From: Bacteroidaceae bacterium
GTDB lineage: Bacteria > Bacteroidota > Bacteroidia > Bacteroidales > Bacteroidaceae
Length of the DNA stretch: 64,000 nt
Direction: 5' to 3'
Assembly (NCBI GenBank): GCA_017524545.1
Contig: JAFXVN010000076.1
Location: 31,376 to 95,375, forward strand
A model generated the notes under the pieces. The model saw only the letters and a program-made list of their open reading frames with translations, was not told the origin of the DNA and did not search any database. Below, one piece after another: positions 1 through 64,000 of the stretch. The translations under genes were made by a program, and so were the position numbers. Each line of letters opens with the position of its first letter. The stretch's first letter is position 1.

Positions 1-2193
1 GGTATAGGAGAGGTTGAGGTTCGAGGTGGTAAAGGCTGGCAGAGAGCGGTCTTTGTTCTCTGTGTTGTCGAGGTATTGGCGGCTGACGAAATTAGTGTGC
101 CAAGTTGCCTCGATGCCTTTCCAATGGAAGTTGAGGAAACCATTGAGGAGTACGGATGGCGAGAAGGCCAAGGTGGAGTTGTCGTAATGGATGGTTCGCC
201 AATCGTCTTCCCAAAAGACGCTTGCTTCTTCATCGAAGTCCAGAATGCGATTCCTGCTGAGTGCGGCATTGCCTTCGATGGAGAGCCATTTTGTGATGTC
301 GACTCCTGCCGTTAGTTCAATACCCATTCGGTAGCTCTTCTTGACGTTGGTGGTCAGCTTCTCGCCGATGTCGCTCTCCATTCCTGTCTGAACGAATTGG
401 TCGTCGTAATACATGCAATACAGATTTGCTCCTGCATGCCAGTTCGAAGCCGTATAGGAGTACCCTGCTTCTGTGTCGAACACACGCTCGGCTTTGGGGG
501 CAGGATAGTGTCCGTTGTCAGTAAAGTTGTTGCGCTCTGGTTCGCGATTGGCGATGGCATGAGAGACATAAGCCCTGTGCCCGCCTTGATGCCAACTGAG
601 TCCTGCCTTGGGGTTCAGGAAGTGGTAGTGCTTGTCGATATCGAGGTAGTGCTTGTTGTAGGTGCCGTCATCCTGCTTGACAAATTTGTCGTTATATCCG
701 TCGGTACGATAGCCTACGTGACGGTACTGGAGGTCTCCCCAAGCAGTCCAGCCTTTGCCGATGCGGTAGGAGGCTTTGGCGAAGACACTATGGTCGTCCT
801 TCGTGGCATCGGAATCGTAGTAGGTGTACTTTCCGCCTTTCAGCACTTCCTTGCTTATGAAACCTTCCTTTATATAAGTAATGTAGCCGAAGTGATTGCC
901 TGTGAAGCGCTGGAGAGCCAGCCCGCCAATCACATCCCATCGCCCTTTCTTGTAGTTGGCGTTCCAAAGCAGGCCGTAGGTGTGCTGTTTCAGTCCTTTC
1001 TGCCTCACCACATCGCTCTTCATCTCCTTTCCGTCTGCCCTGAAGTAGTTGAGCCCAAACTTCTTCGGCAGCTTGTTGTTGGGACGGAACTCTTCGTAGT
1101 AGCCGTAGCCGTAGGTGTAGTGAAGCGAAGCGGTGGTGCTCCAGTGCTGGTTGATGTCCCAAGCCATCGAGAGGATGTTGTGGTTCTGCTTGAAGTTGTC
1201 TGTCGTGCGAGGCCAGAAAGAGCCGTCGCTCATGGCATAGCGTTTTGTGAGGTAGTTGCCGTTGTCGTCACGGGCGAAGTTGCCATCCTCGTCGTATGCC
1301 AGAGCCTCGTAGAGCGAGTTGAATTTGCCTAAACCTCTGTCGTAGAGGTCTTTGTAGTCCTTGATGCCAGTCAATACGCCAAAGGTGCCGTCCATGAGGG
1401 TGAGGTCGTTGTCGCCAGCCGTAACACCGTTCCAGGCCTGCCCTGTATGCTCGTAGTTGCCGATGTTCTTGTATCGAAGCGTGAATCGTGTGTCGGGCAT
1501 CCATGTGATGCCGCCATAATAGGAGCCTGAGCGTCCGTCGGTTCCATGTAGGAATCCGTCGGTTTGCGTCTGATGCCAAGCCCCGTCAATGACGAGCTGG
1601 TTCCAGAGCAGTCCCGTAGAGGCTTGCGCGCCATAGTTCATCGTATTGTAGGAGCCGTACGAGAAGTTGACTTCGCCCTGAGGCTTCAGCGAGGGTTGGG
1701 CCATGGAGAGTGCTATCGTGCCGCCAAAGGCTCCGTCGCCATTCGTGCTTGTTCCAACGCCTCTCTGCACTTGCACGCTGCCCAACAAAGCCGAATAGCT
1801 GTTCATGTTGGCCCAGAAAACGCATTGGTCTTCAGGGGAATTGAGGGGTACGCCATCCAGAGTGACATTTATGCGCGAGTCGCCAGCACCTCGGATGCGC
1901 ATATAGGTTGTGCCTGTACCCAGTCCATTCTCGCCCCAAGCCATGATGCCTGGCGTCTTTGCCAGCAGGAAGGGCAGTTCGCGACCGGTCCTGTAGTGTT
2001 CCTGCAGTTCCGCCTTCTTGATGTTTGTTACGGCGAATGGCGCATCGTCTTGAGCGCGTACAGCAGTCACCACAATTTCCTGGATACGCTCTGTTCGCAA
2101 GGAGTCGTCTGTAGTCAGCTCCTCAGCTGCGACCGTGCTTCCCATGAGGCCAAAGAGGCTCAGGGCAATCATTTTTTTTGTTTCTCTTGTCAT
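1..2193 (-). CDS. TonB-dependent receptor under TPP riboswitch, 3' end beyond the window
   Basis: Outer-membrane active transporter, probably for thiamine or a thiamine precursor, powered by TonB-ExbBD. The reading frame is open without interruption from ATG 2193 to the window edge, so the last beta-strands are missing. The N terminus has a short signal peptide (MTRETKKMIALSLFGLMGS). A TonB-box-like stretch (RIQEIVVTAVRA) and the plug domain follow (KTPGIMAWGENG, MRIRGAGDSRINVTLDGVPL), then a long aromatic-rich beta-barrel. The substrate is inferred only from the TPP riboswitch just upstream; barrel sequence alone does not show it. Long antisense ORFs over this gene are shadows. I am sure of the family and moderately sure of the substrate. 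Confidence 0.93.
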   Translation of the reverse strand, partial: MTRETKKMIALSLFGLMGSTVAAEELTTDDSLRTERIQEIVVTAVRAQDDAPFAVTNIKKAELQEHYRTGRELPFLLAKTPGIMAWGENGLGTGTTYMRIRGAGDSRINVTLDGVPLNSPEDQCVFWANMNSYSALLGSVQVQRGVGTSTNGDGAFGGTIALSMAQPSLKPQGEVNFSYGSYNTMNYGAQASTGLLWNQLVIDGAWHQTQTDGFLHGTDGRSGSYYGGITWMPDTRFTLRYKNIGNYEHTGQAWNGVTAGDNDLTLMDGTFGVLTGIKDYKDLYDRGLGKFNSLYEALAYDEDGNFARDDNGNYLTKRYAMSDGSFWPRTTDNFKQNHNILSMAWDINQHWSTTASLHYTYGYGYYEEFRPNNKLPKKFGLNYFRADGKEMKSDVVRQKGLKQHTYGLLWNANYKKGRWDVIGGLALQRFTGNHFGYITYIKEGFISKEVLKGGKYTYYDSDATKDDHSVFAKASYRIGKGWTAWGDLQYRHVGYRTDGYNDKFVKQDDGTYNKHYLDIDKHYHFLNPKAGLSWHQGGHRAYVSHAIANREPERNNFTDNGHYPAPKAERVFDTEAGYSYTASNWHAGANLYCMYYDDQFVQTGMESDIGEKLTTNVKKSYRMGIELTAGVDITKWLSIEGNAALSRNRILDFDEEASVFWEDDWRTIHYDNSTLAFSPSVLLNGFLNFHWKGIEATWHTNFVSRQYLDNTENKDRSLPAFTTSNLNLSYT

Positions 2194-2222
2194 TTTTCCT
2201 TTATTATTAAAAGTTAACAATA

Positions 2223-2336
2223 AAGGGGTGCAGGCCGGGCCTGCTCAGAAGATTCCACTTATCATCCCTACGTCGGTATTGTCCGCATCAGGTGAGAGGG
2301 TTTAATCTCAGCCCGTCACTTTGACGAGCACCCCTT
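2223..2336 (-). promoter_or_regulatory. TPP riboswitch (THI element)
   Basis: Read on the minus strand, the P1 arms AAGGGGTGCT and GCACCCCTT enclose the conserved pyrimidine-sensing core GGGCTGAGA and the pyrophosphate-side core ACCTGATGCGGACAATACCG followed by CGTAGGGA. These are the diagnostic THI-box words. An extra GC-rich hairpin (2230-2244) sits between the core and P1. The 3' end lies about 30 nt before the TonB receptor start and no T-tract terminator is seen, so control is more likely at translation initiation. Thiamine pyrophosphate is expected to repress the receptor. Confidence 0.95.
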
Positions 2337-2349
2337 GATAATTTGTGTG

Positions 2350-2357
2350 CAAAGGTA
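2350..2357 (-). promoter_or_regulatory. Bacteroidetes -7 promoter element for the riboswitch-TonB transcript
   Basis: TACCTTTG on the minus strand, matching TAnnTTTG, lies about 14 nt before the start of the TPP riboswitch. Confidence 0.7.
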
Positions 2358-2459
2358 CGACAAAAAAGTGAATAGTGAATAGTGAAAAGTGAAAAATTAT
2401 TTGTTGTTCCTTAATCTTTATTCCCAAATCCCTAATCTCTAATCCCTATTCCCTAATCC

Positions 2460-2744
2460 TTATTCCCTTTTCGGCTTCTTCGGGAACCAGCCTTTGCGGA
2501 CGCGCTCGCGTTGTTCGAAGAGTTCGAGGATGGACCAGAAGCAGGAGAAGCTGAACACGCCAAGAAGGACGGAGGCATAGATATTCTCGACGAACAGCGA
2601 GCCGATGCAGCCGGCTATGCCAAAGAGGAGGAACACCGGCCAACACTTTACGCCGAAGTGGTATTCACTCTTGATGACAATAGGATGGAAGAGCCCGATG
2701 CACAGGAAAGTCGCCAGGCCGAGTATGATGCCGTGGTAGTTCAT
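2460..2744 (-). CDS. DUF4491 family small membrane protein
   Basis: A 94-residue hydrophobic protein with about three membrane segments (residues about 5-23, 30-50 and 53-72) and a basic tail (WFPKKPKRE). It matches the DUF4491 pattern, in which GLATFLIIGLFHPIVIK-like text opens the protein. Function is unknown. The frame also has a GTG at 2753 that would overlap the stop of the upstream peptidase (GTGA), but the ATG at 2744 gives the usual family start MNYHGIILGLATF. It is the last gene of the glnS operon and is probably translationally coupled. Confidence 0.85.
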   Translation of the reverse strand: MNYHGIILGLATFLCIGLFHPIVIKSEYHFGVKCWPVFLLFGIAGCIGSLFVENIYASVLLGVFSFSCFWSILELFEQRERVRKGWFPKKPKRE

Positions 2745-2749
2745 TATGT

Positions 2750-4393
2750 TCACTTTGGCACCTTATAGAGCGCGTCGGTCTGCTTGATTATTTGACGCCT
2801 GAAGTTCTCGGGATAGCCCGGGCGAAGCACGGGACGAGGATTGCCGCCGGGGGTCTTCTCGTACTGTCCGTTCTCGTCCATACGCTTGACAGCCATATCG
2901 TTATACTTCACGATGATAAGCTGTGCCAACTGGTTCCATTCGTCCATCATCGCACTTGCCGAACGATGACTATAGGCCGAAAGGAACTTGACGGCTTCCT
3001 CCTGACTCATTGCGGCTGCCTCGTCCTCAATCTTGGGCTGTAGGGCGTTGAAGTCGGCCTCTATCCTGTCGCGAACTTTTTGCAGCTCAGGGAAGAGAAG
3101 ACTGTAGCGCAGATAGACCATATTGCTGACCCAGTTCTCCACCCAATAGGCAGAGCGCGTGGAGAAATGGAAGGCGTCGGCAGTACTCTTGTCGTAGCAT
3201 TCGGGAGCCTGCTTCGTGTTGCAATAGACAGGCGTGAAGGCTACCATGTTCGCGTCGTCGTTGGCAAACCATGTGACACCGCCGATATGATTGGGGAGCC
3301 AGGAGCGCATCTGACTGACATAGACGCAGGCCGACTGCTGCGTGCTGATGGGTCGCTCGTTGAAATACTTCACGCCATCGACCTCATAGCTCAGTGGGGT
3401 GGGGCGGTAAGGCATTTCCCAAGGACCCATGCCGATGTCCTCGGTCAGAGCCATCGGTGTGCCTTCGTAGTGGTCGCGCATCATGTCCTTGACATCCTGA
3501 ACGGAGAGCGGAGCCTTCGGCTTGACATAAAGCGGCAGGACTTGACCTTTTGTGTCGCCCATCGCGTATGGGAGGTATGGCTTCATGTCCTCGGCAGCCC
3601 ATTTGTTGAAGTAGCTCCAGATGCGTGCCTCGCAATAGCGCAGAGCACCGAAGTCAGCAGGTGCGTAAGCGTCTGCAAATGAGAACTCAGCATCCTTTCC
3701 ACTGAAGTAGCCCTTCTCCTTTGCAAAGCTGATGACATCTTTTGCGTAGAGGCAGTTGTCCATGTCCTTGAGTGGGAACTGATGGATGCGGCTTTGGTTG
3801 GCATGACCGCTGATGCAGTCGTCGGGAATGCGCACGGCAACCCATACCGTTCCCTTGCGACCCGGGCCTTTGCCTATCATGTCCATAATCCAAACCTCAT
3901 TGGGGTCGGCAATGGTGAAGCTCTCGCCTTCGCTCTCGTAGCCGTAGGTTTCGGTCAGCTCCGTCATAACCTTAATGGCTTCGCGGGCAGTTTTGGCACG
4001 CTGAAGGCAAAGCACCATGAGCGAGCCATAGTCGATGAGGCCGCTGATGGTGTCCGTCAGCTCCGTGCGTCCGCCGTAGGTCGTTTCGTGGATGGAAAGC
4101 TGAAACTCGTTCATCAAGCCAACGATGCCGTAGGTATGAGGCACTTCTGGAATCTCGCCCAGGTAGTTGCCCGACTCGTAATGATAGAGAGGATGCATCG
4201 TCCCTGCCGGATGGTCTTTGGCCGGAATGACGCGCAACGGCTCGAAGGAACCATAGTCGTCCTGGCTATAGGAAATGATGACGCTGCCGTCTTTTGAGGC
4301 TTTTTTGCCGACAACAAGGTTTGTGCAGGCCTGTAAAGTTGAAAGTTGGAAGTTGAGAGTTATCAACCCAAGGAGTATAACGAGGCGTTTCAT
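2750..4393 (-). CDS. C69 family dipeptidase (peptidase U34), secreted
   Basis: N-terminal-nucleophile cysteine dipeptidase of 547 residues, a usual length for Bacteroidales members. The signal peptide ends at LQA and the next residue is the expected catalytic cysteine (ACTNLVVGKKASKDGS), exposed by processing. Further family marks are ETYGYESEGESFTIADPNEVW and VWVAVRIPDD. It probably acts in the periplasm or as a lipoprotein-like secreted enzyme that cleaves short peptides. Its ATG overlaps the stop of the upstream TPR gene (ATGA, 4390-4393). Part of the signal peptide (about residues 12-20) is encoded by a repeated intergenic-type word at 4335-4361. Confidence 0.92.
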   Translation of the reverse strand: MKRLVILLGLITLNFQLSTLQACTNLVVGKKASKDGSVIISYSQDDYGSFEPLRVIPAKDHPAGTMHPLYHYESGNYLGEIPEVPHTYGIVGLMNEFQLSIHETTYGGRTELTDTISGLIDYGSLMVLCLQRAKTAREAIKVMTELTETYGYESEGESFTIADPNEVWIMDMIGKGPGRKGTVWVAVRIPDDCISGHANQSRIHQFPLKDMDNCLYAKDVISFAKEKGYFSGKDAEFSFADAYAPADFGALRYCEARIWSYFNKWAAEDMKPYLPYAMGDTKGQVLPLYVKPKAPLSVQDVKDMMRDHYEGTPMALTEDIGMGPWEMPYRPTPLSYEVDGVKYFNERPISTQQSACVYVSQMRSWLPNHIGGVTWFANDDANMVAFTPVYCNTKQAPECYDKSTADAFHFSTRSAYWVENWVSNMVYLRYSLLFPELQKVRDRIEADFNALQPKIEDEAAAMSQEEAVKFLSAYSHRSASAMMDEWNQLAQLIIVKYNDMAVKRMDENGQYEKTPGGNPRPVLRPGYPENFRRQIIKQTDALYKVPK

Positions 4394-5850
4394 ATAATGT
4401 TGTTATTAGGGAAAACTCCGTGAATTTCTTTATATGCGTAGGCATAATAGTCTTCGGGTGAGATGTCGGGGAAGCGGTCATGGAAAAGGAGCTGGGTAGC
4501 CTCGCGGTCGCAGAAGGGTGCCAGCTTGAGGTAGGCCAGGAAATTCTCCATGTCGTGCTTGTGCAGATAGCAGTTTGCCAGATAAGGCACGACGAATTTC
4601 CCCTCCTGTGTGCCAAAAATGCTCCAGACATCATCGAGCAGCTCGATGGCACAGTCGTTGTAACCGGCATTGCTGTAGATTAGGGCGATGTCGAAAAGCG
4701 TCTCGCCCTGTTCGGTGCTTTTCTGAAGAGCCTCCGCAAAACATTCTTCGGCCTGCTTTGTCTTGTCTATCTGGAGATAGATGTCGGCCTTCGTCATGAT
4801 GTACCTCCACGTCTGGGTTTCATCGCCAAGCTTTATGGCCTGCTCGATGGCGGCGAGTGCTTCGGCTGTTCTCTCCAGACGGCTCAGCGCGTATGCACGC
4901 ATCTGGTAGATTTGCGGCAGGTCGGCCTCCCCGTCGGGCAGCTTCAGGGCATACTGCTCCGCTTTTTCAAGCAGAGGCAGGACTTCCTTGTAGCGTTCCT
5001 CGCTGCTATAGCAAAGCCCCAAAGAAATCTGTACGCTGAGGTCGTCCGGCTGTGCTTCGAGGTAGCGCGTATAGCAGTCTATGGCTTCTCCCATCTGCTC
5101 GTCGCGCATATAGGCATTGCCCTTCATTAGCAAAGCATCGCTGTCCTGCGGGTCGATGGCAAGAGAGAAGTCGGCTGCCTCCAATGCCTCGGGGTACTTC
5201 TCCAGAGCGACGTATGTCTCAGCCAACAGGTTCCATGCCTCGGAATTGTAGGGTTCGTCGTCCAGAATCGCCTGTAGCATGGGGAGGGCGTCCTCGTAAT
5301 TGTCCAACCCCATCAGAATCTCAGCTTCCATGATAGGGAGCTGCGGATGAGTGGGGTAGGTCTCTCTGAGGCGTTCCATCCAGTCCCTGGCCAGTTCCCA
5401 CTGGTCATAGTCCATGAAGATGGCTGTGCAGTCGTAGAGAAAGGTGTCAAGGCAGTCCTGCATCAGTTCCATCTGGTCGAGCAGGAAATCCGAGGCTTCC
5501 GGAGCACGTTCCTCACGGATGAGCAGTTCAGCACGGATGTAGATGACTTCGCAGTCGTCCTGTTCGGTGATGCCGTCGATGATGGCATGTGCCTCGTCCA
5601 GCTCCCCGTAAAACATCTTCTGGCGGGCCAGGAAGATTTGCGGGTCAACGCTATCGGGATGCATGTCAATGGCAGCCTGGATTGCTTGGTTGGCTTTGGC
5701 ATCCTGCTTGTCGGTCATGTAGTACTCCGCGATGTCGGTCAGCTCGTCGGCCTCCAGATAGGGCATATATCCTTCAGACACAGCCTTCTCGTAGCGATGC
5801 AGAAGCCTGAGGAAATGTCGTGAGTGATAGTATTTGTTGTTGTTGCTCAT
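4390..5850 (-). CDS. Cytoplasmic tetratricopeptide repeat protein
   Basis: 486 residues with at least eight TPR-like helical pairs and no signal peptide. Repeats of the form AWNLLAETYVALEKYPEALEAADFSLAIDP are clear between residues about 180 and 400. TPRs mediate protein-protein contacts; no catalytic domain is visible. The gene begins 13 nt after glnS and overlaps the peptidase gene by 4 nt, so it is in the middle of an operon. The C-terminal segment (residues 430-486, NFLAYLKLAPFCDREATQL) is non-repetitive. Partner unknown. Confidence 0.88.
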   Translation of the reverse strand: MSNNNKYYHSRHFLRLLHRYEKAVSEGYMPYLEADELTDIAEYYMTDKQDAKANQAIQAAIDMHPDSVDPQIFLARQKMFYGELDEAHAIIDGITEQDDCEVIYIRAELLIREERAPEASDFLLDQMELMQDCLDTFLYDCTAIFMDYDQWELARDWMERLRETYPTHPQLPIMEAEILMGLDNYEDALPMLQAILDDEPYNSEAWNLLAETYVALEKYPEALEAADFSLAIDPQDSDALLMKGNAYMRDEQMGEAIDCYTRYLEAQPDDLSVQISLGLCYSSEERYKEVLPLLEKAEQYALKLPDGEADLPQIYQMRAYALSRLERTAEALAAIEQAIKLGDETQTWRYIMTKADIYLQIDKTKQAEECFAEALQKSTEQGETLFDIALIYSNAGYNDCAIELLDDVWSIFGTQEGKFVVPYLANCYLHKHDMENFLAYLKLAPFCDREATQLLFHDRFPDISPEDYYAYAYKEIHGVFPNNNII

Positions 5851-5863
5851 TTCTCTATAATCT

Positions 5864-7666
5864 CTAACCTTTCAGCCCTACCGTCTTGTTGAAAATCAGG
5901 TGGTCCGGTGTGCTGTCCGGGTCAATATTATAGTAGCCGATGCGCTGGAACTGGAGATAAGACAGGGTCGGCAGTTCCTTTGCATACTCTTCGATTAGCG
6001 CTTTCTTGTTGATGGTCAGCGATTCGGGATTCAGGAACGGACGCATGGCATCTATGCCGCGCACGTCGTTCTCCTTCTCATACTGCTTGATGGCATCACG
6101 TGGGTTCTCACATGTCCAGAGGCATTCATAGTTTCTTACCTCGCAGGGTATGCAGTGGCGGCTGCTGACCCAGTGAAGCGTCTTACCCTTTATCTTGCGG
6201 TCTGCGCCAGGCATACCGCTCTTGCTGTCGGGGTCGTATGTGGCGTGAACGCAAACGATATTGCCCTCACTGTCCTTTTCTATGCACTTGAAGTTGCCCT
6301 GTTCATCCTTTTCATCCGAACATGCAATGATGTATGCGCTTTTCAGGCGCACCTCCTTGCCTGGCCCCAAACGCATGAACTTCTTGCCGCCGTCTTCCAT
6401 AAAGTCCTCCTGTTCGATGTAGAGTTCTTTGGAGAAGCGGATGGTGTGCGTATTGCCCTCTGCGATGGTGTTGCCCTCTGCATCGCGCAATTCGGGATTG
6501 TTGATGGCCGTCATCTCTTCCACCAAGTTCTCCGGATAGTTGTCGATAACCAGCTTCAGCGGATTCACGACGGCGCTTACACGGATGGCGCGGGTGTTCA
6601 GGTCTTCACGGCAGGCAGCCTCCATCAGCTTGATGTCGTTCAGTGCGTCGAAGGTGGTGTAGCCTATCTTGTCGATGAAGTTCAGTATGGCCTGCGGGCT
6701 GTAGCCTCTCCTGCGAATGCCGCAGATGGTGGGCATACGGGGGTCGTCCCATCCGTTTACCACGCCTTCCTTGGTAAGAATCAACAGGTTGCGCTTCGAC
6801 ATCAGCGTATAGTTCAGGTTCAGCTTGTTGAACTCATACTGGCGGGGACGGTTGTCCTCTATGTCACCCTTGTCACCCTTCCATTCCTTTATCCATGTTA
6901 CGAACAGGTCGTAGAGCTCACGATGCGGAACAAACTCCAGCGTACAGATGCTGTGCGTGACCCCTTCGAGATAGTCGCTCTGCCCATGTGTGAAGTCGTA
7001 CATGGGGTAGGCGTTCCATTTGTTGCCGGTGCGCCAATGCTCCATGTTCAGCACGCGGTACATGATGGGGTCGCGGAAGTGCATGTTGGAGCTTGCCATG
7101 TCTATTTTGGCTCTGAGAATCATCTTGCCAGGCTCTACGTTTCCCGAGTTCATTTCCCTGAAGAGCCTCAGGCTTTCTTCTGCGGGACGGTCGCGATATG
7201 GCGAGTTGGTTCCCGGCTCGGTGGGAGTGCCTTTCTGTGCGGCGATTTCCTCGCTCGACTGCTCATCCACGTATGCACGCCCCTGTAGGATGCACCACTC
7301 TGCAAAGTCCCACAAGTCCTGGAAATAGTCGCTCGCGTAGCAAACCTTTCCCCATTGGAAGCCCAGCCACTTGATGTCCCTTTCTATGGCCTCGACGTAT
7401 TCCGTATCTTCCTTCTGGGGGTTGGTGTCGTCCATTCTCAGGTTGCACACACCGCCAAACTTCCGCGCAATACCGAAATCCATCGCAATGGCTTTGGCAT
7501 GGCCGATGTGCAGGTAGCCATTGGGTTCAGGCGGGAAGCGTGTCTGCAAACGGCCGCCGTTGAGACCTTCTGCCAGGTCTTTCTCCACTTTCTGTTCTAT
7601 GAAGTTGAGACTCTTCTTTTCTTCACAGTCTTGGCATTGAGCATTATCTAACACTTCGTTCTTCAT
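5864..7666 (-). CDS. glnS: Glutamine--tRNA ligase
   Basis: Class I aminoacyl-tRNA synthetase charging tRNA-Gln. The HIGH motif lies in FPPEPNGYLHIGHAKAI (residues about 45-60) and the KMSKS-type loop is LMSKRNL (about residue 293). The C-terminal anticodon-binding beta-barrels are present (VSAVVNPLKLVIDNYP onward). Length of 600 residues fits Bacteroidales GlnRS. First gene of the operon glnS-TPR-C69-DUF4491, with its own promoter just upstream. Confidence 0.98.
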   Translation of the reverse strand: MKNEVLDNAQCQDCEEKKSLNFIEQKVEKDLAEGLNGGRLQTRFPPEPNGYLHIGHAKAIAMDFGIARKFGGVCNLRMDDTNPQKEDTEYVEAIERDIKWLGFQWGKVCYASDYFQDLWDFAEWCILQGRAYVDEQSSEEIAAQKGTPTEPGTNSPYRDRPAEESLRLFREMNSGNVEPGKMILRAKIDMASSNMHFRDPIMYRVLNMEHWRTGNKWNAYPMYDFTHGQSDYLEGVTHSICTLEFVPHRELYDLFVTWIKEWKGDKGDIEDNRPRQYEFNKLNLNYTLMSKRNLLILTKEGVVNGWDDPRMPTICGIRRRGYSPQAILNFIDKIGYTTFDALNDIKLMEAACREDLNTRAIRVSAVVNPLKLVIDNYPENLVEEMTAINNPELRDAEGNTIAEGNTHTIRFSKELYIEQEDFMEDGGKKFMRLGPGKEVRLKSAYIIACSDEKDEQGNFKCIEKDSEGNIVCVHATYDPDSKSGMPGADRKIKGKTLHWVSSRHCIPCEVRNYECLWTCENPRDAIKQYEKENDVRGIDAMRPFLNPESLTINKKALIEEYAKELPTLSYLQFQRIGYYNIDPDSTPDHLIFNKTVGLKG

Positions 7667-7701
7667 CTTTCACTCCTTGTTATATATAATATAATAATGT
7701 G

Positions 7702-7709
7702 CAAATATA
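7702..7709 (-). promoter_or_regulatory. -7 promoter element of glnS
   Basis: TATATTTG on the minus strand fits TAnnTTTG and lies about 36 nt upstream of the glnS ATG. Confidence 0.55.
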
Positions 7710-7830
7710 CGGCAAAATCCTGACATGGGTGGCAGGCAGAGGCAAAAAATGTACTTTTTTTTAGTGTTATGCTAAATTTATTCACATTTCTTCTTCCATA
7801 TTTCATAAAATGTTTGTATCTTTGCATTGT

Positions 7831-7911
7831 CATTATGACCAAACAATCTTTTTACCTTAAGGAACTAATACCTGGAAAGGCGGCTTGTCTCGCGACAAGC
7901 CGCCTTTTTCG
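7831..7911 (+). ncRNA. Candidate small RNA (or leaderless mini-ORF) ending in a strong hairpin
   Basis: The 305-nt gap between glnS and the next gene carries a plus-strand TATCTTTG at 7817-7824. About 50 nt later there is a 14-bp perfect stem with a TCGC loop (7876-7907) followed by five T. This looks like a short transcript of about 80 nt. An ATG at 7835, almost at the predicted transcription start, opens a 36-codon frame (to 7945) beginning MTKQSFYLKELIPGKAA, and the terminator falls inside that frame. A match to the -33 element is weak. It could instead be only a terminator shared with the convergent TPR gene. Confidence 0.4.
7876..7911 (+). terminator. Intrinsic terminator, 14-bp stem
   Basis: Arms 7876-7889 and 7894-7907 are perfectly complementary (AAAGGCGGCTTGTC), with loop TCGC and a T5 tract on the plus strand only. 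It may also stop minus-strand transcripts of the TPR gene ending at 7973, though the T tract is shorter in that direction. Confidence 0.8.
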
Positions 7912-7972
7912 TATTACAGCGCCACAGGTGTTTCCCGGGGCGTGATGTTCAATTCTAATGACCGTTTTGCGT

Positions 7973-8800
7973 TCAACGGATTGCCTGTAAGATGGGGGCA
8001 ACCTGGTCTGGACTTGCACCCAAGCTGATGGCTGTACGGCAATCCTGTCCGGCAAGGCGTTTCTTCTTCATCGCCAGATAGAGCGAGGCCCGGGTGAGGT
8101 AGCATTCCGGGTTCTCCGGCTCCAATTCGATGGCCCTGCCGACATTCTCCATAGCCTTCTCGTACTCCTTCCGACGCTCATACAAGCCGCATCGGGCCAA
8201 ATAATGGCGTGCGTGTGCGGGAAAGATTTGCACAAGGGCGTCAAGTTGCTCCATCGCCTCACGGGGACGGCCGTCCTTGCTGTTCAGGATAGCCAGCCCG
8301 AGGCGTGCGTCTTCGTGCATCGGGTTAAGCAGGAGCAGACGGTCGTAGTCGGAGCGGGCCTCCTTGTAGCGCCGTAGCTGGGAATAGATGTAGGCGCGGA
8401 AGAAGAGTGCCTCCTCGTTGTTCGGCTCGGTGTCGAGGACTTGGTCGTAGTCGGCCAAGGCGCGCTCGTTATTGCCCATTTGAAGATACAGGGAGGCGCG
8501 GCTGAGGTACAAGTCAGTCGAGGCGGGAGACTGTTCGATGCCCTTGCCATAGAACTCAAGCGCACGTTCGTTCTGCCCTCGTCTCTGATATATCTCGCCA
8601 AGGTATTGATAGAGTATGGCATTGGAAGCTCGCAGAGGGTCGAGCTGAATGGTTTGCAGTATCATTCCCTCTGCCTTTTCCAAAGAGTCGGCAGCCAAAG
8701 CCTCCACTATATGGCGCACGTTCTGCTCATACGACTGGGTATGAAGCATCTGAGGGATGGAAAACGTGAGGGAAAGAAGAAGGACGAATCGTTTCATCAC
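7973..8800 (-). CDS. Secreted or periplasmic TPR protein
   Basis: 275 residues with a signal peptide (MMKRFVLLLSLTFSIPQMLH) followed by about six TPR units between residues 40 and 260 (for example YLGEIYQRRGQNERALEFY and SLYLQMGNNERALADYDQVL). Likely exported scaffold protein in the cell envelope; no enzymatic domain seen. The start could equally be the second Met at 8797. It lies between the purA operon and glnS and is followed by the strong hairpin at 7876. Just upstream is an array of palindromic repeats. Confidence 0.85.
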   Translation of the reverse strand: MMKRFVLLLSLTFSIPQMLHTQSYEQNVRHIVEALAADSLEKAEGMILQTIQLDPLRASNAILYQYLGEIYQRRGQNERALEFYGKGIEQSPASTDLYLSRASLYLQMGNNERALADYDQVLDTEPNNEEALFFRAYIYSQLRRYKEARSDYDRLLLLNPMHEDARLGLAILNSKDGRPREAMEQLDALVQIFPAHARHYLARCGLYERRKEYEKAMENVGRAIELEPENPECYLTRASLYLAMKKKRLAGQDCRTAISLGASPDQVAPILQAIR

Positions 8801-8856
8801 TGGCTGTGTTTTCTTTTTTGCCGTGGCACAAAAACTTGAACTACAGGCCTACAAAC

Positions 8857-8943
8857 TATTTTCAAGCCTTGAAAATATATTATCAAGCTTTGAAAATATA
8901 TTTTCACGCCTTGGAAATATATTATCAAACCTTGAAAATAATT
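8857..8943. repeat. Array of four ~22-bp palindromic units
   Basis: Four tandem copies of a palindrome close to TTTTCAAGCCTTGAAAA, joined by TATATTA or TATATTT. Each copy differs at one or two positions, and some changes break perfect symmetry. The same unit forms the array at 41675-41762, preceded in both places by similar AGGC..CTACA text. No unique spacers, so it is not CRISPR. Confidence 0.85.
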
Positions 8944-8982
8944 ATGTAACCTGCCTAAATGACTTTTTCTGCTGCCTGCTCG

Positions 8983-10263
8983 TCAGTTTCCAGGCTGCCT
9001 GGTGATGGTTTGTGCCCTGTCTGGGCCAACGCTGACGATGGTGATGGGCGTGCCCGTCGCCTTCTCGATGTAAGCGATATAGTCCCTGAGCTGCTTCGGG
9101 AACTGGCTTTCGCTTGTCATCCCTGTGAGGTCTGTCTGCCAGCCGGGCAAGGTCTCATAGACGGCCTGCCAGCCCTCGGTGTCGAAGGGCATCTGGTCGG
9201 TGGTGACGCCGTTCTTGGTGTACGCGGTGCAGACCTTGATTTCGGCAAAGGTGTCGAGCACGTCGCTCTTCATCATAATGAGCTGGGTGACGCCGTTTAT
9301 CATAATGGCATAGCGCAGAGCCACGAGGTCGAGCCATCCGCAGCGGCGGTTGCGACCTGTCACGGCTCCGTATTCGTGGCCTATCTCGCGAATCTTGTCG
9401 CCCGTCTCGTCGAAGAGTTCAACGGGGAAAGGCCCGGAGCCGACGCGGGTTGAATATGCCTTGAAAATGCCGAACACTTCGCCGATGGCATTGGGTGCAA
9501 CGCCGAGGCCTGTGCAGACACCGCCGCAGACGGTGTTGGAGGAAGAGACGAAGGGGTAGGTGCCGTGGTCGATGTCGAGCATCGTGCCCTGGGCACCTTC
9601 GGCAAGCACTTTCTTGCCTTCCGCGATGGCCTTGCCGAGCTCTATCTCTGTGTCGGTGAGGGGGAACTGGCGCATGTAGTCGATGCCCTGCATCCAGAGC
9701 TTCTCCTCCTCCGTGATGTCGTAGTCGGTATAGTCCAGGTCGCGAAGCGTCTGCTCGTGGCGAGCCTTGAGGGTGTCGTATTTCTCCTGGAAGTTCTCGA
9801 GGATATCGCCTACGCGAAGTCCCGTGCGGCTTGCCTTCTCGCTGTAGGTGGGGCCGATGCCTTTGCCTGTCGTGCCGACCTTGTTCTTGCCCTTAGCAGC
9901 TTCGTAGGCACGGTCCAGAACCCTGTGGGTGGGCAGGATGAGGTGGGCGCGTTTGCTGATGTGCAGACGGCTCTTGAGGTCATAGCCAGCCTCCTCCAGC
10001 TCTTTTGCCTCTTGCATGAAGAGGTCGGGGGCAATGACACAGCCGTTGCCGATGATGTTGAGCTTCCCTTCGTCGAAGATGCCGCTGGGGATGCTGCGAA
10101 GCACAAACTTCTTTCCATCGAAGATGATGGTGTGTCCGGCATTGGGGCCGCCTGCGAAGCGAGCCACAACGTCATATCTCGGAGTGAATACATCCACGAC
10201 TTTTCCTTTTCCTTCGTCGCCGAAGACGATGCCGAGCAGGGCATCTACTTTACCTTTTCCCAT
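8983..10263 (-). CDS. purA: Adenylosuccinate synthetase
   Basis: Catalyses IMP + aspartate + GTP to adenylosuccinate in AMP synthesis. The GTP-binding loop GDEGKGK is at residues about 15-21, with NAGHT, GTTGKGIGPTY and GRNRRCGWLD as further signatures. The protein is 426 residues, a full-length enzyme. The reading frame is open upstream to 10578, but those 105 codons are out-of-frame shadow of fur; the start is ATG 10263 (or 10275). Its start overlaps the end of fur by about 14 nt, so the two are one operon. Confidence 0.97.
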   Translation of the reverse strand: MGKGKVDALLGIVFGDEGKGKVVDVFTPRYDVVARFAGGPNAGHTIIFDGKKFVLRSIPSGIFDEGKLNIIGNGCVIAPDLFMQEAKELEEAGYDLKSRLHISKRAHLILPTHRVLDRAYEAAKGKNKVGTTGKGIGPTYSEKASRTGLRVGDILENFQEKYDTLKARHEQTLRDLDYTDYDITEEEKLWMQGIDYMRQFPLTDTEIELGKAIAEGKKVLAEGAQGTMLDIDHGTYPFVSSSNTVCGGVCTGLGVAPNAIGEVFGIFKAYSTRVGSGPFPVELFDETGDKIREIGHEYGAVTGRNRRCGWLDLVALRYAIMINGVTQLIMMKSDVLDTFAEIKVCTAYTKNGVTTDQMPFDTEGWQAVYETLPGWQTDLTGMTSESQFPKQLRDYIAYIEKATGTPITIVSVGPDRAQTITRQPGN

Positions 10264-10786
10264 GTTTTTTATCATCCTGTTTGATTGGTTTCTTTTGTTT
10301 CTTTGCCTCCTGCCGCTTCTTTGCCTGGCATTTCCGGCACAGTCCATGCATATAGACCAGTGTGTCTTCGATGTTGAAGTAGCGGACATGGAGGTTTTGC
10401 AAAGCAAGCTTTGCTGTGCTGGTCGAGACTTTCGTGATGGTGTTGCACTGGCGGCAGATGACGTATGCCTTGGGGTTGCTGTCGGCACGCAACTCATAGT
10501 GGGCAGCAGTGGCCAGAGAGTGCTTGATGACCAGTCCTGCCTCGCAGAAAAGCTCCATCGTGTTGAAAAGCGTAGCACGACTCACCTGAAACTCTGCATG
10601 TTGCTGCATGAGCTGCATGAGCACGTCAATGGTGAAGATGCCATTTGCAAATCCCACAACACGCAATATCTCATAGCGTTCCGGGGTTTTGCGCATGGAC
10701 TTCTCCTCCATGTAATGCGTCAAGCGGTCGCGCATTGATGCGAGAGGCTGATTCTGTCGAGCAGAAGCTTCTTGTTTTTTGTCCAT
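10250..10786 (-). CDS. Fur family transcriptional regulator
   Basis: Winged-helix metal-dependent repressor of 178 residues. The DNA-binding half is residues about 15-85 (TPERYEILRVVGF, FQVSRATLFNTMELF). The C-terminal half has two CxxC zinc-site motifs, CRQC and CRKC. The classic histidine-rich HHDH loop is not obvious (AAHYEL is present), so the sensed signal, iron, zinc or peroxide, cannot be assigned. The tail is lysine-rich (residues 155-178). The start is ATG 10786; the open frame extends four codons further only by a TTG. Operon with purA. Confidence 0.9.
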   Translation of the reverse strand: MDKKQEASARQNQPLASMRDRLTHYMEEKSMRKTPERYEILRVVGFANGIFTIDVLMQLMQQHAEFQVSRATLFNTMELFCEAGLVIKHSLATAAHYELRADSNPKAYVICRQCNTITKVSTSTAKLALQNLHVRYFNIEDTLVYMHGLCRKCQAKKRQEAKKQKKPIKQDDKKHGKR

Positions 10787-10795
10787 AACCAAGTG

Positions 10796-10803
10796 CAAAG
10801 GTA
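10796..10803 (-). promoter_or_regulatory. -7 promoter element of fur-purA
   Basis: TACCTTTG on the minus strand ends only 9 nt before the fur ATG, which predicts a leaderless or nearly leaderless mRNA. Confidence 0.65.
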
Positions 10804-10840
10804 CAAAAAAAATGAAGAATGAAGAGTGAAGAGTGAAGAA

Positions 10841-11380
10841 TTATTTAGCGTTGAGAGCATCTTTGAGTGTCAAGATGGCTTTTCTCAAGTGCAAATTGGC
10901 CGAAGGCAGCATTTGTGTTGCCGTTTCTTCGACGAATTGTCTCTCCTCTTGGCTGAACATGACACCCTGCACAAGCAGATGCCGCAGACAGAGGCAAGCA
11001 CAGGTGCAGGGGAGCGGCTTCCCTTCTCCGAGCCAAGCCAAACTTATGTCTTTTGCATGGCTTGTTTTGGACAGAAGCATCATCGCCAGCACTTGTGCCT
11101 CTTCTGCTGTGACCATTGTCTCAGCCCAGGCGTTTGCCACTTCCTGCGTAAACGCATCGGGCGGCATGAGCATGATAGCCAGCAACTTAGTCTCTCTGAT
11201 GTTCTGCTGCCAAAGCTGATTAGCCAGCTCTGCATCCTGCGGAAACTCATCTGCAATGCTGCGCAGCCTTGGCAACTCCACGCCGAAAATGAGTTTGAAG
11301 GGCATTCCAGCCTCTCGCATCCTGGCCGACAGAATGCCATTCATGCTTGCCCGCAGTTCTTTCTTTATTTCATTAAGCAT
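10841..11380 (-). CDS. DNA alkylation repair (AlkD-like, HEAT-like) protein
   Basis: About 180 residues, all helical, resembling the small AlkD/HEAT-like proteins of Bacteroidales annotated as DNA alkylation repair proteins. Recognisable text includes KKELRASMNGILSARMRE, FGVELPRLRSIADEFP and LWQQNIRETKLLAIMLMP. AlkD relatives excise positively charged alkylated bases by HEAT-repeat capture of DNA. The catalytic Asp/Trp residues of AlkD cannot be assigned by eye, so activity is uncertain. ATG 11380 is preferred to the in-frame GTG at 11398. Stands alone upstream of the fur promoter. Confidence 0.75.
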   Translation of the reverse strand: MLNEIKKELRASMNGILSARMREAGMPFKLIFGVELPRLRSIADEFPQDAELANQLWQQNIRETKLLAIMLMPPDAFTQEVANAWAETMVTAEEAQVLAMMLLSKTSHAKDISLAWLGEGKPLPCTCACLCLRHLLVQGVMFSQEERQFVEETATQMLPSANLHLRKAILTLKDALNAK

Positions 11381-11487
11381 ATTGTTTTGAATCTTCACTA
11401 TCCAACAACTTGTCTAATTTATTAGCAACTTTGCTATTCTTTGTTTGCAAATCCTGTTGTCTCGATCTTCCTTAATCGATCATAGGG

Positions 11488-11949
11488 CTACAAGGTGCTT
11501 ACTTTCATTATGAACTCTTTTGTCAATGGAAATAGACTACTGCTCTGTGTTATTCCAACAAAGAGAATGTTGTCTGCCAGTTCGCAGATGTACTTGTTGC
11601 GAGCAAGGGCAGTGGCTTTTGACTGACGAGATGCTGCGCTGGTGGAGATGATTAAAAGATTGCCTTGCTCTAATGGTTCTTTCAGTTCTTCTGGAATGAC
11701 CTTATACATTCGTCTTGCCAACACCATAATGACAGGACATTTCGCGCGAAGCAGGAAATGCAGCACATCTTGTTCCAACTTGCTGCTGAAGCCGCTGATG
11801 ATACATCCTTCGTGCTTCCCTGCCGCCCAATCATAGCACTTCAGCACCATTTCTGGCGCTATGGTGCAGGAGGCTAAAAATGCCGTTTTCTGTAGTTTCA
11901 GGAGACCTTTGTTGCCCAAGAAAATTACATTTTTCGTATTTTTTGCCAT
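11488..11949 (-). CDS. Short DprA/SLOG-like Rossmann protein
   Basis: 153 residues resembling the single-domain DprA-like (SLOG-fold) proteins of Bacteroidetes: VIFLGNKGLLKLQKTAFLAS, then GCIISGFSSKLEQDVLHFLL with the GFxSxxE pattern, VIMVLARRMY, and ARNKYICELAD. Full-length DprA has additional N- and C-terminal domains that are absent here. Members bind nucleotides or single-stranded DNA. Some stand-alone SLOG proteins are components of defence or nucleotide-signalling systems, but no partner is evident. First gene of an accessory patch. Confidence 0.7.
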   Translation of the reverse strand: MAKNTKNVIFLGNKGLLKLQKTAFLASCTIAPEMVLKCYDWAAGKHEGCIISGFSSKLEQDVLHFLLRAKCPVIMVLARRMYKVIPEELKEPLEQGNLLIISTSAASRQSKATALARNKYICELADNILFVGITQSSSLFPLTKEFIMKVSTL

Positions 11950-12068
11950 AAAATTGTCACATTTTACTGATAAAATTTGGTTAGTAGCGAATAATTACCT
12001 AAATTTGCAGCAACAAAACAACAGGGCTTCAGAATACCGCGTCGGATTGCAGTTCCGGAGGGAAGGGT

Positions 12069-12470
12069 TCAGAGGTCCTGTTCTTTGTTCGTATGAACGT
12101 AGTTGTCGGAAATACTGTGAACCAGGCATTCTCCCCAAATGTTCTCATTAACAATAATCCAGCTATTATCATCTGCGATTGTTGTTTTGAATATATGACT
12201 GGCGATGACATAGTCACGTCTTTTGGGGTCTGTAGTTGAGCCTAAGTATTCTGCATTAGCCAACAGTTTAGGAAGCAATAGCAGCGACTCATTCTTTTCT
12301 GCATAATGAATGTGCGGTTGATTTAACCATTCCTTGATACCAGAGACATTGATATAAATATCGTGAGGGAAATACGGATGAGTAAGCACTTTCTCACAAA
12401 GTAGCCGCTTAGCCTCTTCCTTTATTTCTTTCCGTCGTAGTCTCGCTGCTGGTGTTAAAGGTTTGGACAT
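12069..12470 (-). CDS. Phage-type barnase/EndoU-like nuclease or LPD-domain protein
   Basis: 133 residues with INVSGIKEWLNQPHIHYAEKN, LLANAEYLGS and a closing IIVNENIWGECLVHSISD. This pattern resembles the small PBECR/LPD3-type domains that end large phage polyvalent proteins or occur alone in Bacteroidetes mobile regions. The assignment is from remembered pattern only; I cannot name catalytic residues. AT-rich compared with its neighbours and sits beside a methyltransferase remnant, which suggests mobile-element origin. A TATCTTTG promoter element lies 28 nt upstream. Confidence 0.5.
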   Translation of the reverse strand: MSKPLTPAARLRRKEIKEEAKRLLCEKVLTHPYFPHDIYINVSGIKEWLNQPHIHYAEKNESLLLLPKLLANAEYLGSTTDPKRRDYVIASHIFKTTIADDNSWIIVNENIWGECLVHSISDNYVHTNKEQDL

Positions 12471-12497
12471 TCAATACACATTTATGGATAACGCCCG

Positions 12498-12505
12498 CAA
12501 AGATA
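12498..12505 (-). promoter_or_regulatory. -7 promoter element for the 12069-12470 gene
   Basis: TATCTTTG on the minus strand, 28 nt upstream of the ATG at 12470. Confidence 0.6.
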
Positions 12506-12533
12506 CACTTTTTTCTTCATTTTCTTTTCATTA

Positions 12534-13034
12534 TTATTCAGAAAGTTCATCACCCATGCGATATTTGATGTCGTAGTTGATGATGAAGTCAAGTTCTTCC
12601 TCTGTAAAGCCATAATGCTTAGCTAGGGCTTTGTCTATCTCGTCAATGATGGGCTTGGAGAGTTTTGGATAGAATTCGTCATAAATAACCTGCCCTGTAG
12701 CTTTATAATAAGTCGTTTTACGTTTCGACTTTGAATCATAATCATCATAGAGGCTCTGAACTAAATTTTCATCAAAGTTCCCTTTTATGGATGGAAAAGC
12801 AAATATATCTCTGCTCGTTAAATCTCTACAATTTGAGACAAGGATAAACCATAAGTAAAAGAGTGTAGAGTTATATAAAGCTGAATATAGAGCCTCATTC
12901 TCTTTATCTACCTTTATGTTTTTAATATGTGATGAAATCGTTTCGCCAACTACATCATTATAAAAATAAGGTGGGACTTTTGAAAATCTAATAAAATATC
13001 TAGGGGCATTATGATAATACAGAACAGGCCCCAC
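12534..13034 (-). pseudogene. 3' remnant of a restriction-modification DNA methyltransferase
   Basis: 166 codons that resemble the C-terminal target-recognition region of Eco57I-like or type IIG methyltransferases: LYYHNAPRYFIRFSKVPPYF, ISSHIKNI, LYNSTLFYLWFILVSNCRDL and DIFAFPSI. The SAM-binding and NPPY catalytic motifs that should precede it are absent. The frame is open a little further upstream, to a TAG at 13073, then ends. Only a GTG (13034) is available as start. The gene is therefore truncated and presumably without methyltransferase activity. AT-rich, unlike the flanking housekeeping genes. Confidence 0.75.
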
Positions 13035-13063
13035 TTTATTTGTATGTAAATAGTAAGTGACAA

Positions 13064-13085
13064 GTCCGCACTACCAAGTGCAGAC
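13064..13085 (-). terminator. Hairpin after the small ORF at 13093
   Basis: Arms GTCTGCACT and AGTGCGGAC on the minus strand pair over 9 bp with one G-U and loop TGGT. The T tract is poor, so termination is only likely, not certain. It lies just after the stop of the 48-codon ORF. Confidence 0.45.
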
Positions 13086-13092
13086 ATTATAG

Positions 13093-13239
13093 TCATTTAT
13101 CGTTATTCAAGCATCGTGTTCTAAACATCTCACCTTTCAGACACGCCGAATAACTGCTAATGCTGTTATTATTTCGATAAGATGCAATTCCCTTCCCAGC
13201 TCCGCACATCACTTTGTGCATCATAGCCAGAATGGGCAT
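13093..13239 (-). CDS. Small hypothetical, leaderless 48-codon ORF
   Basis: No family recognised. The frame MPILAMMHKVMCGAGKGI continues to a stop at 13093 and has no membrane segment. What supports it is position: a minus-strand TAACTTTG at 13249-13256 places transcription start at about the ATG, and a hairpin follows the stop. The frame can also be read from GTG 13278, upstream of the promoter element, which is less likely. It could instead be a small RNA of about 180 nt. Confidence 0.35.
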   Translation of the reverse strand: MPILAMMHKVMCGAGKGIASYRNNNSISSYSACLKGEMFRTRCLNNDK

Positions 13240-13248
13240 TTTGCTTTG

Positions 13249-13256
13249 CAAAGTTA
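13249..13256 (-). promoter_or_regulatory. -7 promoter element for the small ORF at 13093
   Basis: TAACTTTG on the minus strand, ending 9 nt before the ATG at 13239. Confidence 0.5.
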
Positions 13257-13329
13257 GCGATTTATCCAATACGAGCAAAGAAAAACGTAATTTATTTTAG
13301 TTTTCAGCAAGAAACAAAAACACTCCATG

Positions 13330-13368
13330 CTTAGTTGAGCAACTAAGCACGTTAAGTCGGTCAATTAG
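13330..13368. repeat. Inverted-repeat words shared with the hairpin at 48895
   Basis: CTTAGTTGAGCAACTAAG (13330-13347) is a palindrome. It is followed by GTTAAGTCGGTCAATTAG (13351-13368), which differs at two positions from an arm of the hairpin at 48895-48936. The rest of the gap to 13444 holds degenerate forms of the same AGGCACGC-type words and no gene. Confidence 0.7.
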
Positions 13369-13444
13369 GCACGCTTAGTTCTTGGATGCTCCAGCATCAA
13401 GGCGCACTTCTAAGGCGCGAAAGGGCCAGCGAAGCACGCCTAAT

Positions 13445-15397
13445 TTATAACGTCCTGTATTGCTGGCTGTAACGAAGCATTTGCTTATCGTACGCTTCAT
13501 CGTATGAAACGCTTACGTCTGTAATGTTCCCCGCTGCATCGCGAACAAGATTGTAGATAGAATTGATGAAGCCTTTGTAGGGCGCGAGGTTGAGGCGTTG
13601 ATAGCGTTCGCGAATCTCATGGTGCAGCTTTGCATCGAGCTTGATGCCATATTGCTCGACAAGTTGTCTGGCTGCATCAAAGTCTCCCTCGCTCTTGATG
13701 CGCTGCACCTCCGCCAACAACTCCCCGAAAGCTTTTCGAAGCATAGGGTAGTCGTTGATGCGCACATAATGCTTACCGTGCTCTTCAACAATCTGCACGG
13801 CTTCCGGATAGTTGGCGAGCGTCCATCGGCCAATGAGAGCGCGGTTACGCATGTGAGCTTCTTCGATTTGATTGCCTTCCTCTATGCGAACCATCTGCGT
13901 CAGCAGTCCGTTCATCAAATAGCTGTAGTATTGAGACTTGTATACCTCGGCGTTGGGCAGCAAGCCAAGCTCAACGAGCTTCTGGTCGGCAATGTAATAG
14001 AGGCCGAACAGGTCGGCACGGGCTTCTTCGATTGTACTGCCGTAGGCACGGAGCGCATCAGCATCGACACCGTGCAGAAGCTGTCCGCTGCCATGCCCCA
14101 GGCATTCGTGGAGGTCGGTGTGAAGGTCGTCGCATACGTCCCCATAGCGGTCGAGAAGCTGCCGCGTGTCATCGTCTATGACAAACTCCTCACGCATACC
14201 ACTGCCTCTGGCTGCCTCGTTGTAGGCACGTGTCAGGTTGGCTATCGTCACACTCTTGCTGCCATATTCCGCCCTTATCCAATTGCTGTTGGGCAGATTG
14301 ATGCCGATGGCGCTGCTGGGGTAGAGGTCGCCTCCGAGGACGGCTGCACTGATGACCTTTGCACTCACGCCCTTGCACTCCTTCTTCTTGAAGCGTGCAT
14401 CTACAGGTGAATGGTTTTCAAACCATTGTGCATTATCGCTTAAAGCTTTTGCTCTGCGTGTCGCCTCGTGGTCGATGATGTTGACATAACCCTCCCAACT
14501 TGCCTTCAACCCCAAGGGGTCGCCGTAAACTTCGGTGAAGCCGTTGGTGAAGTCAACCTCCCCGTCTGTCTCTCCCACCCAATGGATAGCATACTCGTCG
14601 AAGGCCTTTAGGTCGCCAGTCCGATAGAACTCCACAAGCTTGTCTATGACAGCCTGCTGCTTTTCATTCTCGGCATAATTGCGTGCCTTGCAAAGCATGT
14701 CGCAAATACGGTCGATGGCTTTCCCGTAGAGTCCTCCGCTTCGCCAGACATTCTCGTAGAGCGAACCGTCGGCACTGCGCTCCAGACGGCTGTTCATGCC
14801 GAGCATGGGCGGCTTTTGGGGATTGACCTTTTTCTTCTGTTCTGCATAGAAGGCTTCTGCCTCGGCTTGGGTGATGCCATCGGCATAGTAGTTGCACGAA
14901 GAGGTGAGCAGGAGGTCTTCGCCATCGGTCTGGTTGACACGCTTGGGCATCACCTCGGGATTGAAGATGACCTCTGCCAGCTCCTCGGCAAGATGGGATG
15001 CCGTTTCTTTTTCCTTGAGGGGAAGCAGGCTCTCGTCCAGCTTGCTGATTTCTGCCAAGAAGAAGTCGCGACTGAATCCCGGCTCGAACTTCTGGCAGCT
15101 GTAGTGGTGATGAATGCCGTTGGAAAACCAAACCCTTTTCAGATAGACGACGAAAGCCTGCCAGTCGGCATCTTCCTGCGGTCCGTCATAGTTCGTGTAG
15201 ATGGCTTCCAATGTCTGGCGCAGGCGCAGCCCATAACAGCAGTTCTGGTCCCAGAGGATGTCGCGCCCCAAGAGTGCCGCCTCGGCAAGATAATAGACGA
15301 GCAGCTTCTGGCGAAGTGGCAGGAGGGCGAAACCAGGCACTTCGTAGCGCAACAGTTGCAGGTCTGCGAAACGCTCAACGCAATTGCCTTTAGTCAT
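13445..15397 (-). CDS. Dipeptidyl peptidase III family zinc metallopeptidase (M49)
   Basis: Exopeptidase removing dipeptides from N termini. 650 residues. The zinc motif is HECLGH (residues about 427-432), the six-residue M49 form with Cys at the third position as in the Bacteroides thetaiotaomicron enzyme. The third ligand is in EEARADLFG (about 452-460). No signal peptide is obvious, so it is probably cytoplasmic. It starts immediately after the stop of the AraC-type regulator, so the two are co-transcribed. Sometimes mis-annotated as dihydrofolate reductase. Confidence 0.92.
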   Translation of the reverse strand: MTKGNCVERFADLQLLRYEVPGFALLPLRQKLLVYYLAEAALLGRDILWDQNCCYGLRLRQTLEAIYTNYDGPQEDADWQAFVVYLKRVWFSNGIHHHYSCQKFEPGFSRDFFLAEISKLDESLLPLKEKETASHLAEELAEVIFNPEVMPKRVNQTDGEDLLLTSSCNYYADGITQAEAEAFYAEQKKKVNPQKPPMLGMNSRLERSADGSLYENVWRSGGLYGKAIDRICDMLCKARNYAENEKQQAVIDKLVEFYRTGDLKAFDEYAIHWVGETDGEVDFTNGFTEVYGDPLGLKASWEGYVNIIDHEATRRAKALSDNAQWFENHSPVDARFKKKECKGVSAKVISAAVLGGDLYPSSAIGINLPNSNWIRAEYGSKSVTIANLTRAYNEAARGSGMREEFVIDDDTRQLLDRYGDVCDDLHTDLHECLGHGSGQLLHGVDADALRAYGSTIEEARADLFGLYYIADQKLVELGLLPNAEVYKSQYYSYLMNGLLTQMVRIEEGNQIEEAHMRNRALIGRWTLANYPEAVQIVEEHGKHYVRINDYPMLRKAFGELLAEVQRIKSEGDFDAARQLVEQYGIKLDAKLHHEIRERYQRLNLAPYKGFINSIYNLVRDAAGNITDVSVSYDEAYDKQMLRYSQQYRTL

Positions 15398-15814
15398 TTA
15401 TTTATACATTTGCTTGTACTCCTTCGGCGTCGTTCCGCAAAGTCTGTAGAACGTGGCATAGAAGCTTTGGCGTGTCGTGAAGCCCACGTTGATGGCAATG
15501 TCTTCCATCGTCATCTTGTCGAAGTTGCTGTCCTGGAGCATGTATCTTGCTTCGTGGATGCGCATCATGCCCACCAACTGCGAATAGTTCTGCTGGAAAC
15601 GCAGATTGATGACCGCGCTGATTTGGCGAGAGTTGACCCCGATGTCGCCGGCAAGGCGCTTGGCAGAATAGTTAGGGTCGCGGTACTTCTGCTCAATCAT
15701 CAGCTTCAAGATAATCTTCTTTGCAATGTCTTCCACAAGGTCGGGCGTGACGGAGTTCCTGTAGGAGAGCGTCTGCGTCTTTTCCTTCTTCTCTGTGATG
15801 TTGTATTTTGCCAT
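15398..15814 (-). CDS. AraC-type helix-turn-helix regulator, DNA-binding domain only
   Basis: 138 residues consisting essentially of a C-terminal AraC/XylS double HTH domain: YSAKRLAGDIGVNSRQISAVIN (first HTH, about residues 48-69) and MTMEDIAINVGFTTRQSFYATF then CGTTPKEYKQ (second). The usual N-terminal sensor domain is absent, leaving about 40 residues before the first helix. Three bases separate it from the GDPD gene and none from the M49 gene. It may be regulated by abundance rather than ligand. Confidence 0.88.
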   Translation of the reverse strand: MAKYNITEKKEKTQTLSYRNSVTPDLVEDIAKKIILKLMIEQKYRDPNYSAKRLAGDIGVNSRQISAVINLRFQQNYSQLVGMMRIHEARYMLQDSNFDKMTMEDIAINVGFTTRQSFYATFYRLCGTTPKEYKQMYK

Positions 15815-15817
15815 TGT

Positions 15818-16579
15818 CTATTGTCTATTGTCTATTGTTAAAAGTATTTCCGGGTCGTTGGTCGTGATGATGTCTATGCCGGGCATCTTAACGAAGCGTT
15901 TCAATGCCTCTTCGCCATCTACAGTCCAGACGTTGACTTCCAGCCCCAACTTCTTCGCCTCGAGAGGCCATTCGGGATGTTTGTCGAAGGCACCAATGCT
16001 GTAGTCGATGCCTGTCAGCCCCATTTCCTTGACCTGTGCAGGTGTGAGGTCTCCGTTGAGGTAAGCAACCTTGGCATCGGGTGCCAGTTCATGAAGACGC
16101 TTGCAGGCATTCTTGCTGAAAGAGATGTAGTCCGTACGGGATGCGAGTCCGAGCGCTTCGACAAGTTCGACGCAGAGTTCGGAAATGCGTGCATCGCGCT
16201 TTGCATTGCGATGGGGCTTGACTTCAAAGATAAGGCGACAATCGGGCCACCGCCGGGCTTCCCAAAGGTATTGCTGTAGGGTAGGGATGAACTCGCCGTT
16301 CTGGAGACGATGGGTCATGAGCGTCGCGTATGTCGTGTCTTCGATGCGGATGCCCTCAACGGTTGCGTCGTGAAAGACAACAGGCACGCCGTCGGCTGTC
16401 AGCCAGACATCGAACTCGCTGCCCCAGCAACCGATTTCGGCGGCTTTTTGGAATGAAGTGATAGAATTCTGCGCACTGCCTTCTGTGCGCCAGTAGCCAC
16501 GATGGGCCACGACCTTGGGCTGCGCCAAAGCAGCGAGATAAAAGAAGGTCAGAAGGAATGTAATATAGTGTCTATGCAT
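15818..16579 (-). CDS. Glycerophosphodiester phosphodiesterase family protein, secreted
   Basis: Hydrolyses glycerophosphodiesters to glycerol-3-phosphate and an alcohol. 253 residues with a signal peptide (MHRHYITFLLTFFYLAALAQ), then VVAHRGYWRTEGSAQNSI, the GDPD catalytic HRG...EN-like motif in which the second residue is N in this form, and GSEFDVWLTADGVPVVFHD with the metal/catalytic E, D and H. The frame is open a further 89 codons upstream, but these are shadow of the sigma gene; ATG 16579 carries the signal peptide. The last residues TIDNRQ come from a repeated intergenic word (CAATAGA). Lies 22 nt after the sigma gene. Confidence 0.9.
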   Translation of the reverse strand: MHRHYITFLLTFFYLAALAQPKVVAHRGYWRTEGSAQNSITSFQKAAEIGCWGSEFDVWLTADGVPVVFHDATVEGIRIEDTTYATLMTHRLQNGEFIPTLQQYLWEARRWPDCRLIFEVKPHRNAKRDARISELCVELVEALGLASRTDYISFSKNACKRLHELAPDAKVAYLNGDLTPAQVKEMGLTGIDYSIGAFDKHPEWPLEAKKLGLEVNVWTVDGEEALKRFVKMPGIDIITTNDPEILLTIDNRQ

Positions 16580-16601
16580 CGTATTTGTGGTTTTCTTGCC
16601 G

Positions 16602-17192
16602 CTATCCAACCAGACTGAGCTGCCTTGTCTGGATGATTTTTCGCAGATTGATGAGGGCATAGCGCATACGTCCGAGGGCTGTGTTGATGCTGACGCCTGT
16701 CTGCTGTGCAATCTCCTTGAAGGAGAGGTCGTCGTAGAAGCGCAACAAGATGACTTCGCGCTGCGGTTCCGGCAGATAATCGAGCATACGGCGAATGCCT
16801 TCGCGTGTCTGGCGGTTGATGATTTCGTCCTCGCGTGTCGCTTCACTCAGACTCAGGCTGTTGAGGGCTTTGGGCTTCACCTGGTCTTCGCGGACCATGC
16901 AGGTCGTCTCGCACTCGCGGCTCTTGTCGATGATAAGGTTGTGGGCGATGCGGGTGAGCCATGCACTGAACTTGCCGTTCGTCTGGTACTTGTGCGAGCG
17001 GATGGCAATGATGGCACGCGAGAAGGTGTCCTGGAAAAAGTCGTTGGCAACATCGCTGTCCTTTACCAGAAAGAGTATGTAGGAATAAATGTACGCTTGA
17101 TGCCGTCCGAGCAAAATATCGAACGCACTGTCATTGCCACTTTCATACAATTGGACCAACTCATGGTCGGTCATTGCAGATAAATCATTCAT
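16602..17192 (-). CDS. ECF-type RNA polymerase sigma factor
   Basis: 196 residues with region 2 (residues about 25-95: FDILLGRHQAYIYSYILFL, FQDTFSRAIIAI, FSAWLTRIAHNLIID) and region 4 (about 130-185: LPEPQREVILLRFYDDLSF, IAQQTGVSINTALGRMRYAL). No anti-sigma factor is adjacent; the downstream genes are GDPD, an AraC-type protein and an M49 peptidase. Signal unknown. Confidence 0.93.
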   Translation of the reverse strand: MNDLSAMTDHELVQLYESGNDSAFDILLGRHQAYIYSYILFLVKDSDVANDFFQDTFSRAIIAIRSHKYQTNGKFSAWLTRIAHNLIIDKSRECETTCMVREDQVKPKALNSLSLSEATREDEIINRQTREGIRRMLDYLPEPQREVILLRFYDDLSFKEIAQQTGVSINTALGRMRYALINLRKIIQTRQLSLVG

Positions 17193-17375
17193 TACGTCTC
17201 AAAGTATGGTTTTGGAGTAATGTCTTACAATAGGCAGTCGGTTTTAGTGCGTTAATAATGTTTTGACGCTGCAAAGTAAAAGGTTTTTCTTCATTCCCGC
17301 AAGTTTTTTTATCATTTTTTTGCATTTTGCCTATCGTTTAGTTACAAATGTCGAGTCTTTTTGCACAAAAAGACG

Positions 17376-17383
17376 TAACTTTG
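17376..17383 (+). promoter_or_regulatory. -7 promoter element of mazG
   Basis: TAACTTTG, 19 nt upstream of the mazG ATG. Confidence 0.6.
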
Positions 17384-17402
17384 TGCAGAAACTGTTAAAA
17401 TT

Positions 17403-18194
17403 ATGAGTACAAGAGAAGAGAAGCTGCAAGCGTTTGGCCGCTTGCTTGATATCATGGATGAATTGAGGGAGAAATGCCCCTGGGACCACAAGCAGACCAA
17501 CGAGAGCCTGCGCCCCAACACCATAGAGGAAACCTTTGAGCTTTGCGACGCGCTCCTGAAGGACGACGTGCCCAACATTGAGAAGGAGTTGGGCGATGTC
17601 CTGCTTCACATTGTCTTCTATGCAAAAATAGGCAGCGAGAAGGGGCAGTTCGACATTGCCGATGTGTGCAACAAGCTCTGCGAAAAGCTTATTTTCCGTC
17701 ATCCGCATGTCTATGGCGATGCTGTGGCAAAGACGGCTGGCGATGTGGTCAAGTCGTGGGAGCAAATCAAACAGAAGGAGAAAGACGGCAACAAGACGGT
17801 GCTTGGCGGCGTGCCTAACTCGCTCCCTTCGCTCATCAAAGCCTACCGCATTCAAGACAAGGCGCGTGCCATAGGGTTCGACTGGGACAAGAAGGAGGAT
17901 GTCTGGGACAAGGTGCGCGAAGAACTTGGCGAACTGCAGGCGGAACTCATGAAGGAGGACAACATCGAAAAGCAAACGGCGGAGTATGGCGACTTCCTCT
18001 TCAGCCTCATCAATGCCGCCCGTCTCTATCACATCAACCCCGACAATGCCCTGGAACACACCAACCAGAAGTTCATCCGACGATTCAACTATGTCGAGCA
18101 GAAGGCAAAGGAACAGGGGCTTCAGCTGAAGGACATGACCCTTGCGCAGATGGACGCACTTTGGAACGAGGCAAAAGGGAGCGAACGGGATTGA
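17403..18194 (+). CDS. mazG: Nucleoside triphosphate pyrophosphohydrolase
   Basis: Hydrolyses NTPs to NMP and pyrophosphate, cleaning aberrant nucleotides or lowering (p)ppGpp effects. 263 residues with two MazG domains: the first at about 20-100 (CPWDHKQTNESLRPNTIEE, then ELCDALLKDD, EKELGDVLLHIVFY with the ExxD metal ligands) and the second at about 170-255 (KVREELGELQAELM, EYGDFLFSLINAARL). Length and order match the full family. Divergent from the sigma factor gene. Confidence 0.95.
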   Translation: MSTREEKLQAFGRLLDIMDELREKCPWDHKQTNESLRPNTIEETFELCDALLKDDVPNIEKELGDVLLHIVFYAKIGSEKGQFDIADVCNKLCEKLIFRHPHVYGDAVAKTAGDVVKSWEQIKQKEKDGNKTVLGGVPNSLPSLIKAYRIQDKARAIGFDWDKKEDVWDKVREELGELQAELMKEDNIEKQTAEYGDFLFSLINAARLYHINPDNALEHTNQKFIRRFNYVEQKAKEQGLQLKDMTLAQMDALWNEAKGSERD

Positions 18195-18283
18195 TGTGCT
18201 ATTAAAACGCCATTCCTGCGACATAAAAGTGCCAAACGGGAAGAAAAGTGTGAATTTATTTGCAATTACGCTCCCTAATTCGT

Positions 18284-18291
18284 ACTTTTGT
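18284..18291 (+). promoter_or_regulatory. -7 promoter element giving a leaderless oxidoreductase mRNA
   Basis: TACTTTTG fits TAnnTTTG and ends 7 nt before the ATG at 18299, so transcription is predicted to begin at or next to the start codon. Confidence 0.55.
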
Positions 18292-18298
18292 GCTCAAA

Positions 18299-19726
18299 AT
18301 GTCAAAGAAGGTAATTGTCATAGGTGCGGGAGTGGCAGGCATGTCGGCTGCTTACTATTCGCGACAAAAAGGCTATGAGGTGACGGTCTTTGAGCAGGGT
18401 AACTGCTCCGGCGGTGTCGCCACCAGCTGGGTGCGACGCGGCTATACCTTCGACGGCGGCATCCATTGGCTTGTAGGCACGTCGCCGCGTTTCCAGCCTT
18501 TCCACAAAAGATGGGTCGAGACGGGGGCGCTGCAGGTAAACAATCCCGTGGTGTATGCCGACCCCGTGTTTGAGTTCCGAAGCGGAGACACCACGCTGCA
18601 CCTGTGGCGCGACATTGACCGCCTGGCGCAGGAACTTGCCGACTTTGCACCAGAAGACCGCAAAGCCGTTCTTGCCCTTCGCCGCCATGTGCGAATCATT
18701 GGCACCTATATGCCTGCACCACAGGGATTCGGCGACCGATTGAAGCAAATATACAGGCTTCCTGTCTTTGTTCCGTTGATTAGCAGGCTGATATGGACTT
18801 CAACCGAAAAATATATCGGGCGCTTCAAGAATCCACACATCAGGGAAATGCTTTCCTCCATCCTGTCCTTAGAACAGAACGCACTCTCCCTCATCGGCAC
18901 CTTGGTGGGCTATACAATGGGAGACAATGGCTACCCCACAGGCGGCTCCCGCCGTTTGGCGGACAACATGGAGCAGACTGTGCTGAAGGCCGGCTGCCGG
19001 ATTGTCTATCGCACAAAGGTGGAGAAAGTCTGCATTGAAAACGGACGTGTGAAGGGTGTGATGGTCAACGGCAAGTTGCACCCCGCCGACTATGTGATTG
19101 TGGCGATGGACACCTGCACGGCATTGCGCACGCTCTTCGATAAGCCTTTGCAAGAGAGGTGGGCGCGGAAACTGGCGAAGGGTATGGACTCGGAGCATTG
19201 TTCGCTCCTCTCGCTTGGCGTGAAAAAAGACCTGAGCTATTTGCCTTCCACTTTGCGCATCCACCTGAAGGAACCAATAGTGTTGGCTGGAAGGAGCTAC
19301 ACGACGCTTTGGGTGTATCGCTACAATGGCAAGGAGGGCTATGCACCCGATGGCTGCTCGTCGCTGACAGTCCTCTTCCAAGGTGACACCTACGACTACT
19401 GGAAGGCAGCCAAGGACGATGGCACCTACACGACCCGAAAGCAGGAGTTTACGCAGGAAGTGCTGCGGCTGCTGGAGAGTTATCTTCCAGAAATAACAGA
19501 GAATGTGGCTGTGACTGACCTTGCCACGCCCATCACATACGAACGCTATTGCGGTTGCTACAGGGGCGGGTATATGGGCATGTGGTATCCCAAGCAGCAG
19601 CCCTACCATGCCCCGGTGAAGAGCAGCACAGTGCGCGGCTTGCGGTTTGCTGGCATGAGAACCTTCATGTCGGGCGGTATGCCTGTTTCTGTGCAGAGCG
19701 GCTACAAGGCCGCAAAGTCCTTATAG
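18299..19726 (+). CDS. Phytoene desaturase-like FAD-dependent oxidoreductase
   Basis: 475 residues with the N-terminal dinucleotide-binding motif VIVIGAGVAGMSAAYY and VTVFEQ, the GGxxxS-like GGVATSW, and the C-terminal FAD-binding stretch RGLRFAGMRTFMSGGMPVSV. Members of this crtI-type amine-oxidase superfamily desaturate or isomerise polyenes or retinol-like substrates. No carotenoid genes are adjacent, so the substrate is unknown. The frame opens 13 codons earlier, but ATG 18299 gives the canonical start MSKKVIVIGAG. Ends before a strong terminator. Confidence 0.88.
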   Translation: MSKKVIVIGAGVAGMSAAYYSRQKGYEVTVFEQGNCSGGVATSWVRRGYTFDGGIHWLVGTSPRFQPFHKRWVETGALQVNNPVVYADPVFEFRSGDTTLHLWRDIDRLAQELADFAPEDRKAVLALRRHVRIIGTYMPAPQGFGDRLKQIYRLPVFVPLISRLIWTSTEKYIGRFKNPHIREMLSSILSLEQNALSLIGTLVGYTMGDNGYPTGGSRRLADNMEQTVLKAGCRIVYRTKVEKVCIENGRVKGVMVNGKLHPADYVIVAMDTCTALRTLFDKPLQERWARKLAKGMDSEHCSLLSLGVKKDLSYLPSTLRIHLKEPIVLAGRSYTTLWVYRYNGKEGYAPDGCSSLTVLFQGDTYDYWKAAKDDGTYTTRKQEFTQEVLRLLESYLPEITENVAVTDLATPITYERYCGCYRGGYMGMWYPKQQPYHAPVKSSTVRGLRFAGMRTFMSGGMPVSVQSGYKAAKSL

Positions 19727-19740
19727 CCTGAAAACAAAAC

Positions 19741-19777
19741 GAGGAGCAGGATATGCACTCTGGCATTCCTGCTCCTC
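19741..19777. terminator. Hairpin between convergent genes
   Basis: GAGGAGCAGG (19741-19750) and CCTGCTCCTC (19768-19777) are perfectly complementary with a 17-nt loop. It follows the oxidoreductase stop by 14 nt and a CTTTTT tract follows at about 19791. It could serve both converging genes. Confidence 0.75.
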
Positions 19778-19811
19778 CACCGAAACAATTCTTTTTACCT
19801 TAACGCTTATA

Positions 19812-20294
19812 TTATTTCGGATTTTGCCCTTCCTTGGGGCGTTTCGCACCCTGGTCGAACCCCTCCAGCATGTTGCGGTGGAAACGGTCTTCGGCACACA
19901 TGGCGCGATATACTTTTTGCGGTGAAACTACCGTGCAAAGCTTCTTGTAGTAGTTCACTTCGAGCTGGGCCATCTCCACTCCCAAGTCCTTTATCTTCTG
20001 GATGGTAATGGCGAAGTCTTTGTCGGCGGCATTGGCGCATGGCGCATTCTTCTTGAGCCTATAGATGTTGCGCTGCAGCTGGCGTTGCTTGCCCTTCATC
20101 TCAAAGTAGATGGGGAAGAAGGCCTGCGCCTCGTCTGCGGTGAAGCCAACCTCCTGGGTGATGTAGCTTTCAAGCTTTGCCTTGAACTCTTGTGGGTTGA
20201 ACTTACCTCTCTGCTGGGACTGTGCGTTCGCGTGCAGCAAAGGACATATTATAAATAATGTATATATAATGATTCTGAACATGTGTGCTCTCAT
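19812..20294 (-). CDS. Exported helical protein of an ECF sigma operon
   Basis: 160 residues with a signal peptide ending ANAQS and then predicted alpha-helix with charged and glutamine-rich faces (FFPIYFEMKGKQRQLQRNIY). Similar small exported proteins follow sigma/anti-sigma pairs in Bacteroidales and look like periplasmic sensors of the CpxP/Spy or CnrX type, though homology is not shown here. The start could be ATG 20282, which gives the cleaner signal peptide. Third gene after the sigma factor (20728) and the anti-sigma candidate (20330). Confidence 0.75.
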   Translation of the reverse strand: MRAHMFRIIIYTLFIICPLLHANAQSQQRGKFNPQEFKAKLESYITQEVGFTADEAQAFFPIYFEMKGKQRQLQRNIYRLKKNAPCANAADKDFAITIQKIKDLGVEMAQLEVNYYKKLCTVVSPQKVYRAMCAEDRFHRNMLEGFDQGAKRPKEGQNPK

Positions 20295-20329
20295 ATTGTT
20301 TGGTTATCCTATTATTTGTTGTCTATTGT

Positions 20330-20695
20330 TTATTCCGCTTCGGTCAGATAGGAAGCTATGCTCATGTTGTCTATCATGGAATAGTCCAAGGCATCCTCGA
20401 TGTACTGTGTGTCTTCTACTTCGGCCGTTTGCTGTACTTCTTGGTTTTCGAGCAGCAGCCCGCCTACAGCGAAAAAGCCAGTGAGCACGGCTGCCACAGC
20501 CCATCGCAATGCTACGCGGCGACGCCTCCTTGCTTCGCTCTGGTGCTGGCCTTCCTGCTGCGCTATGCGGCTCATCACCTTTCCTGCCAAGCCGTCGAAG
20601 TAATTTTCAGGAACGGAGAAGGGTCTTTCTGCCCCGAAGCGCTCAAGAAGCTTTGCCTCTAGCTCTTCCATTGAAGTATGATTTGTTGTCTTCAT
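20330..20695 (-). CDS. Putative single-pass anti-sigma factor
   Basis: 121 residues: a cytoplasmic N-terminal half (LEAKLLERFGAERPFSVPENYFDGLAGKV), a basic stretch, one membrane segment at about residues 68-86 (ALRWAVAAVLTGFFAVGGLL) and a short periplasmic tail. Size, topology and position directly after an ECF sigma gene suggest a membrane anti-sigma factor. No zinc-binding HxxxCxxC motif is present. Function is inferred from context. Confidence 0.7.
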   Translation of the reverse strand: MKTTNHTSMEELEAKLLERFGAERPFSVPENYFDGLAGKVMSRIAQQEGQHQSEARRRRRVALRWAVAAVLTGFFAVGGLLLENQEVQQTAEVEDTQYIEDALDYSMIDNMSIASYLTEAE

Positions 20696-20727
20696 TTACT
20701 TGTTAGATGTTAATTCTTGCAAAAGGT

Positions 20728-21258
20728 TTAATCGATATTGTCAAAAAAGGCGAAAATTTTTTTGACGGCATGATGATACGATGCTTTGAGGGCGCCGATG
20801 CTGGTGCCCAGCAGCTCGCTCATGTCCTCGTACTTCATCTCTTCAAAATACTTGAGGTTGAAGACGAGACGCTGCTTGTCGGGCAGTGTGCCGATGGCTG
20901 TCTGGAACTGCTTCTGGACTTCGTCGCCGTCGAAATAGCTGTCGCTGGCAAGCATGTCTGCTGCGGATTGTTCGAGGCTGAAGAGCTGCTTCTTCCCCGA
21001 AAGGAAATTGAGGGATTCGTTGATGGCAATGCGGAAGAGCCACGTCTGCAGGCGGGACTCCTGGCGGAAACCGTCGATTGCGCTCCAAGCCTTGATGAAA
21101 GTGTTCTGCAGGATATCGTCGGCATCGTCGTGCGAAAGCACCATGCGGCGTATCTGCCAATAGAGGGGTTCCTGGTATTCACGCACCAAACGGGTGAATG
21201 CCGCCTCTTTGGTAGATGGATTGCTCAATTGCTTAAAGAGTGCTTTCTCGTCTATCAT
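20728..21258 (-). CDS. ECF-type RNA polymerase sigma factor
   Basis: 176 residues with region 2 (FTRLVREYQEPLYWQIRRMV, DADDILQNTFIKAWSAI, LQTWLFRIAINESLNFL) and region 4 (LPDKQRLVFNLKYFEEMKYE, LLGTSIGALKASYHHAV). Followed by the anti-sigma candidate and an exported protein in one minus-strand operon. This is the second ECF sigma gene in the window; the two share little sequence outside the core motifs. Confidence 0.94.
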   Translation of the reverse strand: MIDEKALFKQLSNPSTKEAAFTRLVREYQEPLYWQIRRMVLSHDDADDILQNTFIKAWSAIDGFRQESRLQTWLFRIAINESLNFLSGKKQLFSLEQSAADMLASDSYFDGDEVQKQFQTAIGTLPDKQRLVFNLKYFEEMKYEDMSELLGTSIGALKASYHHAVKKIFAFFDNID

Positions 21259-21309
21259 TACATAAAGTTAGACAAGACACATAATAATAAGGTTTAATGG
21301 GGGAGGGGA

Positions 21310-21612
21310 TTATTGTACGGAAATCTTGCGTACAATCTTGCCAACCTTGATGAGGTAGCAACCCTTGGAAAGATTCAGGGCGAAGGTCTTGTCCGCGCTG
21401 TCGATACGGATGGTAGCAACCTTGGCTCCTGTCAGGTTGAAGACTTCCATCACTTCGCCGTTGGCACCGACAATGTGGACATTGCCGCCGGTGATGCTGA
21501 GGGTGATGCCCGAAACGCTCATTTCGATGCCGTCACGCTCGGTCTGAGCCTGCATGGAAATGGGGGCAAAAGCCATCGCCAAAGTGAGTGCTATGATGAA
21601 AATCTTCTTCAT
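21310..21612 (-). CDS. Small exported protein made of one sorting-like beta domain
   Basis: 100 residues: signal peptide (MKKIFIIALTLAMAFAPISM), a short linker, and one domain of about 70 residues ending MEVFNLTGAKVATIRIDSAD, LSKGCYLIKVGKIVRKISVQ. This ending matches the C-terminal sorting-type domains found at the end of large secreted Bacteroidetes proteins, but here it is the entire mature protein. Function unknown. Own promoter element at 21631. Located 51 nt before the ECF sigma gene, same strand, separate transcription likely downstream. Confidence 0.75.
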   Translation of the reverse strand: MKKIFIIALTLAMAFAPISMQAQTERDGIEMSVSGITLSITGGNVHIVGANGEVMEVFNLTGAKVATIRIDSADKTFALNLSKGCYLIKVGKIVRKISVQ

Positions 21613-21630
21613 TTCCTATATAATTCGATG

Positions 21631-21638
21631 CAAAGATA
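21631..21638 (-). promoter_or_regulatory. -7 promoter element of the small exported protein
   Basis: TATCTTTG on the minus strand, 19 nt upstream of the ATG at 21612. Confidence 0.6.
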
Positions 21639-21749
21639 CGGATTTTATTTCATTCCTGCAAGCTTTTATGCGAAAAAATGCCCTTTTGCCTAAGAAAAGT
21701 GCCAAAACAGTCTGTTGGCATAGCTTTCTGTACAGCAATAATTATAAAA

Positions 21750-21835
21750 CAACGGATTTCACGCATTTCACGGATTTAAGTGCTAATGATAATCAGCAAG
21801 TAAGATAATCCGTGAAATACGTGAATACACAAATG
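21750..21835. repeat. Dispersed ATCCGTG/CGGATTTCACG repeat, copy 1
   Basis: The 306-nt gap between 21613 and 21919 holds inverted text of the form ACGGATTTCACGCATTTCACG and AATCCGTGAAATACGTG. The same word family recurs at 39035-39182 and 46310-46472. No gene is seen in the gap. Confidence 0.65.
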
Positions 21836-21836
21836 A

Positions 21837-21875
21837 AGAAGGCCTTCTCCCCTATCCCGGGCAGAAGGCCTTCTT
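21837..21875. terminator. Hairpin terminator of the galactose operon
   Basis: Two copies of AGAAGGCCTTCT, each itself a palindrome, flank a 14-nt loop. The structure lies about 45 nt beyond the stop of the symporter gene. The T-rich tail is weak in both directions. Confidence 0.6.
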
Positions 21876-21919
21876 TGAACCTGAATCGGGTTGAAGCCTA
21901 CAGGGTGGTAGGGAAGGCT

Positions 21920-23614
21920 TTACCAGAAATAAGCATAGAATGCCACGGTGATGCCGATAATGATAATTGTGTGGATGACGTCCCAATGGTTCCAGCTGGC
22001 ACGGGTGGCGGCAATCTGTTCGGGGGTTGAGGTGCCGAATACCAATCCCTGTATCTTCTGTGCGTCGGGAGCTTTGGTACAGAGGGAAACAACAATTACC
22101 ACGAGACAGCAGACAACAAGCATCACGCCGCAGAAGAACAGCCAGTTGAAGTCGTAAAACACAGCTTTGAACCAGTTGTCGGTTGCGTCAGTAACGTTGC
22201 TGTAATAGACTTTTGCACCAAGACGCGTCAAGCCAATAATGATACCTGAGAGCAAGCCCCACTGACCACCTTTTGCAGAGGCACGCTTCCATGTGATACC
22301 CAACAGGAAGGCTGCTGCAATACCAGGTGCAAGCACGCTTTGAACGTCCTGTAGGTAGTTGTATAGCACGTTGCCCACACTGCGCATAATGGGAATCCAA
22401 AGGATGCCGAGAATCACGATAACAACGGTAGCGATTTGTCCGATGCGAACCAAGCTCTTCTCGCTGGTCTGGGGTTTCAATCGCTTCCAGAAGTCGATGG
22501 TAAATAGCATAGCAGAACTATTGAACAGAGAGGCGAGCGAAGACATCAGGGCTGCAAGGATGCCGCAAACCACCAGACCTTTCACGCCTGCTGGCAGTAT
22601 CTTAGCTACGAGGGTAGGGAAGGCAGCATCAGCATTTGGAGTTCCGTCTTCGAGCAAAGGCAGGAAAGCGGCTCCTGCTCCCATACTCTTCTGATGAAGT
22701 GCCAAGGCTATCATGCCTGGAATGAGGAACAGGAACACGGGCAACAACTTCAGATATGCTCCGAAGATTGTACCGCGACGGCTCTCTTTCTCGTTCTTAC
22801 CAGAGAGGACACGCTGCACGATATATTGGTCGGTACACCAATACCAGAAGCCAATAACGGCAGAACCAATCAACGCTCCGAGCCACGGATACTGCGGGTC
22901 GCTATTGGAGCGCATCAAGTGAATCATCGAACCTGTTGCGCCTTCGTAGTTGGGCTTCACGTCGCAGTATTGCAGCATCTGGTCCCAACTGCCGATTGCC
23001 TTCAGGCCCAAAACAAGGATGATGAGCGAGCCGAGCAGCAGGATAGGTGTCTGAAGTACTGATGTGTAGAGCACGGACTTCATTCCTCCGAGAATGGTAT
23101 AGATGGCCGTGATGAGCACAAGGCCAATAGCTGCTATCCAGAAGAAATCGATGCCCCAAAGTTCCTTAATGCCAAAGACTTGCTGGAAAACGAGACCGCC
23201 AGCATAAACCGTAACAGCCACCTTCGTCAGCACATAGCTAATCAACGAAATAACCGAGAGTATGGTGCGGCTTTGGGTGTTGTAGCGACGTTCCAAAAAC
23301 TCGGGCATAGTATATACCATAGAGCGCGTGTAGAAAGGCACGAACACCCATCCGAGTATCAGAATCATCCATCCCTGCATCTCCCAGTGAGCCATAGCCA
23401 TACCAGAGGAAGCACCGGCACCAGCCAACCCGATGAGGTGTTCTGAGCCGATGTTTGAAGCGAAAATGGATGCACCGATAGCAATCCATGTTGCATCCTT
23501 GCCGCCAAGGAAATAGTCTGCAGAATTGTCGTTCTTCTGCGAAACGACCCATAGAACAATGCCAACCAGCGCACAGCAGAAAATGCCAATGACAATCCAG
23601 TCTAATAATGCCAT
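21920..23614 (-). CDS. Sodium/sugar symporter of the SSS family
   Basis: Inner-membrane Na+-coupled permease, 564 residues with about 14 membrane segments. Family marks are YFLGGKDATWIAIGASIFASNIGSEH near residue 35-60 and FLERRYNTQSRT at about 105. Sugar specificity (galactose or glucose) is inferred from its place as last gene of galM-MFS-galK-SSS. The 87-nt gap to galK contains repeated AAAAGGTGAAAAG words. Confidence 0.92.
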   Translation of the reverse strand: MALLDWIVIGIFCCALVGIVLWVVSQKNDNSADYFLGGKDATWIAIGASIFASNIGSEHLIGLAGAGASSGMAMAHWEMQGWMILILGWVFVPFYTRSMVYTMPEFLERRYNTQSRTILSVISLISYVLTKVAVTVYAGGLVFQQVFGIKELWGIDFFWIAAIGLVLITAIYTILGGMKSVLYTSVLQTPILLLGSLIILVLGLKAIGSWDQMLQYCDVKPNYEGATGSMIHLMRSNSDPQYPWLGALIGSAVIGFWYWCTDQYIVQRVLSGKNEKESRRGTIFGAYLKLLPVFLFLIPGMIALALHQKSMGAGAAFLPLLEDGTPNADAAFPTLVAKILPAGVKGLVVCGILAALMSSLASLFNSSAMLFTIDFWKRLKPQTSEKSLVRIGQIATVVIVILGILWIPIMRSVGNVLYNYLQDVQSVLAPGIAAAFLLGITWKRASAKGGQWGLLSGIIIGLTRLGAKVYYSNVTDATDNWFKAVFYDFNWLFFCGVMLVVCCLVVIVVSLCTKAPDAQKIQGLVFGTSTPEQIAATRASWNHWDVIHTIIIIGITVAFYAYFW

Positions 23615-23701
23615 AATTGAAAAGTTAAAAGTTTAAAAGGTGAAAAGGTAAAAAACTCTTCACCTCTTCACCTTTTCAATTTTTTAATTTTTCACCTTTT
23701 G

Positions 23702-24862
23702 TTAGCAGAGCTTGCGTGCACCGTCGCCAATGACTACGTCGATGATGATGGGCTTCTTGCCGTACTTCTGCTCGAACTTCTCTACAACCACCTTCTTGAA
23801 GTTGGGTGCCAGTTCGTCGGCCACGAGGTTGATGGTGCAGCCGCCAAAGCCGCCGCCCATAATGCGCGAACCTGTTACACCGCATTCCTTGGCAACGTCG
23901 TTGAGGAAGTCAAGCTCTTCACAGCTTACCTCATATTCCTTGGAGAGGCCGTAGTGGGTGTCGTACATCATCTGTCCCACCTTCTCGTAGTCGTCGATTT
24001 CGAGGGCTTCACAGACAGCAAGCACGCGAACAACTTCGCCGATGACGTAGCGGGCGCGCTTGTACTCAGCTCCCGTAATCTCGTCCTTCACCTCGTCGAG
24101 CATTTCCATTGTGGCATCGCGCAGGCTCTCCACTTCGGGGTGCTTCTTAGCGATGATTTCTGCTACATGCTCGCACTGGAGGCGACGCTCGTTATAGGGA
24201 CTGCCCTTCAGCTCGTGCTTTACGCAACTGTTGACCAGTACAAGCTGGTAGCCCTTTGGATGCCAGGGGAAGTATTCGATTTCACCATTGCGGCAATCCA
24301 TACGCATGAGATGGCCGGCTTTGCCGAGGCAAGAAATGGCCTGGTCCATGATGCCGCAGTTTACGCCAATGTACTTGTGCTCAGTGCGCTGACCAACGCG
24401 GGCAAGTTCCATGCGGTCAATCTTATTGTTGCCGAAAAGGTCGTTCAGGCCGTAGGCGTAAGTGCTTTCGAGGGCAGCACTTGAACTCATGCCTGCACCA
24501 AGAGGCACATCGCCTGCAAAAGCTGTGTTGAAGCCTTCTACGGGAACTCCGAGAGCCATCATTTCGCGACAAACGCCATAGATGTAGCGTGCCCATGTAG
24601 CGGTAGGACCTTGCTCGTCGTCGATTGAGAACTGTACGCGATCCTTGAGGTCGATGCTGTAAGCATCCACGATGCGCGTGCCGTTGGGCTTGATTTCTGC
24701 AATCATTCCCTGCTCTACGGCACCTGGAAATACATAGCCGTTGTTATAGTCTGTGTGTTCGCCAATGAGGTTGATGCGGCCAGGAGAGGCATAAACGGAG
24801 CCTGTCGTGCCGTCGAAGTGCTTGATGAAACGACTTCTTACGTCGTCGATAGTTAATTTCAT
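23702..24862 (-). CDS. galK: Galactokinase
   Basis: Phosphorylates D-galactose to galactose-1-phosphate (Leloir pathway). GHMP kinase of 386 residues. Motif 1 is PGRINLIGEHTDYNNGYVFP, motif 2 is PLGAGMSSSAALE and motif 3 is GSRIMGGGFGGCTINLV near the C terminus. Full length. Co-directional with galM and two permeases. galT and galE are not in the window. Confidence 0.97.
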   Translation of the reverse strand: MKLTIDDVRSRFIKHFDGTTGSVYASPGRINLIGEHTDYNNGYVFPGAVEQGMIAEIKPNGTRIVDAYSIDLKDRVQFSIDDEQGPTATWARYIYGVCREMMALGVPVEGFNTAFAGDVPLGAGMSSSAALESTYAYGLNDLFGNNKIDRMELARVGQRTEHKYIGVNCGIMDQAISCLGKAGHLMRMDCRNGEIEYFPWHPKGYQLVLVNSCVKHELKGSPYNERRLQCEHVAEIIAKKHPEVESLRDATMEMLDEVKDEITGAEYKRARYVIGEVVRVLAVCEALEIDDYEKVGQMMYDTHYGLSKEYEVSCEELDFLNDVAKECGVTGSRIMGGGFGGCTINLVADELAPNFKKVVVEKFEQKYGKKPIIIDVVIGDGARKLC

Positions 24863-24892
24863 AATTATATTAATTGTTAATTTTTAATTGTT

Positions 24893-26176
24893 TTAGTCCA
24901 CTTTAATGTCCTTGTTGACGTTCTTGCTGCCAATTGTGGCGAAGAAGAGAATGTAGGCAACCATTGCAACCTGCAACCAGTAGCTGGGGATGGTGCCTGT
25001 GCTCTTGGCGATGATGTCCTGAAGCCAGGGCATAAGTCCACCGCCTACGACCATCATCATAAAGATACCGGAAGCAGCCTCTGTATATTTGCCGAGACCT
25101 TCGACAGAGAGGTTGAAGATGCCACCCCACATAATGGATGTGCAGAGACCGCAAGCTGCAAGGCAGAAGACCTTGACGGGAATGTCGTGTCCCTTGAACT
25201 CCGTAGCAACACTTTCGGGCAAGAAGATTGCAGCAAGCAGCAAGCAGAGAGCAACGGTGGAGACGCAGGTCATCTGAGCCTTAGTGCTGATTTTGCCGCT
25301 GATGAATGTAGAGCTGAAACGTCCGATGAGCATCATGAACCAGTAGCTTGCAGCCAAAGTTCCGCCAATGGCAGCAGAGCCTTCGAAGCCCATGTTCGTC
25401 ACATAGAAATTCAGGTGCATGGGGATACCAATCTCAATACCTACATAGAAGAAGATTGCGATAACGCCGAATATCAGATGACGGAAGCGCAAAGCACCCT
25501 TCATGCTGTTCATCAGAGAACCGCTGTCGCCAAAGTTGGGTTCAGGAATGGCAACGAAATAGATGATGCAGAAAGAGATGGCGAAGACTGCCATACCGAT
25601 GAACAACAGCGGAGAAACGTCCGACATACTGGTGTTCTCAGTAACGGTACCCACGAGGATACCTGCCAGCATAGGTGTAAGGGTTGCGGTCAAAGAATTC
25701 AGCGTACCGCCAACCTGAATGAGCTGGTTGCCTTTGTTGCCACCACCGCCCAGCATGTTCAGCATGGGGTTTACAACGGTATTCAACATGCAGACACAGA
25801 AGCCGCAGACGAGGGCGCCGAACAGGTAGATGTATAGGTTCAGAGCGATGGGCTGGCCATTCATCTCATTCACCAGAACATCGTCGCCATAGATGCTGGA
25901 GCAGTACTGTAGGGCGAGGCCGATGATGCCGACAACGAGGGCAGCGAGGGCGGTCTTCTTGTAGCCAATCTTCTTGAGGAGCATACCCGATGGGATACCC
26001 ATGAACAGGTAGGCAGTGAAGTTCATCAGGTTGCCCCATGAAGCGGCAAAGTCGTACTTGAAGCCCCAGATGTTGCCAAAGGGTGCTCCCATGTTTGTTA
26101 CGAAGCTAATCATCGCGAAGATGAAACACATCGTGATAATAGCAACAACATTGCTATTTGATTTTGTTTGTGACAT
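24893..26176 (-). CDS. MFS sugar permease (FucP/GluP-like)
   Basis: 427 residues with about 12 membrane segments. It resembles the fucose/glucose/galactose:H+ symporter branch of the major facilitator superfamily in Bacteroidetes (MCFIFAMISFVTNMGAPFGN, FMGIPSGMLLKKIGYKKTAL). Probably imports galactose or a related monosaccharide, inferred from galM and galK on either side. Two permeases of different classes in one operon suggest two affinities or energy sources. Confidence 0.88.
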   Translation of the reverse strand: MSQTKSNSNVVAIITMCFIFAMISFVTNMGAPFGNIWGFKYDFAASWGNLMNFTAYLFMGIPSGMLLKKIGYKKTALAALVVGIIGLALQYCSSIYGDDVLVNEMNGQPIALNLYIYLFGALVCGFCVCMLNTVVNPMLNMLGGGGNKGNQLIQVGGTLNSLTATLTPMLAGILVGTVTENTSMSDVSPLLFIGMAVFAISFCIIYFVAIPEPNFGDSGSLMNSMKGALRFRHLIFGVIAIFFYVGIEIGIPMHLNFYVTNMGFEGSAAIGGTLAASYWFMMLIGRFSSTFISGKISTKAQMTCVSTVALCLLLAAIFLPESVATEFKGHDIPVKVFCLAACGLCTSIMWGGIFNLSVEGLGKYTEAASGIFMMMVVGGGLMPWLQDIIAKSTGTIPSYWLQVAMVAYILFFATIGSKNVNKDIKVD

Positions 26177-26213
26177 AATTTTGAATTTTGAATTAATAAA
26201 ATTTGAATTTGTT

Positions 26214-27296
26214 TTAATATTCTACACCGAACTTATAGATTGTCTTTTGTCTGTATATTTCGCCAGCTTTGAGGATGGTGCTGGGGAAGTAGGGATGATT
26301 GGGGGAGTCGGGGAAGTGCTGTGCCTCGAAGCAGAGGGCGCTGTACTTCGGATAGGTTGCGCCGCCGTTGCCTGCGAAACCACTGTGCCAGTTCGAGCTA
26401 TAGAACTGTACGCCCGGCTCTGTTGTCCACATTTCCAGCTTGCGTCCGCTGTTAGGTTCAACGCACTTCACAGCATAGCTGAGTTCGCCTGGCTCACGTT
26501 TGTTCAGCACATAGCAGTGGTCGTAGCCTGTGCCGTTGACAATCTGCTGGCAGCTGGTATCGCCGATGCGCTCGCCCACAGCATGAGGCTCGCGGAAGTC
26601 GAAGGGAGTGCCTTCCACCTTCAGAATCTCGCCTGTCGGGATGCTTGTCTCGTCGATGGGGACGAAGAAGTCGGCGTTGATGGTCAGGATGTTGTTGAGG
26701 GCCTCGGGCGTCGGATTGGCAATGCCTGCCAGCGAGAAGAAGCCGTGACTGGTCATGTTGACCGGAGTCTTCTTGTTGGTCGTGCCGCGATAGTCGATGA
26801 TGAGTTCATCGTCCTCCGTAAGGCTGTACTTCACGTTCATGTGCAGTTCGCCGGGGAAGCCCTCTTCATAATATGCAGAAATGTAGCGAAGCACCAACTC
26901 GTGCTCGTTGATTTGTTCGGCATCCCACACACGGGCATGGAAGCCGGTGGGACCTCCGTGAAGGTGGTTGGGGCCGTTGTTGACAGCAAGGCTGTAGTCC
27001 TTGCCATTCATCGTGAAATGTCCCTTGGCGATGCGGTTGCCGTAGCGTCCGACAAGCGTCGAAAGGAAGGGCTCGGGACTGTTTATCATGTTCTGAATGC
27101 TGTCATGTCCCTGAATAACATTGGCCATCTTGCCTTCCCTGTCGGGAGCCATGATGGCCATGATAGCACCTCCGTAGTTGGTGATGCAGACTTCCATTCC
27201 GTTGCTGTTCGTCAGTGTGAAGAGGTCGGTCTCCTTACCCTGTACAACAGCTTGAAAGTTCTCTCTTTTCAGTCCTGAAATAAGTACTTTGTCCAT
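26214..27296 (-). CDS. galM: Aldose 1-epimerase (mutarotase)
   Basis: Interconverts alpha and beta anomers of galactose or glucose. 360 residues; catalytic His in NHLHGGPTGFHARVW (about residue 100), second His/Tyr region TSHGFFSLAG, catalytic Glu in PGVQFYSSN...ALCFEAQHFPD near the C terminus. No signal peptide, so cytoplasmic. First gene of the galactose operon, with a promoter element 34 nt upstream. Confidence 0.95.
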   Translation of the reverse strand: MDKVLISGLKRENFQAVVQGKETDLFTLTNSNGMEVCITNYGGAIMAIMAPDREGKMANVIQGHDSIQNMINSPEPFLSTLVGRYGNRIAKGHFTMNGKDYSLAVNNGPNHLHGGPTGFHARVWDAEQINEHELVLRYISAYYEEGFPGELHMNVKYSLTEDDELIIDYRGTTNKKTPVNMTSHGFFSLAGIANPTPEALNNILTINADFFVPIDETSIPTGEILKVEGTPFDFREPHAVGERIGDTSCQQIVNGTGYDHCYVLNKREPGELSYAVKCVEPNSGRKLEMWTTEPGVQFYSSNWHSGFAGNGGATYPKYSALCFEAQHFPDSPNHPYFPSTILKAGEIYRQKTIYKFGVEY

Positions 27297-27329
27297 AGGC
27301 GTTATAGTTTTTTATGGTGAAATTCCTTG

Positions 27330-27337
27330 CAAATCTA
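27330..27337 (-). promoter_or_regulatory. -7 promoter element of the galactose operon
   Basis: TAGATTTG on the minus strand, 34 nt before the galM ATG. No operator could be defined. Confidence 0.5.
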
Positions 27338-27407
27338 CAAAAAAAAAACTTCACCTCAAAGGAAAAACAAGAAAAACTGCCTATTTGATGCTAAAAAGCA
27401 GAATCTG

Positions 27408-28460
27408 CTACTTCTTTCTGAGTTTGCGGAGAAGCTCCCTGTTGATGGTACTGATGCGGCGCTGACCTTCCTTGAAGTCGGCGCGAATGTCGGCACCGAT
27501 GTTTGTAAGTTCCTCGTTCACATCGTGATAGAAATCGGTAAAAGTGCGGAGTAGGGGAGGGAGGTAGGGCTGCTCGCTGGTGTTGACCACCATACGGATG
27601 CCTTTCGGAATCAGTCTCACATCCAGCTCCTCGCCAGCTTGCTTCGGGTCGCCGTCGAAATGAATAACACCCGGTGCAGAGCGTTTGATGTGCAGATGCT
27701 GGCAGCGGAACGAACGGATGCGACTGTTGCTGGTGATGGTCTTGTTGAAGAGCTGAATAGCTATCTGCGGTGCCTCCAGGACGGTGAAGGGTTCCATCAG
27801 CGTGACATCCATCAGGCCGTCGCTCATGCTGGCATGAGGTGCGATATAGACATTGTTGCCATACTGGCTGGCGTTGGCGCAGGCAATAAGGAAGGCCTGA
27901 TAGACCTGCCGCTCTCCGTCAACCGTAATCTCGTAAGTATCGGGCTTGTACTTCAAACCCTCCTTCAGCGTATTCTCTATGTAGGTGAGCAGTCCGCGAC
28001 GGCCAGCCTTGGCAAAACGGTCACTGATGAAGGCATCGAAACCCACACCGCAAGTGCAGAAAAAAGGCTCCTGGTCAATCATGCCAAAGTCCAGCTGCTC
28101 AATCTTGCAGTCGGCAAGGACACGAAGGGCGCCTTCCGGACTCATGGGGATATAGAGATGCCGGGCCAGACCGTTGCCGCTGCCGCAGGGGATGATGCCC
28201 AAAGCGGTATCTGTATGTATCAGCCGACGTGCCACCTCATTGACCGTGCCATCGCCGCCTACGGCCACCACAACGTCCATGCCCTGCGCTATTGCTTCGT
28301 CTGCAAACTCGGCAGCGTGGCCTTTGCGCTCTGTCTTGCGTATGATCCATTCAAACCGACTGCTATCCAAAAACTCTGGGATAAGGTCGATGATGTGCCC
28401 CTTGTCCGAAGTACCCGAAATGGGGTTTACAATGAATACTATTTTTGTCCGCTTCTCCAT
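27408..28460 (-). CDS. Lipid kinase of the diacylglycerol/sphingosine kinase family
   Basis: 350 residues with the DAGK catalytic domain: FIVNPISGT at the N terminus, the glycine-rich nucleotide loop VVAVGGDGTVNEVARR (about residue 60), and GIIPCGSGNGLARHL (about 90). The C-terminal half is the beta-sandwich of the YegS type (DGLMDVTLMEPF, VIHFDGDPKQAGEELDV). Soluble. The gene is divergent from serine palmitoyltransferase with about 176 nt between starts, so a long-chain-base or ceramide substrate is plausible, but diacylglycerol cannot be excluded. Confidence 0.9.
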   Translation of the reverse strand: MEKRTKIVFIVNPISGTSDKGHIIDLIPEFLDSSRFEWIIRKTERKGHAAEFADEAIAQGMDVVVAVGGDGTVNEVARRLIHTDTALGIIPCGSGNGLARHLYIPMSPEGALRVLADCKIEQLDFGMIDQEPFFCTCGVGFDAFISDRFAKAGRRGLLTYIENTLKEGLKYKPDTYEITVDGERQVYQAFLIACANASQYGNNVYIAPHASMSDGLMDVTLMEPFTVLEAPQIAIQLFNKTITSNSRIRSFRCQHLHIKRSAPGVIHFDGDPKQAGEELDVRLIPKGIRMVVNTSEQPYLPPLLRTFTDFYHDVNEELTNIGADIRADFKEGQRRISTINRELLRKLRKK

Positions 28461-28471
28461 ATTTTGCGCTG

Positions 28472-28479
28472 CAAAGGTA
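28472..28479 (-). promoter_or_regulatory. -7 promoter element of the lipid kinase
   Basis: TACCTTTG on the minus strand ends 11 nt before the ATG, predicting a 5' leader of only a few nucleotides. Confidence 0.6.
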
Positions 28480-28585
28480 CAAAAAAGATTAGAGATTATG
28501 GATTATTGCATAGGGAAAAAGAGCAAAAATAACAGGTAAACAAATAATTCTTCACTCTTCACTCTTCACTTTTCACTTTTTTTTG

Positions 28586-28593
28586 TACCTTTG
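28586..28593 (+). promoter_or_regulatory. -7 promoter element of serine palmitoyltransferase
   Basis: TACCTTTG, 43 nt upstream of the ATG at 28637. The leader contains a short stem AGCCC...GGGCT at 28605-28621. Confidence 0.65.
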
Positions 28594-28636
28594 CACCAAA
28601 ATTTAGCCCCCTATGCGGGCTTACTTATAAAATTAT

Positions 28637-29824
28637 ATGGGATTATTACAAGACAGATGTGCCAAATACACGCTCCCTCAGGAGTTCATGGCACAGGGTA
28701 TTTACCCTTATTTCAGAGAAATAGAAGGCAAACAGGGCACAGAGGTCATCATGGAAGGCCGTCGTGTGCTGATGTTTGGTTCCAATGCCTATACAGGTCT
28801 GACCGGCGACCAGCGTATCATTGATGCAGGTTGCGCTGCCATGCAGAAGTACGGCAGCGGATGCGCCGGCAGCCGTTTCCTCAACGGTACGCTCGACATT
28901 CATGTCCAGCTCGAAAAGGAACTGGCTGAGTTCGTAGGTAAGGACGAGGCCCTCTGCTTTGCCACAGGATTCACAGTCAACAGCGGTGTCATCAGCCAAC
29001 TGGTTGACCGCAACGACTATGTCATTTGCGACGACCGCGACCATGCCAGCATCGTCGATGGCCGCCGCCTGAGCTTCGCCACACAGCTCAAGTACAAGCA
29101 CAACGACATGGAGGAACTTGAGAAGATGATTCAGAAGTGCGAACCCGACCGCGTCAAGCTCGTTGTCGTGGACGGCGTGTTCAGCATGGAAGGCGACCTC
29201 TGCAAACTTCCCGAAATCGTTGAGCTGAAGAAGAAATACAAGAATGTCGCCATTATGGTTGACGAAGCTCACGGCATCGGTGTCTTCGGCAAACAGGGTC
29301 GCGGTGTTTGCGACCACTTCGGACTGACCAAGGAAGTTGACCTCATCATGGGAACCTTCTCCAAGAGCCTCGCTTCAATTGGCGGCTTCATTGCTGCCGA
29401 CAGCAGTGTCATCAACTGGTTGCGCCATACCGTTCGCACATACATCTTCAGCGCAAGCTGCACACCAGCAGCAACCGCTGCGGCTCGCGAAGCCCTGCAC
29501 ATCATACAGCAGGAGCCTGAGCGACTGGAAGCACTTTGGAGTGTCACCAACTATGCCTTGAAGCGTTTCCGCGAAGAAGGCTTTGAGATTGGCGACACGG
29601 AGAGCCCCATCATTCCGCTCTATGTGCGCAACACGGACAAAACCTTCATGGCTGTGGCCAAAGCTTTCAACGAGGGCGTATTCATCAACCCAGTCATTCC
29701 GCCGGCCTGTGCGCCTCAGGACACACTCGTACGCTATGCACTCATGGCAACCCATACACGCGAACAGGTTGACGAATCTGTTGAGAAGCTGAAAAAGGTT
29801 TTCAAGGAACTGGAGATTATCTAA
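28637..29824 (+). CDS. Serine palmitoyltransferase (alpha-oxoamine synthase)
   Basis: PLP enzyme condensing serine with an acyl-CoA to 3-ketosphinganine, first step of sphingolipid synthesis in Bacteroidales. 395 residues. Substrate and cofactor marks: FGSNAYTGLTGDQRIIDA, YGSGCAGSRFLNGTLDIHVQ, DEAHGIGVFGKQGRGVCDH, and the PLP lysine in MGTFSKSLASIGGF. The related 2-amino-3-ketobutyrate CoA ligase and BioF are alternatives, but the N terminus and text follow the Bacteroidales SPT. Followed by a terminator. Confidence 0.92.
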   Translation: MGLLQDRCAKYTLPQEFMAQGIYPYFREIEGKQGTEVIMEGRRVLMFGSNAYTGLTGDQRIIDAGCAAMQKYGSGCAGSRFLNGTLDIHVQLEKELAEFVGKDEALCFATGFTVNSGVISQLVDRNDYVICDDRDHASIVDGRRLSFATQLKYKHNDMEELEKMIQKCEPDRVKLVVVDGVFSMEGDLCKLPEIVELKKKYKNVAIMVDEAHGIGVFGKQGRGVCDHFGLTKEVDLIMGTFSKSLASIGGFIAADSSVINWLRHTVRTYIFSASCTPAATAAAREALHIIQQEPERLEALWSVTNYALKRFREEGFEIGDTESPIIPLYVRNTDKTFMAVAKAFNEGVFINPVIPPACAPQDTLVRYALMATHTREQVDESVEKLKKVFKELEII

Positions 29825-29845
29825 GTCAACAATAAGTTACAAAAT

Positions 29846-29885
29846 AAAGGCAATGCTCACTTCACGACAAGTAAACATTGCCTTT
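29846..29885 (+). terminator. Intrinsic terminator after serine palmitoyltransferase
   Basis: AAAGGCAATG (29846-29855) pairs with CATTGCCTTT (29876-29885), 10 bp, followed by a weak TATATAT tail. Confidence 0.75.
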
Positions 29886-29961
29886 ATATATATAATAATG
29901 TATATACGCTCAGCGAAGTGCTAATGGACGTTATGTTTAGTAACAACAGCAAGCAACAACA

Positions 29962-30942
29962 ATGAAGATATCGATTGCAGGGACAGGAAAGATTGCTGGT
30001 GAAGTCTTAAAGATGCTGCATGAGGATTTCGCAGGCAAGATAGAGGTGACGGGCATCTATGCACGCGAGCAAAGCGTGGAACATGCGATAGACCTCTGTC
30101 AGGCATACGCACCGACAGGCTTCGTCTATACCGACTATGCACGAATGCTTCAGGAAGCGGAGGCTGACTTCGTCTATATCGCCAACGCCAACCATGTGCA
30201 CCATGAGTTTGCAATACAGGCGATGATGGCCGGCAAGAATGTGATTGTGGAGAAACCCATTGCTGTGGACCGTGTTCAGACGGAAGAACTTATCGACACG
30301 GCCATCCAGCGTTGCGTCTATTGCCTGCCTGCCTTCTCCTTGCTCTACATGCCGCTCTTCCGCCAGCTGCAGGAGGTGCTGCCGAAAATCGGCACCGTGA
30401 GAATGATACACTGCAACTTCGCACAGCGCAGCAGCCGATACGACCGTTATCTGAGAGGAGAGCTGACACCAGTCTTCGACCCCGCGATGGCCGGAGGCAC
30501 ACTTGCCGACCTGAATGTCTATAACCTGTGCTTCGCGATTGCACTCTTTGGTCCTCCCCGCACCATTCGCTACGACTGTAACCGAGGCTACAACGGCATC
30601 GATACAAGCGGCACCCTACTCTGTCACTACCCCACTTCACTTGCCGTCCTCAGCGCATCGAAAGACTCCGACGGTCTCTCCTACGGCTGCATCCAGGGCG
30701 AGGAAGGTTACATCGAAGTGCACGGTTCCGTGAGCATCCTCGACGCTTTTACGCTCCATCTGAACGGCAAGGAGCCTGTCACCTTCAAGAGCGAGGCTGG
30801 ACGCCACCGCCTTGGCTATGAGTTCAGCGAATTCCTTGCGCTCATCGAGAATCCGCAGGAATGCCACATCGTCCTCCCATACGTGACACGCATCATGCAG
30901 GAAATAGCAATTGCACAAGAAAGAATGGAGCAGTTTTCCTAA
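29962..30942 (+). CDS. Gfo/Idh/MocA family oxidoreductase
   Basis: NAD(P)-dependent dehydrogenase, 326 residues. Rossmann motif ISIAGTGKIAGEVLKML at the N terminus, VYIANANHVHHEFAIQAM, and the catalytic-lysine motif NVIVEKPIAVDR at about residue 95. The C-terminal half is the substrate domain (FDPAMAGGTLADLNVYNLCF). Substrate is probably a sugar or cyclitol derivative. It sits 38 nt upstream of the sulfatase gene on the same strand. Confidence 0.88.
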   Translation: MKISIAGTGKIAGEVLKMLHEDFAGKIEVTGIYAREQSVEHAIDLCQAYAPTGFVYTDYARMLQEAEADFVYIANANHVHHEFAIQAMMAGKNVIVEKPIAVDRVQTEELIDTAIQRCVYCLPAFSLLYMPLFRQLQEVLPKIGTVRMIHCNFAQRSSRYDRYLRGELTPVFDPAMAGGTLADLNVYNLCFAIALFGPPRTIRYDCNRGYNGIDTSGTLLCHYPTSLAVLSASKDSDGLSYGCIQGEEGYIEVHGSVSILDAFTLHLNGKEPVTFKSEAGRHRLGYEFSEFLALIENPQECHIVLPYVTRIMQEIAIAQERMEQFS

Positions 30943-30980
30943 GATTATACGAAATAACGGAATAATGAAATGTGAAAGCC

Positions 30981-32540
30981 ATGAATTATAAACACCTGTC
31001 TCTTTTACTTGGCGGCTGTGCATTCACTTCTGCCCAAGCCCAGCGCTGGAACATCGTCTATATCATGAGCGACGACCACAGCTATCAAGCCATCAGTGCC
31101 TACGGTCATCAGCTCAGTAAGCAGGCTCCGACACCCAACCTCGACCGTCTGGCCGAACGCGGTATGCTCTTCCGACGTGCATACGTCGAGAACTCCCTCA
31201 GCACCCCGAGCCGCGCTTGCCTGATGACAGGTATGTACAGCCATCAGAGCGGCCAGCGCACCCTCGACTGCCCCATTGACGAGAATGCACCTTTTGTCAG
31301 CGAGTATCTGCAACAGGCAGGTTATCAGACATGTATGATTGGCAAGTGGCACATGCTCTGCGAGCCGAAGGGCTTCGACAGCTATTATATCCTTCCCGGA
31401 CAGGGCGACTATTACGACCCGCGTTTCCGTTCGAAAGAGACGGACGGCAAGTATGTCGTGGAGAAGGGCTACGCCACCAACCTCATCACCGACCATGCCA
31501 TCCGTTTCCTCAATGAACGGGACAAGGAGAAACCGTTTGCACTCTTCGTGCACCACAAGGCCCCGCACCGCAACTGGATGCCGCCTCTCGACATGCTCGA
31601 CCTCTATGAAGACATCGAGTTCCCCTTGCCAGAAACATTCCACGATGACTATTCCACGAGAGGACGCGCTGCCCACGAGCAGCAGATGAGCATAGAGAAG
31701 GACATGGAGATGTGCTACGACCTGAAGGTCACACAGATTAAGCCCGGCATGGGCTACACGCACGAACGCAACGGCGACGGATTCCGCTATCAGCTCTCTC
31801 GCATGTCGCCCGAGCAGCGGGAGAAATGGGAGTCCGTCTATAACCCCCGCAACGAGGCAATGCTGGCGCAGAACCTTACGGGCGACGCACTCCTCAGGTG
31901 GAAGTACCAACGCTACATTCGCGACTACATGCGCGTCATTCACAGCATTGACGAACAGGTTGGACGTTTACTTGATTACTTGGAGGCTAACAACCTGATG
32001 GACAACACAATGGTTGTCTATACCAGCGACCAAGGCTTCTACATGGGCGAGCATGGATGGTTCGACAAACGCTTCATGTACGAAGAGTCGTTCCGCACTC
32101 CCCTACTCGTCTGTGCGCCTGGCATGAAGGGCGGCGACAAGAGCGACGCATTGGTGCAGAACATCGACTTTGCCCCCACGTTCCTCGACATCGCCGATGC
32201 CGAAAAGCCGCAACAGATGATCGGCACTTCGCTGCTGCCCATCATGTCGAATAAGGGCAAGTCGCCCAAGGATTGGCGCAAGTATCTGTACTATCACTAC
32301 TACGACTGCCCCGCCGAGCACAACGTCATGCGCCACGACGGTGTGAGCGACGGCCGCTACAAGCTTCTGCACTTCTACAGCCCGAAGAATTCCTATTCCT
32401 ACGATGAGTTCTATGACTTGAAGAAAGACCCCAACGAGCTAAACAATGTGGTGGACAACCCGAAGTACGCCAAGCATCTCACACGCCTGCAGCAACAGCT
32501 CGACACGTTCCGCCGGGAGCAAAAGGTGGATGAATGGTAA
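30981..32540 (+). CDS. Type I sulfatase, serine-type active site
   Basis: Hydrolyses sulfate esters, probably on a host or plant glycan; exported by a signal peptide (MNYKHLSLLLGGCAFTSAQA). 519 residues. The metal site starts NIVYIMSDDHSYQAISAYG. The catalytic motif is STPSRACLMTG, so the residue converted to formylglycine is Ser, needing an anaerobic radical-SAM maturase (anSME) encoded elsewhere. Further marks: GKWHM, MVVYTSDQGFYMGEHGWFDK. ATG 30981 is preferred to the in-frame GTG at 30972. Probably one operon with the upstream oxidoreductase. Confidence 0.92.
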   Translation: MNYKHLSLLLGGCAFTSAQAQRWNIVYIMSDDHSYQAISAYGHQLSKQAPTPNLDRLAERGMLFRRAYVENSLSTPSRACLMTGMYSHQSGQRTLDCPIDENAPFVSEYLQQAGYQTCMIGKWHMLCEPKGFDSYYILPGQGDYYDPRFRSKETDGKYVVEKGYATNLITDHAIRFLNERDKEKPFALFVHHKAPHRNWMPPLDMLDLYEDIEFPLPETFHDDYSTRGRAAHEQQMSIEKDMEMCYDLKVTQIKPGMGYTHERNGDGFRYQLSRMSPEQREKWESVYNPRNEAMLAQNLTGDALLRWKYQRYIRDYMRVIHSIDEQVGRLLDYLEANNLMDNTMVVYTSDQGFYMGEHGWFDKRFMYEESFRTPLLVCAPGMKGGDKSDALVQNIDFAPTFLDIADAEKPQQMIGTSLLPIMSNKGKSPKDWRKYLYYHYYDCPAEHNVMRHDGVSDGRYKLLHFYSPKNSYSYDEFYDLKKDPNELNNVVDNPKYAKHLTRLQQQLDTFRREQKVDEW

Positions 32541-32640
32541 GGGGGCGCACAAAGAATGACGCAAAATGACTTATATCAATAAATAATGTACGCACGAAGG
32601 GTTTGCTGCATAAGTTGGCTGTTGTGTGAATAAAAAGCCG

Positions 32641-32648
32641 TAACTTTG
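32641..32648 (+). promoter_or_regulatory. -7 promoter element of fabD
   Basis: TAACTTTG, 72 nt upstream of the fabD ATG. The leader contains a GC-rich CCCCCATAAAGGG word and AAATGGT words. Confidence 0.6.
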
Positions 32649-32720
32649 CCGCCCGAAAAACCTAATCCCCCATAAAGGGATAAACGGTAAATGGTAAATG
32701 ATTAAATAACAAATAACAAG

Positions 32721-33620
32721 ATGAAAGCATTTGTATTTCCCGGTCAGGGAGCACAGTTCACAGGAATGGGCAAGGAACTCTACGAGAGCAACCCCAAGGC
32801 AAAGGAACTTTTTGAAAAGGCAAACGAGATACTTGGTTTCCGCATCACCGACATCATGTTCGAGGGCGAAGCAGAGGAACTGAAGCAGACGAAGGTGACA
32901 CAGCCTGCCGTCTTTCTCCACAGCGTTATCACCGCTATCTGCATGGGCGAGGACTTCAAGCCCGATATGGTGGGCGGCCACAGCCTGGGCGAGTTCAGTG
33001 CCCTGACTGCCGCCGGTGCTCTTTCCTTCGAGGACGGTCTGCGTCTGGTACATGCCCGTGCTATGGCTATGCAGAAGGCTTGCGAGGCCGCTCCTGGCAC
33101 AATGGCTGCCATCATCAACCTTCCCGACGAAACTGTCGAGCAGGTTTGCGCAGAAGTGAGCGCAGAGGGCAAGGGTGTTGTCGTTGCTGCCAATTACAAC
33201 TGCCCAGGCCAGCTGGTCATCAGCGGCAACGTCGAAGAGATTAACGCGGCTTGCGAGAAACTGAAAGCTGCGGGTGCCAAGCGTGCAATGGTGCTGCCCG
33301 TCGGCGGTGCCTTCCACAGTCCCCTCATGCAGCCCGCCAAGGACGAGCTGCAGGCAGCCATCGAGAAGACCGAGTTCCACACCCCCACTTGTCCTGTCTA
33401 TCAGAACGTGGATGCCAAAGCACACACCGATGCCACCGAAATCAAGCAGAACCTCATCGCCCAGCTCACAGCCAGTGTCCGCTGGACGCAGGAGGTGCAG
33501 AACATGCTTGCCGCCGGTGCGACGGAGTTCACCGAGTGCGGCCCCGGCAAGGCTTTGCAAGGCATGATTACCAAGATTGCCAAGGGCATCGAAGGAATCA
33601 CGATTGATGGCATCTGCTGA
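32721..33620 (+). CDS. fabD: Malonyl-CoA:ACP transacylase
   Basis: Transfers malonyl from CoA to acyl carrier protein for fatty acid synthesis. 299 residues. N-terminal FVFPGQGAQFTGMG, nucleophile elbow GGHSLGEFSAL with catalytic Ser, RAMAMQKA with the substrate Arg, and catalytic His in LPVGGAFHSPLM. No other fab genes adjoin it; it has its own promoter. Confidence 0.97.
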   Translation: MKAFVFPGQGAQFTGMGKELYESNPKAKELFEKANEILGFRITDIMFEGEAEELKQTKVTQPAVFLHSVITAICMGEDFKPDMVGGHSLGEFSALTAAGALSFEDGLRLVHARAMAMQKACEAAPGTMAAIINLPDETVEQVCAEVSAEGKGVVVAANYNCPGQLVISGNVEEINAACEKLKAAGAKRAMVLPVGGAFHSPLMQPAKDELQAAIEKTEFHTPTCPVYQNVDAKAHTDATEIKQNLIAQLTASVRWTQEVQNMLAAGATEFTECGPGKALQGMITKIAKGIEGITIDGIC

Positions 33621-33628
33621 TAAATTTA

Positions 33629-33730
33629 CGATTTACTATTTATTTACTATTTGATTATTGAGTTATTATTCATGTCTATCGAAGATAGCCAAATAAATAA
33701 ATCATAAAATAAATAGTAAATAGTAAATCG
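33629..33730. repeat. Long AT-rich imperfect inverted repeat
   Basis: CGATTTACTATTTATTTAC on the left arm (from 33629) faces GTAAATAGTAAATCG on the right arm (to 33730), around a central CTATCGAAGATAG hairpin. Arms are built from AAATAGT words that also occur at 50750-50783. It may terminate fabD transcription, or form a cruciform. Confidence 0.6.
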
Positions 33731-33747
33731 TCAAATAGTAAATAACA

Positions 33748-35346
33748 TTGACTCTCTATCAGGTCTTTACACGTCTCTTCGGCAACGACAATGCCGAGTG
33801 CATTCCCTTCGGCACGAAGCAGCAGAACGGGTGCGGCACGATGCAGGACTTTACAGCCAAGGCTCTGGAGCAAATCCGGGGACTTGGCTGTACGCATATA
33901 TGGTACACGGGCATCATCGAACATGCCAGCAAGACGGATTATTCTGCTTACGGCATCCTTCCCGACAATCCCGATGTGGTGAAGGGCGAGGCGGGCAGCC
34001 CGTATGCCATTCGCGACTACTACGACGTTGACCCCGACCTTGCGAAAAACCCGGCAAAGCGCATCCGCGAATTCGAGCTTCTTGTGGAGCGGACGCACAA
34101 GGCAGGCCTGAAAGTCATTATCGATTTCGTGCCCAACCATGTGGCGCGGCAGTACCACTCCGATGCCAAGCCCAAAGGCGTTCGGGACCTTGGCGAGGAC
34201 GACGACATCACCCTCTCCTACTCGCCCGACAACAATTTCTATTATATTCCAGGCGAAGAGTTGCATCTCGACAACATCCTGCCCGACAGCACCTACGAGG
34301 AGGTTCCCGCCAAGGCAACAGGAAACGACAACTTCTCTTCCTGGCCAGGCAAGAACGACTGGTACGAGACGGTGAAGCTGAACTACGGCCCCGACACCAG
34401 CCAAAAGATGCTCCACATCCTGCTTTACTGGGCAGCGAAGGGCATCGACGGTTTCCGCTGTGACATGGCGGAGATGGTGCCCGTCGAGTTCTGGGAGTGG
34501 GCGTTGCCGCAGGTCAAGGCCGCCTATCCCGACATCATCTTCATTGCCGAAGTCTATAACCCCAGCCTCTACCGCGACTACATCCATCGTGGCCACTTCG
34601 ACTATCTCTACGACAAGGTCGGGCTCTACGACACCCTGCTCGACGTATGCCGAGGGAAGAGCACCCATAGTATCACAGACTGTTGGCAGGCGGTCGGTGA
34701 CATCTCTTCCCACATGCTCAATTTCCTCGAGAACCACGACGAACAGCGTCTGGCAAGCGATTTCCTGCTTGGCGATGCACACAGGGCTTTGCCTGCATTG
34801 CTTGTAAGCAGCTTTATGCCCAGCCCCTTCATGCTCTACTTCGGACAGGAGCTTGGTGAGCGTGGCATGGATGCCGAGGGCTTCAGCGGCAGGGACGGAC
34901 GCACCACCATCTTCGACTATTGGAGCGTGCCGACCATCCGCCGCTGGCGCAACAAAGGCCGCTTCGACGGCAAACTGCAGACGCAGGAGGAACTGTCATT
35001 GCAGAAGACTTACCAAACCATCCTTCAGCTTCGCGAGCAGACGAAATGGGCAAAGGGCGGTTTCTACGACCTGATGTACGTCAACCCGCACTTGGAGCGG
35101 CAGTTTGCCTTCGTCCGCCATTCGGGGAAGGAGTTCGCACTCATCATAGCCAACTTCTCCGCAGAGGAAGAGACCGTTTCTCTCCATCTTCCCCGGCACT
35201 TCTTCGAGTTCACAGGCATCAAGGAAAAGGCAAAACTGGCGCTGACAGATGCCCTGAGCGGCAAGAAAATTACAATTCCCTTCAACTCCAAGGAGCCTCT
35301 TGTCGTAACACTCCCCGCCCGCTTCGGCATTATACTGAACACTTAG
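33748..35346 (+). CDS. GH13 alpha-amylase family glycosidase, cytoplasmic
   Basis: About 532 residues, no signal peptide. The N terminus TLYQVFTRLFGNDNAE is typical for Bacteroidales intracellular amylase-like proteins. Conserved region I is IDFVPNHVAR, region II GIDGFRCDMAEMVP with the nucleophile Asp, region III IIFIAEVY with the acid Glu, region IV FLENHDEQ. Probably degrades glycogen or imported malto-oligosaccharides. An in-frame TAA at 33739 leaves TTG 33748 as the only plausible start codon. The 3' end overlaps the convergent lpxH stop by 4 nt. Confidence 0.9.
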   Translation: MTLYQVFTRLFGNDNAECIPFGTKQQNGCGTMQDFTAKALEQIRGLGCTHIWYTGIIEHASKTDYSAYGILPDNPDVVKGEAGSPYAIRDYYDVDPDLAKNPAKRIREFELLVERTHKAGLKVIIDFVPNHVARQYHSDAKPKGVRDLGEDDDITLSYSPDNNFYYIPGEELHLDNILPDSTYEEVPAKATGNDNFSSWPGKNDWYETVKLNYGPDTSQKMLHILLYWAAKGIDGFRCDMAEMVPVEFWEWALPQVKAAYPDIIFIAEVYNPSLYRDYIHRGHFDYLYDKVGLYDTLLDVCRGKSTHSITDCWQAVGDISSHMLNFLENHDEQRLASDFLLGDAHRALPALLVSSFMPSPFMLYFGQELGERGMDAEGFSGRDGRTTIFDYWSVPTIRRWRNKGRFDGKLQTQEELSLQKTYQTILQLREQTKWAKGGFYDLMYVNPHLERQFAFVRHSGKEFALIIANFSAEEETVSLHLPRHFFEFTGIKEKAKLALTDALSGKKITIPFNSKEPLVVTLPARFGIILNT

Positions 35347-36149
35347 CGGTTTTCTTCCCCTTCTGTGTAGCTTTCAAGGTATAGATGTTCGCCATCATAG
35401 ACGGCGTAGGTGAACTGCGTAATCCAGTCGCCAAGGATGAGGACGCGCGTCTGGCGGCTGAGGGCGAGGTCAAGCTCTATGTGCCGGTGGCCGAAGATGA
35501 AGAAATCGACATCGGGATGCTCCTTCAGGTACTGCTTGGCAAAAATGACCAGCGGCTCCTTGTCCTCGCCTTGATAGGGAGGTTCATTCAAATTACCATT
35601 TAACCATTTACCATTTACACCTTCGCAATTATCATAACTGTGCTTCAGGCGGCTGTGCTTTGCCCAGTTCAAGCCGAACGTCATGCCGAAGTAGGGATGC
35701 AGACAGCGGAAAGCCCGCCAGCAAGCCTTGTTGTGGAAGATGCTACGGATGAAGCGAAACTTCCAGTCCCTATCGCCAAGTCCGTCGCCATGAGCAAGAT
35801 AGAAGGTCTTGTCGCCTATCTCTAACGTGAGTGCTGTGCGATGAAGCGAGACGCCGCACTCCTTTTCCAAGTAGTCGAGGCACCAGATGTCGTGATTGCC
35901 GGTGAAGTAATGTACCTCAATGCCCATGTCGGTCAGTTCGCTTATCTTGCCAAGGAAGCGGGTGTAGCCCTTCGGCACAACTGTTTGATACTCGAACCAG
36001 AAGTCGAACATATCGCCGAGCATGTAGATGGCTTCGGCATCCGCCTTAATCTCGTCGAGGAAGCGCACCAGTCGGCGCTCCTGCTCGCGGCGGTGCGGAA
36101 TGGCGAGGCTGCCCAAATGAGCGTCGCTTATAAAGTAAATGTTTTTCAT
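35343..36149 (-). CDS. lpxH: UDP-2,3-diacylglucosamine diphosphatase
   Basis: Calcineurin-like phosphoesterase hydrolysing UDP-2,3-diacylglucosamine to lipid X for lipid A synthesis. 268 residues. Metal-binding motifs in order: ISDAHLG, LGDMFDFWFEY, FTGNHDIW, LAHGDGLGD and FIFGHRHIEL. Residues about 176-187 (CEGVNGKWLNGNLNE) coincide with an intergenic-type word repeat (35590-35621) and look like an inserted loop. Last gene of the minus-strand group starting at hisS or rsmI-like. Confidence 0.92.
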   Translation of the reverse strand: MKNIYFISDAHLGSLAIPHRREQERRLVRFLDEIKADAEAIYMLGDMFDFWFEYQTVVPKGYTRFLGKISELTDMGIEVHYFTGNHDIWCLDYLEKECGVSLHRTALTLEIGDKTFYLAHGDGLGDRDWKFRFIRSIFHNKACWRAFRCLHPYFGMTFGLNWAKHSRLKHSYDNCEGVNGKWLNGNLNEPPYQGEDKEPLVIFAKQYLKEHPDVDFFIFGHRHIELDLALSRQTRVLILGDWITQFTYAVYDGEHLYLESYTEGEENR

Positions 36150-36179
36150 CTTCCAGATAACTATGGACTATGAACTATA

Positions 36180-36500
36180 CTACAGGAATCCCAGCTCGAT
36201 TTTAGCTTCTTCGCTCATCAGGTTCTTGTCCCACTCGGGTTCGAAGACGAGGTTGACCTCCACCTTTTTCAGCCCTGTGATGCCTTCGAGCTTCTGGCGC
36301 ACGTCTTCGACGATGAAGTCTGCCGCCGGGCAGTTGGGGGCCGTGAGCGTCATGTCGAGGTTCAGCGTGGTGTTGTCGTCGCTGAGTTCTATGCGGTAAA
36401 TGAGTCCGAGGTCGTATATGTTAACAGGTATTTCGGGGTCATAGACGGTTTTCAGCACCTCGACAATCCGTTCCTGCATCTCCAATTCTTCACTCTTCAT
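36180..36500 (-). CDS. DUF59/MIP18 family iron-sulfur assembly factor
   Basis: 106 residues. The MIP18 domain is complete: ERIVEVLKTVYDPEIPVNIY, DLGLIYRIE, and MTLTAPNCPAAD with the conserved Cys. SufT/PaaD-like proteins assist Fe-S cluster delivery. No suf genes are adjacent. Lies 30 nt upstream of lpxH on the same strand. Confidence 0.92.
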   Translation of the reverse strand: MKSEELEMQERIVEVLKTVYDPEIPVNIYDLGLIYRIELSDDNTTLNLDMTLTAPNCPAADFIVEDVRQKLEGITGLKKVEVNLVFEPEWDKNLMSEEAKIELGFL

Positions 36501-36515
36501 TCTTCTATTTTCACT

Positions 36516-37196
36516 TTATAGTTTCCCGTTTTCCGAATAGCTGTAGTAGTTGTCGCCTGCAAAGATGACATGGTCCACAAAGCGGATGCCGGTTGCCTTG
36601 CAAGCTTCTGCGGCCTTTCTGGTGAGGTTGTCGTCTTCGCGGCTGGGCTGCGTTCGTCCGCTGGGATGGTTGTGGCAAAGCACGACGGCAACCGCTTGAC
36701 CCAGAAGAGCATGTCGAAGCAGACAGCGCACATCGACCGAAGTGCCTGCTATGCCGCCCCTGCTCAGGAGCACAGAGCCTTTGACAGCCATTCCCTGGTC
36801 GAGCAGGAGCAAATGACATTCCTCGACGGGCAAGTCCTGCATTTTGTGCTTGAAGTATGTGTAGGCATCCGCAGAGCTGTTGATATGCATCCGCTTGGGC
36901 AGGTCTTCCTTCAGGCGTTGGTTGGCAAGCTGGCAGGCTGCGACAATGGTCACGGCCTTTGCCTCGCCGATGCCTTCGTAGCGCATCAGCTCCTGCACAG
37001 AGGCTTTGGCAAGCGACATGAGGCTGTCGCCATAGTCGGCAAGGATGGTTCGCATGATATCGACTGCCGACTTGCCTGGCACGCCGCTGCCGATGAGGAT
37101 GGCCAGCAGCTCTGCCTTGCTCAGCGTCTCCGCGCCGTTGGCAAGCAGCCTTTCACGCGGCCGGTCCTCAGGATCCCATTCCTTGATAGTTTTCAC
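36516..37196 (-). CDS. radC: RadC family JAB-domain protein
   Basis: 226 residues: N-terminal helix-hairpin-helix region (RPRERLLANGAETLSKAELL, YEGIGEAKAVTIVAAC) and C-terminal JAB/MPN metallo-domain with ExnHxHPSGxxxPSxxD text (VVLCHNHPSGRTQPSREDD). Despite the name, a role in DNA repair is not established for the family. Start is GTG 37196; the open frame continues 21 codons upstream into the glycosyltransferase gene. Separated from that gene by 7 nt. Confidence 0.93.
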   Translation of the reverse strand: MKTIKEWDPEDRPRERLLANGAETLSKAELLAILIGSGVPGKSAVDIMRTILADYGDSLMSLAKASVQELMRYEGIGEAKAVTIVAACQLANQRLKEDLPKRMHINSSADAYTYFKHKMQDLPVEECHLLLLDQGMAVKGSVLLSRGGIAGTSVDVRCLLRHALLGQAVAVVLCHNHPSGRTQPSREDDNLTRKAAEACKATGIRFVDHVIFAGDNYYSYSENGKL

Positions 37197-37203
37197 CTTG
37201 CAT

Positions 37204-38310
37204 TTATTTGTAGAAGTTGTTCTTGAATGCCTGCAGTTCCTCGTTCCTGCCCAGCACACACCTCAGCCACCAGGCTCGCAGGAAGCCAGTGCCATAGCCG
37301 ATGAGCTGGATGAAGCTCGCCCAAATGGAGAGTGCGCCTATCTTCGTGCTCTTGTTCCGTATGGAGCTGTCCGCGAAGATGAGCAACGAAAAGAGCAGAA
37401 GCGGCAGGAGGGAAAGCAACATCAATGCAGCTCCGAAGAATGCGACGACGAGTCCCATGTTGCATCCCGTGGCGGTAAAGCCTACCCAAAGTCCCATAAC
37501 GGTAAAGACTAACCCGGTCAGGAACAGGAGAAACAGGAGGAACACACAGGTTGTGAACACGGCCGGCAGCAGATGCACCAGCTTCAGGCTGCCCGGGTGT
37601 CGCTTCATCAGGTTGATGCGGGCAATGCCGCTGTTGTGGACTTGCTTGAAGAACTTCTTGAAGTCTGTCCTGCGCTTGTGCCAGACCCAAGCTTCGGGGA
37701 AGAGCCGGCAGTTCGCCCCGCTCTCATAGATGCGGATGCTCAGGTCGATGTCCTCGCCAAAACGCATGGACGAGAAGCCGCCCAGCTGACGGTAGAGGCT
37801 GCGGCGGATGCCCATGTTGAAGGAGCGCGGATAGAACTTCTTGTCCATCTGCTTCTTGCCGCCCCGGATGCCACCAGTGGTGAGGAAGGAGGTCATGCTG
37901 TAACTGATGGCCTTCTGCACAGGCGTGAAGCTCTCGTGCGCACGGTCAGGGCCGCCCCAAGCATCAATCTCAGTTGAAAGTTGAAAATTGAAAGTTGAAA
38001 GTTCATCTTCGACGGCTTGAAGGAAGCCAGGTGGCAGCACGCAGTCGCTGTCGAGGAAGATGAGGTAATCGCCCTGGCTGTGCTCCGCGCCGTAGTTGCG
38101 CGTCGGCCCCGGACCGCTGTTCGGCTTGGTGTGGTAGCGGAGCTGAAGCTTCCCGGCATACCGCCGTACAACATCTTCGCAGGGCTGGCTGGAACCGTCC
38201 TCCACGATAATGACCTCCATATCCTTTAGCGTCTGCTGCGAAAGACTCTGGAGCAGCTCGTCCACCTCGTCAGGACGATTATATACGGGAACTATGATTG
38301 AGTACTTCAT
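37204..38310 (-). CDS. Family 2 glycosyltransferase with C-terminal membrane segments
   Basis: 368 residues. GT-A fold at the N terminus: YSIIVPVYNRPDEVDELLQS, VEDGSS and the DxD motif in FLDSDC. Residues about 160-215 give the acceptor region (GEDIDLSIRIY). Three or four membrane segments from about residue 250 anchor it to the inner membrane. The segment around residues 103-113 (LSTFNFQLSTE) is encoded by a repeated intergenic-type word (37972-38002). One base separates its ATG from the stop of the rsmI-like gene. Substrate unknown, possibly cell-envelope glycan. Confidence 0.9.
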   Translation of the reverse strand: MKYSIIVPVYNRPDEVDELLQSLSQQTLKDMEVIIVEDGSSQPCEDVVRRYAGKLQLRYHTKPNSGPGPTRNYGAEHSQGDYLIFLDSDCVLPPGFLQAVEDELSTFNFQLSTEIDAWGGPDRAHESFTPVQKAISYSMTSFLTTGGIRGGKKQMDKKFYPRSFNMGIRRSLYRQLGGFSSMRFGEDIDLSIRIYESGANCRLFPEAWVWHKRRTDFKKFFKQVHNSGIARINLMKRHPGSLKLVHLLPAVFTTCVFLLFLLFLTGLVFTVMGLWVGFTATGCNMGLVVAFFGAALMLLSLLPLLLFSLLIFADSSIRNKSTKIGALSIWASFIQLIGYGTGFLRAWWLRCVLGRNEELQAFKNNFYK

Positions 38311-38311
38311 A

Positions 38312-39025
38312 TTATTTATTGATAAGGAAAATGGCCGGTACTTTGCTGAGGTCGGGGAGCTTCGTGCCTTTCCATTCCGAGATGCGGAGGGTACGGATGT
38401 ACTCATCGGCGGTTGTGATGCCTGCGGCGACGCAGAGGCGCGTCTGCGGGCGAAGGCTTGCGAGGAGCGACTGGAACATCTTCTGGTTACGATAGGGTGT
38501 CTCGATGAAGAGCTGTGTCTGCCCTTCCGTCCAGGCTCGCGTTTCGAGAGCTTTCAGACGTTTGGCGCGGTCGGCTGGTTCGACAGGCAGATAGCCGTTG
38601 AAGGCAAAGCTCTGCCCGCCAAGTCCGCTGCTCATCACAGCCATTATCATGCTGTTCGGTCCCACCAGAGGCACCACTCGCAAGCCATCCCTTTGGGCTA
38701 TAGCGACGATGTCCGCTCCCGGGTCGGCCACGGCAGGGCAGCCAGCCTCGCTGATGACACCGATGGGTTTCCCTTCTTTCCTGAGAGGTTGCAAGTATTG
38801 GCTGAAGAGCTTCTCGTCGGCATGTTTTCCCATCTCGTAGAAGGTGCAGTCGTCGATGGGGAACTCGCGGTCTGTCTTTCTCAGAAAACGTCGGGCAGAG
38901 CGGATGTCCTCCACGATGAAGTGGCGGATGCCCATGATGACCTCACGGTTATACGGGGGCAGGACTTGCTCTACGGGTGTCTCGCCCAGCGTCACAGGGA
39001 TTAAGTATAATGCCGACTGAATCAT
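38312..39025 (-). CDS. RsmI-like SAM-dependent methyltransferase
   Basis: 237 residues of the tetrapyrrole-methylase fold. Typical text: LYLIPVTLGETP, GVISEAGCPAVADPGADIV, VVPLVGPNSMIMAVMSSGL and QLFIETPYRN. RsmI methylates the 2'-O of C1402 in 16S rRNA; Bacteroidetes carry a shorter relative such as this one, so the exact target is inferred. Translationally close to the glycosyltransferase gene. Confidence 0.85.
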   Translation of the reverse strand: MIQSALYLIPVTLGETPVEQVLPPYNREVIMGIRHFIVEDIRSARRFLRKTDREFPIDDCTFYEMGKHADEKLFSQYLQPLRKEGKPIGVISEAGCPAVADPGADIVAIAQRDGLRVVPLVGPNSMIMAVMSSGLGGQSFAFNGYLPVEPADRAKRLKALETRAWTEGQTQLFIETPYRNQKMFQSLLASLRPQTRLCVAAGITTADEYIRTLRISEWKGTKLPDLSKVPAIFLINK

Positions 39026-39034
39026 ATTATCTAA

Positions 39035-39182
39035 CCACAGATTAAGCAGATTTATCGGATTGTGTTCAATTTGTTTCAGATTAAGCTGATTGGCTACGCC
39101 TTCGGCACATGCATATCAATCTGCTTAATCTGAAAGAAATTCATGAGTATAAAATCTGTTTAATCCGTTAAATCCGTGGTTT
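39035..39182. repeat. Dispersed ATCCGTG/AATCTGAAA repeat, copy 2
   Basis: Contains CAGATTAAGCAGATTTATCGG, inverted AATCTGCTTAATCTGAAAG and AATCCGTTAAATCCGTGG. A 25-nt stretch at 39119-39143 is the exact reverse complement of 46351-46375, so the two copies share sequence in opposite orientation. It fills the gap between the rsmI-like gene and hisS. Confidence 0.8.
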
Positions 39183-40548
39183 ATAATAATCTGTTAATTA
39201 TCTCGTTGGGGGCGAGGAGTTGCTGTTCGCCTGTTGTCATGTTCTTGAGCATGACCTTTCCTGCGGCCATTTCCGTCTCGCCTGTCATGGCGACGAAGGG
39301 TATTGCCTTTTGGTTGGCATACTGCATCTGCTTCTTCATCTTGGCGGCGTCGGGATAGATTTCGCAACGGATGCCTTGTGCGCGAAGGCTGGCAATGATG
39401 GGCAGCGAATAGGCTGTCTCTTTTTCTCCGAAGTTGATGAAGAGCACCTGTGTTGCAGTCGTGACGGCCTCGGGATAGAGGTCGAGCTGATTCAGGACAT
39501 CGTAGATGCGGTCGGCACCAAAGCTGATGCCCACACCGCTCAGCCCAGGCATACCGAAGATACCTGTAAGGTTGTCGTAGCGTCCGCCGCCTGTGATGGA
39601 ACCAATCTCCACATCGAGGGCTTTCACCTCGAAGATGCAGCCGGTGTAGTAGTTAAGGCCACGGGCCAGGGTCAGGTCGAGTTCAATATCATTTTTAATT
39701 GTTAATTGTTCATTTTTAATTGTCTTGAGCACATATTCCACTTCGTCAAGACCCTTCTGCCCTATCTCGCTGCCGGCAAGCACTTCCCGCATAGTGGCAA
39801 TCTTCTCTTGGTTCGTGCCGCTGAGGTTGATGATGGGCTGGAGCTTCTGGATGGCTTCTTCGCTGATGCCGTCCTGTCGCAGTTCCTCATTGACTGCATC
39901 AAGACCAATCTTGTCGAGCTTGTCGATGGCAACGGTGATGTCCACAATCTTGTCGGCCTCACCAATCATCTCGGCTATGCCAGACAGAATCTTGCGGTTG
40001 TTGATTTTGATGCAGACGCGGATGCCGAACTTGCGGAACACCGTGTCGATAATCTGCATCAGCTCCACTTCGCAGAGCAGCGAGTCGCTGCCAACCACGT
40101 CTGCGTCGCACTGGTAGAACTCGCGGTAGCGGCCTTTCTGCGGACGGTCGGCACGCCATACGGGTTGAATCTGGTAGCGGCGGAACGGCAGTGCCAGTTC
40201 CTCGCGGTGCTGCACGACGTAGCGTGCGAAGGGAACGGTCAGGTCGTAGCGGAGTCCCTTCTCGCAGAGCTGGGCGGCAAGGTGTCCTGTTGCGCCGGCG
40301 GCGAGGTCGTCGGTAGAGATGCCACGCAGGAAGTCGCCGCTGTTCAGTATCTTGAAGAGCAGTTTGTCGCCCTCCTCGCCGTACTTGCCCATGAGGGTGG
40401 AGAGATTCTCCATTGCCGGAGTCTCGATTTGCTCGAAGCCGTAGAGGGAATAGACTTCGCGGATGGTATTGAAGATGTAGTTGCGTCGGGCCATCTCCTG
40501 AGGACCGAAGTCGCGCGTACCCTTTGGAATGCTTGGTTTCTGTGCCAT
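39181..40548 (-). CDS. hisS: Histidine--tRNA ligase
   Basis: Class II synthetase, 455 residues. Motif 1 region [19 protein letters not shown], motif 2 [15 protein letters not shown] and [23 protein letters not shown], HisA signature [14 protein letters not shown], motif 3 [10 protein letters not shown]. The C-terminal anticodon-binding domain is complete. Residues about 275-286 ([12 protein letters not shown]) derive from an intergenic-type word (39691-39724) just before the HisA signature and look like an inserted loop. Confidence 0.97.
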
Positions 40549-40580
40549 AAATAAATGTACGATTTAGTGTTTTACGACTG

Positions 40581-40588
40581 CAAAGATA
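40581..40588 (-). promoter_or_regulatory. -7 promoter element of hisS
   Basis: TATCTTTG on the minus strand, 32 nt upstream of the hisS ATG. Confidence 0.6.
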
Positions 40589-40689
40589 CGAAGAATTGTT
40601 GGCTCTGCAATACTTTTCCTCCAAAATGTTTGGATGGTAAAGGAATGTTGTGTAACTTTGTGGCGGAATTGTGTAGTTATAACAGAATT

Positions 40690-41130
40690 ATGACAAGAGA
40701 GGATAAGGTGCGGTACTGGCTTGACATAGCCGACTATGACCTCGACACAGCCGAGGCCATGCATCAGACAGGACGCTGGCTTTATGTTGCCTTCATGTGC
40801 CATCAGGTCATTGAGAAAACGCTCAAAGCCTATTGGTGCGGCACCCTTGACGACGATCCTCTCTACACCCACAACCATAAGCGACTGGCCTCAGGCTGCG
40901 GTCTATACGAGCGAATGAGCGACAATCAGCAGCGCTTTTTGAACAGGATTACCAATTACAACATTGAAGCACGATACCCCGAAGACAAGGAAGCACTCTC
41001 TCGGGTGCTCACCAAAGACTTCTGCAGACAAATCATCAACGAAACGAAACAACTACAACTATGGATAAAAGACGAACTCTCAGCCGCGACGAGGCACTTG
41101 AACTCGTCCGCCGATACAAGCAAGTCATAA
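40690..41130 (+). CDS. HEPN domain protein of a HEPN/MNT pair
   Basis: 146 residues, all helical, matching the HEPN family: VRYWLDIADYDLDTAEAMHQ, LYVAFMCHQVIEKTLKAY, and the late ARYPEDKEA. The RX4-6H ribonuclease motif of toxic HEPN proteins is not obvious, so it may be of the non-catalytic type. The frame is open 45 codons upstream, but ATG 40690 gives the family start MTREDKVRYW. Overlaps the MNT gene by 70 nt in another frame, a typical arrangement. Confidence 0.88.
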   Translation: MTREDKVRYWLDIADYDLDTAEAMHQTGRWLYVAFMCHQVIEKTLKAYWCGTLDDDPLYTHNHKRLASGCGLYERMSDNQQRFLNRITNYNIEARYPEDKEALSRVLTKDFCRQIINETKQLQLWIKDELSAATRHLNSSADTSKS

Positions 41131-41378
41131 CTCCCCGCTTTGCTGTCGAGCCGAAGGTGATGATGTTCGGCTCCTATTCTAAGGGCTATGCCAGTGCTGA
41201 CAGTGACATCGACGTAGCTGTCATTGTGCCCTCCTACGGCAATCAGAAGTTCGAGATTGCCGAGAATCTTTGGCACGACGTCGATAAGGTAAGTTTCCTT
41301 ATCGAGCCTGTCCTTATGGCCGAAGACCGCCAATCGCCCCTCTACGACGACGTCATGCGCACTGGCGTTGCTGTGTGA
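41061..41378 (+). CDS. Minimal nucleotidyltransferase (MNT) of a HEPN/MNT pair
   Basis: 105 residues with the polymerase-beta-like motif GSYSKGYASADSDID (GSx10DxD, about residues 41-55) and a third acidic residue likely in FLIEPVLMAED. In type VII toxin-antitoxin systems MNT proteins inactivate HEPN toxins by nucleotidylation. Pairing is visible here; toxin activity is not shown. Confidence 0.9.
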   Translation: MDKRRTLSRDEALELVRRYKQVITPRFAVEPKVMMFGSYSKGYASADSDIDVAVIVPSYGNQKFEIAENLWHDVDKVSFLIEPVLMAEDRQSPLYDDVMRTGVAV

Positions 41379-41593
41379 CGGTAGCACTATTCGCGTCACC
41401 ACTGACGAAGTTTACAGGCCTGACCGTCGAGGCAATCTCTATGCTTTCCTTCTGAAGCAGTGGCCTTAGGAGGATTTGGGCAGGGATTGGATAACCCAGT
41501 GGGCACTAAGTAAGAACAAGATAAGAGAGACGAAGAAAAGAACCACGGCTTTGTACTGCTTGAATGAATATAGGGCACACACCACGGGGAACT

Positions 41594-41670
41594 TAGGCAC
41601 GTCACAAAAGTCATTTAGACACGCTACAAAACTCTTTTAGGCATGTCACAAAAGTCATTTAGGCACGCTA
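41594..41670. repeat. Tandem ~25-bp AGGCACGTCACAAAAGTCATTT repeat
   Basis: About three degenerate copies of TTAGGCACGTCACAAAAGTC alternating with TTAGACACGCTACAAAACTC. It lies in the 555-nt gene-free stretch between the MNT gene and the zinc-hook gene. Similar AGGC.CTACAAA text precedes the palindrome array at 8857. Confidence 0.8.
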
Positions 41671-41674
41671 CATA

Positions 41675-41762
41675 ATTATTTTCAAGGTTTGATAATATAT
41701 TTTCAAGGCGTGATAATATATTTTCAAAGCTTGATAATATATTTTCAAGGCTTGAAAATAGT
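41675..41762. repeat. Array of four ~23-bp palindromic units
   Basis: Four copies near TATTTTCAAGGCTTGAAAATA, several with TGATAA in place of TGAAAA, joined by TAT. Same family as 8857-8943. Read on the minus strand they would encode a repeated ALKIYYQ peptide, which is a translation artefact. Confidence 0.85.
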
Positions 41763-41906
41763 TTTTAGGCTCGCTCTTCGGAATTTTATGGGCTGCTCCT
41801 GAGGATTTGCATACAGGGAGTGCGGGAAAAGCCTCCCTGCTGTCCCCTCCCATAAAGGGAGTGAAATAAATTCTCCATTCATATCGCTTAATTCTTAAAT
41901 TCTTCG
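41763..41906. other. Gene-free stretch with a GC-rich GGGAG word
   Basis: Remaining part of the 555-nt gap. It holds AGCCTCCCTGCTGTCCCCTC followed by CATAAAGGGAG, one of the GC-rich palindromic words found elsewhere in the window, and otherwise no recognised signal apart from the promoter at 41907. Confidence 0.5.
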
Positions 41907-41914
41907 TATCTTTG
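41907..41914 (+). promoter_or_regulatory. -7 promoter element of the zinc-hook gene
   Basis: TATCTTTG, 20 nt upstream of the ATG at 41935, showing that the gene has its own transcription start. Confidence 0.65.
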
Positions 41915-41934
41915 CGCAGAAAAAACGAAAAGCG

Positions 41935-44646
41935 ATGTATTTCTTCAAGAAAAAGGAAACGGCTCCCCAGCAACAGCCCCGAGGGGGAGCACCCAACGAG
42001 ACGCCGGAACGCCAGCAGGAGGGCATAAACAATGAAACCTCCCATCGGGGAGGTTCACAGGGCGCTGCCGCCAAGCGCGACAGCCGCATCCTGAACAGCA
42101 CGCAACTGCAACGCGTGAAGGATGCCAAGCGGTTGGCAGAGACAAAGCTGAAGGGGCTGGAAGAAAGTCTGTCACGATTGCATACCCAGCAGCAATGGCT
42201 GCGCCGATACAACGAGACGAGCATGGCACTGGAGCGCGAGAAAAAGCGGCTCTTCGAGCTGGGCAAGCAGAAGGCCATCGTCGCCAAAGAAGCGGACATG
42301 CTGGAGCGGTACGACCTCTTCGAAGGCATCCACGGCACCTACCAGAAGCTCGCGGTGGTGAGGGAACAGCTCGGCGGCGACAAGCGCGGACTGAGCCTTC
42401 TGGAGCGCGAGGCCGATGCAAACCGCCAGGAGATGACCGACCAGGAGAAGCGGCAGCGGCAGGCCAGCGACCAGCTAAAGACAAGCACTGCGGCATTTCT
42501 CGATGTCTTCGACAACGTCTGTTCTGCATATCAATTAGCAGGAGCCAACGACGCGCTCGATGCAGAGGCCGACTTCCTGACCAGACAATATAATAAGGTA
42601 AGAGAGGATGCCGAGGCGATGTCGTCCCTGGCCGCCGAAAAAGAGAAGAGCATCGAATCGCTCCAAGGCAGGCTTGAGGAGCTTCGCACCAGACGGCAGA
42701 GCATGGAGATGCACGAAAACATGATACGGCATGGCGAGGCATTGCTGTTCCGGCTGAGCGTCATGCAGGAGGTGGACAAGCACCGCATGGAGCTTCAGCA
42801 GAAGCGGCAGCAAGCCATCCGCAGGCAGAACGAGGAGAACGAGTTGCTGGGCAAAGCCTTCGCACAGTTCCAGGACATCCTTTCACAGGCAGAGACAGCC
42901 GAGGCCGAACTGAACATGCACCGTTCGTACATTCAGGGGTTGGACGGCCTGACGCTGCAGGAGCGTGCCCTCAGGCTGAAAGGCCGCCGGCAGATGCTCC
43001 ACTCCGCCCTGTCGCTCTGGAAACGCATCAGCACCGGTTACGAGAGCATAGAGGAGAAGAGCCGGCGAGTGACGGCCCTGCGTCTGCACATCCAACATCT
43101 GGCCGACAACGTGCGCCAGCTCGAAGCAGAAGCAGGCAAGGCGCAGCGCCTCTGCAAGGAGAAGGAATACACCTACCTGCTGAGCAAGGGGCAGGACATC
43201 ATACAGCTGCGTGCCGACCTGCGCGAAGGCACAGCCTGCTCCGTCTGCGGTGCGACACACCATCCATACCACAGCGACACGATGCTCGACCAGAGCAAGC
43301 TCCTCGGCGAGATGAAGACCGACTACGACCTTCTGGCATCGGAATCAAACGCCAAGCAAGGGCAGCTGGCCGAAATGCAAGCAGAGCTTGCCACAGCCCA
43401 GGGGCAGCTCATCAGCGAGGAGGAAGCGCTCAATGCCATCCGCATCCGCCAGAACGAGGACGTGGAGGAATGGAAGCTCTATGCCGAACTCGACGCGACC
43501 TTTGCCGAATGCTCCGAAAGCACGAATTTGGAGGCGCGCACAGCCCTGCTGCGACAATTCATAGAGAATGTCAGCCGCAACGCAGAGAAGGCAGAGAAGG
43601 AGCTGGAGACATTCACCTTCCACCAGAGCAGCATCGCCCGCATCAGCGAGGAGCTGCAGAAGCTGGAGCAACGGAAGAGCGAAATCAACGTCCGCCTTGG
43701 CGAACTCAACACAGGCTGTCAGGTGATCAGCCGCGAGGTGGAGCAGCTGGCCGTGCGTCTCGACGGCATCAACAAGCAGTTCACCCGCATCTACGAACAC
43801 GCCCAGCTTGTCGTCACCATCAAGGACTGGTACACGCTATGGCAGAACAACCCGGAGCAGCTTTACGAACAGATACAGAAGCTCATCAGCGACTGGTACG
43901 ACACCGAGAAGGAGATTTCAGCGAAGCAGGCTACCCTGGATGTGGAGCTGGCAAACCTCGAGGGAATGAAGATGCAGCTGCAGGCGTTAGACCGCGCCGC
44001 ATCCGTCATCACGAAACGGACGGAGGACATGGGGACACGCAAGGCGGAAAACCTCAAAGCCTATCAGCAGATGATTCCCGAACGCGACGCGAAAACCCTC
44101 TACCAGAAGCTGCTCATAGCAATGCAGTCGGCACAGGAACAATACGAAAAGGAAAGGAAACAGACAGACAGCATCCGCCACAGCGCCGACATCATGCAGG
44201 GCAGGCACGACTACTACATGGCACACATCGAAAAGCTGGAGGGGGAGCAAAAACAGCTGGGCGAGAAGCTCGACCTCTGGATGCACGCCTTCAACCTGCA
44301 GCATCCGCCGGTACAGCAGGGCGAACTGGACGAAGTCTTCGCCGACGGAAAGGACTGGAGCATGATACGCAGCCGCCTCAAGAAGATAAACACGGACACA
44401 TTGCTGTGCCAGGCGAAGGTCGATGACCTGCACAGCCGCATCATCGCCCTCGACACGGAAGACGGGCATTGCAGCCCATCGACGTCCGACATCCAAGAGG
44501 ATATTGCAGAAAGGCAGCAAGCACTTACCAAACAACGCAGCGAGACGATGATGCAGATTGCAAGGCTCGCCGTCCAGCTCGAAGACCACGAGAAAGCCCT
44601 CGCCGCCGAACGCAACTCGGCAGAACCCCAAGCGAGCCTTGCCTAA
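41935..44646 (+). CDS. SbcC-like zinc-hook coiled-coil protein without ATPase lobes
   Basis: 903 residues, predicted to be almost entirely coiled coil. Midway (residues about 428-445) is LREGTACSVCGATHHPY, the CxxC zinc hook and flanks of SbcC/Rad50. The arms on each side (about 46-430 and 450-890) also read like SbcC arms, e.g. QQWLRRYNETSMALEREKKR. Yet no Walker A precedes the first arm and no signature or Walker B follows the second: the N terminus is a Pro/Gln/Gly-rich tail of about 45 residues and the C terminus ends EPQASLA. Its own promoter lies 20 nt upstream, so it is not simply a 5'-truncated gene. No SbcD nuclease is adjacent. Possible roles are a structural tether or a partner of a full SbcC; function unknown. 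Confidence 0.8.
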   Translation: MYFFKKKETAPQQQPRGGAPNETPERQQEGINNETSHRGGSQGAAAKRDSRILNSTQLQRVKDAKRLAETKLKGLEESLSRLHTQQQWLRRYNETSMALEREKKRLFELGKQKAIVAKEADMLERYDLFEGIHGTYQKLAVVREQLGGDKRGLSLLEREADANRQEMTDQEKRQRQASDQLKTSTAAFLDVFDNVCSAYQLAGANDALDAEADFLTRQYNKVREDAEAMSSLAAEKEKSIESLQGRLEELRTRRQSMEMHENMIRHGEALLFRLSVMQEVDKHRMELQQKRQQAIRRQNEENELLGKAFAQFQDILSQAETAEAELNMHRSYIQGLDGLTLQERALRLKGRRQMLHSALSLWKRISTGYESIEEKSRRVTALRLHIQHLADNVRQLEAEAGKAQRLCKEKEYTYLLSKGQDIIQLRADLREGTACSVCGATHHPYHSDTMLDQSKLLGEMKTDYDLLASESNAKQGQLAEMQAELATAQGQLISEEEALNAIRIRQNEDVEEWKLYAELDATFAECSESTNLEARTALLRQFIENVSRNAEKAEKELETFTFHQSSIARISEELQKLEQRKSEINVRLGELNTGCQVISREVEQLAVRLDGINKQFTRIYEHAQLVVTIKDWYTLWQNNPEQLYEQIQKLISDWYDTEKEISAKQATLDVELANLEGMKMQLQALDRAASVITKRTEDMGTRKAENLKAYQQMIPERDAKTLYQKLLIAMQSAQEQYEKERKQTDSIRHSADIMQGRHDYYMAHIEKLEGEQKQLGEKLDLWMHAFNLQHPPVQQGELDEVFADGKDWSMIRSRLKKINTDTLLCQAKVDDLHSRIIALDTEDGHCSPSTSDIQEDIAERQQALTKQRSETMMQIARLAVQLEDHEKALAAERNSAEPQASLA

Positions 44647-44702
44647 ATCTTAAATAAGTATAAACTCTAATCCCTAATCCTTAATCTCTAATCTATTTTT
44701 CG

Positions 44703-44710
44703 TACCTTTG
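44703..44710 (+). promoter_or_regulatory. -7 promoter element of the peptidase gene at 44770
   Basis: TACCTTTG, 59 nt upstream of the ATG. The leader consists of repeated AATAACC words. Confidence 0.6.
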
Positions 44711-44769
44711 CACCCGCAAAACCAATAACCTGCTTCAATAACCAATAACCCATAACCAATAACCATTAC

Positions 44770-45570
44770 ATGAAACGTACGCTCATCTACATCGTAGTAT
44801 CAGCCCTTGTCGTTGTGCTGGCCATAGTCATCTACAAGGCAACCAATTGCACGGAGGAGAATGCGTGGCGGAACTTTAATCCCGGAGATGTTGAGTTCCA
44901 CGACGAAGCACCAGATTCGGAAGGCTCAAGAATCTACCACAGCATCATCCCCGACCCTGCGCCCTACATTCAGGAGAACGCCCGCCGCGTCCTGCAGACA
45001 CTCTATTGGGGACCGAAAGACCCCAATGTGCCTCACCTGAAGCGCATCATCTACACCATCAAGGACTACAACGGCATCAGCGAGAAGTACGGCGAAGGAG
45101 ACACTATAGGCATCCGATACAGCACAAAATGGATTGAACGCTGCTTCGAAGGCAAGGACACCCTGCGCCTCGACTATGAGACACGCGGCGTGCTCTACCA
45201 CGAGCTGACCCATGCCTATCAGCTCTCGCCCGAAGGCTGCGGCAGTTACGACAACCAGAGCGAGTACTGGCTCTTTATCGAAGGCTTGGCAGATGCCGTC
45301 CGCGTTTCTTGCGGCTGCTTCGACCAGGACTTCAAGAGCAAGGACCGCACTCGCGGCGACTCTTGGCGCAAGGGCTACCGCGTGACGGGCTACTTCCTCT
45401 ACTGGCTCTCGCTCAACAAGGATAAGGACTTCATCCGCAAGTTCAACCGCTCGGCCGTAGAACTCAAGCCCTGGTCGTGGGACAAAGCCATGAAGCACAT
45501 CCTCGGCGACAAACCCGAGAACACGACAGATGCCCTTTGGGAGGAATACATGAAGGCCGTCGGTGACTAA
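44770..45570 (+). CDS. Basic secretory protein family metallopeptidase-like protein
   Basis: 266 residues with an N-terminal membrane anchor or signal (LIYIVVSALVVVLAIVIYKA). The mature part matches the plant-type basic secretory protein domain: HELTHAYQ (HExxH, about residue 140), WLFIEGLADAVRV with the third ligand region, and GYRVTGYFLYWLS. Presumably a zinc-dependent envelope peptidase; activity has rarely been tested for this family. Precedes queC by 43 nt, perhaps co-transcribed without functional relation. Confidence 0.88.
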   Translation: MKRTLIYIVVSALVVVLAIVIYKATNCTEENAWRNFNPGDVEFHDEAPDSEGSRIYHSIIPDPAPYIQENARRVLQTLYWGPKDPNVPHLKRIIYTIKDYNGISEKYGEGDTIGIRYSTKWIERCFEGKDTLRLDYETRGVLYHELTHAYQLSPEGCGSYDNQSEYWLFIEGLADAVRVSCGCFDQDFKSKDRTRGDSWRKGYRVTGYFLYWLSLNKDKDFIRKFNRSAVELKPWSWDKAMKHILGDKPENTTDALWEEYMKAVGD

Positions 45571-45613
45571 TCAATCGTCAAATTGTTAAATCGTTAAATT
45601 GTCAAATTACGCG

Positions 45614-46276
45614 ATGACCAGCGCACTTGTAGTTCTTTCAGGCGGACAAGACTCCACGACCTGTCTCTATTGGGCACTCAAGCATTTCGACAAGGTTCAG
45701 GCACTCAGCTTCCGCTATGGGCAAAGGCATGTGAAGGAGGTTGATATTGCCAAGCAGCTTTGCGCCGAAGCCGGAGTACCCTGGGAATGCATGGACATCA
45801 GTTTCATCCAGCAGCTCAGTCCTGACTGCAGCCTGACCAATCCCGACCTCGACATAGAAGCAGAAAAGAAGGAAGGCGCCCCCTACCCCACGACCTTCGT
45901 GCCCGGCCGCAACCTCTTTTTCATCTCCGTTGCAGCCATCTATGCACGCAACCACGGCATCTACGATGTAATTACAGGCGTCGGGCAGGCAGACTTCAGC
46001 GGCTATCCCGACTGTCGCGACGGCTTCATCAAGAGCCTGAACACGACACTCAACCTGGCAATGGACGAGCAGTTCCGCCTGCACACCCCCCTCATGTGGC
46101 TCGACAAGCAGCAGACATGGGCATTGGCAGACGAGCTTGGCGTGCTCGACACCGTCCGCTATCGCACCCTCACCTGCTACAACGGCATCGTGGGCGACGG
46201 CTGCGGACATTGCCCCTCCTGCAAGCTCCGCCGCGAGGGACTGGAGAAGTACCTAACATCTAAAAACACGAAATAA
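45614..46276 (+). CDS. queC: 7-cyano-7-deazaguanine synthase
   Basis: ATP-dependent conversion of 7-carboxy-7-deazaguanine to preQ0 in queuosine synthesis. 220 residues. PP-loop [17 protein letters not shown] at the N terminus, [26 protein letters not shown], and the zinc-binding C-terminal cysteines GHCPSCKLR with [16 protein letters not shown] 45614 is chosen over the in-frame TTG at 45599. Next gene is queF, same strand. Confidence 0.96.
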
Positions 46277-46309
46277 ACGAATCTGATTATTCTGCTTTCG
46301 AGAATTAAA

Positions 46310-46472
46310 CAAAACAACGAATTACACGGATTACACAGAATAAAGTGTCCTGAATTTCTTTCAGATTAAGCAGATGTCCGTCTGTGCCAATCCGTTAAAT
46401 CCGTGACAAATCTGCGAAATGGCAAAGCTTCCTGGCAATAAAATCCGTGTAATCCGTGCAATCAGTGGTAAA
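46310..46472. repeat. Dispersed ATCCGTG/AATCTGAAA repeat, copy 3
   Basis: Fills most of the 263-nt gap between queC and queF: ACGGATTACACAG, AATCCGTTAAATCCGTGAC, AATCCGTGTAATCCGTGC. Positions 46351-46375 are the exact reverse complement of 39119-39143. Confidence 0.8.
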
Positions 46473-46539
46473 AGAAGCTCTAAATTTGATTAGTGCCTTT
46501 TGTATTTTTCGATGTTAAAATATAAATATAAGTCTTTCA

Positions 46540-47007
46540 ATGTTTATGACAGATAGAGAGAAAGAAGGATTGAAATCCCTTGGCAAGAAGAGTGAGATTC
46601 CGCAGGACTATAACCCCGACGTGCTGGAGGCCTTCGAGAACAAGCACCCGGAGAATGACTACTGGGTACGATTCAACTGCCCAGAGTTCACGGCTTTGTG
46701 TCCCATCACAGGGCAGCCCGACTTTGCAGAGATACGCATCAACTACCTCCCCGACAAGCGGATGGTGGAGAGCAAGAGCCTCAAGCTCTATCTCTTCAGT
46801 TTCCGCAATCACGGCAGCTTCCACGAAGACTGTGTCAACATCATTATGAAAGACCTCATCCGCCTCATGGAACCAAAGTACATCGAGGTGACTGGCATCT
46901 TTGTCCCCCGAGGCGGCATCAGCATCTACCCCTACGCCAACTACGGCAAGCCCGGCACAAAGTACGAGGAGATGGCACAATACCGCCTCCTGCACCACGA
47001 CATCTAA
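46540..47007 (+). CDS. queF: NADPH-dependent preQ0 reductase
   Basis: Reduces 7-cyano-7-deazaguanine (preQ0) to preQ1. 155 residues, the short single-domain (YkvM-like) form. Catalytic Cys in [16 protein letters not shown], QueF signature [16 protein letters not shown], and catalytic Asp region FHEDCVN. The start could be ATG 46546. queD and queE are not in the window; no preQ1 riboswitch was seen. Confidence 0.96.
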
Positions 47008-47118
47008 GCAGAGAGCCAATCGCCCTCACGACAGCAGAAAGGCCTTCAATCCGACCATTTTATCTATTGCTAATTGAAAAAAAAACGGGATTTTATCTAT
47101 TATATCGACATAAAATCG

Positions 47119-47126
47119 TATCTTTG
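47119..47126 (+). promoter_or_regulatory. -7 promoter element of the DUF4143 ATPase
   Basis: TATCTTTG, 29 nt upstream of the ATG at 47156. Confidence 0.65.
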
Positions 47127-47155
47127 CAGCGTCAAAGCTTAAATATCATTGTGGT

Positions 47156-48409
47156 ATGGATATGGAAATTTTGCGTCGAGTTATTTTGGAATATCAAGAT
47201 ATCGTCTCACAAATTCAATTGGTTAAACGCCCATTCACCTTCGAGGAACATGGTAATTATGTATTTGTTGGCATACGACAGGCTGGCAAATCCTATCTCT
47301 TATATCAGCAAGCACAGCAACTTTTGCAATCGGGACATGCCAAAGAGGAATTTGTCTATGTCAATTTCGATGATGAGCGAATCAATAATATCAGGAAAGA
47401 TGAGTTAGATTTAATAATACAAGCACACCGTACTCTCAACGACCATCAGCCAATTCTGTTCCTTGATGAAATACAAAACGTGGAAGGATGGGAGCATTTC
47501 GTCAGAAGGCTTGCAAACCAAAAATACCAAGTTTATGTCACAGGCAGTAATGCAAAGATGTTAAGCCGTGACATTGCAACAGTGCTGGGTGGCAGATTTT
47601 GGATACAAAACGTATTCACTTATTCCTTTGCAGAGTATCTTGAAGCCTGTCAAATTCCGCTACGCAACAATTGGCAAAGCACACGACAACGGGAGAAAAT
47701 AGCCCAGACCTTCAATACCTATTTCTATTATGGTGGATTTCCAGAATTGGTGAATGTGACAGATAAGCGTTCATGGCTTAATGGTATCTATAAGAAAATC
47801 CTCTTTAATGATGTCATAGTCAGGAATGGAATCAGAAACGAAGAGGCCCTCAGAATGACCATTCGCAGACTGGCTGATTGTGTGAAGCAACCGACCTCCT
47901 ATAACCGAATCTGTAACCTTGTAAAATCAACGGGCATCAACACCAATGTGCAAACGGTTATTAGCTACGTCAAATATCTTCGTGAAAGTTGTCTCATATT
48001 TGCTTTAGAGAACTACGCCTCAAAATTTGTAGAGAAAGAAACAGTCAAGAAGCATTATTTCATTGATAATGGTCTGCTCAACATATTCCTCACTGAGCCA
48101 GACACATCATTGCTTGAAAACCTGTGTGCTATCCACTTATATCAAAAATATGGCGAAGACCTATATTTCTATAATAAGGACATAGAGGTTGACTTCCTTG
48201 TCCCCGCAGAGGGTATGGCTATTCAAGCTTGTTTCCGAATGGGAGATGACGAAACCACCAAACGCGAAGTGCTGGCTTTGGAGAAAATAGATAAAGCCCT
48301 TGACATCCAACATTTTCTCATCATAACTCGTGACCAAGAAGACACCATCATAACGAAGAGCGGGAAAACAATACGCATTATTCCAATCTGGAAATGGCTT
48401 TTGGAATAG
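47156..48409 (+). CDS. AAA ATPase with DUF4143 domain
   Basis: 417 residues. N-terminal AAA_14 domain: Walker A GIRQAGKSYLLYQ (about residue 38) and Walker B PILFLDEIQNVEGW (about 101), sensor-like YVTGSNAKMLSRDIA. C-terminal DUF4143 domain (about 215-370: LVKSTGINTNVQTVISYVKYL, VEKETVKKHYFIDNGLLNIF, and EVDFLVPAEG, a PD-(D/E)xK-like EVDF). Bacteroidales carry many such genes, often isolated and mobile-looking; function is unknown. AT-richer than its neighbours, which suggests transfer. Confidence 0.9.
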   Translation: MDMEILRRVILEYQDIVSQIQLVKRPFTFEEHGNYVFVGIRQAGKSYLLYQQAQQLLQSGHAKEEFVYVNFDDERINNIRKDELDLIIQAHRTLNDHQPILFLDEIQNVEGWEHFVRRLANQKYQVYVTGSNAKMLSRDIATVLGGRFWIQNVFTYSFAEYLEACQIPLRNNWQSTRQREKIAQTFNTYFYYGGFPELVNVTDKRSWLNGIYKKILFNDVIVRNGIRNEEALRMTIRRLADCVKQPTSYNRICNLVKSTGINTNVQTVISYVKYLRESCLIFALENYASKFVEKETVKKHYFIDNGLLNIFLTEPDTSLLENLCAIHLYQKYGEDLYFYNKDIEVDFLVPAEGMAIQACFRMGDDETTKREVLALEKIDKALDIQHFLIITRDQEDTIITKSGKTIRIIPIWKWLLE

Positions 48410-48525
48410 GTCTGTTTTTGCGGATATTCATTAAATCTTTTATCTTTTGATGCATCTATATATAAAAAAGTGACACAAAGGAAAGAAAAGTGAAGAAAAA
48501 GGTTGCCAGTCTCAAAACAATTGCT

Positions 48526-48533
48526 TAAATTTG
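48526..48533 (+). promoter_or_regulatory. -7 element, with -33 TTG, for the RNA candidate at 48540
   Basis: TAAATTTG at 48526-48533, with GTTG ending at 48505, which is 20 nt upstream and matches the Bacteroidetes -33/-7 spacing. No protein start follows within the usual distance. Confidence 0.55.
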
Positions 48534-48539
48534 CAACGG

Positions 48540-48812
48540 CTTTAGGTTCCTACAAGTAGGTATCGGGCCAAAAACTTATTGAAAAAGGACGTTTACTGAA
48601 CGTTGTCTTCTACGTGAGAATCTCGCAAATTCAAGACCAGAAGAAACGCAACTGGACGTCCACCATTGGTGTATTATACCCTTATCCAAAGAGTTTTGCG
48701 ATAAGACGTATTAATATATCCTGGCGTGGGCTATCTCGAGTTGCTTATCCTGGTCAAGGCAATGCGAGAGCCCTCACGTGGGATAAGCGAGATGTTGAGC
48801 ACCCACGTCTTT
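48540..48812 (+). ncRNA. Candidate structured non-coding RNA of about 270 nt
   Basis: Follows a good promoter and contains nested pairing. Early: CCTAC/GTAGG at 48552. Middle: GGACG...CGTCC closing a stem with GTTG/CAAC and TCTTC/GAAGA (about 48588-48662). Late: a long hairpin at 48723-48809 in which CGTGGG pairs CCCACG, ATCTCG pairs CGAGAT and GCTTATCC pairs GGATAAGC, followed by TCTTTTC. No credible protein is encoded. It does not show the marks of tmRNA, RNase P, SRP RNA or 6S RNA that I can recall. Pairing was judged by eye. Confidence 0.45.
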
Positions 48813-48894
48813 TCATCTACAAAAATGTATAACCGCCTAATCCGGGTTGCTATGGGCAAAACATGAAAGCAACATGAAACGCTCATTTAAACAG

Positions 48895-48936
48895 GTTAAG
48901 TCGGTCAACTAAGCATTTTTAGTTGGCCGACTTAAC
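48895..48936. repeat. 18-bp inverted repeat hairpin
   Basis: GTTAAGTCGGTCAACTAA (48895-48912) and its complement (48919-48936) pair with a single T-G wobble around a 6-nt loop. One arm recurs with two changes at 13351-13368. No T tract follows on either strand, so it is not a typical terminator. Confidence 0.8.
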
Positions 48937-49140
48937 ATATTATATTGGTTCGACGAATCAATTCATACATATTATAATTTAAGATAATTCGTGGCTCATT
49001 ACATGGTAATTTGTGTTTATATAAAACATCTAATTGCCATGTTCCGCGACTACAATCGCGCCTTGGTGCTAAAGCATCCATGAACCAGCCATGTAATTTA
49101 TCATGAATCTTTTTGTAATAGTCTGGTGCAAAGCACCTAA
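48937..49140. other. AT-rich gene-free stretch with small hairpins
   Basis: No ORF worth calling. Contains inverted words TGGTGCTAAAGCATCCA and GGTGCAAAGCACC and repeated CCATGTAAT/ATTACATGG words, which suggest further RNA structure or remnants of a mobile element. Confidence 0.4.
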
Positions 49141-49153
49141 TGACCGATTGAGG

Positions 49154-49636
49154 TTAAACACTCATGTCCCCATCCACGAAGCGGAGGGGAAGCAAGGGAG
49201 TGATGCCCTCGGAGACGAGGATGCCGTCCGTGCCGTAGAGCAGGATGCGGATGGGGATGCCGAAGCGTTCCTCTACGCCCGAAATGACCTGACGGCAAGC
49301 GCCGCAAGGCGAGACAGGTTTGGGAAGGAAGCGCTTTCCTTTTCTTGCTGCGATGGCCAAGGCAATGACAGGCTGGTCGGGATATTGTGCACCGGCGGCG
49401 AAGAGTGCCGTCCGCTCGGCACACAAGCCAGAAGGATAGGCTGCATTTTCCTGGTTGGCTCCAGGAACAATAATGCCGCTCTTTAGACGTGCCGCAGCTC
49501 CGACATTGAACTTGCTGTAAGGGGCATAGCTGCCTTCCGTGGCTTTCTTGGCAGCCTCCACCAATTGCTGGTCTTCTTCGCTCAGTTCTGCCATATCGCA
49601 GATATGTACAATGGCTTCAATCTTGCGTTCTATCAT
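49154..49636 (-). CDS. cdd: Cytidine deaminase
   Basis: Deaminates cytidine and deoxycytidine for pyrimidine salvage. 160 residues. YAPYSKFNVGAAA, the catalytic CAERTALFAA (CAE, about residues 72-74) and zinc cysteines in PCGACRQVI (about 110-113). Homodimeric or tetrameric short form. Single gene with own promoter. Confidence 0.95.
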   Translation of the reverse strand: MIERKIEAIVHICDMAELSEEDQQLVEAAKKATEGSYAPYSKFNVGAAARLKSGIIVPGANQENAAYPSGLCAERTALFAAGAQYPDQPVIALAIAARKGKRFLPKPVSPCGACRQVISGVEERFGIPIRILLYGTDGILVSEGITPLLPLRFVDGDMSV

Positions 49637-49673
49637 CTCTTGTTTACCATTTAATCTTTTCCATTTATTTGCG

Positions 49674-49681
49674 CAAAGTTA
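49674..49681 (-). promoter_or_regulatory. -7 promoter element of cdd
   Basis: TAACTTTG on the minus strand, 37 nt upstream of the cdd ATG. Confidence 0.6.
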
Positions 49682-49747
49682 CGAATAATTTTTTAATGTT
49701 CAATGCTTTTTATCCTTTTAACTTTTCAACTATTCAACTTTTCTTCG

Positions 49748-49755
49748 TACCTTTG
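49748..49755 (+). promoter_or_regulatory. -7 promoter element of the glucosaminidase gene
   Basis: TACCTTTG ends 10 nt before ATG 49766, giving a very short leader and supporting that start. Confidence 0.65.
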
Positions 49756-49765
49756 CACCCGTATT

Positions 49766-50716
49766 ATGAAAAAACACATCCTTTTACCACTATTTCTGCT
49801 CCTGTTCATTGCGCCTTGCCCAATGTTCAATGTCCAATGTTCAATGCTTTGGGCACAAAGCACCAATCAGGCATACTGGACCTATATTGACAAGTACAAG
49901 GACTGGGCCATCGAGCAGATGCGCGACTACCGCATCCCTGCCAGCATCACCCTGGCACAAGGTCTGTTAGAGAGCAATGCCGGACGCAGCAGGCTGGCCA
50001 CGCAAGCCAACAACCACTTTGGCATCAAAGTGAGCGGCTCATGGACTGGCCCCTACATCATCCAAAGCGATGACCGTCCGAACGACAAGTTCCGCAAGTA
50101 CAAGAACGCCCGCGAGAGCTACATCGACCACTCGAAGTTCCTGCAACAGAAACGCTACCAGGGGCTTTACCAGCTCAGCACGACAGACTACAAAGGCTGG
50201 GCGCGAGGGCTGAAGGCGGCTGGCTATGCCACCAGTCCCACCTATGCCGATGCCCTCATCCACCTCATCGAGATGTACAACCTGAACCAGTTCGACACTG
50301 GCAAATACCGTTCGAAAAAGAAGTCCGAAACGGCAACGGCGACAGCATCTGCGGATGACTTCTTCCTGCGCCACGTCATCTACCATAACAACAAGAACGA
50401 CTTCATCATCATCGAGGTGGGCGACGACATGGCGACCATAAGCAAAAAGACTGGTCTGAGCCTTCGCAAGCTCTACAAGTACAACGACCTGCCCCGCGAC
50501 TATGCACCGACGGCTGGCGACATCATCTATCTGAAGAAGAAACGCAAACGCGCCTCCCGAGAGTTCCGCAAGAACCCAATACATGTTGTCGAGGTGAACC
50601 AAAGCCTCTTCGACATCGCACAGCTCTACGGCATCCGCTTGCAGTCGCTCTGCAAGCTGAACAAATGGGAAGAGCCTCATGCCGTGAAAGTGGGAGAGAT
50701 TCTCAGGATAAGATAA
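49766..50716 (+). CDS. Secreted glucosaminidase with LysM repeats
   Basis: Peptidoglycan hydrolase of 316 residues. Signal peptide MKKHILLPLFLLLFIA, then a glucosaminidase (GH73-like) domain at about residues 40-180 with the catalytic Glu region ITLAQGLLESNAGRSRLA and NNHFGIKVSGSW. Two LysM-type peptidoglycan-binding units follow (ATISKKTGLSLRKLYKYNDL; LFDIAQLYGIRLQSLCKLNK). Residues about 17-30 (PCPMFNVQCSML) are encoded by repeated intergenic-type words (49815-49850). The frame opens 21 codons earlier, but the promoter lies there. Confidence 0.93.
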   Translation: MKKHILLPLFLLLFIAPCPMFNVQCSMLWAQSTNQAYWTYIDKYKDWAIEQMRDYRIPASITLAQGLLESNAGRSRLATQANNHFGIKVSGSWTGPYIIQSDDRPNDKFRKYKNARESYIDHSKFLQQKRYQGLYQLSTTDYKGWARGLKAAGYATSPTYADALIHLIEMYNLNQFDTGKYRSKKKSETATATASADDFFLRHVIYHNNKNDFIIIEVGDDMATISKKTGLSLRKLYKYNDLPRDYAPTAGDIIYLKKKRKRASREFRKNPIHVVEVNQSLFDIAQLYGIRLQSLCKLNKWEEPHAVKVGEILRIR

Positions 50717-50717
50717 G

Positions 50718-50748
50718 GACCCCCTCTAACTCCCCCGTAAGGGGAGAA
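50718..50748. repeat. GC-rich CCCCCTCTAACTCCCCCGTAAGG-type palindrome
   Basis: CCCCCTCTAACTCCCCCGTA followed by AGGGGAGA; the CTCCCCC and GGGGAG parts pair. Similar words occur at 41833-41870, 55100-55138, 55209-55250 and 41975-42056, the last three inside genes. Just downstream (50750-50783) is an AAATAGT word tract. Confidence 0.75.
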
Positions 50749-50788
50749 CAAATCGTAAATAGTAAATTGTCAAATAGTAATTGAATAG

Positions 50789-52411
<1,623 letters not shown>

Positions 52412-52517
52412 CAAACCGACGATTGGCACAGTTATTGTAGGAAATAAATGGAAGTTAAAAAGGAAGTAATAAGATGAAGTTAACTCCCATTTTTACTACA
52501 TAAACATTTAAGAGACA

Positions 52518-53084
52518 ATGAAAGAGGAAAAGAAAGAAGAACTGAAAGAGAATATGGAGGAGAAGGTCGAAGAGACTGCTCCCGAAACAGAGCAAACCCC
52601 TCAAGAGGAAGAAGAGAAGGAACTGACGCAAGAGGAGCAACTCGAAGCTGCCAATGCTGAGATTGCAAGCCTCAAGGACCAGCTGCTCCGCAAGATTGCA
52701 GAGTTCGACAACTATCGCAAGCGTACCATCAAGGAGAAGACCGACCTCATCCTCAACGGAGGCGAGAAAACCATCATCACCATCCTGCCTGTGCTCGACG
52801 ACATGGAGCGCGCCCTGAAGAACATGCAAAAGGCAGAAGACGTTAGTGCAGTACTCGAAGGTGTCGAGCTTATCTATAAGAAATTCATGGACATACTTGG
52901 CAAGCAAGGCGTCAGTGTCATTGAGACGGCAGAGGCCGATTTCGACGTTGACCTCCACGAAGCTGTTGCCCAGTTGCCAGCTCCCACGCCCGAACTGAAA
53001 GGCAAGGTGATGGACTGCACACAGACAGGCTACAAGCTCAATGACAAGGTTATCCGACATGCACAAGTGGTTGTGGGAGTTTAA
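52518..53084 (+). CDS. grpE: Nucleotide exchange factor GrpE
   Basis: Releases ADP from DnaK. 188 residues: acidic disordered N terminus (about 1-40), long helix LEAANAEIASLKDQLLRKIAEFDNYRKRTIKEK, then the beta-wing with HEAVAQLPAPTPELKGKVMD and GYKLNDKVIRHAQVVV. Full length. Three bases separate it from dnaJ; dnaK is elsewhere. No CIRCE element seen upstream. Confidence 0.97.
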   Translation: MKEEKKEELKENMEEKVEETAPETEQTPQEEEEKELTQEEQLEAANAEIASLKDQLLRKIAEFDNYRKRTIKEKTDLILNGGEKTIITILPVLDDMERALKNMQKAEDVSAVLEGVELIYKKFMDILGKQGVSVIETAEADFDVDLHEAVAQLPAPTPELKGKVMDCTQTGYKLNDKVIRHAQVVVGV

Positions 53085-53087
53085 GTT

Positions 53088-54257
53088 ATGGAAAAGAGAG
53101 ATTACTACGAAGTCCTTGGCGTCAGCAAGACAGCTACCGATGCCGAGATAAAGGCCGCCTACAAGAAGATGGCCATCAAGTACCATCCTGACCGCAATCC
53201 CGGCAACAAAGAGGCTGAGGAGAAGTTCAAGGAGGCAGCCGAGGCATACGATGTCCTTCGTGACCCGGAGAAGCGTCAGCGTTACGACCAGTTCGGCTTT
53301 GCCGGCATGAATGGTCAGGGCGGCTTCGGCGGTGGTGCAGGCATGTCGATGGACGACATCTTCAACATGATGGGCGAGGTCTTCGGAGCCAGCTTTGGCG
53401 GAGGCTTCAGCGGCTTCAGCGGTTTCAGTGGCTTTGGCGGAGGAAGCAGAGGAGGCAGACATGTTGAGAAAGGTGCTGACCTAAGGCTCAAAGTGCGTGT
53501 CAGCCTCAGCGAAGTGGCCACTGGCGTCACAAAGAAGTTCAAAATCAACAAGTACGTCACCTGCCCGCACTGTCATGGCAGCGGCAGTGAAGACGGCAAG
53601 AAAGAGAACTGCTCAAAGTGCAATGGCTCGGGCACGACCTATCGCACCATGAACACTATGTTCGGCCACATGCAGACACAGACGCAGTGCGACGCTTGTG
53701 GTGGCACAGGCTCTGTCATCAAAAACAAATGTAAGCAATGTGGTGGCCAGGGCATCGTCAAAGGCGAGGAGATTGTTGAAATAAAGATTCCTGCAGGTGT
53801 TCAGGAAGGCATGGTGGTCAACGAGTCTGGCAAAGGCAACGCTGCCCGCTGGAACGGAGTGCCGGGTGACATTCATGTCTTTATAGAAGAAGAGCCGCAT
53901 CCCGAACTGCTCCGCGACGGACAGAACCTGCAATACCAACTCCTGCTCGATGTTCCTACAGCCATCCTTGGCGGTACAGCCGAAGTGCCAACCATCGACG
54001 GCAAAGTGAAGATAAAGATTGACCCAGGCACACAGCCCGGCAAGATTATGCGTCTGCGTGGCAAAGGACTTCCAGTTGTTCAGGGCTATGGCTATGGCAC
54101 CGGCGACCTCATCGTACAGATTGGTGTCTATATCCCGGAGAACCTTTCCCGCGACGAGAAAGAAGCCATTGAGAAGCTCCGCACCAGCGACAACATGAAA
54201 CCAGGAGCCACTGCCAAGGCAAGCTTCTTCCAGAAGTTCAAAAGGATGTTCGAGTAA
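53088..54257 (+). CDS. dnaJ: Chaperone DnaJ
   Basis: DnaK co-chaperone, 389 residues, type I. J domain with HPD in [16 protein letters not shown] (residues about 30-45), Gly/Phe-rich region about 75-125, four zinc-finger CxxCxGxG units ([32 protein letters not shown]) at about 160-225, and the substrate-binding C-terminal domains. Operon grpE-dnaJ, closed by a terminator at 54306. Confidence 0.98.
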
Positions 54258-54305
54258 CATCCCGCGACAATGCCCGCCCACTTTGGCATCAAGCCGTTAC
54301 AGACA

Positions 54306-54342
54306 AAAAGGGGCTGTGTTCTGACACAGCCCCTTTTGTTTT
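54306..54342 (+). terminator. Intrinsic terminator of grpE-dnaJ
   Basis: AAAAGGGGCTGTG (54306-54318) pairs with CACAGCCCCTTTT (54325-54337), 13 bp, loop TTCTGA, followed by GTTTTG. Confidence 0.9.
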
Positions 54343-54393
54343 GAGCCACTACGGGTTTCTGAACCCACATGTGACTACGGGGGATTTCAAGTA

Positions 54394-54597
54394 TTGCGAA
54401 TACGAGAAGAGAGAACGATTTTCGCCCGGCATCCGCTGCATGATTATTTCCAAAGCAAAGGAGGTAGCTTGGATGATGCCATTAAGAATGCGAATGCTTC
54501 TGCGGCAGCGCATGAAAAGGGCGAGCGCGACTATTCATTCTCGGAATTAGGGAAGATGATGGAGGACATCAAGGAGCTTTTGAGGAATAAATACTGA
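54394..54597 (+). CDS. Small hypothetical ORF, possibly a 3' gene remnant
   Basis: 67 codons beginning with a TTG; no better start exists and the frame stays open some way upstream. Text such as FARHPLHDYFQSKGGSLDDA and FSELGKMMEDIKELLRNKY is protein-like and hydrophilic, with a predicted C-terminal helix, but I recognise no family. It lies after the dnaJ terminator and overlaps the 3' end of the convergent EFR1 gene by 67 nt. It may be the tail of a lost gene. Confidence 0.3.
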   Translation: MRIREERTIFARHPLHDYFQSKGGSLDDAIKNANASAAAHEKGERDYSFSELGKMMEDIKELLRNKY

Positions 54598-55376
54598 CCT
54601 TTCTTTTGTGTCATGTTGCCGAAGTTGATGGCGTGGTAGGGGCAGGCATGGTAGCAGGCCAGGCAGCCGGTGCAGTGCGATTGCCAGTGAGGCGGGGTCT
54701 TCATTATATTACCGACAGGACATGCCTTGCTGCACTTGCCACATGAAATGCAACGTGAAGCATCGACATGGAAGTACTTGTCCGTCACGAGGTAACGGTT
54801 GAACAAAGGACGGATGATGTAGGTCTTTGTCAAAGGGAAAAGACCACGTTTCAGGCGGCGGACGGTCTTCCTCTCAGACACAAGGGCGGCGATTTCTTTC
54901 ACGGCGGCTTCTTCCTTCGCCAGCTTCTCTTTGCACACCTCATCGCTATCCACATCAAAGCCGGGCAGACAGACATAGACGTTGGGCATCTGCACGGAGA
55001 AAGCTGCGTCGAGCTTCCTGCCACATGCTGCAAACAGGGCTTTGTCCAGCACTTTGTCGGCATAGCCCATATCATCGCCGCAGGTCATTATGGCATAGAG
55101 GTAGCCCCCCTCCAACCTCCCCCCGAGGAGGGAGGCTATACAATTGCGGACGAACTGCTCGACGACATTCGGAATGCCCCAGGCATAGACAGGGAAGACA
55201 AGGCCAATAGCCCCTTCCCCCATCCCCTCGCCTGAGAAGGAGGGGGGATTTGCATCTGGAAAGCTCTTTCCTTGGGTGAGAAGGGGTGCTATTGGGCAAA
55301 GCTGTTCGCCAAGAGCTTCGGCCAGATGCCGGGCAACGTGCAGGCTGTTGCCTGTGCCTGAGAAGTAATAAATCAT
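54531..55376 (-). CDS. EFR1 family ferredoxin-flavodoxin protein
   Basis: Electron-transfer protein of 281 residues: N-terminal flavodoxin-like fold (IYYFSGTGNSLHVARHLA) and two 4Fe-4S clusters near the C terminus, CISCGKCSKACPV and CTGCLACYHACP. Redox partner unknown. Two segments look inserted: PPSFSGEGMGEG (about residues 43-56) and SLLGGRLEGGY (about 80-92), both encoded by the GC-rich palindromic word family. The last 20 residues after KKGQY are unusual and overlap the convergent small ORF. Confidence 0.88.
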   Translation of the reverse strand: MIYYFSGTGNSLHVARHLAEALGEQLCPIAPLLTQGKSFPDANPPSFSGEGMGEGAIGLVFPVYAWGIPNVVEQFVRNCIASLLGGRLEGGYLYAIMTCGDDMGYADKVLDKALFAACGRKLDAAFSVQMPNVYVCLPGFDVDSDEVCKEKLAKEEAAVKEIAALVSERKTVRRLKRGLFPLTKTYIIRPLFNRYLVTDKYFHVDASRCISCGKCSKACPVGNIMKTPPHWQSHCTGCLACYHACPYHAINFGNMTQKKGQYLFLKSSLMSSIIFPNSENE

Positions 55377-55430
55377 TACTAAGTGAAAAGCGAATAGTGA
55401 AAAGTGAATAATTTGCTACCGCCTCAATCT

Positions 55431-56144
55431 TCAATCCTCCAGTGACTTTAAGGCGCGGTAGATGAGGATGTCGGACTGCTCCGTTATCTTGAAGTTGCGC
55501 AGGTCGCCTTGTGCGATGTGAAGGGGTAAGATGCCGAGTTCGCCTGCCAGTGTGAAGATGGACTGCGACTCCTTGATGCCGCGCTCCTGTGCGAGCTGAA
55601 CCATCTGCTGTAGAGTGGCGAGGGGGAAGGTGTGGGGTGTCTGTGCACGCATCAGCCCCTCGCGTGGCATTACGCCGTGTGCCGAGCTGCCGTCTGAGGT
55701 TACGAGGTATGCCTCATGGCTTTGCAGGGCTGTTATGGCATTGCCGTGCGTCAGGCAGACCGCGATGTTTCGGCTGATGATGTCCTGCGTGATGAGTGGC
55801 CGTGCGACATCGTGCACAAGGACGATGGCATCGGGGTCGGTTATGTTCTCCGACAGGTGTGCGATGCCGAGGCAGGCAGAAGCATAGCTGCTCTCGCCTG
55901 CGGCAACGATGCCGCTAAGTTTGCTGATTCCGCCCTTCTCTGCCTCGCCACGCACAAAGTCGTTCCATTCTGGCATACAGACGAGGTAGATTTCATGGAT
56001 GAGCGGATGCTGCTGGAAAGCTCGCATGGTGTGCAGGACAACCGTTTCGCCGTCTATTTCCATAAACTGCTTGGGCATTACGGCGTGCATCCGTCGGCCT
56101 GTCCCTCCTGCCAGTATCAGGGCTATGTTGCGACTCTGTTTCAT
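55431..56144 (-). CDS. ispD: IspD-family cytidylyltransferase
   Basis: Transfers CMP from CTP to an alcohol phosphate, normally 2-C-methylerythritol 4-phosphate in isoprenoid synthesis. 237 residues: nucleotide-binding ALILAGGTGRRMHAVMPKQF, VLVHDVARPLI, and substrate region QTPHTFPLATL. Closely related TarI/BcbT enzymes make CDP-ribitol, and coupling to a CDP-alcohol phosphotransferase (ATGA overlap, 56141-56144) leaves that open. The frame is open 338 codons upstream, but only as shadow; ATG 56144 is the start. Confidence 0.85.
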   Translation of the reverse strand: MKQSRNIALILAGGTGRRMHAVMPKQFMEIDGETVVLHTMRAFQQHPLIHEIYLVCMPEWNDFVRGEAEKGGISKLSGIVAAGESSYASACLGIAHLSENITDPDAIVLVHDVARPLITQDIISRNIAVCLTHGNAITALQSHEAYLVTSDGSSAHGVMPREGLMRAQTPHTFPLATLQQMVQLAQERGIKESQSIFTLAGELGILPLHIAQGDLRNFKITEQSDILIYRALKSLED

Positions 56145-57043
56145 GCGGCTGAAAGCGTTTGGTAGAATCTGTGGCAGAAAGCCTCGTGGCGGTGGCGTGC
56201 ATAGTAGCGCACGGCTTCGAGCACCGTTGCCTCGAAGATGAAGTATATCCAGGGAAGCCCTGCTGCGAGGGAAAGGAAGAGGACGATGATGCGTGTGTCG
56301 AAAGTGATGATGTTGCTCAGGGGCATGATGGGAAGGCTTTCCCTGCGGAACTGCTCCCGAAGAGGGTCGTTGAGCGGCAGCTTCTCGAACAATGGGCGTA
56401 GCCGCTGAAACGCTGGCGTCTGCTGTTCCTGCGAACGTGTGTAGCGGGTGTAGAAGAAGAGGTAAAGCTTCTCGAACCAGTCCTTGCTGTCCCAGCGGAG
56501 GCTTTGCATCTTCTGCCGCTGCCTGTCGCTGCTGTCCAACTCGCTGCCCTCCCGCCCATAGACAGCCCAGAGGTGGATGTTGCGATAGTAGTCGCCGAGA
56601 GCGCATTGGCGGGTATGGCAATAGAGGCCAGCCCAAGCTTCCAGAAGGAAGATGCCGATGCCCCATTCCGGCCAGAGGCGCAGAAGGATGGCAAGATAGA
56701 TGAAGAAGAACCAGACGTCGCCGGCAAAGCCGTCGAGGATGCGCCCTATCAACGTCCTCTGCCCCGTCATGCGTGCCAGTTGTCCGTCGGCACAGTCGTA
56801 CCAGTTTGCCCAAATGAGCATCAACATGCCAATGAGGTTGAGGCGCAGGTCGTCGTAATAAAAGAAGATGGCGGATGCCGCACCGATGACGATTCCCATA
56901 AGCGTGACGGCAATGGGATGCACATGCAGACGCTGGAAGAGCATAGCCCACAGATAGCCAGGGGTGCGGGTGACGTAAAGCTCGAAGTCGCTCTCCACGT
57001 CCCTCGACTTCATTGTGGCAAGCACACGTTGTTTGAGCCTCAT
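56141..57043 (-). CDS. CDP-alcohol phosphatidyltransferase family membrane protein
   Basis: 300 residues with about five membrane segments. The catalytic motif is complete: DCADGQLARMTGQRTLIGRI then LDGFAGD, i.e. DGxxAR...GxxxDxxxD, at about residues 83-108. Such enzymes move a phospho-alcohol from its CDP form to a lipid or another alcohol. A soluble loop (about 160-235) separates the membrane parts. Overlaps the cytidylyltransferase gene by 4 nt and the upstream CBM9-like gene by 4 nt. The substrate is not evident. Confidence 0.88.
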   Translation of the reverse strand: MRLKQRVLATMKSRDVESDFELYVTRTPGYLWAMLFQRLHVHPIAVTLMGIVIGAASAIFFYYDDLRLNLIGMLMLIWANWYDCADGQLARMTGQRTLIGRILDGFAGDVWFFFIYLAILLRLWPEWGIGIFLLEAWAGLYCHTRQCALGDYYRNIHLWAVYGREGSELDSSDRQRQKMQSLRWDSKDWFEKLYLFFYTRYTRSQEQQTPAFQRLRPLFEKLPLNDPLREQFRRESLPIMPLSNIITFDTRIIVLFLSLAAGLPWIYFIFEATVLEAVRYYARHRHEAFCHRFYQTLSAA

Positions 57044-57690
57044 TCAAACAGCATTTGTCCGAAGAACTCGGGGCGATGGAAGTCGGGATTCTCGGTCTGG
57101 ATGGGGTTCCAACTGATGAAGTGCGGCACAGGCAGACAGTCGCCGCATTTATAGACATTGCCCGTGGCTCTCAGACCCTCGAAGCTGTCGAGCTTATGCA
57201 GGAAGAAAGTGCTGACTGGCAGGCGAAGGGCAAGTTCCCATTTCGTCGGCTCCGTGCGGGTGTCGAAAGGCTCTGTGCCGAGCGATGCCCAGCGGTCGAT
57301 GCTCTGCATGGTCTGCATGGGAGCTGGTGTGCGTTCGTGACGATTCTTCCCAGCAGCGACAAGGAGCTTTCCCGTGCAGTTGCATTCTATGTTGTAGTAG
57401 ATGCCGTCGGCTGCTGGCATGATGAAAAATTCTGCACAGGCATCCTCCCAGATGTGCTCGTGGTCCTGACAAGCTACGGCGCGGACGCTCTGCTCCTCAA
57501 CGCGATAGTGCAGCAGCAGGGCATCGCCCGCATGGGCAGCAGCGAACTCCACTTTGGGTTTGTAGGGGAATGCCTCGGGCCAGTTGACATGGCTGACCGG
57601 AGTATAGGAAATGCCTGCGGCTTTCAGTCTGGCGGGGATGTCGGCAGCGGCCGATACGGGTTGCGCGATGCGGGGAATGATAAGTGCCAT
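57040..57690 (-). CDS. Carbohydrate-binding family 9-like protein
   Basis: 216 residues without a signal peptide. Beta-sandwich of the CBM9/DOMON type often annotated this way in Bacteroidales: LLLHYRVEEQSVRAVACQDH, IWEDACAEFFIMPAADGIYY and YNIECNCTGKLLVAAG. Binding target unknown. Its end overlaps the CDP-alcohol transferase start by 4 nt (ATGA), so the genes are translationally coupled. Confidence 0.8.
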   Translation of the reverse strand: MALIIPRIAQPVSAAADIPARLKAAGISYTPVSHVNWPEAFPYKPKVEFAAAHAGDALLLHYRVEEQSVRAVACQDHEHIWEDACAEFFIMPAADGIYYNIECNCTGKLLVAAGKNRHERTPAPMQTMQSIDRWASLGTEPFDTRTEPTKWELALRLPVSTFFLHKLDSFEGLRATGNVYKCGDCLPVPHFISWNPIQTENPDFHRPEFFGQMLFE

Positions 57691-57711
57691 AGTCGTGTGG
57701 TATTTGATGGG

Positions 57712-58773
57712 TTATTTTTGGCGTTGGGCGCGGACGCTGTATTTGCGGCGTTTGGACTTTGCCTCTTCTTCGCCTTCCTTGCTTTCCTCAGACTCCTTTT
57801 CCACCTCTTCCGAAGATGCCGGAGAGGCTGTTACCTCCTTCTCTTTTTCCTTAGCCTTGGCTTCAGACTCTTTGGCGCGCTGCTCGGCTTCCTTTGCCTT
57901 CTTTTCAGCATCCTTCACGGCAGCTTTCACCGCAGCCTGCTTTTCTTTCTCCTTTGCCTCGGCTTCCTTCTCCAACTCAGCTTCCGTTTTCTCGGGCTTC
58001 TCGGGCTTCTCTACCTTGGGGGACTTCTTCGGGTCGGCTTTCTCTTTGGCAGGAGGCGTCACAACCGGCGGCGCGGCTGGTGTCTTGTCCTTGGCTACAG
58101 GTGCCTTGTCCTTGGCTACAGGTGCTTTGTCCTGAGCTATAGGTGCCTTGTCCTTGACGGCAGGCTTCTCTTCTTTTGCAGGCTCCTCTTTGTTTTCCTC
58201 CCCTTCGGGAGCGTTTTCAGCGTCCTTCTTTGCCTCGGCCTTTTTCTCCTTGGCACGCTTTGCCTGATTCCTTGCAGAAGCTTTCAGTTGCTCCTTTTCC
58301 AGAGCCTTGGCTTCCTTCTCCTGCTGTTTCTTTTCTTCCTTTGCAGCTTTCTCGGCAGCTTTCTTTTCAGCTTCTTTCTGCTTGATTTCCCGCTTCTTGG
58401 CTTCCTTTGCTTCTCGTGCAGCTTTAATCTTCGCCTCCACGTCGCCTTGCAGCTCTACGGGGATGTAGGGCTTCACCTGGTAGAACTTGCCCTTGCGCTT
58501 TGCCTCCTTCAGCTTCACCTTGTCCCTTTGTGCCTGAGTACGGGATTTCTCAAGGTCGCGGTTGAGTGTGCGCAGGGTTTTCTCCTCTGCCTTGAGCTGG
58601 TTTCGTGTCTCCTTCAGGGAGTCCTTCACCTCCTTGATGCGGTCTTTCAAGTAAGCTTGGATGGTGTCTGGATTGGTGTAAAGAGCTTGAGCCGATGCCT
58701 TAGCGCCGTCAGTGGCGAGGACTATAGCCTGCAGGAAAAAACAGGCAAGTATGGTCTTTGCGATGGTCTTCAT
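57712..58773 (-). CDS. Exported Lys/Glu/Ala-rich coiled-coil protein
   Basis: 353 residues with a signal peptide (MKTIAKTILACFFLQAIVLA). Residues about 45-90 form a coiled coil (IKEVKDSLKETRNQLKAEEK); 130-215 and 265-340 are highly charged helices; 210-255 is a Pro/Lys/Ala linker with tandem DKAPVAK units from a 21-bp DNA repeat. No catalytic domain. Probably an envelope structural or spanning protein; the composition resembles TolA-like spacers but no TolA C-terminal domain is present. ATG 58773 is preferred to the longer frame from 58815. Confidence 0.7.
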   Translation of the reverse strand: MKTIAKTILACFFLQAIVLATDGAKASAQALYTNPDTIQAYLKDRIKEVKDSLKETRNQLKAEEKTLRTLNRDLEKSRTQAQRDKVKLKEAKRKGKFYQVKPYIPVELQGDVEAKIKAAREAKEAKKREIKQKEAEKKAAEKAAKEEKKQQEKEAKALEKEQLKASARNQAKRAKEKKAEAKKDAENAPEGEENKEEPAKEEKPAVKDKAPIAQDKAPVAKDKAPVAKDKTPAAPPVVTPPAKEKADPKKSPKVEKPEKPEKTEAELEKEAEAKEKEKQAAVKAAVKDAEKKAKEAEQRAKESEAKAKEKEKEVTASPASSEEVEKESEESKEGEEEAKSKRRKYSVRAQRQK

Positions 58774-58801
58774 GTTCGTCTTATTATAGTGTTTGTCTGT
58801 G

Positions 58802-58809
58802 CAAAGGTA
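58802..58809 (-). promoter_or_regulatory. -7 promoter element of the 57712-58773 gene
   Basis: TACCTTTG on the minus strand, 28 nt before ATG 58773. Next to it is a GTGAAAA word tract. Confidence 0.6.
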
Positions 58810-58860
58810 CGACAAAAAGTGAAAAGTGAAAAGTGAAAAGAGAAAAAATATATGATATAG

Positions 58861-61800
58861 CTATCGGATGATTTCTTTCTTGCCGTTGTGGATATAGATG
58901 CCAGAGGACAATTTGCAACCTTTGACTTTACGTCCGCTGAGGTCATACCAAGCTTCGGAAGAATCAGAGTGTTCTGAATGCTTTGAGTATTTCGAGCACT
59001 TCCCTATGCTTGTGACATCGGCTGTGGCGGTATCTGTTTCCTCGGTAATCTCGTAGAGGAGCGGGGCTTTTGATGTCCAGCTTATCTTTGCGGCTATGGC
59101 AAAGGGATGGGCGGTGAGGTCGAAGCGGGCGACATAGCCTGCCAAGCTTCCAAGCTCGTTCCATTCCTCGCCGTCGGTCGTGACGCTGACCTTTGCATCG
59201 GTTTGCTTCCCGCCATCCTGATACACGGTGAGTGCCTTGGCACATTGCTGCGAGCGCAGGTTCCAGAGCACTTCGCCAGGCTTGTTCGTAGATTTGGGAG
59301 CGTAGCCGGTGGCACCGTCGGCATCTGCCAGCTCTGGAATTGTGAGGCCAGCGGCATCGACGGCAAGACCTTGGTGGGCTTCGTCGAAGAGCCGTCCGTT
59401 CACCTCAATCTCGTAGAGGCGGAGCCAGTTCGATGTGTTGGGCGTGGAGAGATAGAGGCGGACATATCGGGCTGTCTTTCCCTGTCCGTCGAAATCGCAA
59501 TAGGTCATCTCGTCGTTATATACCACGTTGTGCTCGTTCGTGAGCGTGTAGTTGGTGTCTGTGGTGCCCATGATGGGAATGCTTTCCCATGTGTTGCCGT
59601 CCTCGGAGAGTTGCACGAGGCCAGCCGTCATGTAGTCGCCGTTGACCGTCCCCATGCAGATGCGCACATCGTTGATAGGCACAGACTTACGGAGCCTCAC
59701 GGTATAGGCATCCCCGTCCTCCTGATTGCGCCGGATGCAGGTCCATGTCGAGTAGTCGCCGTCGATGATGTATTTCTCCGTGTGGCCGTCATAGAAGCCT
59801 GCGCTGCATTGCGGTGTGGTGGCGGATTGCGGCTTCAGCTTCACAGGCAGAGTGAGGGAGAACTCCGTTTTGGAAAGTGCCAGCACGCGCTCTTCGCCGG
59901 AGGCATTCAGGAAGACAACATATTTGATGTGCTCTGCGGGGAGCGGCGCGTCCCTCTGCAAATCCGTCCATAGCTTGCCGTTGGCCGACCAGAGCACTTC
60001 GTAGTGTTCCCAAAGCGTGTCTGCCACGGCAATGTCCTCCAAGCGCGTGGCATCGGGAAGGGATATGCCCACATAGTCGCCCTGCTTCATCACGACGGGG
60101 GCGGACAGCTTGATGTAGGCAGAGCCGGAGGTGGTGAGATAGTAGGCGGTGCCGCTCATGTCCTCACGGCTACCCACGAGGCTGGCTTTTGTGTCGTTGA
60201 GGTTGGTGAAATACTCTATGCCAAGTGCGTTCTCCGAGAACCATTCCACGAAGGGCATCATTGCCTCCTGTGCAGGCTCTGCGTATCGGGTGGAGAGGCG
60301 TATGCTGCTGCCCATGCCCGTCAGGATGTCGTAGGCAAATCGGGAGTCCGTGCCGAGCGCGTCCACATCGTTCATCTCCTTCACGAAGCCCTCCCACTTG
60401 GCATCGTCGTTTTCCCGAACGACCATCTCCGAGAGCTTGGCAATCTCCTGCGCCATTGCCTCCAGCTTCAAGAGCCAGGGGCGGACATCCTTGTAGAAGA
60501 GTTGGTCGCTTTCGGTGTCGGATGTTTCCATCGTGTGCAGGTCTTGGCAGGCAGCCAAGATGTCCTGAATCTCCGTCTGCATCGCCTCTGTCGGCGCATT
60601 GCCTTTGCCCAGTGCCGTCTTGAAGCGCGTGGCAAGCGTGCTGAAAGCCGAGGCATCGAAGTAGCACAGATAGGGAGCCAGGCGGCGCAGGGCAGCGGCA
60701 TGTTCCTGTCCCACCACGGCTGGCAGAGCAGCTTCCCAAGATGCCATGTTGTCGAAGGCAGCGGTGTTCCAGGTGTAGTTGCCGACGCTGAACAGGGCAA
60801 TCTTCGACACCTCGCCCTGCTGCATGGGATTGATGATGATGGTCATGGCATCCTGCAGGTTGGCTTCGAGGCGTGCGGAGCCGCTGATGCGCGGGTGCAC
60901 ATTGAAGTTGGAATAGGTGTCGAGCGGGAAGAGCTTTGTCACGTCCTGGTCGTTGCAGGGATAGTTCCACCACCATGCTACTTTGCGGCCGAGGTAGTTC
61001 TTGCCCTTTTGCAGGTCGCTCGTGTTGGGCACCGACCATGTCCTCGTTCCTGTGATGTGGATATCCACTTTTGCCGGAGTGCTGCGCAGGGCGTTGTAGA
61101 ACTTCTGGCGGTTCTCTTCGGTGGATTGGTTGAAGTTATAGACCTGCGGCACGACGTTCAGGGGCTTCACCGTGTCGGCTGGTGCGGCTCCCTCTTTGTT
61201 CCACCTCTGGTCGATGTGGTTCTGCACCTCCGTTATCCTGTCGGCATTAAGCTGCAGGATGGCATCGTCTGTCGGTATGCCCACGTCGTCCACACAGATT
61301 CCGAACTGCCGCACGCCGAGCCTGTACATGTTCTGGAACTTCGTCATGATTTTCGAGACGACGGTGGTGTTGCTGGCGTTGGTGAAAGCCGAGCCGGGAT
61401 GGATAGCCCAGATGAAGTTGACTTTGCACTGGTGTGCCACCTTCGTGATGTCGCGGAGCATACTTTGGGAAAGATAGCCCAGCCGTCGCTGCTCTGCCGT
61501 GATGCTTGTCGGATAGGCCTGGTCCCATTTCTGCGAGTGGTAGGGGTCGCTCTTGGCGCCATACATATACATATTTAATTTATAGCGGGCCATGAAGCGG
61601 AAGAGGTCTTTTGTCACCTCGGCACTATAGGGCACGCCATAGTAACCCTCGATGATGCCACGGTTTTTCACGTCGGCATAGTCCTGAATCTCGCCGCAAA
61701 CCAAGGTGTCGGCATTCGCATCGAGGATTTGTTCCAAGGAAGCCAAGCCGTAGAAAGCGGCATCGGTGTTCTCGCCTACGATGAGGATTTCTGCCAGCTC

Positions 61801-62145
61801 CGTCCCCTCCTGCCTTTGTATGGAAACGAAGTGCCGGTCGTACTGGTTCGGAGCAGAGAGACTGCCCTGCACGCCGAGGCGAAGGAGGGATTGTCCCTGA
61901 AGCGGCTCTTCCACAAAGACCGCTGTCTTGCCATGTTCCTCGAGCACTTGGGTGGCACGCTCGCGTGTGTAGTCATCGATGCCGTTCTCGGCAATGATGT
62001 TCACAGTTTCTGCGACGAAGGCAGACTGGTCGGTGGTCTGCGTCTGGTGCGGAACGGGATAGATGCCGTAGGGATTCGTTTGCGCCCATGCTGCTATGGT
62101 GAAAAGAAGTGTGATGAGCAGAGCGTGTATTCGGGTTGTTTTCAT
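58861..62145 (-). CDS. GH84 beta-N-acetylglucosaminidase, secreted, multi-domain
   Basis: Hydrolyses terminal beta-GlcNAc (O-GlcNAcase/hyaluronidase family). 1094 residues. Signal peptide (KTTRIHALLITLLFTIAAWA), GH20b-like N-terminal domain, catalytic barrel from about residue 165 (VKNRGIIEGYYGVPYSAEV, LNMYMYGAKSDPYH) with the catalytic Asp pair in CVDDVGIPTDD (about 290). Then a helical domain, and F5/8 type C-like and beta domains. The end YDLSGRKVKGCKLSSGIY is a C-terminal sorting-like domain. Its preceding linker GKCSKYSKHSEHSDSSE is from a short DNA word repeat. Probably acts on host glycans. Confidence 0.9.
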   Translation of the reverse strand: MKTTRIHALLITLLFTIAAWAQTNPYGIYPVPHQTQTTDQSAFVAETVNIIAENGIDDYTRERATQVLEEHGKTAVFVEEPLQGQSLLRLGVQGSLSAPNQYDRHFVSIQRQEGTELAEILIVGENTDAAFYGLASLEQILDANADTLVCGEIQDYADVKNRGIIEGYYGVPYSAEVTKDLFRFMARYKLNMYMYGAKSDPYHSQKWDQAYPTSITAEQRRLGYLSQSMLRDITKVAHQCKVNFIWAIHPGSAFTNASNTTVVSKIMTKFQNMYRLGVRQFGICVDDVGIPTDDAILQLNADRITEVQNHIDQRWNKEGAAPADTVKPLNVVPQVYNFNQSTEENRQKFYNALRSTPAKVDIHITGTRTWSVPNTSDLQKGKNYLGRKVAWWWNYPCNDQDVTKLFPLDTYSNFNVHPRISGSARLEANLQDAMTIIINPMQQGEVSKIALFSVGNYTWNTAAFDNMASWEAALPAVVGQEHAAALRRLAPYLCYFDASAFSTLATRFKTALGKGNAPTEAMQTEIQDILAACQDLHTMETSDTESDQLFYKDVRPWLLKLEAMAQEIAKLSEMVVRENDDAKWEGFVKEMNDVDALGTDSRFAYDILTGMGSSIRLSTRYAEPAQEAMMPFVEWFSENALGIEYFTNLNDTKASLVGSREDMSGTAYYLTTSGSAYIKLSAPVVMKQGDYVGISLPDATRLEDIAVADTLWEHYEVLWSANGKLWTDLQRDAPLPAEHIKYVVFLNASGEERVLALSKTEFSLTLPVKLKPQSATTPQCSAGFYDGHTEKYIIDGDYSTWTCIRRNQEDGDAYTVRLRKSVPINDVRICMGTVNGDYMTAGLVQLSEDGNTWESIPIMGTTDTNYTLTNEHNVVYNDEMTYCDFDGQGKTARYVRLYLSTPNTSNWLRLYEIEVNGRLFDEAHQGLAVDAAGLTIPELADADGATGYAPKSTNKPGEVLWNLRSQQCAKALTVYQDGGKQTDAKVSVTTDGEEWNELGSLAGYVARFDLTAHPFAIAAKISWTSKAPLLYEITEETDTATADVTSIGKCSKYSKHSEHSDSSEAWYDLSGRKVKGCKLSSGIYIHNGKKEIIR

Positions 62146-62169
62146 GGTGATGTTGATGTATATGATGTG

Positions 62170-63081
62170 TTAAATGCTGATAACCAATCCTTCCTTTGCA
62201 AGGACGGTATTGGGGAAGACGCTTTTCGCTTCGCGCAGGAGGGCGGTTTCGTCCTTGATGGAGGCGCTGAAATGTCCGATGCAGAGCTGCCCTACCCCAG
62301 CGTCACGGGCAAGAGTGGCTGCTTGGAGGGCTGTGGAGTGGCGTGTCTGTTCTGCACGAAGAGCGCGTTCATGGAAATAGGTTGCCTCGTGGTAAAGGAG
62401 GTTGACACCTTGAAGAATCTCCTTCAGCTCGGGCAGATAGATGGTGTCGGAGCAATAGGCGTATGAGCGTGGCGGTGTGGCAGGGGTGGTCAGGCGTTCG
62501 TGGGAGATGACTGTCCCGTCCTCTGTCGTCCAGGATGCGCCCGCCTTGATGTTGTTTATCTGGCTGACAGGTATCTGGAAGGCATCTATCATCTCTCGCC
62601 GGATATGCGGCAGCCCCGGTTTCTCGCGGAACAGGAAGCCTGCGGAAGGCACACGGTGCTCCAGCGGGATGCTATGGACTGTGATGCTGCGGTCTTCGTA
62701 AATGAGTGTATGCTGGCGCGTGTCAACGGGATGGAACAAGACCTTGTAGCCGATGTCGGCATAGTAGGTGCGCACGAGGAAGTCGAGCAGTTCGCCCACC
62801 TGTTGCGGCGCATGGATGTGCAGCTCGGCCGTCCGTCCGAGCAAATCCATCGTGCCTATCAGTCCGGGCAGGCCGAAGACATGGTCGCCGTGATTGTGGC
62901 TGATGAAGACATGGCCGATGTTCGCCATCGAAAGCCCCATCAGCTGCATCTGCGTCTGCATCCCCTCGCCGCAGTCAATCAGGAAGTATTTGCCCCGCAC
63001 GTTGAGTATCTGCGAGGTGGGCTGGTGGCGCGTGGTGGGCTTGGCAGAGCCGCACCCCAGGATGTTCAGTTCAAATTCCAT
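62170..63081 (-). CDS. rnz: Ribonuclease Z
   Basis: Metallo-beta-lactamase-fold endonuclease maturing tRNA 3' ends. 303 residues. LGCGSAKPTTRHQPTSQI at the N terminus, metal motif SHNHGDHVFGLPGL (HxHxDH as HNHGDH, about residues 61-66), further ligands in YCSDT and IGHFSAS. Full length with all ligands. 24 nt upstream of the GH84 gene on the same strand. Confidence 0.95.
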   Translation of the reverse strand: MEFELNILGCGSAKPTTRHQPTSQILNVRGKYFLIDCGEGMQTQMQLMGLSMANIGHVFISHNHGDHVFGLPGLIGTMDLLGRTAELHIHAPQQVGELLDFLVRTYYADIGYKVLFHPVDTRQHTLIYEDRSITVHSIPLEHRVPSAGFLFREKPGLPHIRREMIDAFQIPVSQINNIKAGASWTTEDGTVISHERLTTPATPPRSYAYCSDTIYLPELKEILQGVNLLYHEATYFHERALRAEQTRHSTALQAATLARDAGVGQLCIGHFSASIKDETALLREAKSVFPNTVLAKEGLVISI

Positions 63082-63173
63082 TGTGCATAACTAAAAAATT
63101 CACAACCCATAACCCCGAAAGTTGTTCACTCCAGAATTATGAATTGTGAATTGTGAATTGTGAATTGAAGGGA

Positions 63174-64000
63174 TTACTCCTCCCCTGCCTTCATCTTAGC
63201 CTTCAGCTCTGCCAGAGCGTCGAGGTCGCCGAGCGTGGTGCTGGCAGCCTGGTTCTGGACTACGGGAGCCTCTTCCTTCGGAGCAGCTGCCTTGCGGGTA
63301 GCCTTCTTTGCCTCGCGAGCTTCGCGGGCCTCGGCACGCTGAACGTCCTCGTAGATGCGGCTGTGGGAGAGGATGATGCGCTTGCTGTCCTTGTTGAACT
63401 CAATCACCTTGAACTGCAGCTTCTCGCCCTTCTGAGCCTGTGAGCCATCCTCCTTGACGAGGTGCTTGGGAGTGGCAAAGCCTTCCACGCCGTACTCGAG
63501 CTGAACGACTGCACCCTTGTCGAGCATCTCGACGATGGTACCCTCGTGGATGCTGTCGAGTGTGAAGACGGTCTCGAATACGTCCCAAGGATTCTCCTCG
63601 AGCTGCTTGTGGCCGAGAGAGAGACGGCGGTTGGCCTTGTCAATCTCGAGCACGCAAACCTCGATTTCGGCACCAATCTGAGTGAACTCGTTGGGGTGCT
63701 TAATCTTCTTGGTCCAGCTGAGGTCGCTGATGTGGATGAGTCCGTCAACGCCTTCCTCAATCTCGACGAAGATGCCGAAGTTGGTGAAGTTGCGCACCTT
63801 GGCGGTGTGCTTGCTGCCGACGGGATACTTCTCCTCGATGTTCTCCCAGGGGTCGTCCTTAAGCTGCTTGATGCCAAGGGACATCTTGCGCTCCTCGCGG
63901 TCGAGTGTGAGGATGACTGCCTCCACCTCGTCGCCCACCTTCATGAAGTCCCGTGCGCTGCGCAGGTGCTGGCTCCAATACATCTCGCTGACGTGGATGA
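63174..64000 (-). CDS. rpsA: 30S ribosomal protein S1, 5' end beyond the window
   Basis: C-terminal part with three or more S1 RNA-binding domains (GDEVEAVILTLDREERKMSL, GSKHTAKVRNFTNFGIFVEI, GAVVQLEYGVEGFATPKHL), each about 75 residues, then an alanine/lysine-rich tail. The frame is open to the window edge (IHVSEMYWSQHL), so the Met at 63983 is internal. It recruits mRNA to the ribosome. The gap to rnz holds GTGAATT words. Confidence 0.96.
   Translation of the reverse strand, partial: IHVSEMYWSQHLRSARDFMKVGDEVEAVILTLDREERKMSLGIKQLKDDPWENIEEKYPVGSKHTAKVRNFTNFGIFVEIEEGVDGLIHISDLSWTKKIKHPNEFTQIGAEIEVCVLEIDKANRRLSLGHKQLEENPWDVFETVFTLDSIHEGTIVEMLDKGAVVQLEYGVEGFATPKHLVKEDGSQAQKGEKLQFKVIEFNKDSKRIILSHSRIYEDVQRAEAREAREAKKATRKAAAPKEEAPVVQNQAASTTLGDLDALAELKAKMKAGEE

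Follow-up and report, generated by a model that had tools for sequence, protein, structure and literature searches.

The window analysed here is a stretch of 64,000 nucleotides from a Bacteroidaceae genome (G000; 3.6 Mb, 92% complete) that holds one copy of a gene for a headless, SbcC-derived zinc-hook coiled-coil protein. The gene occupies an exact open reading frame on the forward strand (41935-44646; 903 aa plus stop). From its start, the protein consists of an M-x-[FLI]-F-x-[RKH] motif (MYFFKKKET, 41935-41961); a Pro/Gln-rich linker (41962-42084), poorly conserved in an alignment of 21 headless proteins, with a W[WF]-containing module at this place in some relatives; an N-terminal coiled-coil arm of about residues 52-415 (42088-43179); a zinc hook at residues 421-450 (43195-43284), with CSVCGATHHPY at residues 435-445, in the middle of the protein, and the CxxC encoded at 43237-43248; and a C-terminal coiled-coil arm of about residues 451-886 (43285-44592) that contains DWYxxW and LDLWMxxFNxxHPPVQ elements. 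By column identities, conservation that is confined to headless forms and not shared by full-length relatives is seen at residues 298-313 (42826-42873), which belong to a mid-arm node, and largely also at residues 588-597 (LGELNTGCQV, 43696-43725). All these features lie on the forward strand. On the reverse strand, hisS (39181-40548) is a frequent divergent neighbour, used here as a position marker and not as part of the system. The two genes flanking the headless gene match NTP_transf_2 and BSP. Between hisS and the headless gene lie a HEPN and an MNT gene (40555-41378), resembling a type VII toxin-antitoxin pair, and upstream of the headless gene are two short arrays of direct repeats, spaced at 22 and 21 nt (41571-41781). 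A BSP-family peptidase gene and two further genes, which we read as queC and a QueF-like gene, follow at 44770-47007, and close relatives have them after the headless gene too; among the distant loci opened, most of which extend only about 1.5 kb downstream, no peptidase gene was seen.

The gene had been credited with its own promoter 20 nt upstream of the start codon, and comparison with orthologues bore this out. The box TAnnTTTG (TATCTTTG, 41907-41914, forward strand), which we take to be a Bacteroidetes-type -7 box, was kept in position: of 19 sequences (the window and 18 orthologues; 80 nt searched), 16 have it 18-24 nt ahead of the start codon, against an expectation of 0.8 in mononucleotide shuffles. 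At the N-terminus, 76 loci were taken, 13 were skipped and 12 were dropped as repeats, leaving 51 distinct headless N-termini. The M-x-[FLI]-F-x-[RKH] start was present in 36 of them, against a background of 42 in 744 long ORFs of all loci, headless genes included. A membrane-anchor role for the MxFFxK motif was set aside as a mere guess, the motif being absent from the remaining 15 N-termini. The pattern of a W-rich module occurred in 14 of the 51. In many distant headless proteins (L020, L021, L025, L113, L142 and others) the coil is preceded by a module with a W[WF] pair together with P[ED]E, which is absent from the subclade of the window protein.

In order to place the protein, a profile of 21 headless sequences was aligned with a profile of 12 full-length Bacteroidales SbcCs. 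The two matched with hhalign at E 6.2e-38 over 816 columns, from column 218, where the N-terminal arm becomes colinear with that of SbcC, to column 1052 of 1236, where the C-terminal arm ceases to be so. The conserved SbcC head residues stop at about column 202 and resume at about column 1084. Since the aligned stretch excludes them, the protein is an SbcC minus both heads and not a coiled coil with a chance CxxC, in line with the Rad50/SbcC zinc hook between two long coiled-coil arms that the first-pass annotation had described. The borders of the lobe models were taken from the same profile alignment, so that it is the conserved head residues, and not an independent domain call, that show the protein stopping at the lobe borders. 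A profile of the arms matched full SbcCs of sister genera at 263-480 bits. Searches of the headless ORF detected no ATPase lobe with Pfam (XhlA at E 0.017) or NCBIfam, in which the coiled-coil matches to SMC, ASRP and Rad50 models were far under cut-off, and no ATPase domain with PADLOC. An N-lobe model (Walker A, Q-loop) did not match within the ORF, and a C-lobe model (signature, Walker B, His switch) matched neither the ORF nor the window. When the whole window was searched in six frames with both SbcC lobe models, no lobe or remnant was found beside the gene, and the sole N-lobe trace (6.6 bits) was about 6 kb downstream of it. Both lobes are thus missing, as had been claimed, and these searches gave no sign of a sequencing error hiding lobes nearby. 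A truncated or mis-sequenced normal sbcC was rejected on the same lack of remnants beside the gene and on the occurrence of the headless form across the genus (see below). Among solved structures, the best matches (E 0.5 with the single sequence, 0.016 with the profile) were taken for unrelated coiled coils. Taken at the level of sequence, these results indicated that the window protein is a decapitated descendant of a lineage-specific SbcC, with two arms and a hook and with both ATPase lobes gone.

A separate SbcC and SbcD, which the first-pass annotation had proposed to look for in the proteome, were not found in the source genome. TIGR00618 gave a single match there, of 18 bits, to an ORF that we take to be UvrA, and this model was therefore dropped as an SbcC detector in favour of a 14-sequence C-lobe profile, which had no match in the source genome at E 0.001. 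Nor did a full SbcC from the same family, used as query, match anything there. The best TIGR00619 match for SbcD scored 26 bits against a cut-off of 77.65, and a hidden, decayed SbcD was discounted, the divergent SbcD of locus L130 matching nothing when used as query. Across the genus, an SbcC C-lobe of at least 200 bits was present in seven of 71 genomes (G002, G015, G029, G043, G050, G060 and G436), all of which also carry the headless gene, and was not detected at that score in the other 64, the source genome included. Other genomes gave weak C-lobe scores of about 19-27 bits, in short ORFs (229-310 aa) that probably encode different ABC proteins. SbcD exceeded its cut-off in six of 61 genus genomes. 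In a second genus, g186, C-lobes of at least 200 bits were found in seven of the 14 listed genomes with the headless gene. Given this rarity of SbcC C-lobes and SbcD in the genus, the headless protein occurs there mostly without SbcCD.

The headless gene was matched in 66 of 71 listed genus genomes (57 of 61 including the source genome, and nine of ten further listed ones); the five genomes without a match are 62-87% complete. The 14 listed g186 genomes also carry it. One copy (G035) is broken in frame, and those of G004 and G016 contain a single stop within the match. The dN/dS values were 0.04-0.18 (10 of 11 pairs gave a value, several of them with saturated dS), and the gene is, by this measure, under purifying selection. 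In the first set of relatives, 28 of 42 distinct contigs had a divergent hisS next to the gene (33 of 51 loci if the nine contigs present twice are counted both times); this linkage extended to relatives at 37% identity and to all five g186 loci opened, while no hisS was seen on six contigs that reach 6 kb upstream of the gene. Because the headless form is present in most genus genomes, and often at the hisS-linked site, it is not a truncation confined to the source genome, with intact sbcC at the syntenic site in relatives; the occurrence of the same form at the same position had been a point to check since the first-pass annotation. Other than hisS, no conserved neighbour was seen in the loci opened. 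These loci are annotated as Bacteroidaceae, Prevotellaceae or Bacteroidales, several are from ruminant samples, and most records are metagenome assemblies. No relatives of the protein were found in phages, plasmids or viral contigs, the viral scan consisting of two peptide patterns for which 54 stretches matched and none was confirmed; a mobile-element or phage origin was rejected on these grounds. An order-wide search of 247 genomes gave matches in 22, the source genome among them. Of the other 21, 19 corresponded to the hook region of frames of about 834-1267 aa, like ordinary SbcC, and the remaining two, elsewhere in the coil, look like noise.

Both hook cysteines, G439, H443 and P444 did not vary among 30 headless sequences that have the hook (one pair of these sequences being identical throughout), and since these residues are invariant, zinc binding is probably under selection. 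CxxCG was present in 72 of the 74 headless ORFs from fetched loci, contig duplicates included, the exceptions being L109 and L110. Hookless orthologues within the genus (G031, G034 and G340) are all short; in the G340 protein, as in that of G531 from genus g180, some 210-240 model columns around the hook are missing. The hookless forms (L109, 1657-3492; L110, 2106-3950; L144 from G531, 1363-3348; and L143, G340 C4) have open frames of 615-671 aa and keep the proximal arms only; the three from the genus adjoin hisS. The existence of such orthologues means that dimerisation through the hook cannot be essential everywhere. Positions conserved in headless proteins and not in full-length relatives were located where the coil begins (R66, L67, T70 and K71), at 298-313, at 541-597 and next to the hook at 457-474. 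Residues 298-313 and 588-597 probably lie roughly opposite each other in the antiparallel coil, as judged from the presumed pairing of the arms, and this apposition suggests a partner site or a joint.

The origin of the headless form was traced in the family, in which 99 of 251 genomes gave any match. In 28 genomes of genera g178, g180 and g190 the same arms are held within a full-length SbcC, with an SbcD motif beside it in 22 of the 27 read. The 28th of these proteins (L148, from G478) stood outside the arm and motif counts because a longer antisense frame hid its ORF; Walker A, signature, Walker B, His-switch and hook patterns are present in it. In a tree of the arms, the headless proteins of the genus and of g186 formed one clade (100/100), sister to the g180 SbcC with 94/93, which is under the star threshold of the tool, and in a larger tree the SbcCs of six coexisting genus members fell outside the arm clade. 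Both trees were computed under LG+G4 from rows of unequal composition. A headless protein from g180 (L134, from G523) grouped inside the g180 SbcC, and the AU test rejected its union with the main headless clade (p 2e-54); the test did not reject such a union for L144, which lacks both heads and hook (p 0.076), so that two losses are the minimum. The placement of the G523 protein within the g180 SbcC indicated that, on the tree, heads have been lost at least twice.

Five ATPase motifs were all kept in 22 of the 27 full-length relatives. In the other five the heads were decayed, L130, L160 and L161 keeping none of the motifs, L131 one and L132 three, and all five retained the arms and the CxxCG. 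The mean ratio of head to arm identity between decayed and intact relatives was 1.32-1.64, against 2.17 for intact pairs (n = 231 pairs, minimum 1.05), and by this comparison the heads of the decayed SbcCs are less constrained. Next to L130 and L131, the SbcDs are without the His of motif I and other residues, motif III was not recognisable in the SbcD beside L160, and all motifs were found in that beside L132; the contig of L161 begins near the gene and yielded no SbcD reading. L130 (g178) and L131 (g180; its genome is a single contig) can be described as pseudo-SbcCD pairs, which are kept at full length with both the ATPase motifs and the nuclease catalytic residues gone. The dead-head SbcCs form separate branches on the tree and may represent steps towards head loss.

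Compared with SbcC/Rad50 of the SbcCD and Mre11-Rad50 complexes, the headless protein has homologous, colinear arms and a zinc hook, with the CxxC at the apex between them, and its nearest relatives found are the SbcCs of the sister genera g180 and g178. It differs in having no N-lobe, C-lobe, Walker A, signature, Walker B or neighbouring sbcD, and in its new N-terminal tail and frequent position next to hisS. The pseudo-SbcCs (L130, L131, L132, L160 and L161), described here, share the arms and hook and have decayed ATPase motifs, but they are still full length (open frames of 1195-1250 aa) and four of the five stand beside sbcD, decayed in L130 and L131. An engineered headless Bacillus subtilis SMC (residues 160-1037) likewise has SMC arms without heads and, according to PMC4725763, still compacts DNA; it is a laboratory construct with an SMC hinge, whereas the headless protein is natural and has a zinc hook. 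The archaeal ASRPs (coalescin ClsN and Sph) combine a coiled coil and a zinc hook (PMC9389158) but keep Walker A and B, unlike the headless protein, whose ASRP NCBIfam match scored 26.1 bits against a cut-off of 300. Two further Rad50-like proteins have a hook, LmuB of Lamassu in many of its members (PMC10586767) and RloC (PMC2610378). Both retain ATPase domains, although PMC10586767 states that the Walker B of LmuB generally has an E-to-Q change, suggesting low or no ATP hydrolysis, and they act with or as effectors (LmuA and a tRNase domain, respectively). By contrast, the headless protein has no effector domain or partner in view: its PADLOC match to LmuB scored 21.9 bits (residues 277-613), its ORF has no ATPase lobes, and neither of its two flanking genes, which match NTP_transf_2 and BSP, is an LmuA.

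Several explanations of the headless form were considered. The first-pass annotation had suggested that it binds or titrates a complete SbcC, and regulation of SbcCD through mixed hooks could draw on the shared hook and on the coexistence of SbcC in seven of 71 genus and seven of 14 listed g186 genomes. We regard this as very unlikely, given the 64 genus genomes, the source included, with no C-lobe of at least 200 bits, the detection of SbcD over cut-off in just six of 61, and the position of the six coexisting SbcCs outside the arm clade. A split SbcC, with its lobes supplied by separate genes and assembled in trans, would fit arms that stop about where the lobes would begin; the source genome yielded no C-lobe and no head match, however, as did most genus genomes, and an assembly gap, possible in one genome (completeness is 92% for the source, and the rest are almost all drafts), is unlikely across most of the genus. 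It therefore seems highly improbable. Hardly any weight can be given to a decaying relic or an assembly fault, to which the broken frame of G035 and the single stops of G004 and G016 would point but against which stand the dN/dS values, the conserved promoter and the matches in 66 of 71 listed genus genomes. A defence role together with the HEPN/MNT genes, also raised earlier, starts from their adjacency in the window, from matches of the MNT protein to the MntA model (below cut-off) and to PADLOC PDC-S09, and from weak PADLOC matches of the headless protein to JetC and LmuB. Against it, the pair matched none of 51 relatives' loci and none of 76 other loci (many with about 1.5 kb of upstream flank), so that it is probably a local insertion, and relatives in phages, plasmids or viral contigs are lacking; we consider this role scarcely credible.

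A more serious competitor, which we still judge rather unlikely, is a scaffold in which the proximal coil binds a partner protein once recruited by SbcC, the hook only aiding avidity and hence being dispensable. Hookless headless orthologues that keep the proximal arms argue against an essential hook and favour this explanation, as do the mid-arm node (about 298-313 with 541-597) and the coil start, both conserved in headless and not in full-length relatives, and the retention of arms by dead-head SbcCs. On the other side, nearly all headless ORFs from fetched loci (72 of 74) have the hook, and hisS is the sole conserved neighbour in the loci opened.

We consider, with moderate confidence, that the best explanation is an ATP-independent zinc-hook rod descended from SbcC that would serve as a passive tether, spacer or scaffold, which keeps the zinc-dimerised tether of the first-pass annotation as the favoured proposal. 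This passive, zinc-clasped rod is favoured by the invariant hook, the headless-specific conserved sites, the N-terminal tails and the precedents from Rad50 and SMC. According to PMC6969161, the hook of Rad50 can serve for constitutive dimerisation, and the compaction of DNA by the headless SMC construct (PMC4725763) implies that SMC-type arms without heads can act. The retained rod and clasp suggest that, in the absence of ATPase heads, these parts have a job of their own. Each chain would fold back into one long antiparallel coiled coil of roughly 50 nm, at about 365 residues per arm and 0.15 nm per residue, and two chains would clasp each other through one zinc ion on four cysteines, giving an ATP-free rod of about 100 nm. 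The ends that formerly bore heads would now carry a short hydrophobic-basic tail (MxFFxK and a flexible linker) in most members, or a W-rich module in some, and these tails and the conserved mid-arm node may bind putative partners. Such a rod would be a passive tether, spacer or scaffold and not an ATP-driven clamp or a nuclease regulator. The protein is mildly acidic overall, with a pI of 5.7 and a net positive charge confined to the first 100 residues, which gives no support here for DNA binding by the arms; their acidity speaks against plain DNA binding.

Among the open-access papers searched, we found no description of a natural ATPase-less SbcC/Rad50. The function of Rad50/SMC arms free of heads has been approached with constructs, such as that of PMC4725763. 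Here the separation is natural, the heads having been lost while arms and hook stay under selection in most of the genus. As intact, dead-headed, headless, and headless and hookless relatives coexist today, an ATP-independent role becomes directly testable. The finding is also a warning for annotation, since a hook-bearing "SbcC-like" protein may have neither an ATPase nor a nuclease partner. More tentatively, it is quite conceivable, if short of probable, that on two or more occasions, and perhaps through dead-head pseudo-SbcCD stages, a DNA-repair ATPase of Bacteroidales became an ATP-independent zinc-hook rod without motors, and that these proteins form a structural "ghost SMC" class in which arms and hook, released from their part in DNA-end processing, would keep cell structures or DNA together.
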